DNA from: Phycisphaeraceae bacterium
GTDB taxonomy: Bacteria; Planctomycetota; Phycisphaerae; Phycisphaerales; Phycisphaeraceae
Reading direction: 5' to 3'
DNA length: 64,000 bases
Assembly (NCBI GenBank): GCA_020848195.1
Contig: JADLAP010000119.1
Location: forward strand, 1 to 64,000
The notes beneath the pieces are model-generated. The model was not told where the DNA came from and did no database searches. It saw only the letters and a list, made by a program, of their open reading frames with translations. Positions 1 through 64,000 of the stretch are shown here, piece by piece (position 1 is the stretch's first letter; each line of letters begins with the position of its first letter). A program made the position numbers and the translations under genes.

Positions 1-2
1 AA

Positions 3-461
3 GCCCTCTTCCATCAGGGCGAGGAACGCGACTACGCCCTGCGCCTGCTCGACGCCGGCTACGTGATCCGACTCGGCAAGGCCGACCCGATCCATCACCA
101 TGAATCGCCCAAACGCGACACGACGCGCATGAGCCTCTACGGCCGGCGTAATGACGTGCTGTTCGTCTGGCACAACGCGCCGTGGCCGAGGTTGCTGATC
201 GACCTGCCTAGCACGGTGATCGGCGGCGCATGGTACGGCCTGCGCACCGGCCGGCTGTGGCTGATGCTCTGCGGCTCATGGATGGGTCTGACGGCGATCT
301 TCCGGCAGTGGACGTTGCGCCGTCCGGTGAGCCGCGCCGCCTACGCGCTGCATCATAAGCTGCGCCACGAGCGATGGACGTGGGAGCAGTTCCAGCAGCA
401 GGCCGCGGCAGCGGGGCTGAAGCTTCATGCCGATGGTCTTTCCAGCGCCAGGCAAGCGTGA
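3..461 (+). CDS. Glycosyltransferase family 2, C-terminal part (5' end outside window)
   Basis: Open frame from window start (ALFHQGEERDYALRLLDAGYVIRLGKADPIHHHESPKRD...); GT2-like C-terminal segment. Confidence 0.65.
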   Translation, partial: ALFHQGEERDYALRLLDAGYVIRLGKADPIHHHESPKRDTTRMSLYGRRNDVLFVWHNAPWPRLLIDLPSTVIGGAWYGLRTGRLWLMLCGSWMGLTAIFRQWTLRRPVSRAAYALHHKLRHERWTWEQFQQQAAAAGLKLHADGLSSARQA

Positions 462-672
462 TCCAGACCCCAATGACCGAATGACCAAGCCGGTATGACG
501 AATGACCGGACGCGCGGGCCGTTTGCCCGCGGCTGGAACAATGCGGTTTTTTCGTCCTTCGGTTTTGGACCTTCGTCATTTCCCCGCGTCCGCCACGTGA
601 TTCACCGGCGATTGCCCTGACCCGCCTTGCTTTTCCCATGTTTCAGGCTGGACACGGGGGCTTGGGATGACG

Positions 673-708
673 ATAATCATCATTATGTACATCCTTTCCA
701 TAAAGGAT
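673..708. promoter_or_regulatory. Two inverted repeats upstream of antitoxin gene (candidate autoregulatory operators)
   Basis: ATAAT-CATC-ATTAT (673-686) and ATCCTTT-CCAT-AAAGGAT (691-708), just before the ATG at 717. Confidence 0.6.
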
Positions 709-716
709 ATTATGCT

Positions 717-977
717 ATGAACAACGTCAGCATTGTCGAAGCCCGCAGCCGGATGGCGGACATCATCAACGGCGTGGCGTACGGCGGCGAGCGGGTGGTT
801 CTGGAACGGCACGGCAAGGGCGTGGTGGCGATCGTGTCGGTGGAAGATCTGGAATTGCTGGAAGCGATCGAAGATCAGGAGGACGTCAAGGCGGCCCGTC
901 GCGCCCTTTCGGAAATGAAGCGAAAGGGCGTGAAGCCGGTGTCGTGGGACAAGGTGAAAGCCATGGCGGGACGGTGA
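717..977 (+). CDS. Phd/YefM-family antitoxin
   Basis: MNNVSIVEARSRMADIINGVAYGGERVVLERHGKGVVAIVSVEDLELLE; pattern of Phd/YefM antitoxins; followed by a RelE-like ORF. Confidence 0.8.
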   Translation: MNNVSIVEARSRMADIINGVAYGGERVVLERHGKGVVAIVSVEDLELLEAIEDQEDVKAARRALSEMKRKGVKPVSWDKVKAMAGR

Positions 978-980
978 GTC

Positions 981-1244
981 ATGTCCTACCGGATCGAACT
1001 GGCCCCGTCGGCGGCACGTGCGTTTACCCGGCTGGATCGCGGCATCCAGCGGCGCATCCGTGACGCCATTGACGGCCTTCAGGACAACCCCCGACCGGCG
1101 GGCGTCCGCAAATTGACGGGTGCAGATGATTTGTGGCGCATCCGCGTGGGCGATTACCGTGTGGTGTACCGGATCGAGGATCATCGTTTGCTCGTGCTGG
1201 TGGTGCGGATCGCCCATCGCCGGGACATCTACCGAGGCAAATGA
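981..1244 (+). CDS. RelE/ParE-family toxin
   Basis: MSYRIELAPSAARAFTRLDRGIQRRIRDAIDGL...WRIRVGDYRVVYRIEDHRLLVLVVRIAHRRDIYR; typical RelE core. Confidence 0.88.
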   Translation: MSYRIELAPSAARAFTRLDRGIQRRIRDAIDGLQDNPRPAGVRKLTGADDLWRIRVGDYRVVYRIEDHRLLVLVVRIAHRRDIYRGK

Positions 1245-1410
1245 CGCGGTAAGCCTGGGCATCGATGACAACACAGTGTGGCGATGCGAGTGGCGATGTC
1301 GGTATGGACGCCCAGGCGGTGCGGGACGTGCGACAGGGCGTGCGGGGCGGACCGTGGCAAGCGCGACAATTTCCGCTTGCATCCGGCGGGTTATTCGATA
1401 AAATAGCTCG

Positions 1411-1438
1411 TGCTAGCAGGAAACTAGCATGGGCTAGT
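1411..1438. promoter_or_regulatory. Cluster of CTAG-containing half-sites upstream of LacI gene
   Basis: TGCTAG (1411), ACTAGC-ATGG-GCTAGT (1423-1438 perfect inverted repeat); CTAG centres about 10-11 bp apart. Confidence 0.5.
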
Positions 1439-1442
1439 CATC

Positions 1443-2483
1443 ATGATCTACGCCACACAGAAACAGATCGCCCGTAAGCTCGGCGTCTCCCGGCAGGCGG
1501 TGGGTTTCGCCCTCAGCGATGATCCTGACATCCGCAAACAGCTCAGCGAGGCGACGCGGAACCGGATCCGCAAGGCGGCCCAGAAGATGGGATACACGCA
1601 GCACCGGGCGGCTTTGGCGATCAAGTCTGGACGAACACAAATTGTTGGTGTGGCTGGACATGTGGCGAGAACTTCTTCCACGCTGGATCGTCTGACCGCG
1701 CTCTCCCAGGTCTTCAGCGAGAACAACTACCGCATCCTGTTCTCCACGTTTGAAAGCCACTGCACGCAGCAGGAACAGGATGTCATTGAAGACCTGCTGG
1801 CTCATCGCGTGGATGGACTGGTGGTGCTCAATCCCTCCACGTCGGATTTGTCCTGTTACACCAGACTTCACGACCGGGGCTTTCCTCTGGTCATGCTCTC
1901 CGGCGATTTTTCGGAGCATGACCTGCCCCGCGTGCTGCTGGATACCGGGCAGGGCAAGTACGACCTGGCGTGTCATCTGATCGAGCTGGGACATCGGCGC
2001 ATCGCGTTTGCCATTGGTCAGTTCAAGTATCACGCATCCAACCCGCATTCGGACTGGAACGGTTTCACGAAGGCGATGCACGAGGCTGATCTGCCGGTGG
2101 TGGATTCCTGGATGCTCAAGGATGAGCTGGTTGACCGGGAGTCCGTCGCCCGGTTCACCGGTCGCGTGCTCGACGGCCCCGACCGGCCCACCGCCATCAT
2201 GTACACCAACGACGAAATGGCCCTGGTCGGCCTGCACGCGATCATGGCCAGGGGGCTGCGCGTGCCGCGGGACATCTCCATCACCGGATACGACGACTTC
2301 CCCCTGGCTTCGTTGGTTTCACCCACGCTGACCACGGCGAACCAGAACTATCTCGAACAGAGCCGCATCGCGTTCGCCATGCTGCAGCATCAGATGGACA
2401 GCCAGCCGATGGATGATTCCTGCCGGATGCTGATTCCCCCGCAACTGGTCATCCGTCAATCCACGGGAGCCGTCAACAGGTAA
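1443..2483 (+). CDS. LacI-family transcriptional regulator
   Basis: N-terminal HTH (QKQIARKLGVSRQAVGFALSDDPDIRKQLSEATRNRIRKAAQKMGY) and periplasmic-binding-protein-like domain. Confidence 0.93.
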   Translation: MIYATQKQIARKLGVSRQAVGFALSDDPDIRKQLSEATRNRIRKAAQKMGYTQHRAALAIKSGRTQIVGVAGHVARTSSTLDRLTALSQVFSENNYRILFSTFESHCTQQEQDVIEDLLAHRVDGLVVLNPSTSDLSCYTRLHDRGFPLVMLSGDFSEHDLPRVLLDTGQGKYDLACHLIELGHRRIAFAIGQFKYHASNPHSDWNGFTKAMHEADLPVVDSWMLKDELVDRESVARFTGRVLDGPDRPTAIMYTNDEMALVGLHAIMARGLRVPRDISITGYDDFPLASLVSPTLTTANQNYLEQSRIAFAMLQHQMDSQPMDDSCRMLIPPQLVIRQSTGAVNR

Positions 2484-2528
2484 ACGCCCATGTCGCATGA
2501 ACCACAACTGGCATCAGGAGCCTTTCCC

Positions 2529-3236
2529 ATGTCGCAGGTCGCACGCACCATGTTCGGTCGCCGGGTCCGGGCCTTCACGCTCATCGAGCTTCTCGTCGTG
2601 ATTTCCATCATTGCGATGCTGATCGCCATCCTCCTGCCGGCGCTGCAGAAGGCGAAAATGGCGTCGCAGTCCGTCCAGTGCCTGAGCAATCAGCGTCAGA
2701 TGGGATTGTTTTTCCAGACCTATGCCGGCGACTACAAGGGCGTGCTGCCGCCGAGCGAATGGCGATTGCCTTCCGCCACGGGATGGGATGCATGGAAGTA
2801 CAACGGCTGGAACGGCATCATGATCTCGAAGGGCTATATCCCCGCGTTTCCTTCCGGGTCATGGTATGTGAATACCCTCACGGATTACGGGCATTTCCTG
2901 TTCTGTCCCACGGCTTCACCTCACAATGAGGATTCATATCACGCCGATTACAGCATGAGTTTGTGCCTGGGCGCCACGAGCTTCAACGGCACGACGCCGT
3001 ACACGTGGGCCGGCATCGTGTCGGACTGGGTGCGTCTGGAGAACTATCCCTCCAAGCCGTATTTCGGCGACACCACCGGTGCGCCGTCATGGTCGCATTA
3101 TGCCGCCTTCAGTACGGTTCGGTGGCGGCATATGAGCGATGCCGCGAATTTCCTCTACGGCGACGGCCACGCCAAACCCGTACTCTTCCGCGACTGGAAC
3201 CCCACATTCCTGTATGAATATCTTGTCGTACCCTGA
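2529..3236 (+). CDS. Type II secretion-like pseudopilin (prepilin-type N-terminal cleavage/methylation domain)
   Basis: [31 protein letters not shown]-terminal RHMSDAANFLYGDGHAKPV; GGAG RBS-like sequence before ATG 2529. Confidence 0.88.
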   Translation: MSQVARTMFGRRVRAFTLIELLVVISIIAMLIAILLPALQKAKMASQSVQCLSNQRQMGLFFQTYAGDYKGVLPPSEWRLPSATGWDAWKYNGWNGIMISKGYIPAFPSGSWYVNTLTDYGHFLFCPTASPHNEDSYHADYSMSLCLGATSFNGTTPYTWAGIVSDWVRLENYPSKPYFGDTTGAPSWSHYAAFSTVRWRHMSDAANFLYGDGHAKPVLFRDWNPTFLYEYLVVP

Positions 3237-3294
3237 TCGCTTGCCTCCTATCGCTTATGGGTTGGATACGCGGCTGTCCATCTGGAGCTTGCAT

Positions 3295-4272
3295 ATGTGC
3301 AGGATGACGTATTGCCGTTTCGCCGTGTTGCCGCTGGCATGGCTTGTGGTGACCGGAGTTGGAGTTCAGGCCGGCGACCCGCAGGCGAAGCTGGATGTGC
3401 AGACCGGCGAGGGGTCGGGCGTCGAGTCCGGCCTTCCTGGCCGGTTCGCCAACTTCGACATCGACACGGGCAACGCGAAGCAACGGATTTACTTCTTTTC
3501 CCCGACCGATCGCGGGCCGACCTCGCCTTATCAGCAGACCTACAGCGGATACGCCATTCATCGGCCGGGCAACTGCTGGTTCTGGGAAAGCGCGGTGAAC
3601 CTGCGCTGGTCCGTGGCGGGATCGAAGCCGTTCAGTTTCGGCGCGCAGCCGGCGACGCATCGCGTGCTGGCGTCCAAGGGCGAGCGGGTGGCATTTGACC
3701 TGATTGCCGAATCGCCGACCGGCAAGGCCGCCATCCGCACCGCCGCGCTGCCGGGACGTTCCCTGCTCTTTGTTGAAGCCCATCGCACCAGCCCAGGCGT
3801 GCCTATGGAACTGGAGCTTTGGGCTTATCCCTGCGGCCATGCGGCACCGCTCGACCGTTGCATTCATCTGGATGGCCTGGAGCTGCGCAACCACAAGGAA
3901 GCCCCCAAGCCGGATGATCCTGCCTCGCGCGACATCCTCAGTTGCGAGAACGAAACGATTGTGTATCGCCTCGACCTGGGCAAGGATCGCCGCTGGTGCC
4001 TGCTGACCGATCACGCCAGGGAACCCGCGGCCGGGCAGGCGGGCATCGTCTTCGACCGCCGTGACATCCAATCCGCACGGGCGGAAATCTATCTCAATTA
4101 CTACATCCGCCTGACCCTCGTCGCCGGGCCGCAAGTCCGCTCCACGCGCCTGGTGCTTTGCACGTTCCCTGAAATGACCATCGGCGAAGCGGAACAATCG
4201 CTGAGCAACATCGCCGGGGAAGCTGAGGCCTTGACGGCCCGGGCCTTGGATGGTTTGCCCGCGCCCTTTTGA
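3295..4272 (+). CDS. Secreted hypothetical protein
   Basis: Signal peptide MCRMTYCRFAVLPLAWLVVTGVGVQAGDP; 325 aa; no family recognised. Confidence 0.65.
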   Translation: MCRMTYCRFAVLPLAWLVVTGVGVQAGDPQAKLDVQTGEGSGVESGLPGRFANFDIDTGNAKQRIYFFSPTDRGPTSPYQQTYSGYAIHRPGNCWFWESAVNLRWSVAGSKPFSFGAQPATHRVLASKGERVAFDLIAESPTGKAAIRTAALPGRSLLFVEAHRTSPGVPMELELWAYPCGHAAPLDRCIHLDGLELRNHKEAPKPDDPASRDILSCENETIVYRLDLGKDRRWCLLTDHAREPAAGQAGIVFDRRDIQSARAEIYLNYYIRLTLVAGPQVRSTRLVLCTFPEMTIGEAEQSLSNIAGEAEALTARALDGLPAPF

Positions 4273-4306
4273 CGGGCGATGACCTGAACGATGAACTTGT
4301 GTTCGC

Positions 4307-6688
4307 ATGAAAGGAAACTGGATGCGCGGTTCCTACCGTTGTTGGATGTGCCTGTTGTCGTGGTTGGCGGTCGCGGCGGCGTCGGGACGGGTTCTGGCTG
4401 AACCCGTGCCGCTGACGCTGGTGGAACAGGGCCAGCCACGCGCGACCATCATGCTGGGTCAGACTGCCGGCTCGACCGAAATCACCGCCGCCGGTCAACT
4501 GGTCGAGATCATCCGGTCGATCACCGGCGCGACGCTGCCCGTGACTCGTCTGCCCGACTCGCCCGCTGCCGGCCCTCAGATCATCCTCGGAACGCCGCGG
4601 ACCCACGCGATGGTGGCCGACGTCGCCGGCCGGCTGGGATTGGACGGCGTGTCGGATGAGCAGATCGTCATCCTGCGCGAAGGCGACCGCCTGTATCTCT
4701 GCGGCAACAAGCCCGTGGGCGCGATGTTCGCCTGCTTCGCCTTTCTGGAAAATGACCTTGGCGTACGATGGTACTGGCCCGGCGAATCCGGAACGTATCT
4801 GCCCCGCATGGACAGCATCCACATCGGCCGGGCGTCGTTGAACCGCAAGCCCGCCTTCCCGCAGAGCGGCTACAAACTGACCTACGGCAGCGATCCGCAA
4901 ACCGAACTGTGGCACGCGCGCAACCGGTTGCGACTTGCCCGCAACCTGTGGGCCTGGTCGTATGCCGACCGTCAGATCAATCAGCAGCGTTACGCCGATT
5001 CCATCGCCATGGGCATCAAACCCATCGTCAGTGGACATTGCCTGGGTCTCGATCCTGACCGGTATTTCGCGGCTCATCCGGAATACTTCATGCTGGCGGC
5101 GGGCAAACGGCATCGCGGCTGGTCGATCTGCTGGTCCTGTCCGCCGGCCAGGGAAATGCTGCTGGAGATGCTCAGGAGCTGGATGCGCGACTATCCCGAA
5201 GTCGAGGAGTTGCACGTCTATCTGCCGGACGAAACGCAGCGATGTCAGTGCGAGGAATGTCTGGCGCTGGCGGACGATGCTTCGGGCCGGTACTTCAAGT
5301 TCCTCGACGGGCTGATTCAGGAAGTTCGACGCGACTATCCCCATGCGAAGTTCTCCACGCTGGCCTACCAGGAATACATGGATGTGCCCGCCGTCGTGAA
5401 GCCCACGCCGGGCATGGTTGTCCATTACTGCGCCTACAACCGCTGCTACAAGCACCCGCTGGAAAGCGACTGCAAGGCCAACGTCGATTACCTGGGCCAA
5501 CTGAAAAAATGGTTGGCGCTCGGTCAACCGATGGCCATCTACGGCTACGAATACGACGCGCTGGTCGGCGCGGAAGGCGCCAGCGGCGTCATGATTCCCA
5601 ATGTGCGGATGATGGCGGATCAGCTTCGCGCCTACCGACGTCTGGGCATCCAGCACTTCGGCACGCAATGCCCGATCTATGCCTACAATCCCGGCTCGCA
5701 GCCCCAGGACAGGCCGTGGACGCAGAACCGCCTGTCGCTTTACGTCGGCGCGAAGCTGCTGGTCGATCCGGATCAGAACGTCGACGACATTCTCCTGGAC
5801 TGGACGACGCGCATCTTCGGTCCCGCCGGCCCGTCCATGCTGGCGTACTACAGGCTGGTGGAGGACGCCTGGCTCGCTTCGCCCAATCATCTGACCTACT
5901 TCCTGCATGAACCTGCGTCATCCTGCGATGGCTTCATGTCGGACGAGTTGTGCCGGCGTGTGCGGAAACTGTTCGATGAAGCGGACCAGTCGCTGAGCAA
6001 TCTCAAGGGCCAGGCCGGCGTTCGCATGGCCGAACAGGTTCAACTGGAACGCGGCGTCTGGGGACGCTGGGAACAAGTTTTTCGACAGTGGAAGAAAACC
6101 AAGCGTTCGAACCGTCTGGAAGTACCGCATGTGGCTTGTGAGCCGCCGGTCGGTGGCGAGAAGCCCGACGCGATCTGGCAACGCGCGGTCGTGCAGGAAC
6201 GGTTTCTCACGGTGACGGGCGAGCCGCCGGTGGACGCCACGGCGGTCCAGGCTCTCTGGTCCGATCAGGCCTTGCACCTGCGCGTCACGTGCCGCGACGG
6301 CGACATGGCGTCGTTGTCTAACACGCACACCACGCATGATTCACTGGTCTGGGATGACGACTGCGTGGAGCTGTTTGTCGATCCCGACGGCGCGGGCCGG
6401 TACTTCCATCTGGCGGTCAACTCCAGCGGCGCGACCTGCGACGCCGTCGGCACGCAGTCGCCCAACAGTTGGAATGGCGCGTGGTCGGCTGTAACCTTCC
6501 GGACTCAGGACGGCTGGACCGTCGAGATCACGCTGCCGTTCGTCACCTTCGGCCAGCCACGGAACGAAGGCGAGCCATGGCGACTGGGCGTCAACCGCAC
6601 CCGCCGAGGCAACAAGCCCCACTCCAGTTGGACGGACGGCACATATCGCAATCCCGCCAGTTTTCTGCCGATCCATATGGTGAAGTAG
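4307..6688 (+). CDS. DUF4838-type secreted glycosidase-like protein with C-terminal CBM9-like domain
   Basis: Signal peptide-like N-terminus; GH20-like N-domain pattern (LGTPRTHAMVADVAGRLG...FAFLENDLGVRWYWPGESGTYLP); CBM9-like end (ALWSDQALHLRVTCRDGDM...DDCVELFVDPDGAGRYFHLAVNSSGATCDA). Confidence 0.8.
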   Translation: MKGNWMRGSYRCWMCLLSWLAVAAASGRVLAEPVPLTLVEQGQPRATIMLGQTAGSTEITAAGQLVEIIRSITGATLPVTRLPDSPAAGPQIILGTPRTHAMVADVAGRLGLDGVSDEQIVILREGDRLYLCGNKPVGAMFACFAFLENDLGVRWYWPGESGTYLPRMDSIHIGRASLNRKPAFPQSGYKLTYGSDPQTELWHARNRLRLARNLWAWSYADRQINQQRYADSIAMGIKPIVSGHCLGLDPDRYFAAHPEYFMLAAGKRHRGWSICWSCPPAREMLLEMLRSWMRDYPEVEELHVYLPDETQRCQCEECLALADDASGRYFKFLDGLIQEVRRDYPHAKFSTLAYQEYMDVPAVVKPTPGMVVHYCAYNRCYKHPLESDCKANVDYLGQLKKWLALGQPMAIYGYEYDALVGAEGASGVMIPNVRMMADQLRAYRRLGIQHFGTQCPIYAYNPGSQPQDRPWTQNRLSLYVGAKLLVDPDQNVDDILLDWTTRIFGPAGPSMLAYYRLVEDAWLASPNHLTYFLHEPASSCDGFMSDELCRRVRKLFDEADQSLSNLKGQAGVRMAEQVQLERGVWGRWEQVFRQWKKTKRSNRLEVPHVACEPPVGGEKPDAIWQRAVVQERFLTVTGEPPVDATAVQALWSDQALHLRVTCRDGDMASLSNTHTTHDSLVWDDDCVELFVDPDGAGRYFHLAVNSSGATCDAVGTQSPNSWNGAWSAVTFRTQDGWTVEITLPFVTFGQPRNEGEPWRLGVNRTRRGNKPHSSWTDGTYRNPASFLPIHMVK

Positions 6689-6759
6689 CGGAAGAGGATC
6701 ACGCGGGGAAGCCAGGGAATCCGCGTCGCAACGCATGGAGATGCGGGAAACCGTTCAAG

Positions 6760-6844
6760 TAGCCCGGGTGGGACTCGAACCCACAAGGCCGATGCCGGCC
6801 AGCGGATTTTAAGTCCGCAGCGTTTGCCATTTCGCCACCGGGCC
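6760..6844 (-). tRNA. tRNA-Leu (anticodon UAA)
   Basis: Reverse complement GGCCCGGTGGCGAAATGGCAAACGCTGCGGACTTAAAATCCGCTGGCCGGCATCGGCCTTGTGGGTTCGAGTCCCACCCGGGCT: 7-bp acceptor, anticodon loop CTTAAAA, long variable arm, T-arm GTGGGTTCGAGTCCCAC. Confidence 0.93.
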
Positions 6845-7299
6845 GATGGTGTGATGATTGTCGTTGGTTTACGCCTGCCGCGTCAAATCTTGCGGGGAAG
6901 ACGGGGTTTTCCGCATGATTTGACGTTCGTGACATGCTCGCCGGCGTTCGGAGCGTGACGGGCTGTTGTGCAGGTTTGGGCACGCCTGCGCGGGGGTTCC
7001 AGGCAAGCGCAGGGCAAGCACCTTGGCCATCCGTTTGCGGTTCCGGCCAGACAGAACACGGAGAATATCCATGCCAAGTGGACCCATTCAGATATGCCGG
7101 TTGACGTTGGGAAAAGCCCTAAATTGTTTCCTCGCGTGGCCGCATCAACCCCCGAACCTGACGCCTGGCCCGTCGCGACCTCCAGGCCAACGCCAACGCT
7201 TCTGAAGGTGTCATGGCTTCTTCGGCCGATTTGGCTGACCAAGAGGTTGTGGAAGCGACGCAAGCCGTTCCTTCGCTTTCGGGGGCCGGCGGTTGTACC

Positions 7300-7433
7300 C
7301 ACTTCCGGGGGTGAGGCATTCGCACCGCCAGCGGCCCAAGCCCCGTCACCACCGTTCGCTCTTCAGCATGACCCTTGCGCACCACCTGACGATGGCCCTG
7401 GGCATCGCTCAGATGCGATCGGTTGCTGATCCA
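7300..7433 (-). pseudogene. IS256-like transposase fragment
   Basis: Reverse-strand reading NRSHLSDAQGHRQVVRKGHAEERTVVTGLGPLAVRMP resembles an internal IS256/mutator transposase segment; similarity stops abruptly and no full ORF is present. Confidence 0.5.
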
Positions 7434-7454
7434 CTGACTTGTCGGCGGACTGTG

Positions 7455-9461
7455 TTACGTGCCGGCGAATTGCAGGATTTGTGGTTTCCCGGCGTTGTCG
7501 TCAGGATGATCAGCGACGGCCAGTTGATACAGAACCGTTTTGACTTCATAGGCCTTCAGCGACCACTGCACGAACAGATTGCCCCGTGTGTCGGTGACAT
7601 CTCGTGGAGAGCCGGAATCCGTCACGGCAGCGTCCACCCGTTGTGTCACAGAGGTCGCCCCATCGGCCCCGGCGTAGTGCAGGGGCAGCAGGAGGCTGAT
7701 GTTCTGCGTATGCGGCGAGGGATTGATCAGGACCAGCATGGCCTGACGGATTTCGTGATTGGTCAAGAGCACCGCTTCCATATGCCGGCCATCCGGGGGT
7801 GCCAGACGGATGAAATCGCCGGTGAACAGCGGCCGATGTTGGCGGTGCAGGTTGATCCAGCGCGAGACAATCTCCCGGGTCTTGTCGCCCCAGAAAGGCT
7901 GGCTTCCCACGACGCAGCGGCAGTTGCCGTAACCGAAGAGGGACGCCAGGCCATGTTCGTAGTTCACGAGATGAGCCTCATCGGCGTTGATGGAGTGGCC
8001 GTGATACGCGCTGGTGGCGATGTGTCCCCAGGCGCACCATGCGGGGCTGTGGGATCTGGCGTTGTAAACCCCGGCCCGGTAGTTGGCCAGCAGTTGCAGG
8101 CCCTGGCTATGGCAGTAATCTTCCTCGCAATATCCGCCGGGCATGGCGCACGATCCCATGAGCAGGTAATTGACGTCGCGGGGCACGGTGCAGGTGACGC
8201 CGCGGTCGCGGAGCCTTTGAAACAGTCGCTTTTCCCAGAGCCAGTTGTGGTAGTGGTAGTTGCCAAGGCCGGTGTGGCGATGGCCCGGGCGATGACAGGG
8301 AATGTCCGTTGGGCCGTCGATGAGCATTTCGTCGAATCCCAGGCCGCAGAGCCAGTCGTACTTCCCGAGCATGTAGTCGCCCCAGCCGGAGAGGAAACAC
8401 ATGTTGCCGAAGGCGCCGGGGTCGAAAGTGCGGCCTGTTTCGTCGCAGCATTCCCAGTCCAGGTGCTTTTCACGGACTTCGCTGCCATGCACGGCGATGG
8501 AATAGGAAGCATAGACCGCCGCCTTCATGCCGCGCTGATGAATGAGCCTGACCAGATCCCGCAGGTCGGCTTCGCCACGGGGAAACAGGTCCTGACGGGG
8601 GGCGAAGTCGCCGGTGTTGGTGAACAATTGATCGTAGAAGAAAGCGATTTTCTCAAAGCCCGCTTCATGGCAGTCGTCCAGCAACCGCGTCCATTGCACC
8701 ATCGACGACTGGGGATTGTCCGCCAAGAATCCGCTGAATTTGAATGTGGTCTCCTGCGACGACAGCGCCCAGGGAATCAGAGCCTTCAGCGACCGGCCCA
8801 TCCAGACCGCCCGTCCCTGCGGATCCTCGGGCGTCGCCACGGCATAGTGGTTGAAACTCTCCAACTCCGAGCCGCCCGGTTCCAGGACCACATCGATCGA
8901 GCCGGGGAACTGAACATCATGGTAGCCGGCGAAATGTCGCTCCCGGCCCAGCGTATCTTGGCGGAAATCGTGGAGGAAATGCAGATTTCGGCCGACCCGC
9001 ACTGAATAGAATATCTCCACGCAGACATTCTGGATCGTCACCGGACGTATGCCAATGTTGCGCACCGTGACCCATTTGCGGAAGATGGGCAGTTCGTCCG
9101 ATGCCTCGTAATGGAGCGTCGTTTCCAGACCCAGTTCGGGCGACCGGCAGCGGATTTCGCCGATGTCCCCCAACCGGCCCGGACGAACGCTCAGCGATAC
9201 AACCTCGAAGCAGCCTTTGCGATCCGCCCACAACGCGCAATGCTGCCGCAAGGGCCCCACATCATGCCACCTGCCGTCGATCTGGATCGCCGCCTCAAAC
9301 GGCAGGCCCCATCCGCCGCGGTGATGACAGGGTTTCCAGAAGGCGTCGTCAGGCGATTTAATGAAGACATCACAGGAAAACGGGCCATCGCTCGTATCCA
9401 CATCCCGTTTCACAAATGGCGTCTGAATGCACAGCTTTTGTCCGTTCACATGAATCGGCAT
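7455..9461 (-). CDS. Putative TIM-barrel glycoside hydrolase (melibiase/GH36-like); no signal peptide
   Basis: 668 aa; SGFLADNPQSSMVQWTRLLDDCHEAGFEKIAFFYDQ...LGFDEMLIDGPTDIP, beta/alpha-barrel style; N-terminus MPIHVNGQKLCIQTPFVKRD is not a signal peptide. Confidence 0.65.
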   Translation of the reverse strand: MPIHVNGQKLCIQTPFVKRDVDTSDGPFSCDVFIKSPDDAFWKPCHHRGGWGLPFEAAIQIDGRWHDVGPLRQHCALWADRKGCFEVVSLSVRPGRLGDIGEIRCRSPELGLETTLHYEASDELPIFRKWVTVRNIGIRPVTIQNVCVEIFYSVRVGRNLHFLHDFRQDTLGRERHFAGYHDVQFPGSIDVVLEPGGSELESFNHYAVATPEDPQGRAVWMGRSLKALIPWALSSQETTFKFSGFLADNPQSSMVQWTRLLDDCHEAGFEKIAFFYDQLFTNTGDFAPRQDLFPRGEADLRDLVRLIHQRGMKAAVYASYSIAVHGSEVREKHLDWECCDETGRTFDPGAFGNMCFLSGWGDYMLGKYDWLCGLGFDEMLIDGPTDIPCHRPGHRHTGLGNYHYHNWLWEKRLFQRLRDRGVTCTVPRDVNYLLMGSCAMPGGYCEEDYCHSQGLQLLANYRAGVYNARSHSPAWCAWGHIATSAYHGHSINADEAHLVNYEHGLASLFGYGNCRCVVGSQPFWGDKTREIVSRWINLHRQHRPLFTGDFIRLAPPDGRHMEAVLLTNHEIRQAMLVLINPSPHTQNISLLLPLHYAGADGATSVTQRVDAAVTDSGSPRDVTDTRGNLFVQWSLKAYEVKTVLYQLAVADHPDDNAGKPQILQFAGT

Positions 9462-9504
9462 GGCACGTCCTTCGTCTATGTATTGGTTTGTATCGGCGGG
9501 CTAT

Positions 9505-12500
9505 TCAGTTTGATTCCGCAACTTCCAGGGCGCGGAAGTTGTAGCGGTCGACGGTCACGCTCATCTGGCCGTCACGGATCAGAAACAGCGCGCCGTGATA
9601 CAGGTCTTCCGCCGCGGCGGGCAGTTTCGCCAAGCCCAGCGTCTTGGTGTCCAGCGTGAGTATGACCTTCTGCTGCCTGGGCGACTGGTTGCCCACGATC
9701 AACAGTGCCTTGCCCGGACGCTGGAACACGCTGACCTTGACCTCATCGCGGTCGCAAGCCACCGGCCGATGCCAGTACGGCGTGAATTGCGATTCCACCA
9801 GACCAAATTCCTTCATCATCCGGTAATAGCGATTGCCGGCATCGTGATTGCACCAGTTCAGCGTCACGGGAATGTCATGCAGCAGGGCGATGCCGTGGAA
9901 CTGTTCCGTGGACTGCGGCAACTGCTGCACGCGATCCAGGTCGGTCTTGAACATCGACATCATCAGCGGTATGTAGCCCCACTGGTTGAACGTGAATTCC
10001 GTGCGGATCTTGTCGGGGCTGAAGAATTCATAGTAATCATCGGTGGGACCTAGCTGGACCTGTTCGCCGTTGTACGCGATGTCGCAGAAGGACAGCAGCG
10101 GCGCGTCGATCAAGGCGCTGGTGTGGTCCACGATCAAGGTTTCCCTTGGCGGCGATTGCAGTTTGAATAGCTTGTAGATGCGCTTTTTCAGTTCGCGCTG
10201 GGCGAAGATGGGATATTCCGCCTGCTGCACTCCGGCATCGTCGAAGTAACCGCAACCATGCTGATCGTTGGAACAACTGTTGACGAAGCAGTTGTCGAAG
10301 TAGACGCCCTCGATGCCGTGCCTGGCCCGCAATTGCTCGATGGCCCAGACCAGGAAATCGGTCCACTGGCTGCAGGGACAGACGGAGGCGTGGTTGCCCC
10401 TGTCGTTTTGCGGAATGCTGCACCAGAGCGGATAAAACAGCCGGTACAGGTTGTCCACGCCTTCGAGGTAGATGTCCTGGTGATAGTCGCCCGCGGCGAC
10501 CTTGTCGGCGTCGTAGGGGATTTTGCCCATGAAATTGGGCGAAGCGTAGTTGAGCACAAGATTACCCGCGGCCTCGTACTGCTGGACCTTGTTGTCGAAG
10601 AAGTCCGGCCGGGCGGGAATGGGCGTGGAGAACGCCGGCTCGAACCGCCAGATGGAGATCCACGGACGAACGCCGGGAATCGGATGCGGCGACTGACGCA
10701 TGTCCTGGTACTTGCGCCAATCCCGCGGTCGAGGCTTGACCGGCGTGGCCATCAGGCCGAAGGTGAACGTCGCCGGCTTGTCCAGCGTCTTGTCCTGGTC
10801 GACCATGACGATGCGAAGGATGTAACGGTCCTTCTCGCGGACGCCCACGATCGCAGGCCCTTGCGTTTTCCAGTTCCGCGCCGACGGCGCGAACCATGCC
10901 AGCCCTAACTCTTCGTCGCCGATCCATATCTGGCGGCGAAACGGCAATTGGATTCCTTCTTCGGGTATCCGCCCGGAGAAGGTGCTCTGCCATTTCTCCA
11001 GAAACGAGTGGGTATACACCGCCACGTCAGGACTCAACGGAATCTCCAGCGCCAGCTCGCTGAGTTTCAAAGGCGTGGCTTCGGCAGTCTTCGGGGCGAG
11101 TGTCAGGTCATAGCGGATCATGCCGTCGAATTCCACGCGGCAACGCAGGATTACGTCCCATGGTCCTTGTGTGCCTTGAGTCAACCTTTCGATCGCGTCG
11201 TCTTCCCGGCTGACCAGTTGGGTCGGCATCGAGGCGAGATTGATCGCCGGCCGATCCTTGTCGCCCCGCATGCGCAGCGCTATGGGGCCAGCCAGGATGG
11301 AACGATCGCGCGTGGTGATGGTCTGGGGCAATCCCCCGGCGGCAAGGTCGTACGTTCGACCCCAGACCTGAACCCGGTCGCCGTCGACCTGAACGGGCGT
11401 CCACGGCGGCGGTACGCGATGGTCCACGCCAAGCTGGTTGTTTTTCCAGGTTTTTTCCAGATCGGCCCGTTGGGCGGCCAATTGCTCCGGCGTGAGCTTG
11501 GCCGACTGCGCGCCGGATTCCACATACTTGAACGGCGTGACTGCCTGAAATATCTCACCGCCGGCCCGGCCTTCCTGTACCGCCAACTCGTGCCAGTACG
11601 TCTCGCCGGATCGCACCTGCGCCGCCACATCGCTGAAATCAAACCGCTGGGACTGCTCCCCCTGCCCGTCGATCAGCAGTTGCTCGTTTTCCTTCTGGTT
11701 GACGACCACGCCATCGGTGTCGTAGAGCCGGGAAAAGACGCGAAGCGATTTGCCGGATGGACCGGTGTTGCGGAACGTCCAGGAAAATGCCTTGTCCGCG
11801 TGATTCAGTCCCAGCAGCAGGGGCGAATGCACGGCGATGCTGCCGGTTTCAAAGCGGATGGGAATCAACTGGTCCGCCTGGCCGTAGCTGGTGGGAACGA
11901 GGGAAGTCCAGCGGATATCGCCGGTGAAATTGCGACAGAGGTTGACGCCCCAGACTTCGCCTGGCTTGGGCGTTTCCCGACCCAGATCGGCAAACGGGAT
12001 CGCCAGTTCGGCGGTCCAGTGGTTGTCTTGGACGTGATTTTCAAATCGCCAGTGGCCGTTCCACGCCAGATCATTGCCTCGGCGATCATAGAGGCTGCCT
12101 GTCGCGCTGCCGAGGAACTGGAACACCTGGACGGTGTTGCCGGTTCGACCGGGGTCGAGATAAACCTCCATCGCGTCGCCGAGGGCGATTTCGCCGTCGT
12201 CGCGTATTTCGGCTCGGCGGGGGTCAAAGCGCAAGCCTTCCATGGCCGGACTGTCCAAAGCCACGTAGAGGTTCTGGTCGTCGTAGGTTATGAAATAGCG
12301 GGCCTGATACATGCTCAGACGCTTGAAATCCAGGGAAATCAGGCCGGAAAGCGTGGTGGCGTCATCCCACTCGCCGTCGGCCAGTTGACCGTCGATGGTC
12401 GGCGGCTTGCGGGTCTTCTGCACGCACCAGGCCGAGGCGGGAATCGCTTTGCGCGTCACGGCCGGCGATTCGGCTTGCTTAGCGGATTGGGTTGCCGCGG

Positions 12501-13266
12501 GTGTGACCCATTGGCGAGCCAGTTGCACGATTTGTGCCGCGTTCAAAGGCCGGTCGTAAATGCGCAATTCGTCGATCACCGTGTCCGGCGACAAGGGACG
12601 GTAGTTCCAGCGATGACAACTGGCGCCGACGTAGAAATACGGGCCCAAGTCGCTCAGCGGCGCATCGAGCTTCACGCTCGGGCGTTTCTGGCCGTCCACG
12701 TAGAGCGTCATGGCCTGCGCGTCCCACGTGATGGCCAGATGACGCCACAGCCCTCGGGGCCAGTCGAGATGACCGCTGCCGACCTGGCAATGTCCCGGTT
12801 GATCGACCTGCGGCTTGATGACGAACATCAGGTTGTTGGGCGTGGAAAAAAATTTGTAGAGCACGAGCATGTTCTTCGCGGCAAACGCCTCGAAAAATAC
12901 GTGAAAAAAGGAATCGCCGAGGTCGAAATCCCGGCTAAAGGCGTAGAGTGAAACGGTTCCCTGGGCCGGGTCGAGATTGCCCGGCAGACTGTATTTGAGT
13001 TCCGTGTCGCCGCCGCCCACCAGCGCGCCTTTGCCGTGGATGCCTTCCACGAGATACCGCGACGTCCGGCCTTCGACGAAACCCTTGGCCTCTCCCCTGG
13101 CCACGTCGGCATGGAATGACTGGTCAAAGCTGGCGTAGAAGAGCAATCCTTCCTCCGGAACCGCGCCGGGCTTCTGATCCGTGGTTTCCGCGCCCGCGAT
13201 GACGCCGAGCACGCCAAGCACAGCCATCATGAATGCCCATTTCATTCGCATTGGATTACCGCGCAT
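9505..13266 (-). CDS. Large secreted LamG + CBM9-like + glycoside hydrolase-like (DUF6067-type) protein
   Basis: Signal peptide MRGNPMRMKWAFMMAVLGVLGVIAGAE; LamG (GTVSLYAFSRD...RHLAITWDAQAMTLYVDGQ); CBM9-like (DAMEVYLDPGRTGNTVQVFQF); C-terminal barrel (GIEGVYFDNCF). Confidence 0.75.
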   Translation of the reverse strand: MRGNPMRMKWAFMMAVLGVLGVIAGAETTDQKPGAVPEEGLLFYASFDQSFHADVARGEAKGFVEGRTSRYLVEGIHGKGALVGGGDTELKYSLPGNLDPAQGTVSLYAFSRDFDLGDSFFHVFFEAFAAKNMLVLYKFFSTPNNLMFVIKPQVDQPGHCQVGSGHLDWPRGLWRHLAITWDAQAMTLYVDGQKRPSVKLDAPLSDLGPYFYVGASCHRWNYRPLSPDTVIDELRIYDRPLNAAQIVQLARQWVTPAATQSAKQAESPAVTRKAIPASAWCVQKTRKPPTIDGQLADGEWDDATTLSGLISLDFKRLSMYQARYFITYDDQNLYVALDSPAMEGLRFDPRRAEIRDDGEIALGDAMEVYLDPGRTGNTVQVFQFLGSATGSLYDRRGNDLAWNGHWRFENHVQDNHWTAELAIPFADLGRETPKPGEVWGVNLCRNFTGDIRWTSLVPTSYGQADQLIPIRFETGSIAVHSPLLLGLNHADKAFSWTFRNTGPSGKSLRVFSRLYDTDGVVVNQKENEQLLIDGQGEQSQRFDFSDVAAQVRSGETYWHELAVQEGRAGGEIFQAVTPFKYVESGAQSAKLTPEQLAAQRADLEKTWKNNQLGVDHRVPPPWTPVQVDGDRVQVWGRTYDLAAGGLPQTITTRDRSILAGPIALRMRGDKDRPAINLASMPTQLVSREDDAIERLTQGTQGPWDVILRCRVEFDGMIRYDLTLAPKTAEATPLKLSELALEIPLSPDVAVYTHSFLEKWQSTFSGRIPEEGIQLPFRRQIWIGDEELGLAWFAPSARNWKTQGPAIVGVREKDRYILRIVMVDQDKTLDKPATFTFGLMATPVKPRPRDWRKYQDMRQSPHPIPGVRPWISIWRFEPAFSTPIPARPDFFDNKVQQYEAAGNLVLNYASPNFMGKIPYDADKVAAGDYHQDIYLEGVDNLYRLFYPLWCSIPQNDRGNHASVCPCSQWTDFLVWAIEQLRARHGIEGVYFDNCFVNSCSNDQHGCGYFDDAGVQQAEYPIFAQRELKKRIYKLFKLQSPPRETLIVDHTSALIDAPLLSFCDIAYNGEQVQLGPTDDYYEFFSPDKIRTEFTFNQWGYIPLMMSMFKTDLDRVQQLPQSTEQFHGIALLHDIPVTLNWCNHDAGNRYYRMMKEFGLVESQFTPYWHRPVACDRDEVKVSVFQRPGKALLIVGNQSPRQQKVILTLDTKTLGLAKLPAAAEDLYHGALFLIRDGQMSVTVDRYNFRALEVAESN

Positions 13267-13364
13267 GTTCAGTCTCCGATCCGAAGTTGCACTTACCGCC
13301 GTCCTGGGCCATGTGCCCCAGGATGGACGAAACATCCTGTGTGTTGCAAGCCTCGTTCTGACGA

Positions 13365-14132
13365 TCATTCCCGGGATTCAGTTCGCGCGGCGTTGTCCAC
13401 CACGGACTTGATTTCCTCGGCGCTCAGAACGCGGTTGTAGATTCGCAGATCATCCACGAGCAGGTTGGCCTGTTGGGGCAACTGGCCCCAGCGGTGCATG
13501 CTGCCGCCGACGAAGAAATACTCGCCCAGTTCGGTCAGCGGCTTGTCCAATTGCAGAACCTTCGCCTCCTGCCCGTCGATGAAAACCGCGATTTCGTTGG
13601 CGTCCCAAGTCATCGCCAGGTGATGCCACTGCCCAGCGGACCAATCGACGTCGTTCACGCGGCAGGCCACGCTGCCGGGCGTATTGACTTGCGTTTGGGT
13701 CACCATTTGAATCTGTTTGGGCGTGGTATGGTGCTTGTACAACACCAACATGCTCTTGTCCTTGAAGGCGTCGAAGAACACGATGGTGTTGGGATCCGTC
13801 AAAGATCCCTTCTCGACGCACACGAACATCGCCACCGTGCCTTGGCCGGACGTCAGGTTGCCCGGCAGCGCGTATTTGAGTTCCCGATCCGCCGCGTTGA
13901 CGCACGCGGCCCCGCCGCTCTTGCCCGAACTCGACACATAGCGCGTCATCCGGCCCTGCACCATGGCCTTGCCGCCGCCCGTCGCCACGTCGGCGTCAAG
14001 CCCCTGGTCAAAACCGGCGTAAAACGTCAGTCCTTCCCTGGGCGCCTCGGCCCTAGCCGTCACGCCGAGCAGCATGGCTGACATGATCGCCATGACCACC
14101 AGCAACCCATCACGTTCGCACCACATGCGCAT
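13365..14132 (-). CDS. Secreted stand-alone LamG/concanavalin A-like domain protein
   Basis: Signal peptide MRMWCERDGLLVVMAIMSAMLLGVTARAEA; LamG domain closely matching the N-terminus of the neighbouring gene. Confidence 0.8.
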   Translation of the reverse strand: MRMWCERDGLLVVMAIMSAMLLGVTARAEAPREGLTFYAGFDQGLDADVATGGGKAMVQGRMTRYVSSSGKSGGAACVNAADRELKYALPGNLTSGQGTVAMFVCVEKGSLTDPNTIVFFDAFKDKSMLVLYKHHTTPKQIQMVTQTQVNTPGSVACRVNDVDWSAGQWHHLAMTWDANEIAVFIDGQEAKVLQLDKPLTELGEYFFVGGSMHRWGQLPQQANLLVDDLRIYNRVLSAEEIKSVVDNAARTESRE

Positions 14133-14159
14133 GGCTTGATGTCTCCTGACCAAGACGGC

Positions 14160-14885
14160 CTACTCGTTGAGCAGAAAGCCTTCAACGGAACCGGTATTGG
14201 TCACGTTCAGGTTGTGATCGTAACTCAACGCTTTCACGTGGCCGTCGACGAAGAGGATGTTCACACGGCCAAAATCCGACGACGTTCCGCCGTGGACACC
14301 CGCCATGCGATACCAGGGCGACGTCATTGGCATGTAATCGTCACCGCTGCCGAACTGGGAGGTGTAAAACCCCGCCGCCACGGGGTCACGACCATCCGCC
14401 ATCACCTGCATCCTGGTCGGATGAATGAATGCCGTGATCTTCCGGCTCCCCGCCAGCGTCGCCCAATTCACCACCGGCATGGCGTAGACGCTATAGGTGT
14501 AGCTCGTGAAGTAGTTCAAACTGTTCATGTTCCACTGCGACGCCGGGCAGTAGGTCAGCCCGGTTCCGAGCAGATGGGAGTTCTCCACGGTGTTGACCGC
14601 CGCGTTAGTCGGCACGGCCCGAATGGCGCGATACACCATGTTCGTCCAGATATCGCTCGGTGAACTCGTGGCCCCCGGCATCGCATATTCACGATTCTCG
14701 GCGGCGTACTGGGCGTACACCTGCCCGATCTGCCTCAGATTGGCCGAGCATGCCATCTGTTTGCTCACCTCCCTGGCCTGCCTCAACGCCGGCAGCAGAA
14801 TGCTGATAAGCAACGCAACAATCGCCATCACGACGAGCAATTCGATCAACGTGAACGCTTCACTTGCCGTCCGGTTGCGTTTCAT
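14160..14885 (-). CDS. Pseudopilin (prepilin-type N-terminal domain)
   Basis: [56 protein letters not shown]-term [13 protein letters not shown]. Confidence 0.9.
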
Positions 14886-14910
14886 GATGGTACCCTTGTG
14901 CGGCCATGAT

Positions 14911-14924
14911 CTGTTACGTAACAG
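14911..14924. promoter_or_regulatory. Perfect palindrome between divergent pseudopilin and LacI genes (candidate LacI-family operator)
   Basis: CTGTTACGTAACAG, 14-bp perfect palindrome with central CG. Confidence 0.65.
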
Positions 14925-15030
14925 TAACCAGCCGGCATTCGCTTGTCAATGGTGATATTTCAAAAAGCACGGACAATATCATGCCGCGGGTTTCGCGGAG
15001 GCGCATCGTTGATTCAGGTTCGGGTCTCGA

Positions 15031-16113
15031 TTGACGTATCATGTCGAGACAACGCGGTCAGATCAGTGTCGCAAGAGAGTTGTTCCCGTGGCGAAAGTGA
15101 CCCAAGCGGAAATCGGTCGTCGACTCGGTCTGGCGCAAATCACCGTCAGCAAGGCTCTGCGCGGCGACGCGGACATCTCCGAAAAGACCCGACAGCGCGT
15201 CTTGGCCATGGCGGAAGAGTTGGGCTATGTGGCCAATCCTTTTGCCCGTACGTTGGCCGAAGGCGGCAGCCCTATCATCGGCGTCTACCTCCACACCTTC
15301 CGCGGCAAGTATCATTCCACGCTCGTCGAATCACTGGAACGCAGCATCCGCCGGCGAGGCTACATCCCTCTGCTGACCGCGCCAGGAGACGCGGGTTCCG
15401 ACAACGCCGACGCCATTGGCCTTCTGCTGAAGTACCGGGCTCGCGGCGTCCTGATGACGGTCCGCAACGCCTTGTGGCATCAGGCCTCCATTGCCCAGAT
15501 ACGCAAGGCGCATGTGCCCCTGGTTCTGATGGGGCGATTCGTCGAAACCGACGTCTGCAGCATATATGCCGACGACTACAATGGCCTGAAGTTGGCGGTG
15601 GATCATCTTCGCCGATTCGGCCACAGGCACATCGGTCTGGCGGGGTTGGCGTACGACATACCCAATCTCGTCGCCCATTCCAAGGAGCAAGGGTTCATCG
15701 ACGCCCTGGCGGGAAAGCATGTTCCGGATTTGCACGACTCACCGCTGGCGTCGCGCATTCTCCGATTCCGCGATGGCCGGGAACTCGATCAACTCCGGCA
15801 ATATCTCCTGACGCATCCCGACATCACCGCCTTCGCCTGCTTCGGCGATTCCATCGCCCTGGAACTGATCCGCTGTCTCAAGCAACTGGGTCATGAGGTT
15901 CCCCGCGATTATTCCGTCGTCGGGCACGGCGACGACATCGAATACGTCGACTACATGACGCCGCCCTTGACGACCATGTCCCACAACGTCGAGCAGAGCG
16001 GCGAACTGGCGGTCGATCTGCTTTTCCAGCAGATCAACGGCCCGGGCGTTCCACCACATCAAATCATGAAAAATCATCTTGTCGAACGGCTATCCGTGGC
16101 GCCGCCGCGATGA
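15031..16113 (+). CDS. LacI-family transcriptional regulator (true start may be about 15088)
   Basis: KVTQAEIGRRLGLAQITVSKALRGDADISEKTRQRVLAMAEELGYVANPFARTLA and binding-protein domain. Confidence 0.92.
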   Translation: MTYHVETTRSDQCRKRVVPVAKVTQAEIGRRLGLAQITVSKALRGDADISEKTRQRVLAMAEELGYVANPFARTLAEGGSPIIGVYLHTFRGKYHSTLVESLERSIRRRGYIPLLTAPGDAGSDNADAIGLLLKYRARGVLMTVRNALWHQASIAQIRKAHVPLVLMGRFVETDVCSIYADDYNGLKLAVDHLRRFGHRHIGLAGLAYDIPNLVAHSKEQGFIDALAGKHVPDLHDSPLASRILRFRDGRELDQLRQYLLTHPDITAFACFGDSIALELIRCLKQLGHEVPRDYSVVGHGDDIEYVDYMTPPLTTMSHNVEQSGELAVDLLFQQINGPGVPPHQIMKNHLVERLSVAPPR

Positions 16114-16317
16114 ACGCGCTCGGCCGCGAAAACGTCGTAAACCTGATCAGCCATGGACAAATGAAATCGACCACGACTGGAAAGACGTAAAGGGCCAATC
16201 GAGTAGCCCGGCGTCACGGCAACACTATGTCCGCATCGGCGGCGAGACGGCAGTACCGTGTTTCCACGAAGACTTCTCCCGCACTCGCCACCGGGCCGCC
16301 TCGCGGGGCAATTGTGA

Positions 16318-16488
16318 CAAGACCGACCCTATGGTGATGATCGCCTCGGCTGGGGTGCATATCCAACCCAACTGTATGAAGACCCCGACGTGGGAAGGAA
16401 GCCGCTACGCCGCGGTCATGGCGATCAGTCGTCCATCAATACGACCCGCGTGTTTTCGCGCGAAGTGATGGCGGTGAAGCTGGGTTGA
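16318..16488 (+). pseudogene. Possible gene remnant (C-terminal coding fragment)
   Basis: Frame reads QDRPYGDDRLGWGAYPTQLYEDPDVGRKPLRRGHGDQSSINTTRVFSREVMAVKLG*, protein-like composition, with an in-frame stop directly upstream. Confidence 0.3.
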
Positions 16489-16500
16489 AGAAGCAATCCG

Positions 16501-16614
16501 TTTTCACCACCACGGCACCACGGCGCAAGGGCACGACGAGTTGTCCGTTTATCGTCCGGCTTCCGGGGGAAAAACCGTGTTGGCCGTCGTGTCGTCGTGC
16601 CGTGGTGGTGAAAA
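16501..16614. repeat. Long inverted repeat, 22-nt arms, about 70-nt loop
   Basis: TTTTCACCACCACGGCACCACG (16501-16522) vs CGTCGTGCCGTGGTGGTGAAAA (16593-16614), 21/22 complementary. Confidence 0.75.
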
Positions 16615-16636
16615 TGTCTTTGCTGGATCAGCCGGG

Positions 16637-18409
16637 TTACTTTGCTTTGTCGCCGGATTTGTCGGGGTTTTTGAGGATCGCCGCGCCGCCGAGGTTGCCG
16701 GTGGTGGCGTTGTCGAGGTCGGTCCAGAGCGTGCCTTCGCCGGCGTGGATGATGTTGACCTTCATGCTGGGATTGAGTTTCTTGGCCATTTCCCACAGGC
16801 CGTAGGCCGCGGGGTCGCCGAAGGCCTGGACTTTGAGTTCAAAGCCCTTGGCGCGTTCGCCTTCGACCATGGTCACCACGTCGGCGTCGGCCTTGCCCAG
16901 CGTGCGGGCCTTTTCCGCCTTCGTCGCCGCGATTTCCTGTTCGATCTGGGCCACCTGCTTGAGCGTCTCGGCCTGGATTTCCGCGACCTGCTTCTCCTGC
17001 TCGGCCTGGATTTCCGCCTTCAGCTTCGACGTCTCCTGCATCACCGTTTCCCGGCTCTGATCGATCATGCTCTGCTCGGTGTTCAGTTCGGCCTGCTTGC
17101 GGGCGGTGTTCTGCCGTTCCTTGTTGGTCAGGTCCTGCTCGCGGGCGGCGCTGGCGGCCTGAATGGGCGAGAGAATCTGATCGGGCACGTTGACGTGGCG
17201 GATCAGCGCGTTGTGGATCACGATCTTCTTGCCCGCCAGCGTGGCCTTGAGCGCTTCGGTCAGGTCGGTCTGGAACTTTTCACGTCCTTCACCGACGATG
17301 AAGTCCACCGCGCGGAAGGCCGAGCCTTTCAGCCTGGAGATCGAGAGAATCTGCGGCATGATGATGTTGTCCACCACGAGGGTCAGGTCGCCGTAGTCGC
17401 GGTAGATGCGGGAGAGGTCTTTGGCCATCAGCTCGAACTCGACGGTCATGTCGAGGCTGATCTGAAAGCCGTCGCGGGAGGGGAACTCGACGAACTGGGT
17501 GAGGACGAAACTGGGGCTGACGTCGGCCTGCTGGGGCGCGGCCTGGGGCATGGGCTTGCCCGCCACGCGGGCGGGCTTGGCGGCGGGCGCGGCGGCTTTT
17601 TGGTTCAGGAATCGCTTCTGCAGTTCCACCGCCTGCGACTGTTCCTTCACGTCGCGCAGCTGCTGCTGCACGTACTGATCCCGCTTCTCCAGTCGTTCGC
17701 GGAAGACATTGGAGGTTTGTTCGTCGAGGGCCTGGTTGGCGCTGAACATGACGCCCTTGGTGACCACTTCGGAGCCGATCTTGCCCAGCAGCGACACCTG
17801 GTTGACGCCGACTTCCAGCACATCGACTTTGTGCTGCTTGGGATTGATGTAGTACAGGCCGGGTTGAAGGACGTTGGCGCAGACGCCTTTCTGGCCCGGT
17901 CCGGCGAACTGGTCCTCGGCCACCGGCGTGCCGGAGAGCGAGGTGACGACGCCGACGTAGCCGATGGGAATGCTTACGGCGTCGACGAGATCGACCTCGT
18001 AGCCGTAGGGATTCATGCGGTATTTGCCCGGTCCCAGCACGTGGCGGCGAATGCCCTTCTGGCCTTCGTCGGCGAGGAATTCGCCGGTGGGTAGTTCCGT
18101 GCCGACCTTGGAGGTGACGATGCCGACCTTGCCGGGCGGCACCACGATCAGCGGTCGGATTTCATGCTCGAAGATCACCGGGTTGAGGAAATGTCGTCCT
18201 TCGCCGAGCACATCGGCGCGGACGCCTTTTTCGCCGGGTCCAGCCAGCAGCCGGCCCGGCGACAGCTCCGTGCCGGATTTCGACGTGATGATCGCCATGT
18301 ACTCCGGCGGCACATAGAACCGGCAGAAGAACCAGAGCCAGCCGCCATACGCGATGGCGAGAACGACCAACAGTTGCACGAGGCCGAGGATGATGGTTTT
18401 CGCTCTCAT
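16637..18409 (-). CDS. SPFH/band-7 (flotillin-like) protein with N-terminal tandem repeats
   Basis: TM MRAKTIILGLVQLLVVLAIAYGGWLWFFC; repeats (GKVGIVTSKVGTELPTGEFLA...GIRRHVLGPGKYRMNPYGYEV); SPFH core; Ala/Glu-rich coiled coil; ATGA overlap with upstream gene. Confidence 0.83.
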   Translation of the reverse strand: MRAKTIILGLVQLLVVLAIAYGGWLWFFCRFYVPPEYMAIITSKSGTELSPGRLLAGPGEKGVRADVLGEGRHFLNPVIFEHEIRPLIVVPPGKVGIVTSKVGTELPTGEFLADEGQKGIRRHVLGPGKYRMNPYGYEVDLVDAVSIPIGYVGVVTSLSGTPVAEDQFAGPGQKGVCANVLQPGLYYINPKQHKVDVLEVGVNQVSLLGKIGSEVVTKGVMFSANQALDEQTSNVFRERLEKRDQYVQQQLRDVKEQSQAVELQKRFLNQKAAAPAAKPARVAGKPMPQAAPQQADVSPSFVLTQFVEFPSRDGFQISLDMTVEFELMAKDLSRIYRDYGDLTLVVDNIIMPQILSISRLKGSAFRAVDFIVGEGREKFQTDLTEALKATLAGKKIVIHNALIRHVNVPDQILSPIQAASAAREQDLTNKERQNTARKQAELNTEQSMIDQSRETVMQETSKLKAEIQAEQEKQVAEIQAETLKQVAQIEQEIAATKAEKARTLGKADADVVTMVEGERAKGFELKVQAFGDPAAYGLWEMAKKLNPSMKVNIIHAGEGTLWTDLDNATTGNLGGAAILKNPDKSGDKAK

Positions 18410-20046
18410 GGCTGCACCGCCTTTCCCCCCGGAAGTGTTCCCCCAGGGACATTGCCCGGCGGCGGCGGGGCAAACGCTCTGATCCACGCGCCAAGCCCGG
18501 ATGGATCGTCGCCGGAGAGGATGGAGCCGATCTTCGGCGCGATGCGCTGGTACATCTCATACCGCGCGAGATTCATGCCCGAGCTGAACGCGCGGATCTG
18601 GCTGGCGATGACCGCCGCCTCGGCTTCGTTGCGAAGACGGATGACGTCCTGCTCGCCCTTGGCCTTGAACCGGATCGCCTCCGCCTGCGCTACCGCGGCT
18701 TCGGTCTCCAGCTTGGCCACCTCGCGGTCCTTGCTCGCCGCCAGCAGTTTGACCGCCATGTCCTGTTTGGCCTGGATCACCGCGCGAATCTTGGCGGTGT
18801 CCGACTGAACCTTGACCTTGCTCTGCTCGGCGAGCATTTCCTGTTTCGTCAGTTCCGCCTGAGAACGGGCCTGCTCGATCTGCTGCTCGAATTTTCTGGC
18901 GTCCTGCACCGCCACCTCGCGGTCTCGGATGATGCTGGCGATCTGGTCCGGCGGCGAAATGTTCCGCACCAGCACCGATTTCACCAGCACGCCCCATATC
19001 TTGCACCGGTCCACGAGGTGCTGCTGCAGATGGTCCTGAAACTGCTGCCGCGTTTCGCCGACGATGTAGCTCGTCGCCGGGCTTTTGCTGCCTTCGATCC
19101 GGCTGAATCCGCGCGCGCGGGGCAGAATCACCTTTTTCAAGATGTCTTCCAGGTCGCCCACGCGATGCGTCAGCTCGGCCGCCATCTCCGGCTGGACCGA
19201 CCATTCAATCGTGCCCTCGACGTGAACCGTGAAACCGTCGGCGGTGAGGAAGCTGATCGCATCCTCGCCGGCCATTTCAAATCGCCGGCTCTGCAGGTTC
19301 ACATCCACCACGGTGACCATGTACGGGTTGAGGTAGTACGTGCCGGGCGACAGCGTGCCTGCAAGAACGCCCTTGAAATTCCTGGGCACGGTGAAAAGGC
19401 CATTCTCGGCCCCCGCAGCGGATTCCTGCGTCGTCGGCGCTTTGGACACAATCCCCGGCGAACTGAGCATGTCTTTGCCCACGAGCGATGTCACAACGCC
19501 GACGCTGCCGGGCGGAATGGTGATGGCGTCGAAAAGCTGAATGTCATAGGCATAGGGATTGATGGCGTGCCGGCCGGGGCTGAGCACGTCGGCGATGATG
19601 CCCTTGTGCTGCTGCGAGGCTGGGGTGTTGACGGGATCGGCGGCGAGGATCTGGCCGTCCGGCAGGTCCTGGCCGTACAGTCGGGTCAGCACGCCGAGCT
19701 TGCCCCCCGGTACGTCGGTGATCGGCACGACGCGCCACGACCAGGTGTACGGGTTGTAGAAGTACCGGCCCGGCAGCAGCACTTCAAGCTGAATGCCTTT
19801 CTGGCCCGGCTCCAGAGCGAGAATCTGGCCCGATGGAAGATCGCTTCCCGTCTTGCGGATCAGCACCGCGATCTGGTTCGCCCCCGGTTCGATCCGGCAG
19901 AAAAACCAGATCCAGAACGGCAACGCCACCAGCGCCGCGATGATGACCAGCCCGATGAAGCCCGACCACGCCCCCGCCGCGGTGATGTGGCGCGGGGTGA
20001 AACGTGGAAGGTTCATCCCACTGCGACCCGATCCCGAACTTGTCAT
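18406..20046 (-). CDS. SPFH/band-7 (flotillin-like) protein with N-terminal tandem repeats
   Basis: TM segment; repeats (KLGVLTRLYGQDLPDGQILA...KGIIADVLSPGRHAINPYAYDI); SPFH core (SFLTADGFTVHVEGTIEWSVQPEMA...RGFSRIEGSKS); coiled coil. Confidence 0.83.
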   Translation of the reverse strand: MTSSGSGRSGMNLPRFTPRHITAAGAWSGFIGLVIIAALVALPFWIWFFCRIEPGANQIAVLIRKTGSDLPSGQILALEPGQKGIQLEVLLPGRYFYNPYTWSWRVVPITDVPGGKLGVLTRLYGQDLPDGQILAADPVNTPASQQHKGIIADVLSPGRHAINPYAYDIQLFDAITIPPGSVGVVTSLVGKDMLSSPGIVSKAPTTQESAAGAENGLFTVPRNFKGVLAGTLSPGTYYLNPYMVTVVDVNLQSRRFEMAGEDAISFLTADGFTVHVEGTIEWSVQPEMAAELTHRVGDLEDILKKVILPRARGFSRIEGSKSPATSYIVGETRQQFQDHLQQHLVDRCKIWGVLVKSVLVRNISPPDQIASIIRDREVAVQDARKFEQQIEQARSQAELTKQEMLAEQSKVKVQSDTAKIRAVIQAKQDMAVKLLAASKDREVAKLETEAAVAQAEAIRFKAKGEQDVIRLRNEAEAAVIASQIRAFSSGMNLARYEMYQRIAPKIGSILSGDDPSGLGAWIRAFAPPPPGNVPGGTLPGGKAVQP

Positions 20047-20186
20047 GTTGTCGCCTCCCAGGAGAATCACTCCAGCATACCCTTGGACGCACGAGGAGGA
20101 CAGTCGGTTCCCAGCCAAACTGAAAATGTCACGCATCGCCGTTGTTCATTTGACGGCCAGGCTGGTTCGGGTTTGAGTGGTCATTT

Positions 20187-20831
20187 ATGACGGACGGGTT
20201 GCTGGCGGAGATGTCGCGGGAAATGGACGCGGACCTGCTCGTGTACATGAGCATGTCGGCGGAGGATGCCGCGTCGGCGCAGGCGGCGTGGGAAACGCTG
20301 TATCGGCGTCATGTGCGTTATGTCTGGGCCGTATGCCGCCGGGCGTATGCCGATCTGCTTGGCGGCGACGAGGGCGCGGCCGACCTGGTTTCGGAAACAT
20401 TCCGACGCGCGTATGAGTTTGCCGGCACGTTCGACGCGCACGGCGTGCAGGATGTCCAGCGGCAGCAACGGATGGTGCGCGCGTGGCTGTGCCGGATCGC
20501 CCAGCGATTGGCTCAGGATGCGCTGCGCGGCCGGGCGCGGATGCCGACGGTTGCGATGGACCAAGAACCGCCTGCCGTGCCGGCCGAACCGGCAGATTCG
20601 CCGCGGGTCGTCCTGGCGCGGGAAGCGCTGGCGATGCTGTCGGAGAAGGAACAGATTGTGCTGCGGGCGACGATGCAGTGGTATCAGCCGCAGTCGCCTC
20701 ATCAGCGATTGCCCAACGACGTGTGCCGCGACATCGCGCAAACGCTGGGCACGACGCCGGAGAATCTGCGGCAGATTCGACGCCGTGCGATGGAAAAAGT
20801 CCGACATTATATGGAGGAACACAGGCGATGA
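20187..20831 (+). CDS. ECF-type RNA polymerase sigma factor
   Basis: WETLYRRHVRYVWAVCRRAYADLLGGDEGAADLVSETFRRAYEFAG region 2; C-terminal region 4 (LSEKEQIVLRATMQW...NDVCRDIAQTLGTTPENLRQIRRRAMEKVRHYME). Confidence 0.85.
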   Translation: MTDGLLAEMSREMDADLLVYMSMSAEDAASAQAAWETLYRRHVRYVWAVCRRAYADLLGGDEGAADLVSETFRRAYEFAGTFDAHGVQDVQRQQRMVRAWLCRIAQRLAQDALRGRARMPTVAMDQEPPAVPAEPADSPRVVLAREALAMLSEKEQIVLRATMQWYQPQSPHQRLPNDVCRDIAQTLGTTPENLRQIRRRAMEKVRHYMEEHRR

Positions 20832-21163
20832 CCCCGCATCACGCCGACGAATCCGATGCGATGATCGAAGCGTTGACTGCCGCGGTCATGCGACAGTTGG
20901 GCTGGCTCGTGCCCATTCATGAAGACGACGTGGCGGACGACGTTGAGACGCCATTGCCGCCGTCGCTGGCTGAACCGGCCGGTGTGTGGGAGGGCCATGC
21001 GAAAGGCGGCACATTGCGACTGCCTCCGACGGAACAAGAGGATGAGCTTGATGTGGAAGCGGCTTTGCGTCGGGCGGCCCGGGAAGGCGGCACGATCAGC
21101 CCGGACGTGGCGGCCGCGATGCGCCGGGACCGCCGCGCCGCCGAGGGACGCCCGGAGTCCTGA
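20828..21163 (+). CDS. Small hypothetical protein (111 aa), overlaps sigma factor stop
   Basis: MTPHHADESDAMIEALTAAVMRQLGWLVPIHEDDVADDVETPLPPSLAEPAG...; ATGA overlap with sigma gene, directly followed by ImmA/IrrE gene. Confidence 0.7.
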   Translation: MTPHHADESDAMIEALTAAVMRQLGWLVPIHEDDVADDVETPLPPSLAEPAGVWEGHAKGGTLRLPPTEQEDELDVEAALRRAAREGGTISPDVAAAMRRDRRAAEGRPES

Positions 21164-21165
21164 GC

Positions 21166-22026
21166 ATGGCACGACGACTCATGATGCCGGTTCCAAGGCT
21201 GCGGCCGGCGCGGGTTCGGCAGATCGCCGAACTGGCCGAGGCTGTGGCGGAGGAGCACGCGCCGCCGTCGTCGTTCATCGATCCGATGGCCATTGCCGCC
21301 GCGCATGGCATCACGATCAGCCATGGCGATTACGGCGACGCGTTCGATGGTCTGCTGGAATGCGAAGCCGGACGGTTTCACATCTACTGCAATCGTGTTC
21401 GCTGCGGCGAGAGGGATGAACCCCGCGCCCGGTTCACGATGGCGCATGAACTTGGGCATTATTTCATTGATGAGCATCGCCACGCGATGCAGGCCGGCCG
21501 CGCGCCTGCGCATCCGTCGATGTGCGATTCGCTGTCGCCGCTGCTGTCGGAGCAGGAGGCGGACCTGTTCGCGGCGAACCTGCTCATGCCGCGCTGCCGG
21601 GTCATGGCGGCCAGAAGCAGGGCGGCCAGGGGGCTGCCCGGCGTCATGGTCCTGGCCCGACAGTTCGGCACGTCGCTGACCAGTGCCGCTCTGCGGTGGA
21701 CGGAACTCGACCTGTCGCCGTGCGCCGTCGTCAAATGGTCCTGGTCCGGTTATGCGTGGAAAACGCTCTCGGCCGCGGCGTTCGAGGCACGGTATCGCCG
21801 GACGGTGGAATGCCCGAAAAAGCTCGTGGACAACTCCGCCACCCGCCTGGCCCTGGATCATGCGCCGCTGCCGCCGCAGGGTTACTACCAGTCCGGGACC
21901 ACCGCCGCGACGTGGTTTGCCGGCGTGCGGATGGAAGACGACCGCAACGTCATTCTTGTGGAACAGGCGATTCCGCTGGGCAAGTTCGGCGTGCTGACGA
22001 TGCTGTCTGTCACGGATGGTCGTTGA
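21166..22026 (+). CDS. ImmA/IrrE-family metallo-endopeptidase
   Basis: HExxH motif in RARFTMAHELGHYFIDEHRH; SEQEADLFAANLLMP motif. Confidence 0.92.
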   Translation: MARRLMMPVPRLRPARVRQIAELAEAVAEEHAPPSSFIDPMAIAAAHGITISHGDYGDAFDGLLECEAGRFHIYCNRVRCGERDEPRARFTMAHELGHYFIDEHRHAMQAGRAPAHPSMCDSLSPLLSEQEADLFAANLLMPRCRVMAARSRAARGLPGVMVLARQFGTSLTSAALRWTELDLSPCAVVKWSWSGYAWKTLSAAAFEARYRRTVECPKKLVDNSATRLALDHAPLPPQGYYQSGTTAATWFAGVRMEDDRNVILVEQAIPLGKFGVLTMLSVTDGR

Positions 22027-22032
22027 TCTGGT

Positions 22033-23034
22033 ATGCCGATCATTCGCGTGGAAGATCTGGTCAAGACGTACCGCGTATCCGAACGGCGGCCGGGGTTGAT
22101 CGGCGCGCTGACGGGACTGGTGCGGCGAAAGCATCGCATCGTCCGCGCACTGGACGGCGTGTCCTTCACCATCGAACCGGGCGAACTGGTCGGCTACATC
22201 GGCCCCAACGGCGCGGGCAAGAGCACCACGGTCAAAACGCTGGCCGGCATCCTCGTGCCCGACCGCGGCCGGGTGGAAGTGCTCGGCCGAACGCCGTGGA
22301 CGCAGCGCATCGCCCATGTCCGTCAGATCGGCGTGGTCTTCGGCCAGCGCACGCAACTGTGGTGGGATCTGCCCGTCATCGAGTCCTTCGACCTGCTGCG
22401 CGACATCTACCGGCTTGAAACCTCAAAATACCGGCATAAACGCGAGGAACTGACGCAACTGCTGGACCTTGGACCGCTGCTGGACACGCCGGTGCGGCAA
22501 CTGAGCCTGGGCCAGCGGATGCGCTGCGATCTGGCGGCGTCGCTGTTGCACGAACCGCCGCTGCTGTTTCTCGACGAACCGACCATCGGCCTGGATGCGG
22601 TGGCCAAGCTCGCCGTGCGGCAGGCTGTGCGAGACCTCAACCGGCGGCAGGGCGTCACCGTCATCCTCACCACGCACGACATGGACGACATTGAAGCCTT
22701 GTGTTCGCGGGTGATGGTGATCGGTCGCGGCCGGCTGCTCTGCGACGGCACGCTGGAGGAACTGCGGGCCAGAGTCAGCCGCCGGCGCCGGCTTATCGTG
22801 GACCTGGACTATCGCAACGGTCCGCTGGAACTGCCGAACGCCCAGCTCGTGCGGGAAGAGGGAACACGGGTGGAATACGCCTTTGACCCGCGGGAGATTT
22901 CGCCGGCGAAGTTGATCGCGCAAGTCGCCGGGCGTCATGCCGTGCGCGACCTGTTCGTCGAAAACCAGCCGATCGAGGAAGTGGTGTCGCGCCTGTACCG
23001 GCAACTGGAACCGGCGGAGGACGCGCCATGCTGA
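22033..23034 (+). CDS. ABC transporter ATP-binding protein (ABC-2/NatA-like)
   Basis: Walker A GPNGAGKSTT; LSLGQRMRCDLAASLLHEPPLLFLDEPTIGLD. Confidence 0.95.
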   Translation: MPIIRVEDLVKTYRVSERRPGLIGALTGLVRRKHRIVRALDGVSFTIEPGELVGYIGPNGAGKSTTVKTLAGILVPDRGRVEVLGRTPWTQRIAHVRQIGVVFGQRTQLWWDLPVIESFDLLRDIYRLETSKYRHKREELTQLLDLGPLLDTPVRQLSLGQRMRCDLAASLLHEPPLLFLDEPTIGLDAVAKLAVRQAVRDLNRRQGVTVILTTHDMDDIEALCSRVMVIGRGRLLCDGTLEELRARVSRRRRLIVDLDYRNGPLELPNAQLVREEGTRVEYAFDPREISPAKLIAQVAGRHAVRDLFVENQPIEEVVSRLYRQLEPAEDAPC

Positions 23035-23822
23035 AGCCCTATGCGGCAATCGGACTGACGTTGTTTCGCACACTGCTGCAGTACCGCGCGGCCGCGCTGG
23101 CTGCGTTATCCACGCAGATCGTCTTCGGCTGGATCATCGTGATGGTTTACGAGGCGTTGTACGCCTCGCGGCGCGGCGACGCGGGCATGCCGCTGGAACA
23201 GGTCATCACCTATGTGTGGCTGGGTCAGGCTTTCCTGGGCAATTTGCCGTGGGGTGTGGACAAAGCGGTGGCGGTGATGATGCGCGATGGATCGGTCGGC
23301 ATCGAACTGTGCAGGCCGGTGGATCTGTATACCGCGTGGTACGCTCGGCTGCTGGCGATCCGGATGGGGCCGACGCTGCTGCGGGCCGTGCCCATGTTCA
23401 TCCTGGCGATGCTGTTTTTCGGCATGAAACCGCCGGTATCCGTTGCCGGTGGCGCGGCGTTCGTCGTGGCCATGATCGGTGCCGTGGCCCTGTCCAGCGC
23501 GATCACCATGCTCGTGAACATCAGTCTGTTCTGGACGATCAATCCCTATGGCATGAGCACGATCATCGGCTCTCTGCTGGTGGTTTTCAGCGGTCAGGAC
23601 ATCCCCCTGCCGCTGATGCCGGGCTGGCTCCGGAGCATCAGCGAAATGCTGCCGTTCCGGGGCGTGGTGGACGTGCCGTTCCGGCTGTACACAGGACATC
23701 TGCCGGCCGGCGGGGCATGGCGGTTGCTCGCGTTCCAATGGATGTGGATCGCGGCGCTGGTGATCGGCGGTCGAGCGCTGATGCGTGCCGGCATGCGGCG
23801 GGTCGTGGTACAGGGGGGATAG
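23028..23822 (+). CDS. ABC-2 type transporter permease
   Basis: Polytopic; overlaps ATPase gene; COG4587-like. Confidence 0.85.
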   Translation: MLKPYAAIGLTLFRTLLQYRAAALAALSTQIVFGWIIVMVYEALYASRRGDAGMPLEQVITYVWLGQAFLGNLPWGVDKAVAVMMRDGSVGIELCRPVDLYTAWYARLLAIRMGPTLLRAVPMFILAMLFFGMKPPVSVAGGAAFVVAMIGAVALSSAITMLVNISLFWTINPYGMSTIIGSLLVVFSGQDIPLPLMPGWLRSISEMLPFRGVVDVPFRLYTGHLPAGGAWRLLAFQWMWIAALVIGGRALMRAGMRRVVVQGG

Positions 23823-23827
23823 ACGAC

Positions 23828-24619
23828 ATGGCGTTCGACGCGATGCGTGTGTATTTCCGGTGCATTGGGGCGTCGCTGCGCGGCGAGATGCAGCATCGCG
23901 TGTCGTTTGCGCTGTACACGCTGGCGGCATTTGGCATGACATGCGTGGAGTTTTTCGCCATATGGGCGTTGTTCGATCATTTCGGCGCGCTGAAACAGTG
24001 GCGGTTCGCCGAAGTGGGGCTGTGCTGCGGCATGTCGTCGTGCGCGTTCGCCCTGGCGGGATTGCTCGCGCGCGGGTTTGACCGGTTTGATTTGCTGGTC
24101 CAGACGGGCGAGTTCGACCGCATCCTCCTGCGGCCAAGGACCACGGTGATGCAGTTGTTCGGGCGTGAATGGTATTGCATCAGACTCAGCCGCTTGACCC
24201 AGGGCCTGCTGGTGCTGGCGGGTTCCGCCGCGTGTCTGGACATCGCATGGTCGGCCGGCCTCGTGGCGGTCGTGTTTTGTTCCATTTTCGCGGGCATGCT
24301 GGTGTTCATCGGCCTGTTCATCCTGCAGGCGACGATGTGTTTCTGGACGGTGCAGACGCTGGAAATCATGAACTGCGTCACCGACGGCGGGAACTATGCC
24401 GCGCGGGTTCCGCTGACGGTGTATCGGCCTTGGATGCGGTGGTTTTTCACCATCATCGTGCCGCTGGCGTGCGTGAACCTCTGGCCTCTGGAGGCGGTGA
24501 CGGGAAGGACCACCAGCGCCTTGGCGTGGTGCGGGCCGGCGGTTGGCGCGGGATTTTTCGCGGTTTGCCTGAGCTTGTGGCGGCTCGGTGTCCGGCGGTA
24601 TCGGTCAACGGGAAGTTGA
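23828..24619 (+). CDS. ABC-2 type transporter permease
   Basis: MAFDAMRVYFRCIGASLRGEMQHRVSFALYTLAAFGMTCVEFFAIWALF...; COG3694-like. Confidence 0.85.
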   Translation: MAFDAMRVYFRCIGASLRGEMQHRVSFALYTLAAFGMTCVEFFAIWALFDHFGALKQWRFAEVGLCCGMSSCAFALAGLLARGFDRFDLLVQTGEFDRILLRPRTTVMQLFGREWYCIRLSRLTQGLLVLAGSAACLDIAWSAGLVAVVFCSIFAGMLVFIGLFILQATMCFWTVQTLEIMNCVTDGGNYAARVPLTVYRPWMRWFFTIIVPLACVNLWPLEAVTGRTTSALAWCGPAVGAGFFAVCLSLWRLGVRRYRSTGS

Positions 24620-24684
24620 CGGGACATGTTCCATGCCCTCAGGCCTCGACAACTCCGTCGCGGGGCTTGGGGAAAGGAACAACT

Positions 24685-25128
24685 TCAGTGCGAGCCGCAG
24701 CGGCGCTTGGTTCGCGCCGGCGAGGAAGGATTCTCCGCCGCGCAGGTGGGACACAGGCCGAGCATCGTCACCTCGTGGCCTTCGACCACGAAGCCGCCGG
24801 GAAGCACCGTGCCGTCGGGAATGGGCATCGAGCAGCCGGGCAGGTCGAACACCGCCTTGCACTTGCGACAACGGAAATGATGGTGATGCCCCAGGTTCGC
24901 CGCTTCGTACCGCACCTGCCCGTCCGTCAGCGTCACCGACCGGATTTCCCCGGCATCCAGCAGCAGCTTCACCGTGCGGTACACCGTGGCAATGCCCAGC
25001 GAAGGCATCCGGCCCTGTGCCCGCTGGTGCAACTCCTCCACCGTCAGCGGCCCGTGCGCGTCGTGGATGACTTCCTGCAGGGCCTTGCGCTGCGACGTCC
25101 GACGTTGTCCGAGAGGTGTCTTGTCCAT
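24685..25128 (-). CDS. Fur-family transcriptional regulator
   Basis: LTVEELHQRAQGRMPSLGIATVYRTVKLLLDAGEIRSV...HHHHFRCRKCKAVFDLPGC...VEGHEVTMLGLCPTCA; HHHHF and CxxC motifs. Confidence 0.92.
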   Translation of the reverse strand: MDKTPLGQRRTSQRKALQEVIHDAHGPLTVEELHQRAQGRMPSLGIATVYRTVKLLLDAGEIRSVTLTDGQVRYEAANLGHHHHFRCRKCKAVFDLPGCSMPIPDGTVLPGGFVVEGHEVTMLGLCPTCAAENPSSPARTKRRCGSH

Positions 25129-25161
25129 GATGAGGAAAGTGTAGCGTGAATCAGCCCGCGA

Positions 25162-26412
25162 TCAGAGCGCCGGCCAGAACAGGATCAACCCCGTGCCCGC
25201 GGCAATCGCCAGTGCGAACATCAGCGATACGCGCCAGAGCAGCGCCTTGCTGCCCAGTGACGCGACCATGAGCGCCTTGAAAATCAGGTTGGCCATGAAG
25301 CCGACGAGGATCAGCCGCCAGCCGGTGTCGGGCATCACCCGCCCGGCGTGGACCATCTGGGCCGTGGACAGCGTGATGGCGTCCATGTCCGTCAGCCCGG
25401 ATATCCCCGCCACCACGTACAGCCCCGTATTGCCGAGGTGCGACTTCGCCGCCGCCACGCCGAGCAGCACCAGCGCGTAGAGCAACCCGAACACAATGGC
25501 GGTCTTGAGTTGCGCGGGGTCCTCCGGCAACGGTGCGTCCGTGATCGTCCGGCTCCACAGTGCATACGACATCGCCGACAACACCGCCATCACCCCCGTC
25601 ATCGCCAGCAGCGGCATCATCAGTTGCGGGAGAATCGACGGCGCCACCAGCGCCACCTCCAGCAGCACCCGGACGAACACCACCGTCGACGCGATCATCA
25701 GCACCACGCACGCCAGCCCCGCCATGTCGTGCCTGCCCCGCGTGTGCTTGGCGTAGCCCACCGTCGTCGCCGTGCTGGAAATCACGCCGCCGAGCAAGCC
25801 GCCCAGCAGCACGCCGACCCGGGCGCCCAGGAATTTGAACACCATGTACCCGCACAGGCTGATGCCGACGATCAGCACCACCAGCAGCCAGATTTTGAAG
25901 GGATTGAGCACCTGATAAGGCCCGACGACCTTGTCCGGCAACACCGGCAGCACCACCAGGCCGATCAGCACCAGTTGAAAGATCGCGCGGATGTCCGCTT
26001 CGCCGATGCGATGCACGATGTTCTTGAGCGGCTGTTTCCACTGGAGCAGCACCGCCACGCCGCCGCCGATCGCCAGCGCCATGGCTGTGTGCCCGAGCAT
26101 GAGCATCGCGCCCACGCCGTACATCACCAGCGCCGCCACGGCCGTGGTCAGCCCCGTGCCGCCCTGTTCCTTGATCCAATGCTGCAGGCCCGCGATGACC
26201 AGCATCGCCGTCACGCCGATCAGCCCCGCCGGAACCACCCAAGGCCCCAGCGCCGGCGACAACATCGTCATCACCGCGCCCAGCACCGTAATCAGCGCGA
26301 AACTGCGGATCCCCGCCACATGCGACGCCGACCATTCCCGCTGGAACCCCACCAGAAGTCCCAACCCCAGCGCAATCGCCATGGCGTAAAACTCGTTCAT
26401 TTCCAACGGCAC
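25162..26412 (-). CDS. MgtC/SapB family protein with DUF4010 region
   Basis: MNEFYAMAIALGLGLLVGFQREWSASHVAGIRSFALITVLGAV; polytopic C-terminal region. Confidence 0.88.
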   Translation of the reverse strand: MPLEMNEFYAMAIALGLGLLVGFQREWSASHVAGIRSFALITVLGAVMTMLSPALGPWVVPAGLIGVTAMLVIAGLQHWIKEQGGTGLTTAVAALVMYGVGAMLMLGHTAMALAIGGGVAVLLQWKQPLKNIVHRIGEADIRAIFQLVLIGLVVLPVLPDKVVGPYQVLNPFKIWLLVVLIVGISLCGYMVFKFLGARVGVLLGGLLGGVISSTATTVGYAKHTRGRHDMAGLACVVLMIASTVVFVRVLLEVALVAPSILPQLMMPLLAMTGVMAVLSAMSYALWSRTITDAPLPEDPAQLKTAIVFGLLYALVLLGVAAAKSHLGNTGLYVVAGISGLTDMDAITLSTAQMVHAGRVMPDTGWRLILVGFMANLIFKALMVASLGSKALLWRVSLMFALAIAAGTGLILFWPAL

Positions 26413-26429
26413 ATTGTAATGATGTTGTT

Positions 26430-26501
26430 GACGTAGCGCCGCGACGTATTCCCGATGCGTCGCCGCGATGCGATCCGGACGTAGCGCCGCGACTTGTCGC
26501 G
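26430..26501. repeat. 16-bp direct repeat (two copies) plus short hairpin
   Basis: GACGTAGCGCCGCGAC at 26430-26445 and 26478-26493; CGCGAC-TT-GTCGCG at 26488-26501. Confidence 0.6.
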
Positions 26502-26506
26502 TCCCG

Positions 26507-27232
26507 TTACGCCTTGATCCCTCCGAACGCCGCCGCCTTCAGCCGCTTGTGCAGCACATCCACGCCCGTGAACCCCATCTCGCGCAGCAGGTCGAGCTGC
26601 CACATCAGCGGCCGCGGCGTGTCCTCCTTCCGCACATAATCCATCACCGCGTCCCGATATTGCTCATCCTTGATCTGCACGAGGTACTCGCCCCAGCGAC
26701 GCCAGACGAGTTCCTGCACGCGATCCTCGCTGTGCAGCACGGCATCGACGATCCAGAAACAGCCCCCCGGTTTGAGACACTGATAAACCCGGCGAAACAC
26801 GTCGCGCCATTCGCTTTCCCCGCGCAGATGGTGCAGCACCGCCGCCGCCAGCACGATGTCGTGCCGCTCGCGGCCGAGATCGATCGCCCGCACATCGCCC
26901 TGAATCGCCGAGATTCGGTTGGATTTGGACAGCACCTGCGTGATCCGCCCCTGCGCGCGGTCCAGCATCGGCTGGCTCAAATCCACCAGTGTGACGCTCA
27001 GGTTGGGCAGCCGCTCGAGCATTTTCAGGCTGTAATTGCCCGCGCCGCAGCCGATGTCCAGCAGCGACGCCGCCCGCGGGCAGACCGTCGCCGCCGCCTC
27101 CGTCACCAGGTCCAGGAACAGCGGCGAATCCGGCATCGCGCTCTGGCCCGTCTCCAGATGGCTGAATCGCTCGACATCCGCGTCGAACCTCGCTCGGATT
27201 TCCGCCACCGTGCTTTTGTCGTTCATGGTCAT
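26507..27232 (-). CDS. Class I SAM-dependent methyltransferase
   Basis: ASLLDIGCGAGNYSLKMLERLPNLSVTLVDLSQPMLDRA; VLAAAVLHHLRGESEW. Confidence 0.9.
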   Translation of the reverse strand: MTMNDKSTVAEIRARFDADVERFSHLETGQSAMPDSPLFLDLVTEAAATVCPRAASLLDIGCGAGNYSLKMLERLPNLSVTLVDLSQPMLDRAQGRITQVLSKSNRISAIQGDVRAIDLGRERHDIVLAAAVLHHLRGESEWRDVFRRVYQCLKPGGCFWIVDAVLHSEDRVQELVWRRWGEYLVQIKDEQYRDAVMDYVRKEDTPRPLMWQLDLLREMGFTGVDVLHKRLKAAAFGGIKA

Positions 27233-27795
27233 GACTGTTTCTCGCCGAGCCACAGGCTCATGTGCATCACGTCGGCATATCGTCCGGGTCCGCGTTTGGC
27301 ATGCCGGGGACTGACGCCATCGCGCGTAAAACCGCACCGTTCGTACAGGTGGATGGCCCAAGGGTTGTCCGTAAAAACCTCCAGCTTGACCAGTTCCAGC
27401 GACGGGTGGCGCCGCGCCCAATCCAGCAGGAGCCGCATCATCGCCGTGCCGACGCCGCGGTGGTGCCACGCCTGCATCACGGACAATCCCAGCACGCCGC
27501 TGTGCCGCGTTCGCGCCCGCCGGCCGCTCTCGATGCCCGCCATGCTTGCCAGCTCATCGTTCACCCATGCCGTCACATGGACATCGCCGGGATTTTGGGC
27601 CTGTTTTTCCACCCATTTCCGTTCATCATCCGGCGTGGGCAGGTCGTCCTGCGGCGACCACAGCACGCCTTCGGTTTCCCGGCGCATGCGGTCGAGGTAA
27701 CGCAGCAGTGCCGGGATGTCGTCGACGCTGGGGCTGCGGGCATGAATCTTGGTTCCGTCGCGCAATGTGATCCAGGTTGGTTCGATGACGCTCAT
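27229..27795 (-). CDS. GNAT-family N-acetyltransferase
   Basis: LGLSVMQAWHHRGVGTAMMRLLLDWARRHPSLELVKLEVFTDNPWAIHLYERCGFTRDGV. Confidence 0.93.
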   Translation of the reverse strand: MSVIEPTWITLRDGTKIHARSPSVDDIPALLRYLDRMRRETEGVLWSPQDDLPTPDDERKWVEKQAQNPGDVHVTAWVNDELASMAGIESGRRARTRHSGVLGLSVMQAWHHRGVGTAMMRLLLDWARRHPSLELVKLEVFTDNPWAIHLYERCGFTRDGVSPRHAKRGPGRYADVMHMSLWLGEKQS

Positions 27796-29381
27796 GGCTG
27801 TGTACCTTTGGCGTCCGGGTCTTCGTGGCCCGGCGAGGTTGCGGCGACTTGTCGCGCTTCCACGGTGCGGATGCGGTTGATCGCGGCGAGGTACGCCTTG
27901 GCCGCCGCTTCCACGACGTCGGTGGAGATGCCCCGCCCGCGGACGGTGCGATCGCGGTGTTTCACTTCCACGGTCACTTCGCCCTGCGCTTCCTTGCCTT
28001 TGGTCACGCCGCGGGTCTGGTAGTCTTCGAGCGTGACGCTGACGCCGGTGGCTTCCTGGATCGCCGAGTAAATCGCATCGATCGGCCCGTCGCCGGTGGC
28101 TGCGATTCGGCGCTCCTCGCCGGTGGAATCCTTGAGCACGACCGTGGCCATGGCGATGATCCCGCTGCCGCTGGTGACCTGGAAGCGTTCGAGTTTCCAG
28201 AGTTCCCTGCCGGCGTCGATCTGGTCGTCGATCAGCGCCTCGATGTCCTCGTCGTAGACATCCTTTTTCTTGTCCGCCAAAGCCTTGAACGCCTCGAATG
28301 CCGGTTCGAGCTTGTCGTCTTCCATGACGTAACCCAGTGCCTTGACGCGTTCGCGGAAGGCGTGCCGGCCCGAATGCTTGCCCAGCACGAGCTTGCTTTC
28401 GGGAATGCCCACTTCGCGCGGGTCCATGATTTCATAGGTGTGCCGGTGTTTGAGCATGCCGTCCTGATGGATGCCCGCTTCGTGGGCGAAGGCGTTTTCG
28501 CCGACGATCGCCTTGTTCCGTTGCACCTGCAGGCCCGTGTACGTCGAAACCATGCGGGAAAGCGGGTAAATCTTCTTCGTGTTGATGTTCAGCGCGAAGC
28601 GGCTGAAGTAGTCCTGCCGCGTGCGCATCGCCATGACGATTTCCTCGAGCGATGCGTTGCCCGCGCGTTCGCCGATGCCGTTGATGGTGCATTCGATCTG
28701 CCGGCAGCCGTTCTCCACCGCCGCGAGGCTGTTGGCTACCGCGAGGCCCAGATCGTTGTGGCAATGCGAGGACAGATAAATGTTCTTCGCGTCGAGCATG
28801 GGCAGCTTTTGCCGCACATACGCGAAAATGTGGCCATATTGCGAAGGCACGGCATAGCCGACGGTGTCGGGAATGTTCACCGTCGTCGCCCCCGCTTCCA
28901 CCACCGCCTGCGTGATCTCCACGAGCACATCCAGCTCCGTGCGCGAGCCGTCCTCCGGGCTGAACTCCACGTTGTCGGTGTATTGCCTGGCTTGTTTCAC
29001 GGATTCGACGGAGATGCGGATGATCTCGTCGATGGCCTTTTTCAGCTTGTGTTCGCGGTGGATTTTGCTGGTGGCGCAGAAGACGTGGATGCGCGGATGC
29101 GGCGCGCCCTTGAGCGCCTCGCCGGCCCGGTCGATGTCGCGCGGCACGCAACGCGACAAGCCCGCCACCGTGGCTGTGCCCAGCTCGTGGCTGATGGCCC
29201 TCACCGACTCGAAGTCGCCCTGGCTGGTGATGGGAAAACCCGCCTCGATGACATCGACGCCCATGGCTTCCAGGTTCCGCGCGATCTCGACCTTTTCCTT
29301 GAAGTTCAGCGTCGCGCCGGGCGATTGCTCGCCGTCGCGGAGCGTGGTGTCGAAGATGCGGATCGGGGTGGGCGTGGACAT
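27792..29381 (-). CDS. leuA: 2-isopropylmalate synthase
   Basis: [99 protein letters not shown]-terminal LeuA regulatory domain. Confidence 0.97.
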
Positions 29382-29444
29382 TGCAGGACTCCTTGGTTTC
29401 GCCGGCTTTCGTCAAGTTGCCGGTCGTCGGTTGGCCTATCAAAC

Positions 29445-29473
29445 AAAAAAACCTGTCGCTTTCGCGGACAGGT
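29445..29473 (-). terminator. Intrinsic terminator hairpin between leader ORF and leuA (candidate attenuator)
   Basis: Minus strand ACCTGTCCGCGAAAGCGACAGGTTTTTTT: GC-rich stem followed by 7 T. Confidence 0.75.
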
Positions 29474-29508
29474 CGGTTTCGCTTGTTCAGATTCGACAGC
29501 GAGCCGTC

Positions 29509-29592
29509 CTATCCGCGGAGGTTGCACAGCAGCAGCAGACCCAGAAGGGACTGGCTGTGGCGCAAAGCCGGGATGGACGCGTAAAACATCAT
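29509..29592 (-). CDS. leuA leader peptide (27 aa, Leu-rich)
   Basis: Minus-strand ORF MMFYASIPALRHSQSLLGLLLLCNLRG*, with Leu codon run; lies between a sigma70-like promoter and a terminator before leuA. Confidence 0.8.
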   Translation of the reverse strand: MMFYASIPALRHSQSLLGLLLLCNLRG

Positions 29593-29601
29593 GATTACGG
29601 G

Positions 29602-29630
29602 ATACTATCGGCTGAAAACGGGGGCGTCAA
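29602..29630 (-). promoter_or_regulatory. Sigma70-like promoter for leu leader/leuA
   Basis: Minus strand TTGACG - 17 nt - TAGTAT. Confidence 0.65.
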
Positions 29631-29690
29631 CAGACATTTTTCGCAAAGGCCGGGATGGATCGACGGGATGATGCGGTAGAATGATTGGTC

Positions 29691-29915
29691 ATGAACGACC
29701 GGATCACCCTTCATCCCGATGTGCTGGGCGGCAAACCGGTGATACGCGGCACACGTCTTTCCGTCGAGTTCATCGTCGGTCTGCTTGCCGGCGGCTGGAG
29801 CGTTGAGGACGTGGTGCGGGAATATGCCGACATCACGCGGGAGGATGTGCAGGCCTGCCTGGCGTACGCCCATCAACTGCTGGCGGAGGAAAAGGTCTAT
29901 CCCATCCCCGCCTGA
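29691..29915 (+). CDS. DUF433 domain antitoxin
   Basis: MNDRITLHPDVLGGKPVIRGTRLSVEFIVGLLAGGWSVEDVVREYADITREDVQACLAYA. Confidence 0.92.
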   Translation: MNDRITLHPDVLGGKPVIRGTRLSVEFIVGLLAGGWSVEDVVREYADITREDVQACLAYAHQLLAEEKVYPIPA

Positions 29916-29927
29916 TTGCAGTCATCC

Positions 29928-30308
29928 ATGCGATTCCTGGCCGACGAAAACATCTCGCCGTCCGTCATTCAGCGGTTTCGCGAGGCAGGCCACGATGTGT
30001 TGTCCGTCAAGCAATCCATGGCGGGCAGTGACGATGCCTTGGTGCTTCATGCGGCCGTCTCGGATCGGCGCGTGCTGGTGACCCATGACAAGGATTTCGG
30101 TGACCTGGCCTTTCGTTCCGCATGGATCGAGTCCGGGGGCGTGATTCTGTTTCGTTTGACGCCACAAAGCCGGGAACAGGACGTTCAGCGCATTGTCGAG
30201 ATTCTATGTTCCCGCAATGATTGGTCCGGTACCTTCTGGGCCGTGACCGACACCGGTCTGCGACGCCGGGTGCTTCCCCGAACGCAAACCGATTTCCCGC
30301 CGGCATGA
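29928..30308 (+). CDS. DUF5615 PIN-like toxin
   Basis: MRFLADENISPSVIQRFREAGHDVLSV...DRRVLVTHDKDFGDLAF. Confidence 0.92.
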   Translation: MRFLADENISPSVIQRFREAGHDVLSVKQSMAGSDDALVLHAAVSDRRVLVTHDKDFGDLAFRSAWIESGGVILFRLTPQSREQDVQRIVEILCSRNDWSGTFWAVTDTGLRRRVLPRTQTDFPPA

Positions 30309-30402
30309 CAGCGTTACACCGTCGCACTACACTGACGGCCCCCCAACAGCGCCGCCGTGTATTTCCCCTGGTCACACATGTGCGCTGCTTCGGAGCACCC
30401 CC

Positions 30403-31854
30403 ATGGGATGGTCAAACCATCGTTACGACGTCGCGGTTCGGCAATGTCTGGACAACCTCCTGACGCACGGCACGGATCGCTACGGGCCGGTGAAGTCGGC
30501 GATGCTGATGAGCGTCATTGATGTGCGGACCCATGAAGCGCCTGAGCATCCGGAGTTGCTCGACGGCATGTTGCGCGGGCAGGAGCGGCCAGGCCGGTGC
30601 AATCCCGGCGGCAGCGACCTGTGGGAAGATCAGCCGCTGCTCCACGCCCTCTATCACGCCACCACCCGCAGCGGCGACAACCGCTACGCCCGCGCGGCCG
30701 ACGACTACATCCGCGCCTTCTTCCAACATGCCATCAAACCCAACGGCATGATCGGCTGGGGTTCGCACCTCTTCTACAACGCCTACACCGAAAAAGTCGA
30801 GGACGACCGCTTCGGCCATTTCCACGAAATCCTCATCCTCCTGGCCGAGTGGGAAGCGATGTGGCGCGTCGACCCCGCCGTCGTGCAGCGCGAGATCGAA
30901 GGCATCTGGCAATGGCACATCTTCAACAAAACCACGGGCCAGCATAACCGTCACGACGACGGCGGCCCCGGCTGCGATTTCGCCTTCTCCAGCAGTTCCT
31001 TCATTCATGCCTTTGCCTTCCTCGCCAAACAAACCGGCGACCGCGCGTGGACCGACCGCGCGAAGCTCGTGGCCGACTGGCACTGGAATCACCGCCATCC
31101 CCGGACGAATCTGTTTCCCGACTCGCCCGCCAATGCCGGCAACGGCCGATACGATGGCTTCCATTGCTTTACCGCCGACGTCGGACCGCATATTTCCGCC
31201 CTGCTGCGCAGCTATGAACTGACCGGCGAGCCGCACTTCCGCGAGGTCGCGGTGACCTACCTCAAAGCATGGCTAAAGTACGCGTGGGACGAAAAAGCCG
31301 GCCGCTTCTTCGCCGCGGTAAAACTCGACGGCACGCCCATCCCCGAACGCGCCAAAGCCGCCGGCTACGACGTCTGGATGCCCACCGGCTACAGCGAAAC
31401 ATGGCCCAGCGATATGTATTCCTACGACAACACCCTTCCCGCCGCGCAGGCGTGTCTGGATGGCTACGAAGTGACGAAGGATGCCGAATTGCTCGACGGC
31501 GCACGGAAATGGGGGCGTCACATTCGCGCCAGCTTCCCACCCGCCATCGGCTTCCGCTGGCGACAGGAACTCGAAGCCGCCATGCCCGAAGCCCGCGAAA
31601 AAGGCGGCGCTTACGCCGAAGGCTACGGCCGGGCCATCGACTTCTTCGTCCGCCTCCATCGCGCCACATCGGATCGCAAAGACCTCGACACCGCCCAGGC
31701 GCTGGCCGACGAAGCCGTGCTGAAACTCTGCGAAAACGGCTGGATCAAGGGCCACACCGGCAAACCGTATTACCAGTCCACCGACGGCGTGGGCCTGCTG
31801 CTGGGCGCGCTGCTGGATTTGAGCGAAGCGGTGAATGCCGTCAAAGGCGATTGA
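30403..31854 (+). CDS. (alpha/alpha)6-barrel carbohydrate-active enzyme-like protein
   Basis: Multiple six-hairpin-like segments (LWEDQPLLHALYHATTRSGDNRYARAADDYIRAFF; GFHCFTADVGPHISALLRSYELTGEPHFREVAVTYLKAWLKYAWDEKAGRFF). Confidence 0.55.
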   Translation: MGWSNHRYDVAVRQCLDNLLTHGTDRYGPVKSAMLMSVIDVRTHEAPEHPELLDGMLRGQERPGRCNPGGSDLWEDQPLLHALYHATTRSGDNRYARAADDYIRAFFQHAIKPNGMIGWGSHLFYNAYTEKVEDDRFGHFHEILILLAEWEAMWRVDPAVVQREIEGIWQWHIFNKTTGQHNRHDDGGPGCDFAFSSSSFIHAFAFLAKQTGDRAWTDRAKLVADWHWNHRHPRTNLFPDSPANAGNGRYDGFHCFTADVGPHISALLRSYELTGEPHFREVAVTYLKAWLKYAWDEKAGRFFAAVKLDGTPIPERAKAAGYDVWMPTGYSETWPSDMYSYDNTLPAAQACLDGYEVTKDAELLDGARKWGRHIRASFPPAIGFRWRQELEAAMPEAREKGGAYAEGYGRAIDFFVRLHRATSDRKDLDTAQALADEAVLKLCENGWIKGHTGKPYYQSTDGVGLLLGALLDLSEAVNAVKGD

Positions 31855-31870
31855 CAGCCGACCACGAAAA

Positions 31871-32017
31871 CGAGCCGGAAGCGTAAGCGACGGCCCACCG
31901 ACGACAACCCCCGCGGCGAAGACGCCGCGGCTGACACAGAACAATTGTCGTTTCATTCATAGCCGCGGCGTCATCGCCGCGGTGATTTCCAGGGACCGTC
32001 GCTGACGCTTCCGGCTT
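31871..32017. repeat. Composite nested inverted repeat (GAGCCGGAAGCGTAAGCGACGG outer arms, CCGCGGCG inner arms)
   Basis: Outer arms 31871-31895 / 31994-32017; inner arms CCGCGGCGAAGACGCCGCGGCT (31911-31932) / AGCCGCGGCGTCATCGCCGCGG (31961-31982), 21/22. Confidence 0.85.
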
Positions 32018-32051
32018 GCCATCGTGTTGGTTGACTTCCGAATATCTGTCG

Positions 32052-32411
32052 TTATGCCGCGTTTCCCGCCACCGTCACGCGCAGCTCGATGCCGATCGCT
32101 TCGGCGTAGCGGACCAGCGTGTCGAGTTTGGGGTTGGCGTTGGCGGCATTTTCCAGGCGGGAGAGGGCAGCCTTGTCGATGCCGCTGCGACGGCTCAGGT
32201 CTGTCAGGCTCAGTCCTTGCCGCTGACGTTCGGCTTTCAGTTCACCCAGCACCTGACGCAGCATATCCACCCGCGCCTTGACGCGCCGGGCCTGGGCGAG
32301 AATGGCCTGCTGTTCCTCGCGGTCGACCTTCGCCGCCTCGGTCTTGTACTGCTTGCGCTGAGCGGGCGTGAAGCGAGTTGTTGTGTTGCGGTAGCGTTTG
32401 GGTTCGCTCAT
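32052..32411 (-). CDS. XRE-type HTH antitoxin
   Basis: LKAERQRQGLSLTDLSRRSGIDKAALSRLENAANANPKLDTLVRYAEAIGIEL. Confidence 0.88.
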   Translation of the reverse strand: MSEPKRYRNTTTRFTPAQRKQYKTEAAKVDREEQQAILAQARRVKARVDMLRQVLGELKAERQRQGLSLTDLSRRSGIDKAALSRLENAANANPKLDTLVRYAEAIGIELRVTVAGNAA

Positions 32412-32416
32412 GAGCC

Positions 32417-32671
32417 TCACTCCGGTTCGTAGGCGGTGATCGGGCGGATCGTCACCGCGTCGATTTCCTCGTACACCACGACCAGAAAACGGCCGGCGGC
32501 GGTGAAACCCATGGCCAGTGGCCGGCCGCTGCTGGCGCTGCGTGAATGATCCGTGCCGGGATCCTCCAGCACCTGGCGAACTTCCTCCGGGGTGATGCCA
32601 TGTTCGCCAATGTGTTCGACATTTCCATCCGGATGGTCATCCCAGAGTATGTCCACCCACGGCATGCGCAT
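32417..32671 (-). CDS. BrnT-like toxin (small protein upstream of HTH antitoxin)
   Basis: DILWDDHPDGNVEHIGEHGITPEEVRQVLEDPGTDHSRSASSGRPLAMGFTAAGRFLVVVYEEIDAVTIRPITAYEPE. Confidence 0.7.
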   Translation of the reverse strand: MRMPWVDILWDDHPDGNVEHIGEHGITPEEVRQVLEDPGTDHSRSASSGRPLAMGFTAAGRFLVVVYEEIDAVTIRPITAYEPE

Positions 32672-32685
32672 ATCCCCCTGGGGCT

Positions 32686-32720
32686 GTTGTTACAGGATAC
32701 AACGGGTTGTGTTTAGAATC
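32686..32720 (-). promoter_or_regulatory. Candidate promoter/operator of the BrnT-like/HTH module
   Basis: Minus strand TTGATT-17-TATCCT; inverted repeat GTTGT-TACAGGAT-ACAAC (32686-32703) overlaps the -10. Confidence 0.45.
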
Positions 32721-32849
32721 AATGGTCTTTCGCAACGGCAGGTGTGTATCGCTCGAAGATTCGCTCAACCCATCCTGCGAGCTGGACACGCTCATTCATC
32801 CGGGAGGTACACTGACGACGCTCATCATCGCAACTGGGGCGTTTGGGCC

Positions 32850-33686
32850 ATGACATGCCATTCCCGTTCGCAGCTCTGTGGCGCATTGCGGGAGGTGTTT
32901 TCGTCCTGGCCGCAGGTCAGCGGCATCCATGTTTTCGGCCGCGACGCGGAAGGTCTGGTTGACGCTTATTCAGATATTGATCTGGTGATCTGCTGTGACG
33001 ATCCGGCCCGCGGATACGACCAACTGCATGATGGGCTGGCGCAGGTCGCGCCGATCGTCGGCAGCTACCTCATTCATGCCGACGCCGCCGAACTGGCCCA
33101 GATGTTCATGCTCGACGGCTACAGCCCGTACCAGAAGATCGACCTGAGCCTTGTATCCCGACTGGAACAGAAAGCTGTCTTTGCGCCGTTTCGCGCGTTG
33201 TATGTTCGGTCGTCTCCTCCAGCATCGCACGGCATAACGACACTCCCCGATCTGGCTTCCGTCAAGAACAGCCTGACCAACCAGCTTCACGATGTCCTGT
33301 TCAGCATTCCCCGTTTCACCAAATGTCTGTTTCGCGGCGAACGCGACATGTACCGCCGGTGGCACGGCGTAGCGGAGATTCTCGCGGCACTGTTGTACGA
33401 ATCCTGCTTCGGCTGGTCGATGCCCGCGCGAGGCAGGCTTGCGCCGCAGGAATACAAGCGGCTTTTTCATCACCTGTTGCCTTCGGATGCCGAACAACTG
33501 GATCGCATTCAGCCGCTCGATGGCCGACCCGATCTCTGCGATGGTTTTGTCCATGCGGTGCAATGGATCGTTCGACTGTACCAGACCAAGGCGGCACACA
33601 TGAACCTGCCGTTGGACACTTCATTGGCGGATCGACTGCTTCCGTTTCTTGAGCAGGAAATCCTGCGGTTTCGCCAAAGGTCGTAG
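32850..33686 (+). CDS. Nucleotidyltransferase-domain protein
   Basis: GIHVFGRDAEGLVDAYSDIDLVICCDD (NTase GxD/SDIDL motif); alpha-helical C-terminal part. Confidence 0.7.
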   Translation: MTCHSRSQLCGALREVFSSWPQVSGIHVFGRDAEGLVDAYSDIDLVICCDDPARGYDQLHDGLAQVAPIVGSYLIHADAAELAQMFMLDGYSPYQKIDLSLVSRLEQKAVFAPFRALYVRSSPPASHGITTLPDLASVKNSLTNQLHDVLFSIPRFTKCLFRGERDMYRRWHGVAEILAALLYESCFGWSMPARGRLAPQEYKRLFHHLLPSDAEQLDRIQPLDGRPDLCDGFVHAVQWIVRLYQTKAAHMNLPLDTSLADRLLPFLEQEILRFRQRS

Positions 33687-33741
33687 CGGGCTTCCGCGAC
33701 GCCGCGAGCGGCGGGTGGGGGCGGTTTCCGGGGGCGAAGAG

Positions 33742-35937
33742 TCAGGGCGTGGACATCACCACGACGTCGGCTGCGCGGTCCGGGGGCGTGACCTTGAGGT
33801 TCACGAGTTGGCCGTCCTTCACTTCGCCTTCGACGACGGTCTGGAGCGGGGCGTGGAGCTTGAAGGTCACGTTCCAGCACGGGGGCCAGGCGGGCAGGAG
33901 CAGGATTTTGCGGCCTTCGGTCTGCATGAGCATGTTTTGCAGGGCGATCATGGCGACGCCGCCGTGGCACTGATCGGGCAGCCAGTCGTAGTTCGGACCC
34001 CAGAACGCGGGGAAACGGCTGCCGGGGTGGAAGGTCATGAAGCTGCTGGTGACGGCGGTGCGTGCGACGTCGGTCAGGCCGAGCATGGCGGCCTGGATGG
34101 CGTCCTGCTGCCAGCCGCCGGTTTTCGCCCACATGCGATGGTGGAAGGTATTGCGGCCGACTTGCGTATCGCCATGGGCCAGCGTGAACAGGCGGAAGGG
34201 AAACACCGCGTAAAGCTCGGGGTTTTCCATGTTGGCCAGTTTGTCGAAGCGTACGGCGGGGAGGAGTCGTCGTTGTTCGCCTTCGCCGGTCATGGGGATT
34301 TCAGGCAGTTCGCTCAACATGCGGGACCATTGCGTGCGCTGCGTGTCGGAGGTCAGGGTGGCGGGCAGATCGAGCAGGCCCTGGAGGACGACCTTGAGGC
34401 CGGCGAGGTCGGGCGTCGGGTTGGTCGCATCGTGCCATGTTTCCAGCGAGGTGGCCGGCTCGATGCTGATTTTGCCGATTTTCTTCGGGTAATGCTGGTC
34501 GTAATGATCGACGAACGCCTGGGTCAGCGGCAGGAGGGTGTCGCGGGCGAAGGCCTGGTCCTGGGTGAAGGCATGGAGGTCGAGCATGAGGGCAGCCAGT
34601 TCGAGGATGCTGCTCTGGTGCCAGCGGATGTAGGGATTGACGACTTCGCCGACGGGTTTGCCGTCGCGTTCGAGGCCGTAGTCCCGGTTGCTGAAGGTTC
34701 CCCAGAAGTGCTGGGTTTCGGGGAAGAACGCGCCGCCGTGCCGGTGCCAGATGCGGTTGCGGGCGAGCGCCAGGGGCAGGGCGTTTTGGAACATGCGAAG
34801 CAGCGGTCGGATCAGGTCGAAGTCGCCGGAGGCGAGCAGGGGCCAGTAGATCAGGCGGGTGTTCTGGAACCAGTAGGGACCACCCCAGCGACGATAGTCG
34901 GCGTCGTAGTGTTCGTTGGTTTCGCGTGAGTCGACGGTGAAAAGTGAGCCGTTGAACTTGACGGGAAACGTGCCCCGGCCGGCGCAGGCGGTGATGTAGC
35001 GTTGCAGCGTGTAAGCCCTGCCCACGTGCTCGGCTTCCCAGATGCCGGGCGTGAAGGTGATGTAGCTTCGGTCGAAGAAGTCGCGCCACCACGCGGCATG
35101 GCGGTCGAAGTTCCGCGCGCGGGACAGCGTCGCTGCGTCGTCGAGTTGTGCGAGCCACTGGTCCGCGTTTTCGGTGATGGCGGTGTGCGTGACGACGTCC
35201 ACGCTCCATGCCGATCGCGGCTCGGAGGAGTGAAGTGACGTGGGGCCATCCTTGACCAGTCCCGCGCCGAGGATCATGCCGCCGAAGGTGCGGTGGGTCA
35301 GCGGGTCGGTTTGCTGGTCGATCAGTTCGCCCAGGCCCTGGTGCTGCAGATGTTTCCGCCAGGTGGATTCGACGTTGCGGTGATGCCAGACGACGCGGCC
35401 GGCCCCGCGGTCAATGACGTGATCGGGATGGACGAAAACGCGGTGCTGCGGGTGGGTATTGCCTTGGGCGTCCTGCCAGACCCAGGCGCTGACCAGTTCC
35501 CGGCCTCGCAGTTCGCGTTGTTCCGTGCGCCACATTTCCAGCTTCACGGACAGATGCACAGGCTGCGGCGAGGTGACGTCCACCCGCACCACCGGCGCGT
35601 GGGCGTCGACCCATAGCCGGATAAGTGTGGGGGCGTTTTCGCTGAAGGTCACGACCATCGCGCCGTCGGCCAGGCGAAGGCGCTGCTCGAAGCGCACACC
35701 CTTGTGCCACGGGGAAGGCGAGAGGCTCACGCGGACGCGGCCGAGCTTGAGCAGCCGGGCGTAATCGTCCCACGCATCCGTGCGGGCGATGTAGAACAGC
35801 AGATCGCCGGTGGCGGCTTCGATCCAGGCGTTGACCGCCACTTCGCCGTTGCCCAGCGGCATCGAACCCGCCGAGTCGGCGCTGGGTTCATTCCATGCGA
35901 CATCGCACACGTCAACCGGGTGAGTGTTCATCGTCAT
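33742..35937 (-). CDS. Six-hairpin glycosidase-like protein (DUF5703/GH95-like)
   Basis: VDVCDVAWNEPSADSAGSMPLGNGEVAVNAWIEAATGDLLFYIARTDAWDDYARLLKLGRVRVSL; barrel region (ARNRIWHRHGGAFFPETQHFWGTF). Confidence 0.75.
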   Translation of the reverse strand: MTMNTHPVDVCDVAWNEPSADSAGSMPLGNGEVAVNAWIEAATGDLLFYIARTDAWDDYARLLKLGRVRVSLSPSPWHKGVRFEQRLRLADGAMVVTFSENAPTLIRLWVDAHAPVVRVDVTSPQPVHLSVKLEMWRTEQRELRGRELVSAWVWQDAQGNTHPQHRVFVHPDHVIDRGAGRVVWHHRNVESTWRKHLQHQGLGELIDQQTDPLTHRTFGGMILGAGLVKDGPTSLHSSEPRSAWSVDVVTHTAITENADQWLAQLDDAATLSRARNFDRHAAWWRDFFDRSYITFTPGIWEAEHVGRAYTLQRYITACAGRGTFPVKFNGSLFTVDSRETNEHYDADYRRWGGPYWFQNTRLIYWPLLASGDFDLIRPLLRMFQNALPLALARNRIWHRHGGAFFPETQHFWGTFSNRDYGLERDGKPVGEVVNPYIRWHQSSILELAALMLDLHAFTQDQAFARDTLLPLTQAFVDHYDQHYPKKIGKISIEPATSLETWHDATNPTPDLAGLKVVLQGLLDLPATLTSDTQRTQWSRMLSELPEIPMTGEGEQRRLLPAVRFDKLANMENPELYAVFPFRLFTLAHGDTQVGRNTFHHRMWAKTGGWQQDAIQAAMLGLTDVARTAVTSSFMTFHPGSRFPAFWGPNYDWLPDQCHGGVAMIALQNMLMQTEGRKILLLPAWPPCWNVTFKLHAPLQTVVEGEVKDGQLVNLKVTPPDRAADVVVMSTP

Positions 35938-36088
35938 GTTCCATGTGAAAGGAGCGAAAGCCAGTGTAGTTTGGCGGACGGGGCCGTCAATACGAAACAA
36001 CGCGAAAAGACCGACTATTTTGCGACAAGTCGGCGGGCATATTGTCCATCTTTCGCATTCAGGCCCGGACGCTCCCGGCGGCGAGGGG

Positions 36089-36838
36089 TCAGACGTTCTC
36101 GTTGGCCGGGGTCCAACGCTGACGGGCGGCCTCGGCGAGGACGATGGCGGCGGCGTGGGAGGTGGACAGCGACGACGCGCCGCCGGCGGTGGGGATGTGG
36201 GCGTAGCAGTCGCAGATGGAACGGACCTGGCCGGAGAGTCCGCGTTTTTCCCCGCCTACGGCGAGGATCGTGGGCTGTCGCAGATCGGCGTCATACATCA
36301 CGCGCTTGGCGTTGGCGAGGCAGCCGATCAGTTGCACGCCGCGCCGACGCAGTCGTTTGAGCAGCGCGATGTCGTGGAAGATCAGCAGCGGCATGCGCTC
36401 GAACGCGCCGGAGGAAGGCCGGGCGACTTCCGTTTCGTCGAAGCCCAGTTCCCGTTTGCGCAGTAGCACGGCATCGACGTTCATTGCTTCGGCGGTGCGC
36501 AGGACGAAGCCGAGGTTGCGGGCGTCGTCGATGCCTTCCAGCAGCAACAGCAGGGCGGGGTGGTCGAGGCGTTTGATCTGGTTGAGCAACTTGGCTTCGC
36601 GCAGCAGGGGCTTGGGCGAGCAGACGGCGACGATGCCGCCGTGGGTCTGGCCATGGGTGAGCGTTTCAAGTTCGGCCCCCGGAACAGTGCGGATCGTCAC
36701 GCCCAGCTCGCCGGCGACCGTCACGATCTCCCGCGACCGCTCGGGCGGCACGTCCTCGGCGATGCACACCACCTCAAACCGGCGCAGCCCCGCATGTAAC
36801 GCCGCCAGAACGCTGAACCGGCCTTCCAGGTGAATCAT
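36089..36838 (-). CDS. TrmH/SpoU-family RNA methyltransferase
   Basis: LLLLLEGIDDARNLGFVLRTAEAMNVDAVLL...GGEKRGLSGQVRSICDCYAHIP...SLSTSHAAAIVLAEAARQR. Confidence 0.88.
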   Translation of the reverse strand: MIHLEGRFSVLAALHAGLRRFEVVCIAEDVPPERSREIVTVAGELGVTIRTVPGAELETLTHGQTHGGIVAVCSPKPLLREAKLLNQIKRLDHPALLLLLEGIDDARNLGFVLRTAEAMNVDAVLLRKRELGFDETEVARPSSGAFERMPLLIFHDIALLKRLRRRGVQLIGCLANAKRVMYDADLRQPTILAVGGEKRGLSGQVRSICDCYAHIPTAGGASSLSTSHAAAIVLAEAARQRWTPANENV

Positions 36839-36938
36839 GCGTGTATCGTAACGCGGCGCATGCAGTGGCATAAGGCCATGCGATTCATCCAATTGCGAAA
36901 CGTGTCAGCAAGCGGCAAGCGATGGCGGCAGAAAATGG

Positions 36939-36967
36939 TTGACATTTTGTCATTCATGCGACATAAT
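36939..36967 (+). promoter_or_regulatory. Sigma70-like promoter with overlapping TGACA-TTT-TGTCA inverted repeat
   Basis: TTGACA - 17 nt - CATAAT upstream of LacI gene at 37012. Confidence 0.7.
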
Positions 36968-37011
36968 GAGCCTCACTTTGGCGAGTCCTTTCTCTCGAGG
37001 AGTTTCCTTTC

Positions 37012-38145
37012 GTGGCCGTGACGCTTCGTGACATCGCGGAAAGAGCCGGGGTCAGCGTGGTGACCGCGTCACGGGCGCTGCGGGGCTTGACGGTGGTGGA
37101 CCCGCGCACGCGACAGCGGATTCAGGAGGTTGGACGGGAGCTGGGTTACTCGCAACACCGGGGCGTGATGGGGCGTTTGCCGGCCCGGTATCGATCGACC
37201 ATACAGCGCATCCGTGTGCTGTTGCCGTTCTTCGCCGGGCTGGAGAAGCAGATGTTCGGCAAGCCGACGTTCGAGGCCTATCTGAAAGGGCTTCGCGGCG
37301 CGATCGAGGACAGCGGCGGGGAGCTGCTGATCGAATCCATTGAAAATCCGGCCGACATGATGGTTCGTCTGCGCAGTCTGCGTTACCACGGCATCGTCAT
37401 GCGTCAGACCTTGCCGCAGGCGATGGTGACCCAGCTTACGGGCATGGCGCCGGTGGTGTATGGATCCGGCCTGGACTATTACCCGCGGATCAGTTGCGTG
37501 CACGCCAACGAATCTCGCGCGGCGGCGGTGATCGCGGATCGACTGATCCGTCTCGGCCATCGCCACATTGTCAGTCTGTTTCCCATCTGGACCGGCTGGT
37601 GGGTCAGCGAGTGGTGGAAGCCGTGGGCCGACGCGAAGTCGGTGGTGGACTTGGACGCCTCGGGCATGTCGGTGATCAGCGCCCGTGCCGCGGCGTTGTC
37701 GTACATCGCCGAAAGCTGCCGGAAATCCGTCAATTTCATGGTGGCGCGGCTCGGAGACGGCGACAACTGCCGCTGGCCGACCATCGACGCGGCTTTGGAT
37801 GACCTGTTCGCGCCGGGCCGGCCCGACCGTCCCACGGCGATCATATCCACCTACGTGGAGGAGGCGCGGCACTATATCCGCCTGCTGGCTAAGCGAGGCA
37901 TCCGCGTGCCCCGGGACGTCAGCGTCGTGGCCTACGGCATCCGCTCCCAGGTGGAAGTGGCCTGCGAGCAGCCGTCGCTGGCGATGATCGATCTGCCTCT
38001 GGAAGCCTGCGGTCGGGCCACCCTGGAACTGCTTCACCGACAGATCGCCGATCCGCAAGCCATTCCCGTGACCATGCTGCTCGAAGCTCCGTTCGTTGAA
38101 GGCCAGAGTCTCGGCGCAGCCCCTTTGCCAGGAGATTCACGATGA
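37012..38145 (+). CDS. LacI-family transcriptional regulator
   Basis: [44 protein letters not shown]; binding-protein domain; GTG start. Confidence 0.93.
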
Positions 38146-38999
38146 TTCGCAATCGCCATGCGTTTACCCTGATTGAGCTGCTCGTTGTGATTTCGATTAT
38201 CGCCTTGCTCATTGCCGTTCTGCTGCCGGCGCTGCAGGGGGCGAGGAAGAGCGCGCAGCGGATTCAATGTTCCACCCAGTTGCGCAGCATCGGTCAGGCC
38301 ACCGCCGGGTACGCCGCCGACTACCGCGACCTGATCCCTTTCGGCTATCTCTACTGGGGAGGCGGCTCCACCGGCTATGACGGCTTCTGCGACTATCCCA
38401 CCACCTCGCTGGTGGGCAACGGCTTGGCCAGCGTCACGTGGGACGACCAGATCGATGGGTATCTCAACATCCCCATGACCCGCAACGAAATCGCCGTCTA
38501 TCCCGGTGTGAGCCGGGCCCAGGATTTCCGGAAGCTGCTTTGCCCCTCCGACAATCTTCCTTCCATCAGCCCCACGTTATGGCTGCGCAACAGCTATTCG
38601 TTCAACCGGGGCCTGAATTCCTCGGAGACCCCGGCGGTCAACCGGGGCATCTGCAACACCATGGACGCCGGCTCGGGCACCGCGCCCGGCGCATGGCCCA
38701 AACAAATCCGCATCGCGGCGGTGCAGAAGCCCAGCGGCACCATCCTGGCGACGGAAGTCGTCAACAACCGCAATATGGTCGGCATGTGGCTGCGCGCGGT
38801 GATTGACCATCCCGCCCGCCAGTTCTTTGATGACACCCTGGGCATCTTCACCACGCCGGTTCACCCCAGCGGCACAGCCAATTACCTGTTCGTCGACAGC
38901 TCAGTTCGGACCTACAAACTGGAAGACACGCTGGGCAGCGGCACGAACCTTTGGACCCCCACCCGCCCGTCGATGTGGTACCGGGGCGAGAACGACTGA
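38142..38999 (+). CDS. Pseudopilin (prepilin-type N-terminal domain)
   Basis: [56 protein letters not shown] overlap with LacI gene. Confidence 0.92.
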
Positions 39000-39090
39000 T
39001 CCGTCTCCGCTCGCTCTGACGTGTTGTGTTCATCGTGTGGATGTTGTCTGACTCCGTGTGGTCGGATGCTTTTCGACTGGAACATTTTCC

Positions 39091-42000
39091 ATGTGGCATG
39101 ATGTGAACTTTCGGAAACTGGTGGTTGCGTTGGCGCTCGCTCTGGCCTGCCTGATCCCCGCGTCGGCGCGGGCACAGGAGAAGGACAAGGGCCTGGTCGT
39201 CCGGTATGTCATGGACGCGATGGCGGAGGGCAAGGTCAAGGACGCTTCGGGCCACGGGCTGGACGCGACCGTGGTCGGCGCGCCGGCGATCATGGAAGTC
39301 CAGTGCGAGGGCGGCGGCAAGGCCAAGGCCCTGCGATTCGACGGCATTCACGACAGCCTGAGCCTCCCGGCCGACGAGCGGTTCGGCGGCGAGCGCGGCG
39401 TGACCCTCGTGACCGTGCTTCGCACGGAAGAGGATGGAACCACCGGCGGCGAAGCCCCCGCGCACGACTCCTTTTTCTTCAAACCCAACGGCTATTTCCT
39501 CGCCCGCTACGCCGACAAGTGGTACGCCAACGTCCACGACGGCAAGGAGTGGAAAGCCGCGTATCAGCCGGCTGCGATCGCCAAAGGGCGGTGGTATCAC
39601 GTGGCGCTGACGATCGAACCTGTCGACGACCGGGCGCAGGGATTCCATGGCGTCGTGATGACGATGTATGTGGACGGCAAGCCTCTGCCGGCGTTGCGGG
39701 CCAATCAGGTGCTGGTCAACACGAAGGATCGGCTGGGGCCGAACATCGGCGAAGGCTGGGGCAGCGTGCATCATTTCTGCGGCCAAATGACTGAATTATC
39801 AGTGTACGACCGGGTGCTGTCGGCGGCGGAAATCCTCGAACAGCGAGAGGGCAACACGTTTCTGCCTCCGGTGAAGGGCGGGGCGATGCTGCCGGCGAAG
39901 ACGGAAAAAGCGTTGGGCGCGCTGGCCCGGAAACTGCGTGACGGATTGCGTGACGAAGCGGCGCGAGGCCGGGCGATGTTGTTCGTCGATGTCCTGCGCG
40001 ACGCGGGGATGCGGCCGCACTGGCGGGACCAGCTCGAAACGATGATCGCCGCGATCGACGGCTGGCCGGTGGAGAACGCCGGAGCATTTGAATCCACTGC
40101 CGCATGGAATCGGCAGTTTGCCCAACTGCCGCTGTTTGAGCAGGAGCAGACGCTGCTGGCGATTGACCTGACGCCGCGGGGCGGGGGCCACCCGGTGGTG
40201 GGCCTGTATGACCGCATCAGCGGCCGGCCGATGTTGCGGGGTGATCGGCCGTTGTGGCAGGTGCAGGCGCAGAACAATGACAACAACGCTTTGTCAACGG
40301 TGGAATCCTGGCGATCGGACGTGCGCGCCGAGTTGGCGCTGCAGCCCGCCGACGCCGCCACGACGGGCAGGCTGGATCGGCTGGCCATGCGATGGACGTT
40401 GCCCGCGCCTGCCACGGGCGTTGTGCAGGCGGATATCACCGTCCTCAGCGATGGCGTTTCCCTCTCGGCCTCTCTGGAGAGCAACGCGGAGACGATGTCG
40501 CTCAGGACGCTGAGTTTCCCGCAACTGCGGTTATCGCCTCAGCATGTGGGGCAGGATTTTCTGCTGTTGCCGCGGATGAGCGGCGAGGTCAAGGCCTCGC
40601 CTGTCGAGGGCCGCTTCCATCATCGCGCCACGTATCCCAGCGGCCAGCTTTCCATGCAGTTTTACGCCTACTACGACGATGCGGCCGGCGTGTACTTCGC
40701 GGCGGAAGACCCGGAGCCGCTGCCCAAGGAGGTGGCGGTCGAGGGCACGGAACAGGGGCTGGACGTGCAGTGGAACTGGTCGGTGTCGCAGCCGGTGTCC
40801 TCGCCGCACGGCGGGCGCTTCACACAGCCCGGCGCGGTGACGATCCGCAGGTTCACCGGCGACTGGTACGACGCCACGCGGATGTATGGCCAGTGGATGC
40901 AGGCGCATGCTTCGTGGCGCACGCCCAGGCCCAACCTCGCCACGCCCGCGTGGTACCGCGACATGGGCGTGTGGATCAACAGTTGCGTCGTTTCCACGCA
41001 GGAAAGTGCCGGGATTCTGAGCCTGCGCGACTATCTGGAAGTGCCCGTGGGCCTGGCGTTGTGCAACTGGAACGACAAGCCGTTCGGCGTGGACTACCCG
41101 GCATTCCGTCCCGCTGAGGGCACACCGGCCGCGTTCGCCGCGCTGCGTCACGCGGGCATTCGCGTCAAGCCCTACCTCAACAACCGCATCTGGGACGTGA
41201 AGAACGGCTCGGGCGAAGACTATGTTTTTGAAACCCGCGGCCTGCCGAACACGATCAAAAACCTGGATGGCAGTTATCCCACGGAAAAGTATGACAACGC
41301 CGTGTACGCCATCCTGTGCCCGGCGGCGAAGGCCTGGCAGCAGTTGCAGATCGACACCGCCCGGCGCACGGCGGAAATCGGCATTGACGCGCTGTACCTG
41401 GACCAGATCGCCGCCGGCAGCCCGATTCTCTGCTACGACAAAACACACGGCCACGACCTGGGTGATCCCCATGCGTGGATGCGCGACGGCTATTTCCGCA
41501 CGCTCGAAGGCATGCGCGCCGCCGTGACGAAGGTGAATCCCGACCTTGCGCTGGACAGCGAGGACATGAGCGAAGCCTACGTCGGCCGGCTCGACGGCAT
41601 GTTGCCCTGGCGCGCGTTCCAGGAGGATCGCGTCGTCCCGGCCCATCACGTGCTCTACTCCGGCCGCGTGCAGTACGTCGGAACCTACTTCGGCGACGAG
41701 GAAGAACTGGGCAGCTACTCCAAGTTCGCCTGGCAACTGGTCAACAGCCAGCATCTGGGCTGGATGGACGCTTCCGTGCTGCTCAATCCGATGAACGCCA
41801 ATCTGGCTTTGTTCCTCAAGCAACTGGCGCACACGCGGCAGGCGATGCTGCCGATCTTCAATGAAGGTCAGATGGAACGGCCTCTGACGTTTTCACCCGA
41901 AATGCCGCAGGTCAAACGCAACTGGGGTTACTACGGCCCGCGCATGATCGCCTCCGACGCGGTGCTCTCCTCCGCCTGGCGATGGCACGATCTACGCGCC

Positions 42001-42738
42001 ATCCTTTTCATCAACACCACGCGGCAGACGCAGACGATGGACGTGAAGCTGGACGGCAATGGCTCGAAGCTCAGGCTTCGGCGGTACGGCATGAGGGAGA
42101 TGAAGGACGAGGTGGTGGCGGCTGGGACATCGGCTGCGCTGGAGATCGAGGCCATGGTGCCGCAGGTCTGGCTGATCGACGGGGTGGACGGTGCGCCGGC
42201 AATCCATGACCGCATGGCCCAGCAGATGTCGGGGACGTTCGAGCAAATCCGCGGATTTCAGCGGCCTCCGACGCCGGGTTTCCGCGACACGCTGCCGGTG
42301 TCCGCGTATGAGCCGATCACGGCGGACAAGGCCATTGTGATGGGCGGATGCCGGCTGAATCCCGAGAAAACCTACATCGGCTGGATCACCAGCCGCGCGT
42401 TCGCCTACTTCGGCACGGTGAACTTCGGCGAGCAGGCGCCGGCGTCGGCGGAGCTGTCCATCGCGGTGGCCCCCGGTTTCACCGGCGGCACGGTGGAACT
42501 GCACTTCGGCGAACTGTCCTCCGAACCGGCCGCCGTGCTGACGCTGGAGGAAGCGACAGGAAGTTTCACCACGTTCCAGACCCGCACCATGCCCCTGTCG
42601 GCTGAGGTCCGCGGAAACCAGCGTGTTTTCCTCGTTTTCCGCGACGGCCCCGGCATGGGCATCTGCAACGTCGCCGGCTTGCGATTTGCCCCGGCGGTCG
42701 AGCAGAACAAACCGAGCGCATCAATTCCAGCGTCGTAG
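39091..42738 (+). CDS. Large secreted LamG-domain glycosidase-like protein (DUF6259-like barrel)
   Basis: Signal peptide MWHDVNFRKLVVALALALACLIPASARAQ; LamG (GVTLVTVLRTEEDGTT...GRWYHVALTIEP...MYVDGKPLPAL...LSVYDRVLSAAEI); barrel (IGIDALYLDQIAAGSPILCYD). Confidence 0.75.
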   Translation: MWHDVNFRKLVVALALALACLIPASARAQEKDKGLVVRYVMDAMAEGKVKDASGHGLDATVVGAPAIMEVQCEGGGKAKALRFDGIHDSLSLPADERFGGERGVTLVTVLRTEEDGTTGGEAPAHDSFFFKPNGYFLARYADKWYANVHDGKEWKAAYQPAAIAKGRWYHVALTIEPVDDRAQGFHGVVMTMYVDGKPLPALRANQVLVNTKDRLGPNIGEGWGSVHHFCGQMTELSVYDRVLSAAEILEQREGNTFLPPVKGGAMLPAKTEKALGALARKLRDGLRDEAARGRAMLFVDVLRDAGMRPHWRDQLETMIAAIDGWPVENAGAFESTAAWNRQFAQLPLFEQEQTLLAIDLTPRGGGHPVVGLYDRISGRPMLRGDRPLWQVQAQNNDNNALSTVESWRSDVRAELALQPADAATTGRLDRLAMRWTLPAPATGVVQADITVLSDGVSLSASLESNAETMSLRTLSFPQLRLSPQHVGQDFLLLPRMSGEVKASPVEGRFHHRATYPSGQLSMQFYAYYDDAAGVYFAAEDPEPLPKEVAVEGTEQGLDVQWNWSVSQPVSSPHGGRFTQPGAVTIRRFTGDWYDATRMYGQWMQAHASWRTPRPNLATPAWYRDMGVWINSCVVSTQESAGILSLRDYLEVPVGLALCNWNDKPFGVDYPAFRPAEGTPAAFAALRHAGIRVKPYLNNRIWDVKNGSGEDYVFETRGLPNTIKNLDGSYPTEKYDNAVYAILCPAAKAWQQLQIDTARRTAEIGIDALYLDQIAAGSPILCYDKTHGHDLGDPHAWMRDGYFRTLEGMRAAVTKVNPDLALDSEDMSEAYVGRLDGMLPWRAFQEDRVVPAHHVLYSGRVQYVGTYFGDEEELGSYSKFAWQLVNSQHLGWMDASVLLNPMNANLALFLKQLAHTRQAMLPIFNEGQMERPLTFSPEMPQVKRNWGYYGPRMIASDAVLSSAWRWHDLRAILFINTTRQTQTMDVKLDGNGSKLRLRRYGMREMKDEVVAAGTSAALEIEAMVPQVWLIDGVDGAPAIHDRMAQQMSGTFEQIRGFQRPPTPGFRDTLPVSAYEPITADKAIVMGGCRLNPEKTYIGWITSRAFAYFGTVNFGEQAPASAELSIAVAPGFTGGTVELHFGELSSEPAAVLTLEEATGSFTTFQTRTMPLSAEVRGNQRVFLVFRDGPGMGICNVAGLRFAPAVEQNKPSASIPAS

Positions 42739-42786
42739 TCGATCTTGGCCAACACCCCGGTCGCGGCCCCTTTCAGGAGACTTGTC

Positions 42787-43530
42787 ATGACCAGGATTCG
42801 CGCTTTCACGCTCATCGAACGTCTCGTCGTCATTTCCATCATCGGCCTGCTCGTGGCCATCCTGCTGCCTTCGCTGCAGCAGGCGCGCCTCGTCGCGCAG
42901 ACCGTGACGTGCCTCAGTTCCACCCGGCAGTACGCCATCGCGGAGTTTTCCTACGCGGCGGACAACCGCCATTTCCTGCCCACCGTCAACAACAACACCG
43001 TTTATCCATGGAACAACGATCCCAACGGCTTCTGGTGGCATGCCCTGCTGCCCTACAGCGGCGAAAAGCTGCCTCTGGCCTGCCCGGCCGCCAAGGATCT
43101 CCAACTGGCCTACGGCAATGTCGCCTATGGCATGAATATTTCCATGCTCGGCAACGACATCCTCACGCCCCGGTGGCGTAAGCTCGACAGCTTTCTCAAG
43201 CCCGGTTCCACCATCCTGATCGGTGATGCCCAGAGCGGAAACAACCACTATGCCGACGATACGTATGGCATGGAATTTCTCGAACCGTACTGGGACCGGG
43301 CTAAACTGCCTCATTTCCGGCACAACACGACTTTGCGCGGCGCCGGCCTGGCCCCCTTGATGTGGTCCGGGGTGGATATCGACGGCTACAAGGGCGACGC
43401 CAACTTCGTCATGCTCGACGGTCACGCCCGGTCGCTTCCCCCGAAGGATGCGCTGTATTACGACCTGTCGATAACCTGGCCCTACGGCTTTATCTGGTGG
43501 GATTGCAAAACGACATCGGAATTGCAGTGA
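42787..43530 (+). CDS. Pseudopilin with atypical FTLIERLVV motif
   Basis: MTRIRAFTLIERLVVISIIGLLVAILLPSLQQARLVAQTVTCLSSTRQYA. Confidence 0.85.
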   Translation: MTRIRAFTLIERLVVISIIGLLVAILLPSLQQARLVAQTVTCLSSTRQYAIAEFSYAADNRHFLPTVNNNTVYPWNNDPNGFWWHALLPYSGEKLPLACPAAKDLQLAYGNVAYGMNISMLGNDILTPRWRKLDSFLKPGSTILIGDAQSGNNHYADDTYGMEFLEPYWDRAKLPHFRHNTTLRGAGLAPLMWSGVDIDGYKGDANFVMLDGHARSLPPKDALYYDLSITWPYGFIWWDCKTTSELQ

Positions 43531-43577
43531 AACCGTTTCCGCTGCGATGCGCCTTGGATAACCATGGGAGTGCGAAC

Positions 43578-45515
43578 ATGCGTTGGTTGTTTCTCGGCGC
43601 GATGGCGATTGTCTTTTGTCCGAGCCTGTTGTTGGCGGATCCGGGAGTGGATCCGGGGGCTGATCCGGGATTCGGTTCATGGAACGGAAAGCTGGTCTGC
43701 CTGTCCGAGGATTGGCCGGCGATCCGGGCGATGTCGAAGACGGATGCCGCGACGGGCCAGGCGGTGGCTGCGTTTCTGCTTCGCGCGGAAACGATCCTCG
43801 CGAGGCCTGTCCGACGGCGGGTCAATCGGTTGGAGGATTTGCCGCCGGATGGGATGGAGCGCCAGCGCGCGGTCAATACGTCGGAAGCCAACCGCCTGCC
43901 GTTCGCGCTGGCCATGCACGACGCCGCGACATGCACCAGCCTGCTGCTGGACATGGTGGATGTGGCCATCGCCGCGACGATGACTGGGCGACAGGACATG
44001 ACGGACTGGGTGATCGGGCAACTGCGCGAAGCCCAGACGTGGCGTCCGCTGCAGCGACCGGGCTGGACGCTGTATGCCCCGGAAAACACGATGCCCGAAG
44101 GCGGCGACGGCGTGTGGCTGGGCACGGGCTACGGCCTGATGGGCATCGCCTCCACGCTGGCCATCCTGGGCGATCGCGTGCCCGCCGACCTGCGGGATGC
44201 CCTGCATTCGCTGATGCGCGAGGAAATCGCCCGGATTCGACAGGACTGGCGCGACCGCAGGCCGTGGTACGTCGCCGGCAACGCCTACCAGAGCAACCAG
44301 TGGATCATCCCCAACCTCGGCATGGCCATGGCGTGCCTGTCCCTCGGCGACGACCGGTTGCGCGACGCCTACGACATGGCGGTGGGCAACATCGGTCTGG
44401 GGCTGCGAGCCTACGGCGACGACGGCGCGTTCATCGAGGGCTATGGCTACGCCTGCATGACCATGCCGCTGCTGGCCGAGACGCTACGGACGATGCGGCT
44501 GGCCGGCGACATGCGGCTGGCGAACATGCCTTTTCCGCGGAACAACTGGATATGGGCGACCCACATGCACATGCCCGGCGGATATGTGGTCAACGTCAAT
44601 GACTGCGGCTGGTGGCGGAACGCATCGTGCCCGACGTCGGCGGCGCTCTCGGCCGTGGCGCTGGCGCAGCCTGACGCGCGTCAGGCGGTGCTGCGGTCGC
44701 AGTTTGCCGCGCCGGCCACCGATCGCCTCGGCCTGCTCTATGCCCGGCACATGGCGACGCTGCCCACCGCCCCGGTCGATGCGGCGTCGCTGCCCACGTT
44801 CGCCCTGTTTCCCAGCCAGATGGTGCTGACTTGGCGCAGTCAATGGTCTTCCGATCGCGCCTGGGCTTTGTGGATTCGCGGCGGTTCGCCGCGCGACTCG
44901 CACAGTCACCGCGACAACGGCCAGCTTTCCGTGCTGCTGGGCGATGAGCCGGTGCTGATCGAGGCCGGCACGCCCAACTACGCCGACTTGGACCTGAATG
45001 TGAAATACGCGCAGGCGGCGGGGCACAACATTTTGCAGCCGGATGAAGTGTTGCCTCGCACGTTGCCCGTGGATGTGCCCATCCAGATTGAGCGCCTGGA
45101 CGACACCGGCGGCAGTGTGACGATCCAGGGCACGGCCGTATCCACTGCTGCACGGAAATGGATTCGACAGGTGACCTGGGATCGCGATGCGCGAACGATG
45201 GATGTCCATGACGATGCGGTCTTTTCGCATTCCATCGACGCTGGCCAAACCTGGTTCCGCTGGCACACAGGCTCCGCGCAACCCGTGACGATCAGCGGTC
45301 AGGGCAAGCAGTGGTCCGCACGGTGGAACGGCCACACGATGACGTTCCACGCCGACACGCCTATCGTCGTCACGCAGATCGACTGGCCCGATGCTTCCAC
45401 GGCGGACAAGCATCACGCCTGCCTGCTGCTGGCCTGCGCTGATGTCACGGACACCCTGTCTGTACGACTTCGTCTGCAACTGCGGGACCGCACAGTCTCA
45501 TCGGATGGAAAATGA
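43578..45515 (+). CDS. Heparinase II/III-like polysaccharide lyase (secreted)
   Basis: Signal peptide MRWLFLGAMAIVFCPSLLLA; WALWIRGGSPRDSHSHRDNGQLSVLLGDEPVLIEAGTPNY motif. Confidence 0.85.
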   Translation: MRWLFLGAMAIVFCPSLLLADPGVDPGADPGFGSWNGKLVCLSEDWPAIRAMSKTDAATGQAVAAFLLRAETILARPVRRRVNRLEDLPPDGMERQRAVNTSEANRLPFALAMHDAATCTSLLLDMVDVAIAATMTGRQDMTDWVIGQLREAQTWRPLQRPGWTLYAPENTMPEGGDGVWLGTGYGLMGIASTLAILGDRVPADLRDALHSLMREEIARIRQDWRDRRPWYVAGNAYQSNQWIIPNLGMAMACLSLGDDRLRDAYDMAVGNIGLGLRAYGDDGAFIEGYGYACMTMPLLAETLRTMRLAGDMRLANMPFPRNNWIWATHMHMPGGYVVNVNDCGWWRNASCPTSAALSAVALAQPDARQAVLRSQFAAPATDRLGLLYARHMATLPTAPVDAASLPTFALFPSQMVLTWRSQWSSDRAWALWIRGGSPRDSHSHRDNGQLSVLLGDEPVLIEAGTPNYADLDLNVKYAQAAGHNILQPDEVLPRTLPVDVPIQIERLDDTGGSVTIQGTAVSTAARKWIRQVTWDRDARTMDVHDDAVFSHSIDAGQTWFRWHTGSAQPVTISGQGKQWSARWNGHTMTFHADTPIVVTQIDWPDASTADKHHACLLLACADVTDTLSVRLRLQLRDRTVSSDGK

Positions 45516-45740
45516 CCTGTCATGCCCGGGGATATGGATTTTTCCGATCAGGTTGGCTGCAATTGAGGTTTGAATCTGAAGATCGGATTGTCAAGCCGAG
45601 GTGGGGCAACGTAAACTGCCGTTCCGTGAAACTTCCCTGCTGACGCGAAGGAAGCCCGGTTCCCGCAACCATGCCTGTGACGCCCCGAGCGTCTCCTCTT
45701 CTCGCACGAACTTTCCCTCACCATCCAAGGATGCGCGACC

Positions 45741-47876
45741 ATGCCATTTTCCCCCAATGATTTGTTTGTATCCCTGCAGGGCAATGACAGTTGGACCGGC
45801 CGGCTGGCGGAGCCGAATGCGGACAAGACCGACGGTCCGCTGAAGACCATCGAAGCAGCGCGGGACATCATCCGCGAGCGCAAGGGCGTGCTGTCGCGCA
45901 ATCGTGGCCGGCGTTCCGCTTCCGGGCTGCATGCGCCGATGACCGTGTGGATTCGCGGTGGCCGGTATCACCTCGATCAACCGCTGACGTTCAATGCCGA
46001 CGACTCGGCTCCCGTGACCTATGCCGCGTATCCCGGCGAGGAGCCGATCCTCGACGGCGGCACGCGCATCGCCGACTGGACCGTGACCAAGCACAACGGC
46101 CAGACGTGCTGGATCGCCGATCTGCCGGACGTCGCCGCAGGCAAGTGGAACTTCCGCCAGCTTTTTGTGGGTGGCCAGCGCCGCAATCGGCCGCGTCTGC
46201 CCCACGACGGGCTGCATACCATGGAAAACGTGCCCGGCATGACGCTGCCCTGCGGATGGGACTTCAAACCCTACACGCAGTTCGTCTGCCGCAAGGAAGA
46301 CGCCCTTTCCGCCAACTGCCAGAACCTCAACGAAGTGGAAGTGGTCTACGTCCATTACTGGATCGAGGAACGCTCCACTATCGCGGCGTTCGATCCCGCG
46401 ACTCGGATGGTGACGATGGACCGACCGAGCCGCACCGCGTTGTCCAACGGGACCGCCAAGGGCTTCGCGGATTATTACTTCGACAACGTGTTCGATGCGC
46501 TGAGCAAGCCCGGTCAGTGGTATCTCGACCGCAAGGCGGGCAAGCTCTACTACCTGCCTCTGCCCGGCGAAGACCCGAAGACCACGGAAGTCTACGCCCC
46601 GCGCCTGCTTCAGCTTCTGGCGCTGCAGGGCCGGACGGATGAGGGCAAATTCGTGGAATTTCTGCGGTTCCAGGGCCTGAAGTTCGTGCATACCGACTGG
46701 CGTCATCCCGACCCCAGCGACGGCGCGGGCCACGCCATCCGCACCTCCGGCGACAACGGAACCTACGAAAGCCGCCGCCACTACCGCGGCAAACACGCTT
46801 CCGCCGCACAAGGCGCCTGCGACGTCCCCGGCGTCATCTTCATGGAAGCCGCGCGTCATATCGCCATCGAAAACTGCGCTATCTCCCACATCGGTTGGTA
46901 CGCCATCGAAGTCGCTGACGCCAGCCACGGCATCCGCATCGCCGGCAACGTCATTACCGACATGGGGGCCGGCGGCATCCGCATCAACGGCGCTTCCGCG
47001 GAAGACCCCCAGCATCGCGTCACCGGCCACGTCCGCATCTCCGACAACCACATTTCAGCCGGCGGCCGGGTGTTCCACTCCGCCATCGGCGTCCTCTCCA
47101 TGAACGCCCACCACGTTCACGTCCGCCACAACCACATCCACGACCTGTTCTACTCCGGTGTGTCCATGGGTTGGGTCTGGGGCTTCGCCAACAGCGTTTC
47201 CTGCGAAAATCTCGTGGAACACAACCATATCCACGACATCGGCCAAGGCCTGCTCTCCGACATGGGCGGCGTCTATCTGCTGGGCGTGCAGCCGGGAACC
47301 ATCGTCCGCGGCAACCTGATCCACGACATCAACATGGCCCACTACGGCGCGTGGTGCCTCTACACCGACGAAGGCTCCAGCCATATCGTGCTGGAAAACA
47401 ACGTCTGCTTCCGCACAAACGACCAGATCTATCACCAGCACTACGGCCGGGAAAACTTCATCTTCAATAACATCTTCGCCTTCGGCGGCAAAGCCCAGTT
47501 CGCACTCAGCCGCGCCGATCCCGGCGACATCGGCTACACCTTCTGGCGGAACATCGTCATCACCGATGGCATCAAGATGTACTCGGGCAATCCGAACACG
47601 CCCGCCGGCGTGCGCATCGACTACAACACCTATTGGGATATCCAGCAGAAACCGCTCGTGTTCTTCCGACACTTCTGGCCCAACGAGGAAACCTACACGC
47701 TGGAGCAGTGGCGCGACCGCGGCTTCGATCGGCAATCCGTCGTCGCCGACCCGAAGATCACCGGCCTGCTCGAAGGCAAACCCGTGCTCGCCCCCGACAG
47801 CCCCGCGCTCAAACTGGGCTTCGTGCCCTTTGAGCTTCGCGCCGGCGTCCGGCCCGCGGACCAGCGCGTGGACTAG
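45741..47876 (+). CDS. Right-handed parallel beta-helix repeat protein (pectate-lyase-like)
   Basis: LFVSLQGNDSWTGRLAEPNADKTDGPLKTIEAARDIIRE; repeated NxI..G/H coils (IRIAGNVITDMGAGGIRINGAS; VHVRHNHIHDLFYSGVSMG). Confidence 0.88.
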   Translation: MPFSPNDLFVSLQGNDSWTGRLAEPNADKTDGPLKTIEAARDIIRERKGVLSRNRGRRSASGLHAPMTVWIRGGRYHLDQPLTFNADDSAPVTYAAYPGEEPILDGGTRIADWTVTKHNGQTCWIADLPDVAAGKWNFRQLFVGGQRRNRPRLPHDGLHTMENVPGMTLPCGWDFKPYTQFVCRKEDALSANCQNLNEVEVVYVHYWIEERSTIAAFDPATRMVTMDRPSRTALSNGTAKGFADYYFDNVFDALSKPGQWYLDRKAGKLYYLPLPGEDPKTTEVYAPRLLQLLALQGRTDEGKFVEFLRFQGLKFVHTDWRHPDPSDGAGHAIRTSGDNGTYESRRHYRGKHASAAQGACDVPGVIFMEAARHIAIENCAISHIGWYAIEVADASHGIRIAGNVITDMGAGGIRINGASAEDPQHRVTGHVRISDNHISAGGRVFHSAIGVLSMNAHHVHVRHNHIHDLFYSGVSMGWVWGFANSVSCENLVEHNHIHDIGQGLLSDMGGVYLLGVQPGTIVRGNLIHDINMAHYGAWCLYTDEGSSHIVLENNVCFRTNDQIYHQHYGRENFIFNNIFAFGGKAQFALSRADPGDIGYTFWRNIVITDGIKMYSGNPNTPAGVRIDYNTYWDIQQKPLVFFRHFWPNEETYTLEQWRDRGFDRQSVVADPKITGLLEGKPVLAPDSPALKLGFVPFELRAGVRPADQRVD

Positions 47877-47940
47877 CGGACTAGCGCGCCCATGCCTTGA
47901 CGATTGCGTGAAACCGAACCGGTGGTTACGATTTTTCCCC

Positions 47941-49581
47941 ATGATGAAACCGGTTACGCAAAATCAGGTCGTGGAATGGTCTTTGACGTCCGGCAAGTCC
48001 CGCGAGGATCCCTTCAATGATCTGGAGGCGTCCGCTTCGGTTCAGTCGCCTGATGGCCGGGAACAGATCGTGCCCGCGTTCTGGGCCGGCGGCGACCAGT
48101 GGCGCGTGCGATTCGCTTCGCACATGCCCGGGCGATACCGCCTGCGCTCCGTCTGTTCGGATGCGTCCAACTCCGGTCTGCACGGCCAGATGGAGGAGGT
48201 CGAGGTCACGCCTTACCGAGGCGACAACCCGTTGCACCTGCACGGCCCCGTCCGTGTCGCCAAGGATCGCCGGCATTTCGAGCATCACGACGGCACGCCG
48301 TTCTTCTGGCTCGGTGACACGTGGTGGATGGGGTTGTGTCAGCGACTGGGTTGGCCCAGCGATTTTCAGGCGCTCGCGGCCGATCGCGTGAGCAAGGGAT
48401 TCAGCGTCGTGCAGATCGTCGCGGGGCTGTACCCGGACATGCCGGCGTTTGACGAACGAGGGGCCAACGAAGCGGGATTTCCCTGGGAATCGGCGTATCG
48501 CCGGATTCGTCCGGAATATTTCGATGCTGCGGATCGTCGGATCGCCCATCTGGTCACCTCCGGCCTGTTGCCCTGCATCGTCGGCTGCTGGGGTTACTTT
48601 CTGCCGTGGATGGGGCTGGAGAAGATGAAGCAGCACTGGCGCTATCTGGTGGCCCGCTATGGCGCGTATCCCGTGACCTGGTGTCTGGCCGGCGAAGGCA
48701 CGATGCCGTACTACCTTTCCGAGAACTATGAGGCCGACCGCCAGTTCCTCAAGCATGGCTGGACGGAAATGGCCCGTTTTGTGCGGGAAATCGACCCCTA
48801 TCGCCGGCCCATCACAATCCATCCCAGCCTAAGTGGCCGCGATTGCGTGGACGATTCATCCGTGCTGGATTTCGACATGCTGCAGACGGGCCACAGCGAT
48901 CGCGGCTCGCTGCCCAACACGGTCAAGCAGGTGGCCCGTTCCTGTCAGGCCGCGCCGACCATGCCGGTGGTGCAGGGTGAAGTGTGTTACGAGGGCATCG
49001 GCGCGAGCTGCCGCGAGGAAGTTCAGCGCTGGATGTTCTGGGCCTGCATCCTCGGCGGCGCGGCGGGATTCACCTACGGCGCCACCGGCCTGTGGCAGGT
49101 CAACGGCCGGGACAAGCCATATGGTGCATCGCCGCACGGCATGAGCTGGGGCCACACCACATGGGACCAGGCGTACCCGTTGCCCGGCTCGCGGCAGTTG
49201 GGTTATGCGAAAAGGTTCCTGTCGCGCTATCCCTGGTGGCAATTTGAACCGCAGCCTCGGTGGGTGGACCCCTGCTGGACGGACGAATTGTCGGAACTGC
49301 CCTTCACCTGCGGCAAGCATGACGTTCCACTGGCGGGGGGAATCCCGCGGAAAGTGCGCGTGATCTATCAACCTCTGGGCCGCACCGCCCGCATGGTCAA
49401 AGGCCTGGAGCCTGATGTGGCGTACCGGCTTCGACTGCTCAATCCCGTCAGCGGCGAGGAAACCGACCTCGGCCGCATTCAACCGGACGACGCCGGCAAC
49501 TGGAACGTGCGTTGCGGCGGGGCGACATGGTTTCCGTATCCCATCTATCAGGATTGGGTGTTCGCGCTCGAGACGATGTGA
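47941..49581 (+). CDS. DUF5060/DUF4038-type glycosidase
   Basis: VVEWSLTSGKSREDPFNDLEASASV...WRVRFASHMPGRYRLRSVCSD (DUF5060); HHDGTPFFWLGDTWWMGLCQRL...WCLAGEGTMPYY (DUF4038 barrel). Confidence 0.88.
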   Translation: MMKPVTQNQVVEWSLTSGKSREDPFNDLEASASVQSPDGREQIVPAFWAGGDQWRVRFASHMPGRYRLRSVCSDASNSGLHGQMEEVEVTPYRGDNPLHLHGPVRVAKDRRHFEHHDGTPFFWLGDTWWMGLCQRLGWPSDFQALAADRVSKGFSVVQIVAGLYPDMPAFDERGANEAGFPWESAYRRIRPEYFDAADRRIAHLVTSGLLPCIVGCWGYFLPWMGLEKMKQHWRYLVARYGAYPVTWCLAGEGTMPYYLSENYEADRQFLKHGWTEMARFVREIDPYRRPITIHPSLSGRDCVDDSSVLDFDMLQTGHSDRGSLPNTVKQVARSCQAAPTMPVVQGEVCYEGIGASCREEVQRWMFWACILGGAAGFTYGATGLWQVNGRDKPYGASPHGMSWGHTTWDQAYPLPGSRQLGYAKRFLSRYPWWQFEPQPRWVDPCWTDELSELPFTCGKHDVPLAGGIPRKVRVIYQPLGRTARMVKGLEPDVAYRLRLLNPVSGEETDLGRIQPDDAGNWNVRCGGATWFPYPIYQDWVFALETM

Positions 49582-49614
49582 CGCCGCGTCGCAGCCGATC
49601 AAGGATACACCGCC

Positions 49615-52371
49615 ATGGCAGTTCGACGTCATGCCGAAGACTCACGCTGGCTTTTGCGGAGTCCGTGCCTGGAACTTGAGCTTTCAACGGGCGACACGCT
49701 GCGTGCGGTGTCGCTGACGAATCGTCTGACGGGGCGGACGTTTCCATTGGGCCAAAGCGCGGAAGTGGAACTCGATGTGGATGCCGCGCGGCGACGGATG
49801 TGGATCGAAGGTTGGCGCACGACCACCGCGACCGACGGCAAGCTTCAGGGCCGGCATCTGCCGGAATGCAACGATGGTTCGTGGTCCGCCTTGCCCGCGC
49901 CGAATCACATGGGCTGGCGAAGCAAACCGGGAACCGTCTTCTGGGCGAGAACGCATGTTTACGTGCCGGAAGATTGCCGCGGTCTGCCGCTGACGTTGAT
50001 GCTCGGCGGATTCGGCGTTTCCGATTTCCGAAGGACCAGCGTTTTCGTCAACGGCCGGCCGGCGGGCGTTCGGCAAACGCGTACCCGCTGGTTTTCCCCG
50101 GGAATGTTCGATGTCGGCAAGCTGTTGCGCGTCGGCCAGGACAATGTCATCGCGCTGCAACTGGCGGAACCTTTCTGGCGCACGAAGCGGCTGGAGGAAC
50201 GGGACCCGCACGGGACGCATGATTTTTCCCTGCATCGGATGCTCACTTCGCCATACATGCAGTGCGTGGCGGCGGGCATTCCTCAGCGGTCGGTGGCGCT
50301 GCCTGTGCGGAACGTCAGGCAGGACGATGACGTTTCGTTGTGTGTTGAGTTGGACGGCGCGGAAGTCAGGTACGAGCTGATCGATGATGGCAGGACGCTG
50401 AAGAAGACGGTGAAACTGACGAATGCCGGCGCGGAGCCGATGCGTGTGCTGCGGATGGGGCTGGGGGATTACAACCTCAAGGCCCGCGTCACGGACGGCG
50501 ACATGGGTTTTCCGGCTTATGCGGAAGATGAGGCCTTTTTCGCCATGGATCATCCGGCCGGCTGGGTGACAGGCGAGGATGGCCGCGTCCAGCTCAACCA
50601 GCATCCCGGCAAGCTGTTGGCGCCGGGCGAATCGTTTGAGGCGATCAATGTGCTTCTCGGCGTGGCGGAAAAGGGCCAGGCGGTCGCGGCGTTCCGCGAT
50701 CAGCTCGGCCGGCGGATGCGCCGCGTCGTGCGGAAACACGACAAGCCGCTGACCATGCTGGATTTCTTCGGCGCGTGGGATCTCAAGCCCACCGACACGT
50801 TCATGGATCGGTTCCTCAGCGAAGAGCCGACGGAAGCGTTCGCCAAGCATATGGTCCGCCAACTGTCCGCCTTCCGGAAACAGACCGGCCGGCAATTCGA
50901 CTTGATGTCCGTCGACTTCTGGTGCGACCGCAACGGCGACATGACGCGGTTCAAAACGCCCAATTTCCCCCGTGGTTTCACCCCGCTGAAAGCGATGCTC
51001 AATCGCGAAAGGATCACGCCGGCCTTCTGGGTCGACGTCTCCGGCGGCGGCTGGAGCATCGGCGGCAATCCCGTCATCCGCCACTGCAGCGCCGCCAGCC
51101 CCGCCTATCCCGGCGGCAGCCTGGGCTGTTGCCACGCCACCGATCCCTTCCTCACCATTCTGACCCAGGCTTGCCTCCACCACCTGAAGCACAACGGCGT
51201 GCGCCTGTTCAAATTCGACAGCTTTTTCAATGTCTGCTACCACCCGCATCACGCACACTGGCCGGGGCTGTATTCCGTGGAGCCGATTTTCAACGCCATG
51301 ATCGAGCATTGCCGCGCGATCGACGCCGCGTGTCCCGACGCATGGATGCTCGCCTATTGGGCCTTCGCTTCGCCGTGGTGGCTGCTGCACATGGACATGC
51401 TGTTCGAATGCGGCCTGTTCATGGAAGGCTCCAGCCCCGGCCCGCATCCCACGCTTTACGCCCGCGACGGCGTGACCCTCGGCGTCGACCAGGGCACGCG
51501 ATGGGGACAGGACATCCCCTCGCTGGGCAAGGATTCGCTGGGCGTCTGGCTTTCCAGTTGGCCGTGGAACAGCTCCATCGGCAAAGAGCGGTGGGCCGAG
51601 GCGATGGTCATGAACCTCTGCCGCGGCAGCCTGCTCATGGAACTCTGGTGCGATCGTGATCTGCTGAACCGCGCGGAACGCACGCAGCTTGCCACGTTCC
51701 TCTCGCTGCTCAAGGCCCAGCCCGCGTGCTTCGCCAACACGCAACCCATCGGCGATCCGTGGAGCGGCGAGCCTTACGGCTATCACTGCTCCGATGGCGT
51801 TCGCACGTTCATCGCCCTGAACAACTGCACGTGGCAGGACCAGACGCTTTCCTTGCCGCCGTGTGCAATCGCGTACCGCTGGCATCCCTCGCCGGCGCGG
51901 CTGGCCGGGGACTTGCGGTCCATCGCCCTGCGTCCGTTTGAAGTGGTGCTGCTGGAATTGGTCCCCGAAGGCATGAGGCCCAGCTTGCCCCGGCGCTGGG
52001 CGACTTCACCCATGCCCTCGGCGTTTGCCGAACCGACCCGGATGGAAAAAGTCCGCATCGGCCGGGATCGCAAGAGCCTGAGCCTGACCGTGCCGCCAAG
52101 TTCGCGGGGCGGAATGCTGGTGGTCATGGTCGAGCGCAGCCGCGCCGGTCGGGCCGATCAGACGGACTATCCCGCGCGGGAGTTGCAGTTGAGCATCCCC
52201 GGCCACGACGTGACGCCGGTGCTGGGCGATCGGACATATGCCTGCGCGTGGCAGGCGTGGCGCGTGACGATGCCGCCATCGACCTGTGCGCGAAAATGGT
52301 CAGCCAAGCTCGTGGCCCACGTTCCCGCGGCTGTGAAGCTGGATGCGAAGGCCTGTTTCATTCCTGCCTGA
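49615..52371 (+). CDS. Putative alpha-galactosidase/melibiase-like glycosidase
   Basis: 918 aa; FDLMSVDFWCDRNGDMTRFKTPNFPRGFTPLKAMLNRERITPAFWVDVSGG...GVRLFKFDSFFNVCY; GH36-like barrel pattern. Confidence 0.68.
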   Translation: MAVRRHAEDSRWLLRSPCLELELSTGDTLRAVSLTNRLTGRTFPLGQSAEVELDVDAARRRMWIEGWRTTTATDGKLQGRHLPECNDGSWSALPAPNHMGWRSKPGTVFWARTHVYVPEDCRGLPLTLMLGGFGVSDFRRTSVFVNGRPAGVRQTRTRWFSPGMFDVGKLLRVGQDNVIALQLAEPFWRTKRLEERDPHGTHDFSLHRMLTSPYMQCVAAGIPQRSVALPVRNVRQDDDVSLCVELDGAEVRYELIDDGRTLKKTVKLTNAGAEPMRVLRMGLGDYNLKARVTDGDMGFPAYAEDEAFFAMDHPAGWVTGEDGRVQLNQHPGKLLAPGESFEAINVLLGVAEKGQAVAAFRDQLGRRMRRVVRKHDKPLTMLDFFGAWDLKPTDTFMDRFLSEEPTEAFAKHMVRQLSAFRKQTGRQFDLMSVDFWCDRNGDMTRFKTPNFPRGFTPLKAMLNRERITPAFWVDVSGGGWSIGGNPVIRHCSAASPAYPGGSLGCCHATDPFLTILTQACLHHLKHNGVRLFKFDSFFNVCYHPHHAHWPGLYSVEPIFNAMIEHCRAIDAACPDAWMLAYWAFASPWWLLHMDMLFECGLFMEGSSPGPHPTLYARDGVTLGVDQGTRWGQDIPSLGKDSLGVWLSSWPWNSSIGKERWAEAMVMNLCRGSLLMELWCDRDLLNRAERTQLATFLSLLKAQPACFANTQPIGDPWSGEPYGYHCSDGVRTFIALNNCTWQDQTLSLPPCAIAYRWHPSPARLAGDLRSIALRPFEVVLLELVPEGMRPSLPRRWATSPMPSAFAEPTRMEKVRIGRDRKSLSLTVPPSSRGGMLVVMVERSRAGRADQTDYPARELQLSIPGHDVTPVLGDRTYACAWQAWRVTMPPSTCARKWSAKLVAHVPAAVKLDAKACFIPA

Positions 52372-52380
52372 GGTGACGAC

Positions 52381-54435
52381 ATGATCCTGCACGGGATCGA
52401 CAATCCGTACTGGAAACTGGCCTTTTCCTCCGATGCGCCTGCCGTGGCGCATCTGGGTTTCGATGCGACGGGGCAGGGCCGGTGGTGCGACAATCTGCTC
52501 AAGACCGGCTTGCCGAAAGCAGCCGGGGATCCGCTGGTCAAACTCTGCGGGGGACAGACCGGCTATTTCACCTCGCCCGAAACTTTGTATCACAGTTCTT
52601 CTTCGTTGGCCTGTTCCGTGCAATCAAGTGGGCAGGAACTGGCGATCACGGGCATCGCGTACGGCCAGGTCCGCGAATCGTGGCGCATCAAGCTCGAAGG
52701 CGATGCCCTGATCTGGACCGTCGACCAGCACTGGCAGGCGGACACGGACGTGGCGGACAGCTTCACGCCCGGCCTGTTCTTCACCGCCCGCCCGCAGTGT
52801 GGTCACATGACCGTGTTTGAACTGTGGGACCGGGATCACACGCACGATGCATTTTACACCTGTGACAATCCGCTGGCGCTCACGGCCGGCGTCACCCAGT
52901 CCCGCCGCATGTTGAACCGGCGCGGCGGATGGAGCGTCGCCAAGCTGCTGTCCCATGCGTGTCCGAACGGCGATCTTCGCGTCACGGTGACGGAACACCT
53001 CAAAAAAGGCGAAGTGCTCAATGTCATGTCGATGCTGGCTCACGCCGCCGCGCCGCAGCGCATGCGCAAGGATGAGCACGTCAGCCTGACGATGACGCTG
53101 CAGCCCGTTGCCGGCGACACCGGCCTCGCGCTTGACGTGGAACTGCACGGCGAACTGGCGGCCGACAACGCGACCAACCGGCGATTCTTCGACACCCACG
53201 CCAACTGCGCCATCCTTGCCGACACCGTGAACTGGCGCTTCGGCAACGAACCCTCCGGCTATGTCGCACCGTTCACCATCTGGATGCAGTCGGAATTGCT
53301 GAAATTCGGCGTGATGCGAAGTCCGCTGTGCCGCGATGGCCATGATGCACACCAGGTGCTGGCCCATGAGGTCAGTCTCCTGGCGGGTCATTGCGCCAAA
53401 ACCGGCACCATCGGCCCCGGCTACCTCGACGGCACCGCGCTGGATCAGTTGCCCGCCCTGCTGCTGGCGGCAAGAGATCGATTGCTCATCAGCGGCGACC
53501 GCAAGGAAGCCGAACAACTCTGGCCCGGCCTTCAGCGTGCCGTGAAGGAATTGTCCGACATGCTCGACCGCGGCCGGGGCCTGATCTACACCGAACGCGA
53601 CAACGGCAACGACTACTGGGACTGGATCGACCGTAACGGCTGGATCGGCTACGTGAACATGCTCACGTACGCCGGCCTGGTCGCGTTTGAGGAAATCGCA
53701 CGCTGGCTGGGCCGCGATGTCCAGACTCCCGCGCAATCCCTGAAAAACACATTCAACCAGCGATTCTGGCTGGAAGATCGCGGCTACTACGCGGATTGGA
53801 TCGACAAGGAAGGCCAGCCGCAATCGTTCCTCTACGTCGGACCGCAGCTCATGGGCATCGCCGTCGGCATGGTCCCGCTGGATCGCGCCAGGCGCATCGT
53901 CCACGCCATCCGCCAGCGCCGCCGCGAACTCGGCCCCGACTGGAACAACTGCTTCAGCCTGCAGACCAACTTCCACGACGCCGAGGCGTTTTCCTACATG
54001 TACCGCAATCACCAGAGCGATGTGACGCGATTCGGCCAGACGATGAACGGCGGCTGTCTCCTGTCGTGGAACTACGATTGGATCGGCGCTCTGGTCGCCT
54101 GCGGATACGTCGACGAAGCCATCGACGCCTGGCAACGCGTGGTGCGACGATTCAGCGGCACGTCGCTGATCGAGGGCTGCAACTACTGGGACTACGCCGG
54201 CCAGCCGAGTCGAACCATGCACCCACCGGATGAAATGATTTCCTACGAACCGTTCCTCAGCGACCAGGGCCTGGTTTCGCTTGCTTTGCCGCGATGGCTG
54301 CTGGGCATCAGGATCGGATTCGATGGAATCACGACACATCCGGTGCTGCCCGCGTCGGCGTATCCCGTGACGGTGAAACTGACGCATCTGGGACGTGAAG
54401 TCGAGCTGCGCATCGACCGTGCCGCGCGAGCGTGA
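52381..54435 (+). CDS. Six-hairpin glycosidase-like protein
   Basis: 684 aa; DRGRGLIYTERDNGNDYWDWIDRNGWIGYVNMLTYAGLVAFEEIARWLGRD...NQRFWLEDRGYYADWIDKEG, alpha-rhamnosidase-like barrel. Confidence 0.65.
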   Translation: MILHGIDNPYWKLAFSSDAPAVAHLGFDATGQGRWCDNLLKTGLPKAAGDPLVKLCGGQTGYFTSPETLYHSSSSLACSVQSSGQELAITGIAYGQVRESWRIKLEGDALIWTVDQHWQADTDVADSFTPGLFFTARPQCGHMTVFELWDRDHTHDAFYTCDNPLALTAGVTQSRRMLNRRGGWSVAKLLSHACPNGDLRVTVTEHLKKGEVLNVMSMLAHAAAPQRMRKDEHVSLTMTLQPVAGDTGLALDVELHGELAADNATNRRFFDTHANCAILADTVNWRFGNEPSGYVAPFTIWMQSELLKFGVMRSPLCRDGHDAHQVLAHEVSLLAGHCAKTGTIGPGYLDGTALDQLPALLLAARDRLLISGDRKEAEQLWPGLQRAVKELSDMLDRGRGLIYTERDNGNDYWDWIDRNGWIGYVNMLTYAGLVAFEEIARWLGRDVQTPAQSLKNTFNQRFWLEDRGYYADWIDKEGQPQSFLYVGPQLMGIAVGMVPLDRARRIVHAIRQRRRELGPDWNNCFSLQTNFHDAEAFSYMYRNHQSDVTRFGQTMNGGCLLSWNYDWIGALVACGYVDEAIDAWQRVVRRFSGTSLIEGCNYWDYAGQPSRTMHPPDEMISYEPFLSDQGLVSLALPRWLLGIRIGFDGITTHPVLPASAYPVTVKLTHLGREVELRIDRAARA

Positions 54436-54460
54436 CAGCCGTAAGCTGACAGCTTGCGCA

Positions 54461-57382
54461 TCACACGTTGAGCATTTTCCGCAGATATTGCCCGGTGTAC
54501 GACATTTCGTGCCGCGCCAAATCCTCCGGCGTGCCCGCGGCGACCACCATGCCCCCGCGTTCGCCGCCTTCGGGGCCGAGGTCGATGATCCAGTCCGCGC
54601 CTTTGATGACATCCAGATTGTGCTCGATGATGACCACCGTGTTGCCGGCGTCGGCGAGCTGGCTCAGCACATGGAGCAGTTTTTCCACGTCGGCGAAATG
54701 CAGGCCGGTGGTCGGCTCGTCGAGGACGTAGAGCGTTTTGCCCGTGGCGCGTTTGCCCAGTTCCGAAGCGAGCTTCACGCGCTGGGCTTCGCCGCCGGAA
54801 AGCGTGGTGGAGCTTTGGCCGAGCTGCACGTAGCCCAGGCCCACTTCGTCCACAGCCGTGAGCATGCGCTTGATGTCGGGGAAGTTCTCGAAAAACGTCA
54901 GCGCGTCCTCCACCGTCATCGCCAGCACGTCGGCGATGTTCTTGCCCCGGTAGGTCACTTCCAGCGTTTCGCGGTTGTAGCGTTTGCCGTTGCACGTTTC
55001 GCATTCGACGTAGACGTCGGGCAGGAAGTGCATTTCGATTTTCTTGACGCCCTGGCCCTGGCAGGCTTCACAGCGTCCGCCCTTGACGTTGAAGCTGAAT
55101 CGGCCGGGCTTGTAGCCGCGGATTTTCGACTCGCGGGCCTGCGTGAACAGGTTGCGGATGGAGTCGAACACGCCGGTGTACGTCGCGGGATTGGACCTTG
55201 GCGTCCGGCCGATGGGCGACTGATCCACCTCAATCACGCGGTCGATGTGGGCGAGATTGGTCACGCGGTCGTGGTCGCCGGGCTTGTCGCGGCTGGCGTG
55301 AAGCTGCCGGCACAAGCTGCGGAGGAGAATCTGGTTGACCAGCGTGCTTTTGCCGCTGCCGGAGACGCCGGTGACGCAGACCAGGCCGCCCAGCGGAAAC
55401 GCGGCGTCAATGGACTTGAGGTTGTTCTCCCGCGCGCCCATGACGGTGATGGCGTGTTCATGGTCGAGCGTTCGCCGCCGGTCGGGCACGGGAATCGCGC
55501 GTTTTCCGCTGAGAAACTGGCCCGTGATGGAGGCGGGGATGTTCTGGATGTCGGCGATGGTGCCCTGGGCGACCAGCGTGCCTCCGTGGCGGCCGGGGCC
55601 GGGGCCCATGTCGATCACGTGGTCGGCGGCGCGGATGGTGTCCTCGTCATGCTCCACGACGACGACGGTGTTGCCGATGTCGGTCAGGTGGCGGAGTGTG
55701 GAAATCAGGCGGTCGTTGTCGCGCTGGTGCAGGCCGATGGTCGGTTCGTCGAGGACGTAGCAGCACCCGACGAGGCCGGAGCCGACCTGCGTGGCCAGAC
55801 GGATGCGCTGGCCCTCGCCGCCGGAGAGCGTGCCCGTGGTCCGGCTCAGGTTCAGATACCCCAATCCCACGCTGAGCATGAAGCCCAGCCTCGCCCGCAC
55901 TTCCTTGAGGATCGGCTGGGCGATCTGCTGCTGCTCGCTGGTCAGCCGCAAATTCTCGAAGAACTGCCCCGCCTGCTCGATGGTCATCGCGGTCACGTCG
56001 CGGATGTTGAACAGCCGCGGCTCCTTGAACGATTGTCCGCTGCCATCCTTGACCATCCAGTCGCAGGGCAGGAACACGTGCAAAGCCGCGGGTTTCAGCC
56101 GCGCGCCGTGGCAGACTTCGCACGGCGCTTCGGACAGGTAGCCGTGCAGCCGGGTCTTGACGTATTCGCTGTCCGTGTTTTCCCAGCGCCGCTGAAGGTG
56201 CGGGATCACGCCCTCGAAATGCGTGTCGTATTTCTGCTCGTCGCGCGGAGCCGTGCCTTCCATCAGGATGCGCCGGATCGCCTTGGGCAGCTTGCCGAAC
56301 GGCACGTCCACATCCACGCCGAAATCCCGGGCGAAACGGCGGATCACCCGGCCGTAGTAGATGTTCATCCGCACGCCGTAGTTCTTCCACGCCTCCACCG
56401 CCCCGTCCGCCAGGCTCAGCGTCTCGTCCGGCACGATCAGGTCCGGGTCGAACTCCAGCACAATGCCCAAACCGCCGCACTTCGGACACGCGCCGTATGG
56501 ACTGTTGAAGCTGAACAGCCGCGGCTCCAGATCCTGCAGGCTGTACTCCGGATGCAGCGGACAAGCGTATTTCTCGCTGTAAAGCGTGTCTTTCCACGAA
56601 CCATCCGCCTGCTGCACGCTGACCACGACCAGACCCTCGGCGATCTTCAGGCTCAGCTCCACCGACTCGGCCACGCGGCCCCGGCCCTGTTCGTCGCCCT
56701 TGCGCACGACGATGCGGTCGATCACCGCGTCGATGTGGTGCATCTTGTACCGGTCGAGGTTCACCGCCTCGGCCGCGTCGGCGCTGCCCGCCTGACGCAG
56801 GTCGATGGTCTCGCCGTTGACCCGCGCGCGGACAAAGCCCTGCCTCACCATCCCGTCGAACACTTCCTTGTGCTGCCCCTTCTTCCCACGGATCAGCGGG
56901 GCCAGCAGCATCAGCTTCGTGCCATCCGGCAACGCCATGATTTCGTCGATGATCTGCGTCGCCGACTGACTGGCGATCGGATGCCCGCACGCATGGCCCT
57001 GCTCATCCACATGCCAGCATCGCGGCTGACCCGCGCGGGCAAACAGCAATCGCAGGTAATCGTAAATCTCCGTCGTCGTCGCCACGGTCGAACGCGGATT
57101 GTGCGAAGCCGACCGCTGCTCGATGGCAATGGTGGGCGGCAAACCCTCGATGGATTCCACGTCCGGTTTCTGCAACTGCTCGAGGAATTGCCTCGCATAC
57201 GCCGACAGCGACTCGACGTACTTGCGCTGCCCCTCGGCATAGATGGTGTCGAAGGCAAGCGAGCTTTTCCCGCTGCCGGAGAGACCGGTGACGACGACGA
57301 GTTGATCGCGCGGGATATCGACATCCACGCCCCGAAGGTTGTGTTCCCGCGCGCCACGGATGCGGATGGTGGTCAGAGCCAT
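54461..57382 (-). CDS. uvrA: Excinuclease ABC subunit A
   Basis: TTIRIRGAREHNLRGVDVDIPRDQLVVVTGLSGSGKSSLAFDTIYAEGQRKYVESLSAYARQFL; two ABC signatures; CEACQGQGVKKIEMHFLPDVYVECETCNGKRY. Confidence 0.98.
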   Translation of the reverse strand: MALTTIRIRGAREHNLRGVDVDIPRDQLVVVTGLSGSGKSSLAFDTIYAEGQRKYVESLSAYARQFLEQLQKPDVESIEGLPPTIAIEQRSASHNPRSTVATTTEIYDYLRLLFARAGQPRCWHVDEQGHACGHPIASQSATQIIDEIMALPDGTKLMLLAPLIRGKKGQHKEVFDGMVRQGFVRARVNGETIDLRQAGSADAAEAVNLDRYKMHHIDAVIDRIVVRKGDEQGRGRVAESVELSLKIAEGLVVVSVQQADGSWKDTLYSEKYACPLHPEYSLQDLEPRLFSFNSPYGACPKCGGLGIVLEFDPDLIVPDETLSLADGAVEAWKNYGVRMNIYYGRVIRRFARDFGVDVDVPFGKLPKAIRRILMEGTAPRDEQKYDTHFEGVIPHLQRRWENTDSEYVKTRLHGYLSEAPCEVCHGARLKPAALHVFLPCDWMVKDGSGQSFKEPRLFNIRDVTAMTIEQAGQFFENLRLTSEQQQIAQPILKEVRARLGFMLSVGLGYLNLSRTTGTLSGGEGQRIRLATQVGSGLVGCCYVLDEPTIGLHQRDNDRLISTLRHLTDIGNTVVVVEHDEDTIRAADHVIDMGPGPGRHGGTLVAQGTIADIQNIPASITGQFLSGKRAIPVPDRRRTLDHEHAITVMGARENNLKSIDAAFPLGGLVCVTGVSGSGKSTLVNQILLRSLCRQLHASRDKPGDHDRVTNLAHIDRVIEVDQSPIGRTPRSNPATYTGVFDSIRNLFTQARESKIRGYKPGRFSFNVKGGRCEACQGQGVKKIEMHFLPDVYVECETCNGKRYNRETLEVTYRGKNIADVLAMTVEDALTFFENFPDIKRMLTAVDEVGLGYVQLGQSSTTLSGGEAQRVKLASELGKRATGKTLYVLDEPTTGLHFADVEKLLHVLSQLADAGNTVVIIEHNLDVIKGADWIIDLGPEGGERGGMVVAAGTPEDLARHEMSYTGQYLRKMLNV

Positions 57383-57426
57383 GAGGCGGAATTGTACGCC
57401 GGTTGACGGGTGCAGGAGTAATGAGC

Positions 57427-57456
57427 CACAGATGGACACAGATGAACACAGATAAG
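57427..57456. repeat. Three 10-bp tandem units (CACAGATGGA/CACAGATGAA/CACAGATAAG)
   Basis: Direct reading of 57427-57456. Confidence 0.8.
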
Positions 57457-57461
57457 ACCGG

Positions 57462-59192
57462 CTACGAAGGCCAAAAGCTGACCTGATCTGCCGCCTCTTT
57501 GATCTTGCTGATCGCATTAGCGCGATCAGCAACAGAGCAGGGGAAATATTGGAAAATGCGATTCCAGAATGAACCATCGATATTCCATTGTGTCACGAGT
57601 TTGCAGATGACGGAATCTTTCTGCATGACAACATCATCAAACATGAAAGTTCCCGGAATCGGCCAATGATGAGACATTACACCAACCAAGGATAATGCCC
57701 CTTCAAATCGTTTGAAATGTGTGATGTAGCTGTCGTCGTCTGGAAGAAGACAACGAACCCCATCACGCAAGATATGGCGCATTCTTCTAACCAGGGCAAG
57801 GTTGTGATTTTTCAACTCTGGAATGCACTTAAAGAAGTCAGACTTGACATCGTTACGCAATCTGAAACATGCGAGGTCTTTCCTCGAATTGTGTATGACC
57901 TGAGGTGTTGAGAGTATGGCGACAAGCTGATCAACATTGTCTTTGACAATGGCGGTAATTCCAGCGGCATACAGGACAAGAAGAGAGGGATACATACGCA
58001 GAACCTGCAGATCAGAACGACAACCACCACTTGGTTCCGCAGGATCGGCCAGGCGCTCAATGATTTTGACCACCAGAATTTTCTGGTCATCGTTGCCCCA
58101 GAAACTAAGCTGTACAGCTATGGCAATAAGCGCTTCGGATATGGCTTCAAACGCCTGAATGCGCGCTGCAATTTGGTCTGGTGTGTAATTGCCAATTACT
58201 GGGTACTTGTCAGGCCCCGTTTCCTCGACAACCCGTTCAAGTTCGCCCATGACCAGATCGTGAAGGTCGATGCGGTAGCGTTCCTCGCTGAGGTATTTCT
58301 TGATGCGGGCCACGGCCACGGGGGTGGACATCGGGTGGATGGAAGCGGATCGGTTCAAGGCCTCGACCTGCTCTTTCAACGTGGAAAACGCCTCATCTGC
58401 TGATGTAATGGGAATGATCTGAGCGCCGCGATGTTTGCACAATTGATCGGCTTCGATGGTCATTTGGCCGTGCTGCATCCAATACAGGGTGAATCGCCGG
58501 CCTGTGCGCCGGCACATGGTATTGCGTAAAGCTTTATCCCACTCCGCTGACCAACCGCAGACAATCAGGCCATATTCGTCCAGCACGCGATTAAGCAGGC
58601 GCTGCATGGCCAAATCGTATTGTTCCAGTTCCGAAGGCGTGTTCTTTGTTCGAAGGTCACGGTAGTCGCCGTGCAGCTTCACCAGCGTGCATGCGCTGTG
58701 AACCAGCGGCATGGCTCCTCTCGCATCATCCGGCGAGTAAATGACGGTCGGCTCAATGCCTTCCGCTCCCAAGGCCTGCTCGATCAGTCGATCGAAATTC
58801 GTGGTGAGTATGACCTTGATAAAACCCTGTTTGACCAGCCAGGCCAGAGCGCGGTGGCAGTTGGTCGGTTGTTTCAGGTTGTTTTCACGATCCGCATCGT
58901 CGGGTTCAATGTACCGGGCCAGCAGTTGAGTTCGTTCGGCTGATGTTGTGGCGATTTCGGCAAGCAGTTTGTCATATGTGGGCGGATAGCCGTACTTCTT
59001 TTCATACCAGTTTGCAGGTTCGGGTTCACAATTTTCATCCGAAACTTTGGCCAGTTTGCGGACAAGATCGGTCACGATGGCCCATCCCGTGGGAATCGCG
59101 GCGGCATTGGAAAAGCCTGAACCCACCAGAACCGCATACACACCGGGGTTGGCATGAACGGATACGGCCATCGACAAGTGGGGATTCAGCAT
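57462..59192 (-). CDS. SIR2-like domain protein with unknown C-terminal domain
   Basis: VGSGFSNAAAIPTGW, ILTTNFDRLIEQALG, VKLHGDYRD, VCGWSAEWDKALR (SIR2_2 motifs); C-terminal about 300 aa unrecognised. Confidence 0.85.
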   Translation of the reverse strand: MLNPHLSMAVSVHANPGVYAVLVGSGFSNAAAIPTGWAIVTDLVRKLAKVSDENCEPEPANWYEKKYGYPPTYDKLLAEIATTSAERTQLLARYIEPDDADRENNLKQPTNCHRALAWLVKQGFIKVILTTNFDRLIEQALGAEGIEPTVIYSPDDARGAMPLVHSACTLVKLHGDYRDLRTKNTPSELEQYDLAMQRLLNRVLDEYGLIVCGWSAEWDKALRNTMCRRTGRRFTLYWMQHGQMTIEADQLCKHRGAQIIPITSADEAFSTLKEQVEALNRSASIHPMSTPVAVARIKKYLSEERYRIDLHDLVMGELERVVEETGPDKYPVIGNYTPDQIAARIQAFEAISEALIAIAVQLSFWGNDDQKILVVKIIERLADPAEPSGGCRSDLQVLRMYPSLLVLYAAGITAIVKDNVDQLVAILSTPQVIHNSRKDLACFRLRNDVKSDFFKCIPELKNHNLALVRRMRHILRDGVRCLLPDDDSYITHFKRFEGALSLVGVMSHHWPIPGTFMFDDVVMQKDSVICKLVTQWNIDGSFWNRIFQYFPCSVADRANAISKIKEAADQVSFWPS

Positions 59193-59377
59193 GGAAGTCG
59201 CCCGGAGGGTTGATGACGTGCATGATAGCGTTTGAAATGAAAAACACGCCACATTTGCCCGCGCTAGGCAGGTTTTGCGAAAAATCCATTTTCTGAGGTT
59301 CCGCACAACGGCATGATTCTCACGCCATCTTCAGATGACTATGATAAAGATCAAGTCCTGCGGACTGGAGGCGTGCC

Positions 59378-59593
59378 ATGCGATATACCGTGGTTTTGGA
59401 GCGTGAAGCGGACGGCGGATATGTCGCTTCGGCGCCGACGTTGCCGGGTTGCGTCAGTCAGGGTGACACCCGGGAAGAAGCGATGGCGAACATCCGCGAG
59501 GCGGTTGAGTTGTACATTGAAGACTGCCTTGACGCGGGCGATCCGGTTCCGACGGAAGCGGGTCGTGAGTTTGTCGAGATCGACGCGGCCTGA
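59378..59593 (+). CDS. hicB: HicB-family antitoxin
   Basis: MRYTVVLEREADGGYVASAPTLPGCVSQGDTREEAMANIREAVELYIEDCL. Confidence 0.93.
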   Translation: MRYTVVLEREADGGYVASAPTLPGCVSQGDTREEAMANIREAVELYIEDCLDAGDPVPTEAGREFVEIDAA

Positions 59594-59606
59594 GCGAGCA
59601 TGTCCG

Positions 59607-59837
59607 ATGGCGAAACTTCCGGTTGATCTGTCAGGTCGAGAGGTTTGTGCGGCACTCGGTCGCGTGGGTTTTGTGCGACGCCGGCAAGCAGGAAGTCATG
59701 TCATTCTCCGGCGAGAGGATCCTTTGGCACGTGTGGTGGTGCCCGACCACCGCGTGATGCGCGTCGGAACCTTGCGGCGGATCATTGCTGACGCGGGGCT
59801 GACCGTGGATGCATTTCTCAAGCTGCTTGGGCGATGA
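59607..59837 (+). CDS. hicA: HicA-family toxin
   Basis: MAKLPVDLSGREVCAALGRVGFVRRRQAGSHVILRREDPLARVVVPDHRVMRVGTLRRIIADAGLTVDAFLKLL. Confidence 0.93.
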   Translation: MAKLPVDLSGREVCAALGRVGFVRRRQAGSHVILRREDPLARVVVPDHRVMRVGTLRRIIADAGLTVDAFLKLLGR

Positions 59838-59870
59838 AGCATCGCTGGTTGTTTCGGGGCAACTTCATGT

Positions 59871-60740
59871 TCACATCACCGTCGTGGTGGCGGCGGGGAA
59901 GTGGCGGATCGTGCCGGCTTCGGTGCGGAGGATGAGGCCTTCGTGGGGGTCGATGTCCATGACGTGGCCGCGGACGGTCCGACCGTCGTGCTGGAGGGTG
60001 ACATCCTGGCCGGCCAGCGTGCTGCGGCGACGCCATTGGTCCAGCACGTCGGGGTCGTCGGGAGCGCGGGCGACGGCGTCGAGTTCTTCCACGATCCGGG
60101 CCAGCAGGAGCAGGCGATGGGCGTGGCGGCCGAGCATGGCGAGGCTCGTCGGTGGGGTTTTCCAGCTTGCCGCTTCACGGGGCCACTGGTCGGCGGTGAT
60201 GGAGACATTGACGCCGATGCCGATGATCGCGGCCGGGGTTTTTTCTTTGAGACGGAACGTTTCCACGAGAATGCCCGCGAGTTTGTGGCCATCCACGAGC
60301 AGGTCGTTGGGCCACTTGATACCGACGGCGATCTTCGGTTGCGCCACGGCTTCCACCGCTTGCGCCACCGCCACGGCAGAAGCGAGCGTCAGTTCGTTGA
60401 TGCGGGTTTCGTGGACAAGGCCGACGCTGACGAGGACGGACGATCCCGCGGGGGCGGACCACGCGCGGCCAAGTCGCCCGCGTCCCGCCGATTGCCGATC
60501 CGCCGCCGCCACCGCGCCGTCGGCCTTGTCGCGCGGGGCCTTGACGCTCAGCAGCCGGCGGATCACTTCCTGCGTGCTGGCGGTCTGCCGGTACACGGCG
60601 ATGGTGCGATCCGCGCCCAGCCGCCATTGCAGATAGTCCGTCCACGTTTCCAACGGCGCGGGGTCCGGCTCATGCGGCCCGGTTGGCACACGCATCCGCG
60701 CGTCCAGCGCCTTCATGGCTTTGTTGGCCGCAACGTTCAT
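59871..60740 (-). CDS. birA: Biotin--[acetyl-CoA-carboxylase] ligase
   Basis: AADRQSAGRGRLGRAWSAPAGSSVLVSVGL; IAVGIKWPNDLLVDGHKLAGILVE. Confidence 0.93.
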   Translation of the reverse strand: MNVAANKAMKALDARMRVPTGPHEPDPAPLETWTDYLQWRLGADRTIAVYRQTASTQEVIRRLLSVKAPRDKADGAVAAADRQSAGRGRLGRAWSAPAGSSVLVSVGLVHETRINELTLASAVAVAQAVEAVAQPKIAVGIKWPNDLLVDGHKLAGILVETFRLKEKTPAAIIGIGVNVSITADQWPREAASWKTPPTSLAMLGRHAHRLLLLARIVEELDAVARAPDDPDVLDQWRRRSTLAGQDVTLQHDGRTVRGHVMDIDPHEGLILRTEAGTIRHFPAATTTVM

Positions 60741-61642
60741 GCGCCAATGTCCAGGCCCAGGTCCAGGCATGGCGCGGAATGCGTCAGCGCGCCCACTGCG
60801 ATGCGGTCCACGCCGGTGCGGGCGATGTCCGTCACGGTGTCCATGTTCACGCCGCCGCTGGCTTCCAGTTCCACGCGATGGCCCGTGCGAGCCGCCGCTT
60901 CGTCGCGCATCGTCACCGCCTGGCGCATCTGCTTCGTCGTCATGTTGTCCAGCAGGGCAATGTCCACGCGGCAGAGCAGCACCATGGCCAGTTGTTCGAG
61001 CGAATCGACTTCCACCTCGAAAAACTTCGGCGGCGGCGTCAGCAGCAGCGACTTGGCGATCGCCCGCGCGATCGTCCGCGTCCACTGGTCCACCGGCACA
61101 TGGGCCAGATGATTGTCCTTGACCAGCACGGCATCATGCAGGCCGATGCGATGATTGAAGCCGCCGCCGCAGACGACGGCATATTTGGCCAAAGCACGCA
61201 GGCCGGGAATGGTTTTGCGCGTGTCGTAGATGCGCGCGGAAGTGCCGGCGACAGCCTGGACATAGCGGTCGGTCAGCGTGGCGATGCCGGAAAGATGGGT
61301 GACGAAGTTCAGGGCCACGCGTTCCATGGCGAGGATGGAAGCGATGGGGCCGGTGAAGCGGGCGACGATGTCGCCGGGGGCTGCAGCGTCGCCGTCGTGG
61401 CGAAGCGGCGTCACGTCGATGGCGGCGTCATAGGCGCGGGCGATCCACGGCAGCAGCACCAGTCCCGCCAGCCGGCCCGGCTTGCGCGACCGCATCTCCG
61501 CGCGGGCCATGCGATGCGGTTCGTCCATCAGCAGACTGGTCACATCCAGCCCGGCCGGCCCGACATCCTCGCGCTTCGCCTGCTCGATCAGCGCGATCGC
61601 CTGCGAAACCGTCAGATAATCCGTCCACGTCACGCGCATCAT
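60737..61642 (-). CDS. nadC: Nicotinate-nucleotide diphosphorylase (carboxylating)
   Basis: ERVALNFVTHLSGIATLTDRYV; IYDTRKTIPGLRALAKYAVVCGGGFNHRIGLHDAVLVKDNH; VELEASGGVNMDTVTDIARTGVDRIAVGALTHSA. Confidence 0.97.
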   Translation of the reverse strand: MMRVTWTDYLTVSQAIALIEQAKREDVGPAGLDVTSLLMDEPHRMARAEMRSRKPGRLAGLVLLPWIARAYDAAIDVTPLRHDGDAAAPGDIVARFTGPIASILAMERVALNFVTHLSGIATLTDRYVQAVAGTSARIYDTRKTIPGLRALAKYAVVCGGGFNHRIGLHDAVLVKDNHLAHVPVDQWTRTIARAIAKSLLLTPPPKFFEVEVDSLEQLAMVLLCRVDIALLDNMTTKQMRQAVTMRDEAAARTGHRVELEASGGVNMDTVTDIARTGVDRIAVGALTHSAPCLDLGLDIGA

Positions 61643-62334
61643 GATGACGCCTCTCCGGTCCCCGTCACGAACCGGATGTTGTACCGGCCCGGACCCGCCG
61701 GCGTAAAGACCACCTGATCGCCGGGGATCAGTTGCTGATCCCGGAGCCACTTCAGCCAGCCGCGCCACTTGAGCCGTCGTGAGCCTTTAGCCAGTTCGCC
61801 GATGATTTCCGTGCCGTCGGGCAGCACGAGCGTGGCGGGAGTCTGGACGCCTTCGGGGGCCATGACATAGCGGTTGCGAACCGCCCCGGCCGAGAGCGCC
61901 GTGCGGTACTCGATCAACTCCGGCAACACGAACCACGCCAGGCCCTGTGATGGCGGCAGGGCTGGCCCCTCCGCCGTCGCCTTCACGTCACGCAGCTTGA
62001 TGAACGTGGCATATTTCGCCATCCGCTTGGCCTGCCAGTACTCCGGCTGCCCGCACACCTGCCGGTCATACCGTTTCCGCAGCGCGTCCACCTTCGCCGG
62101 CGTCAGGTTCTCCTCGAACCGCACCGCATCCGCTACCGCCTGCGCCATGTAAGGCCCGGATGAGGCTTTGAAATGGATCACATCGCCGACCGCCACTTCG
62201 CCGAACGGCGCGCGCCGCGTGATCGTCAGCCGGCTCTCCACCGTCTTGACCCCATTGAGGATCAACCGAATGTAAGGCCGCAGCAGGATGGCCACATGTC
62301 GCGCCATGATGCGGAGTATAGACATTGACCGCAC
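61639..62334 (-). CDS. ASCH-domain protein with C-terminal B3-like region
   Basis: VAILLRPYIRLILNGVKTVESRLTITRRAPFGEVAVGDVIHFKASSGPYMAQAVADAV (ASCH); C-term LPDGTEIIGELAKGSRRLKWRGWLKWLRDQQLIPGDQVVFTPAGPGRYNIRF. Confidence 0.7.
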   Translation of the reverse strand: MRSMSILRIMARHVAILLRPYIRLILNGVKTVESRLTITRRAPFGEVAVGDVIHFKASSGPYMAQAVADAVRFEENLTPAKVDALRKRYDRQVCGQPEYWQAKRMAKYATFIKLRDVKATAEGPALPPSQGLAWFVLPELIEYRTALSAGAVRNRYVMAPEGVQTPATLVLPDGTEIIGELAKGSRRLKWRGWLKWLRDQQLIPGDQVVFTPAGPGRYNIRFVTGTGEASS

Positions 62335-62409
62335 CGGCCTGCACGCAAACCGTCATGGGGAACAATGCCCGAAGGCCCAAATCCGAATGACGAACAAAGA
62401 CAATTGCCC

Positions 62410-62519
62410 AAACGAGCCGGAAGCGTAAGCGACGGCCCTTATGCGAATCACCTCAAAGGCTGTCATCGGAAGGCCGTCGCTCACGCTTCCGGCTCGTTTA
62501 GGCTGCTTACGCTTCCGGC
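62410..62519. repeat. Inverted-repeat element with same core as 31871-32017, plus third half-copy overlapping GH127 stop
   Basis: AAACGAGCCGGAAGCGTAAGCGACGGCC (62410-62437) vs GGCCGTCGCTCACGCTTCCGGCTCGTTT (62472-62499), 27/28; then GCTTACGCTTCCGG (62504-62517). Confidence 0.88.
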
Positions 62520-64000
62520 GCGGCGCCGACGCCGATGGGGTCCGGCGCCAGCCACAGCAGATGGTCCGGCTCGTCGCCCTGATTCGGCTGGCCGTCGAAA
62601 TACGTCACCGCCGTGTTCATGTCGGCAAACGGAATCAGATGCAGTTCGACGGTCTGATCCTTCAGCTTGCCGCGGACTTCCGCGCGCCTCTCGCCGCTGG
62701 ACAACACGCACGTCCGCACGTCCGGCATCGCGTGGTGGAGCTGTTCCTCCAGCCCCGGATGATCGGCTGGGTCCGCGCCCCAGACCACCGGCCCGCGCAT
62801 CACCGCCACGCGCTGCTGCTGCTTGCGAAAGCCGCGAACCAGACGCCAGGGCATGTCCAGCATCAGTTCAATGCGGTCGCCGGCCCGCCATGGCCGCAAG
62901 ATGGAGGCGTAGCCCTGATGCACGGGGCACGACACCGGCTGGCCGTTGACCTGGATCGCATGTCCCGCCGCCCAGCCGGGAATCCGCAAATCCACCGGGA
63001 ATTCCCCCGGTTGTTGCCCCGGTTGTTGCGGCGACAACTCCACGACGATGCGGCCATCCATGGGATATTCCGTGGTCAGTCGCAGCTCCAGTTTCCGTCC
63101 GCCGGCCAGCGTCGTGGCGGCCCGGCAGGATTCGTACAGGTCGATCGCCACGCCTTCGCCGTGCGGACGGAGGATGTGGTCCGGCAATTCGCCGAGGATG
63201 CGCCGGTAGTTGCCGGGGCAGCAGTAGGTGTCGTTGGGATGCCACGTGCGCGGGCCTTCCGCGGCGGAGTAGTAGCGGATGCGCCGACCATCGCGCGAGT
63301 TGGCGGCGAAGAGCGCGTTGTACATCGCCCGTTCGATCAGGTCGCCGAACCAGCCGTCGTGCGTGCGACCGAGCAGGTGAAATGCCCAGCGGATGAGGTA
63401 AGCCGCCGTGCAGGTTTCGCCGAGTTTGCCGTCGATACGTTGATCGCTGTGCCAGCATTCGGTGTGGCCGCAGTTTCCGCTGATGACCAGCCCGCCGCCG
63501 GCGCGGAGGTAGCCGATGACGGCCTGCGTCGCCGGTGGAATCGGCGCGCCTGCGGGCTGCATCTCCATCTGCGCCAGGCAGTGCGACAGGTACGCATACG
63601 CATGGCCCGCCACGCCGCCCTGCCTGCCTTCCACGATCGGATCGAACCAGCCGGGCACGTTCAGGTCGTGCTCAAGAAAATCGAGAAACGCCGGTTCGCC
63701 CGTCTGCCGGCCCAGTCGCAGCATCGCGCGGTCCACGCCGGTCAGGCACAGTTGAACCCACAGATAACCCTCGTTGACCTTGCGCCACTGCTGATTCTTC
63801 AGCCGCGACATCAACCATCGGCCCAGCTTCATCGCGCCGTCCAGACTGGCCTGATCGCCGAACACCATCGCGTTGTCCAGCAGCGCCTGGATGATGTACG
63901 CCTGTTCGTGCGCGTCCCAGCAGCGATGCCCGCGATCCGCTTCGCCGTAGCAGCCGATGTAGCCGTCGGCGTCCTGCGTCTTGAGCGTTTCGCTCACGAT
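62507..64000 (-). CDS. Glycoside hydrolase family 127-like (beta-L-arabinofuranosidase), 5' end outside window
   Basis: LKTQDADGYIGCYGEADRGHRCWDAHEQAYIIQALLDNAMVFGD; GNCGHTECWHSDQRIDGKLGETCTAAYLIRWAFHLLGRTHDGWFGDLIERAMYNALFAANSRDGRRIRYYSAAEGPR; frame open to window end. Confidence 0.9.
   Translation of the reverse strand: MVSETLKTQDADGYIGCYGEADRGHRCWDAHEQAYIIQALLDNAMVFGDQASLDGAMKLGRWLMSRLKNQQWRKVNEGYLWVQLCLTGVDRAMLRLGRQTGEPAFLDFLEHDLNVPGWFDPIVEGRQGGVAGHAYAYLSHCLAQMEMQPAGAPIPPATQAVIGYLRAGGGLVISGNCGHTECWHSDQRIDGKLGETCTAAYLIRWAFHLLGRTHDGWFGDLIERAMYNALFAANSRDGRRIRYYSAAEGPRTWHPNDTYCCPGNYRRILGELPDHILRPHGEGVAIDLYESCRAATTLAGGRKLELRLTTEYPMDGRIVVELSPQQPGQQPGEFPVDLRIPGWAAGHAIQVNGQPVSCPVHQGYASILRPWRAGDRIELMLDMPWRLVRGFRKQQQRVAVMRGPVVWGADPADHPGLEEQLHHAMPDVRTCVLSSGERRAEVRGKLKDQTVELHLIPFADMNTAVTYFDGQPNQGDEPDHLLWLAPDPIGVGAAPEA

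Follow-up and report, generated by a model that had tools for sequence, protein, structure and literature searches.

A predicted leucine attenuator upstream of leuA in Planctomycetota with the leader stop codon inside the antiterminator

Introduction

The leuL leader of E. coli contains the peptide sequence ...TGLLLLNAF..., and the leu attenuator of E. coli and Salmonella (leuL; Rfam Leu_leader, RF00512) places a competing antiterminator and terminator ahead of leuA. A different solution is the T-box riboswitch, which responds to uncharged tRNA at amino-acid genes and aminoacyl-tRNA synthetase genes; ileS and leuA are among its targets in other phyla. The trpL attenuator of S. meliloti is also ribosome-mediated, and its RNA begins at the leader AUG, a precedent for a leaderless leader (PMC7298713). 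The actinobacterial LEU element likewise has a Leu-run ORF upstream of leuA; it forms a pseudoknot of the Leu codons with the leuA Shine-Dalgarno sequence, has no obvious terminator, and is thought to be non-classical (PMC1262725). A 2010 study described leader-peptide attenuation as shown only in Proteobacteria and Actinobacteria, and then contributed a case from Firmicutes (PMC2965389). In the open-access papers searched, leader-peptide attenuation was not reported for Planctomycetes, and an earlier prediction in the subscription literature is possible; the one paper that covers leader genes as well as Planctomycetes deals with reinitiation where leader and gene lie a short distance apart (PMC4833913).

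Here we analysed the region upstream of leuA in a 64-kb window, which is the whole stretch of DNA under study. The closest relatives by LeuA were Phycisphaeraceae MAGs of the Planctomycetota, which places the host outside both the Proteobacteria and the Actinobacteria. We conclude, with a probability of roughly 0.93, that leuA is controlled by a ribosome-mediated transcription attenuator that reads the supply of leucyl-tRNA. This reading is based on anatomy, conservation, covariation, predicted folds, and the match between amino acid and pathway.

Results

Organization of the leuA leader

An earlier note, made from the letters of the window, had described a promoter-like TTGACG-17-TAGTAT, a 27-codon ORF with 8 Leu including LLGLLLL, and an intrinsic terminator ACCTGTC..GACAGGT with T7 ahead of leuA (start at 29381). 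All three were located on the minus strand, as follows.

29625-29630 (-): -35 hexamer TTGACG, read from the sequence and conserved in family leaders
29602-29607 (-): -10 hexamer TAGTAT, 17 nt spacer from the -35, 9 nt upstream of the leader ATG
29509-29592 (-): leader ORF MMFYASIPALRHSQSLLGLLLLCNLRG, 27 codons with 8 Leu, stop UAG at 29511-29509
29527-29547 (-): regulatory codons LLGLLLL (CTT CTG GGT CTG CTG CTG CTG), Leu positions conserved
29504-29517 (-): antiterminator 5' strand CGCGGATAGGACGG, which includes the UAG stop (pairing, covariation, folding)
29479-29502 (-): antiterminator distal hairpin, TCGCT (29502-29498) with AGCGA (29483-29479)
29463-29476 (-): antiterminator 3' strand CCGACCTGTCCGCG, overlapping the terminator 5' arm (pairing, covariation, folding)
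29445-29473 (-): intrinsic terminator ACCTGTC-CGCGAAAGC-GACAGGT (29473-29451), then T7
29389-29394 (-): Shine-Dalgarno-like AAGGAG of leuA, 7 nt before the leuA ATG and outside the terminator
27792-29381 (-): leuA, 2-isopropylmalate synthase of 529 aa (Pfam and NCBIfam), predicted regulated gene

The end of leuA is overlapped by an ORF for a GNAT acetyltransferase (27229-27795, -), which may be co-transcribed with it. Divergent from the leader lies a DUF433 and DUF5615/PIN-like pair (29685-30308, +) that resembles a toxin-antitoxin-type module. At 32052-32671 (-), a BrnT-like small protein, just under the Pfam cut-off, is followed by an HTH_3 protein, and the two are likely a toxin-antitoxin pair.

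The antiterminator spans the leader stop codon

The segment CGCGGATAGG includes the UAG stop of the leader itself, and its pairing partner CCTGTCCGCG is the terminator's 5' arm. The base of this antiterminator helix is formed by CGCGGAUAGG (29517-29508) with CCUGUCCGCG (29472-29463). The alternative hairpin that the earlier note had drawn from CGGcTCGCT...AGCGAaaCCG is only the distal tip of this longer helix. The pairing of an upstream CTGTCG with the CGACAG arm of the terminator, proposed in the same place, was not the conserved one; the helix spanning the stop codon was conserved instead. The 55-nt antiterminator had a folding energy of -29.3 kcal/mol (z -5.6) and the terminator one of -12.6 kcal/mol. 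The leader RNA as a whole folded better than all 200 of 200 shuffles (z -4.9), and its predicted structure had the Leu run paired inside the leader.

Ribosome positions were simulated by deleting the covered RNA before folding. For the window leader, the terminator was predicted at 0.97 with no ribosome and at 1.00 with the ribosome at the stop codon. A stall on any Leu codon of LLGLLLL gave 0.82-0.83 for the antiterminator and 0.00-0.01 for the terminator in the same predictions. The predicted folds thus switch with ribosome position as attenuation requires, and the modelled behaviour of the window leader in the three states is that of a classical attenuator. In several homologues (e.g., L088, L089, L106, and L118) the equilibrium fold preferred the terminator even when the ribosome was stalled, and such homologues would need kinetic folding.

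The promoter leaves little room for a leader Shine-Dalgarno sequence

The pattern TTGAC[ATGC], 16-18 nt, TANNNT was found at 35/36 family leuA leaders, and the distance from the -10 to the leader ATG was 6-12 nt in all family members. This distance gives the leader almost no space, or none at all, for a Shine-Dalgarno sequence of its own. In the window the -10 ends 9 nt before the leader ATG, and the transcript of the leuA leader is therefore predicted to be leaderless or nearly so.

Conservation and covariation in the family

LeuA was present in 45/51 family genomes. A composition-blind detector of the attenuator plan was positive at 36 of the 42 family leuA loci with enough upstream sequence and at 2 of 210 shuffled upstream regions, and the conservation reaches some 30 genera. 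The comparison of related genomes, which the earlier note had suggested as a check, showed the Leu run and the terminator kept at nearly all family leuA loci. Leaders 20-31 codons long and containing a Leu run were found at nearly all leuA loci having upstream sequence, and an intrinsic terminator with a U tract in nearly all leuA members. A few family members had no attenuator or decayed or unrecognised versions (G042, G021, G035, and G040); G042 is a near-complete genome without a recognisable leuA attenuator (L127).

Most of the leaders end in Ala or Arg, Gly, and stop. This ending is due to RNA pairing, since GCCGGATAGGG is complementary to CCCTGTCCGGC with one G-U pair allowed. Matched substitutions were found across the antiterminator strands, such as GCAGATAGG with CCTGTCTGC and CGACTCGGATAGG with CCTGTCCGAGTCG. 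Over 38 family members, the antiterminator had 24 doubly changed cells against 9.5 in shuffles and was 80% paired against 28-45% in slid controls. The terminator had 11 doubly changed cells against 3.1 when shuffled, exceeding all shuffles, and was 98% paired, above the slid controls.

In 36 homologues, Leu made up 27.6% of the leader codons in frame, whereas the two alternative frames had 9.0% and 2.4%. The codons at -8 and -6 from the stop were Leu in 31/36 homologues, with five different codons used at each. In the window leader, up to 6 Leu fall within 7 codons, which was equalled by 1 in 20000 ORF shuffles. The rest of the peptide was neutral: 260/354 differences were in non-synonymous codons, 73% compared with 73% expected. 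A leader peptide conserved as a protein was consequently rejected, as residues outside the regulatory codons substitute at the neutral rate.

The same design upstream of other genes

Within the family genomes the regulon was surveyed one gene at a time, and the identities of downstream genes were assigned by NCBIfam. A covariance model of the leuA leaders found further copies upstream of cimA and ileS, both with Ile runs, of DAHP synthase, with Phe runs, and, in one genome, of leuS. In the comparison between genes the leuA leaders contained 27.8% Leu. Ile-run leaders were present at 26/30 cimA loci (26.7% Ile) and at 19/30 ileS loci (22.5% Ile). The DAHP synthase leaders contained 28.6% Phe+Tyr+Trp, for example FFFGYFWF, in keeping with an enzyme that opens the aromatic pathway. 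The strict detector found them at 5/29 loci, because the aromatic antiterminator starts further upstream of the stop than in the leuA/cimA/ileS consensus; a looser detector gave candidates at most loci. Two genes serve as negative controls: leuS had a leader at only 1/29 loci (G034), and trpE had no credible leader in 20 readable loci. A generic covariance model run on 51 genomes gave about 100 matches with E < 0.001, almost all of them immediately upstream of leuA, cimA, or ileS. Several weaker matches of the R1 and R3 covariance models were ordinary gene-end terminators and were discarded.

In the genome of the window, the generic model matched cimA (2.8e-9) and leuA (1.6e-7), with nothing else at E < 0.001. 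Upstream of cimA, the gene for citramalate synthase, lie the Ile-run leader MKKFASINIAIIIAGHSPR and a terminator (L002, G000:C23:2394-2480, -); the antiterminator there, CGCGGTAGGGT with ACCCTGCCGCG, was freed by a stall on the Ile run in the predicted fold. The DAHP synthase gene (L314, G000:C165) has a Phe/Tyr/Trp-rich leader MTTTSRFSFYAYWFTWRKAAAGS and a terminator, with like leaders across the family. The ileS gene of this genome had no attenuator leader.

Two further observations concern other genes. Two aspS genes (L283, G010:C21, and L284, G030:C4) are preceded by Asn-codon leaders with the same GGTAGG...CCC(C/T)GCC terminator layout; this is a weaker observation, and these leaders might sense Asn-tRNA if that AspRS also charges tRNA-Asn. 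At L301 (G007:C63:227-326, -), a Leu-run element whose start codon may be TTG (TRITLPLGLLLPISFAG) precedes an apparent isopropylmalate synthase of a different LeuA class, a short fragment recognised by eye.

Leaders beyond the family

A Leu-run leader, an intrinsic terminator, and a complementary strand spanning the stop codon were found at leuA loci in a Pirellulales, a Planctomycetales, Gemmataceae, and Singulisphaera-like MAGs. At L020 the stop-spanning pair was GCCGGCTGTAGGGTTCGT with ACGAACCCCAAGGCCGGC. The stop-spanning strand was absent at three proteobacterial loci with Leu-rich ORFs examined likewise (L050, L075, and L077). The family covariance model R1, searched phylum-wide, gave no strong matches outside the order, and the diverged copies were found by direct inspection.

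Discussion

The locus carries the marks of a classical attenuator: a pathway-matched codon run in a leader ORF, a terminator between leader and gene, and an antiterminator that excludes the terminator and, by covariation and folding prediction, would be freed or covered by the ribosome. The earlier reading as ribosome-mediated Leu attenuation is supported, since conservation and covariation extend over the Leu run, the leader stop, the antiterminator, and the terminator, and these parts in prediction fold as required in three ribosome states. Transcription would begin at the leader AUG or immediately upstream of it, and the 27 codons of the leader would be translated by a ribosome. Under a shortage of Leu-tRNA, this ribosome is expected to stall on LLGLLLL, leaving the stop-spanning base strand free to pair with its emerging partner; an antiterminator of about 18 pairs would form and leuA would be transcribed. 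When Leu-tRNA is ample, the ribosome would reach the UAG inside the antiterminator strand and cover that strand, so that ACCUGUC:GACAGGU with the U tract could form and transcription would end before leuA. If the leader is not translated, the leader RNA itself probably sequesters the antiterminator strand, and the default would also be OFF. The leaderless start, ribosome stalling, termination, and the response to leucine are predicted steps.

Compared with the leuL attenuator, the planctomycete leader has its stop codon inside the antiterminator strand, a transcript predicted to be leaderless, and another phylum as host, and it does not match RF00512. A search with the Rfam Leu-leader model, another check put forward earlier, gave no match upstream of the window leuA: with E up to 10, no leader family was found at 28800-30400 of the window, the single hit being a chance match to a miRNA family elsewhere. 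At the gathering score there was no match to an Rfam leader family at L002, L314, L095, L158, L125, L165, or L110, and no T-box match at the tested leuA, cimA, ileS, and DAHP synthase loci; the planctomycete leaders differ from the T-box in that sensing is predicted to occur by ribosome stalling. The trpL attenuator of S. meliloti differs in its amino acid, tryptophan, in its structure, and in its alphaproteobacterial host. The actinobacterial LEU element does not describe the window leuA, where a terminator is present and the Leu run pairs within the leader in the predicted fold.

Control by leucine could instead act through translation or a binding protein, as proposed for the LEU element, with the leader ORF as a by-product. 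Leu-run leuA leaders in Streptomyces are indeed reported not to work by classical attenuation (PMC1262725). Here this is very unlikely, given the terminator and U tract in nearly all members and the leuA Shine-Dalgarno sequence outside the structure; moreover, the regulatory codons are kept as amino acids and not as RNA sequence, and their identity switches with the pathway. That a constitutive 5' terminator merely accompanies a chance Leu-rich ORF, with no regulation at all, can draw on the ease with which CTG repeats yield Leu runs in high-GC DNA and on a simple pattern scan that missed the terminator (the T run was counted into the stem, or a bulge was disallowed). Such an origin is scarcely credible for a plan found in some 30 genera with frame-specific Leu and two mutually exclusive covarying helices, against the two positives among the shuffled regions.

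A third explanation keeps the cis attenuator and adds to it an action of the attenuated leader RNA or peptide in trans, as with rnTrpL and peTrpL of Sinorhizobium. The leaderless-leader layout resembles that of S. meliloti trpL (PMC7298713), whereas neutral drift of the leader residues other than the Leu run argues against a function of the peptide; we consider an added role in trans improbable to a high degree. We read the leuA element as a true leucine attenuator whose general mechanism is already known and whose functional steps are predicted, in a phylum for which the open-access papers searched held no earlier report.

On balance, we lean slightly towards a wider view, in which Planctomycetota use an ancient, compact, phylum-wide attenuator whose leader stop codon is a base-paired core of the antiterminator and whose terminating ribosome is the OFF switch. 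One leaderless design would have been re-coded for Leu (leuA, rarely leuS), Ile (cimA and ileS), aromatic amino acids (DAHP synthase), and possibly Asn/Asp (aspS), and would fill the role that belongs to T-boxes in Firmicutes. Recurrent control of branched-chain and aromatic genes by such attenuators would mean that transcription and translation are tightly coupled and that initiation is leaderless in Planctomycetota, a phylum with unusual cell structure, and the attenuators are a ready set of reporters for this coupling. The codons of the leader also reveal amino-acid specificity when genes such as cimA are annotated.
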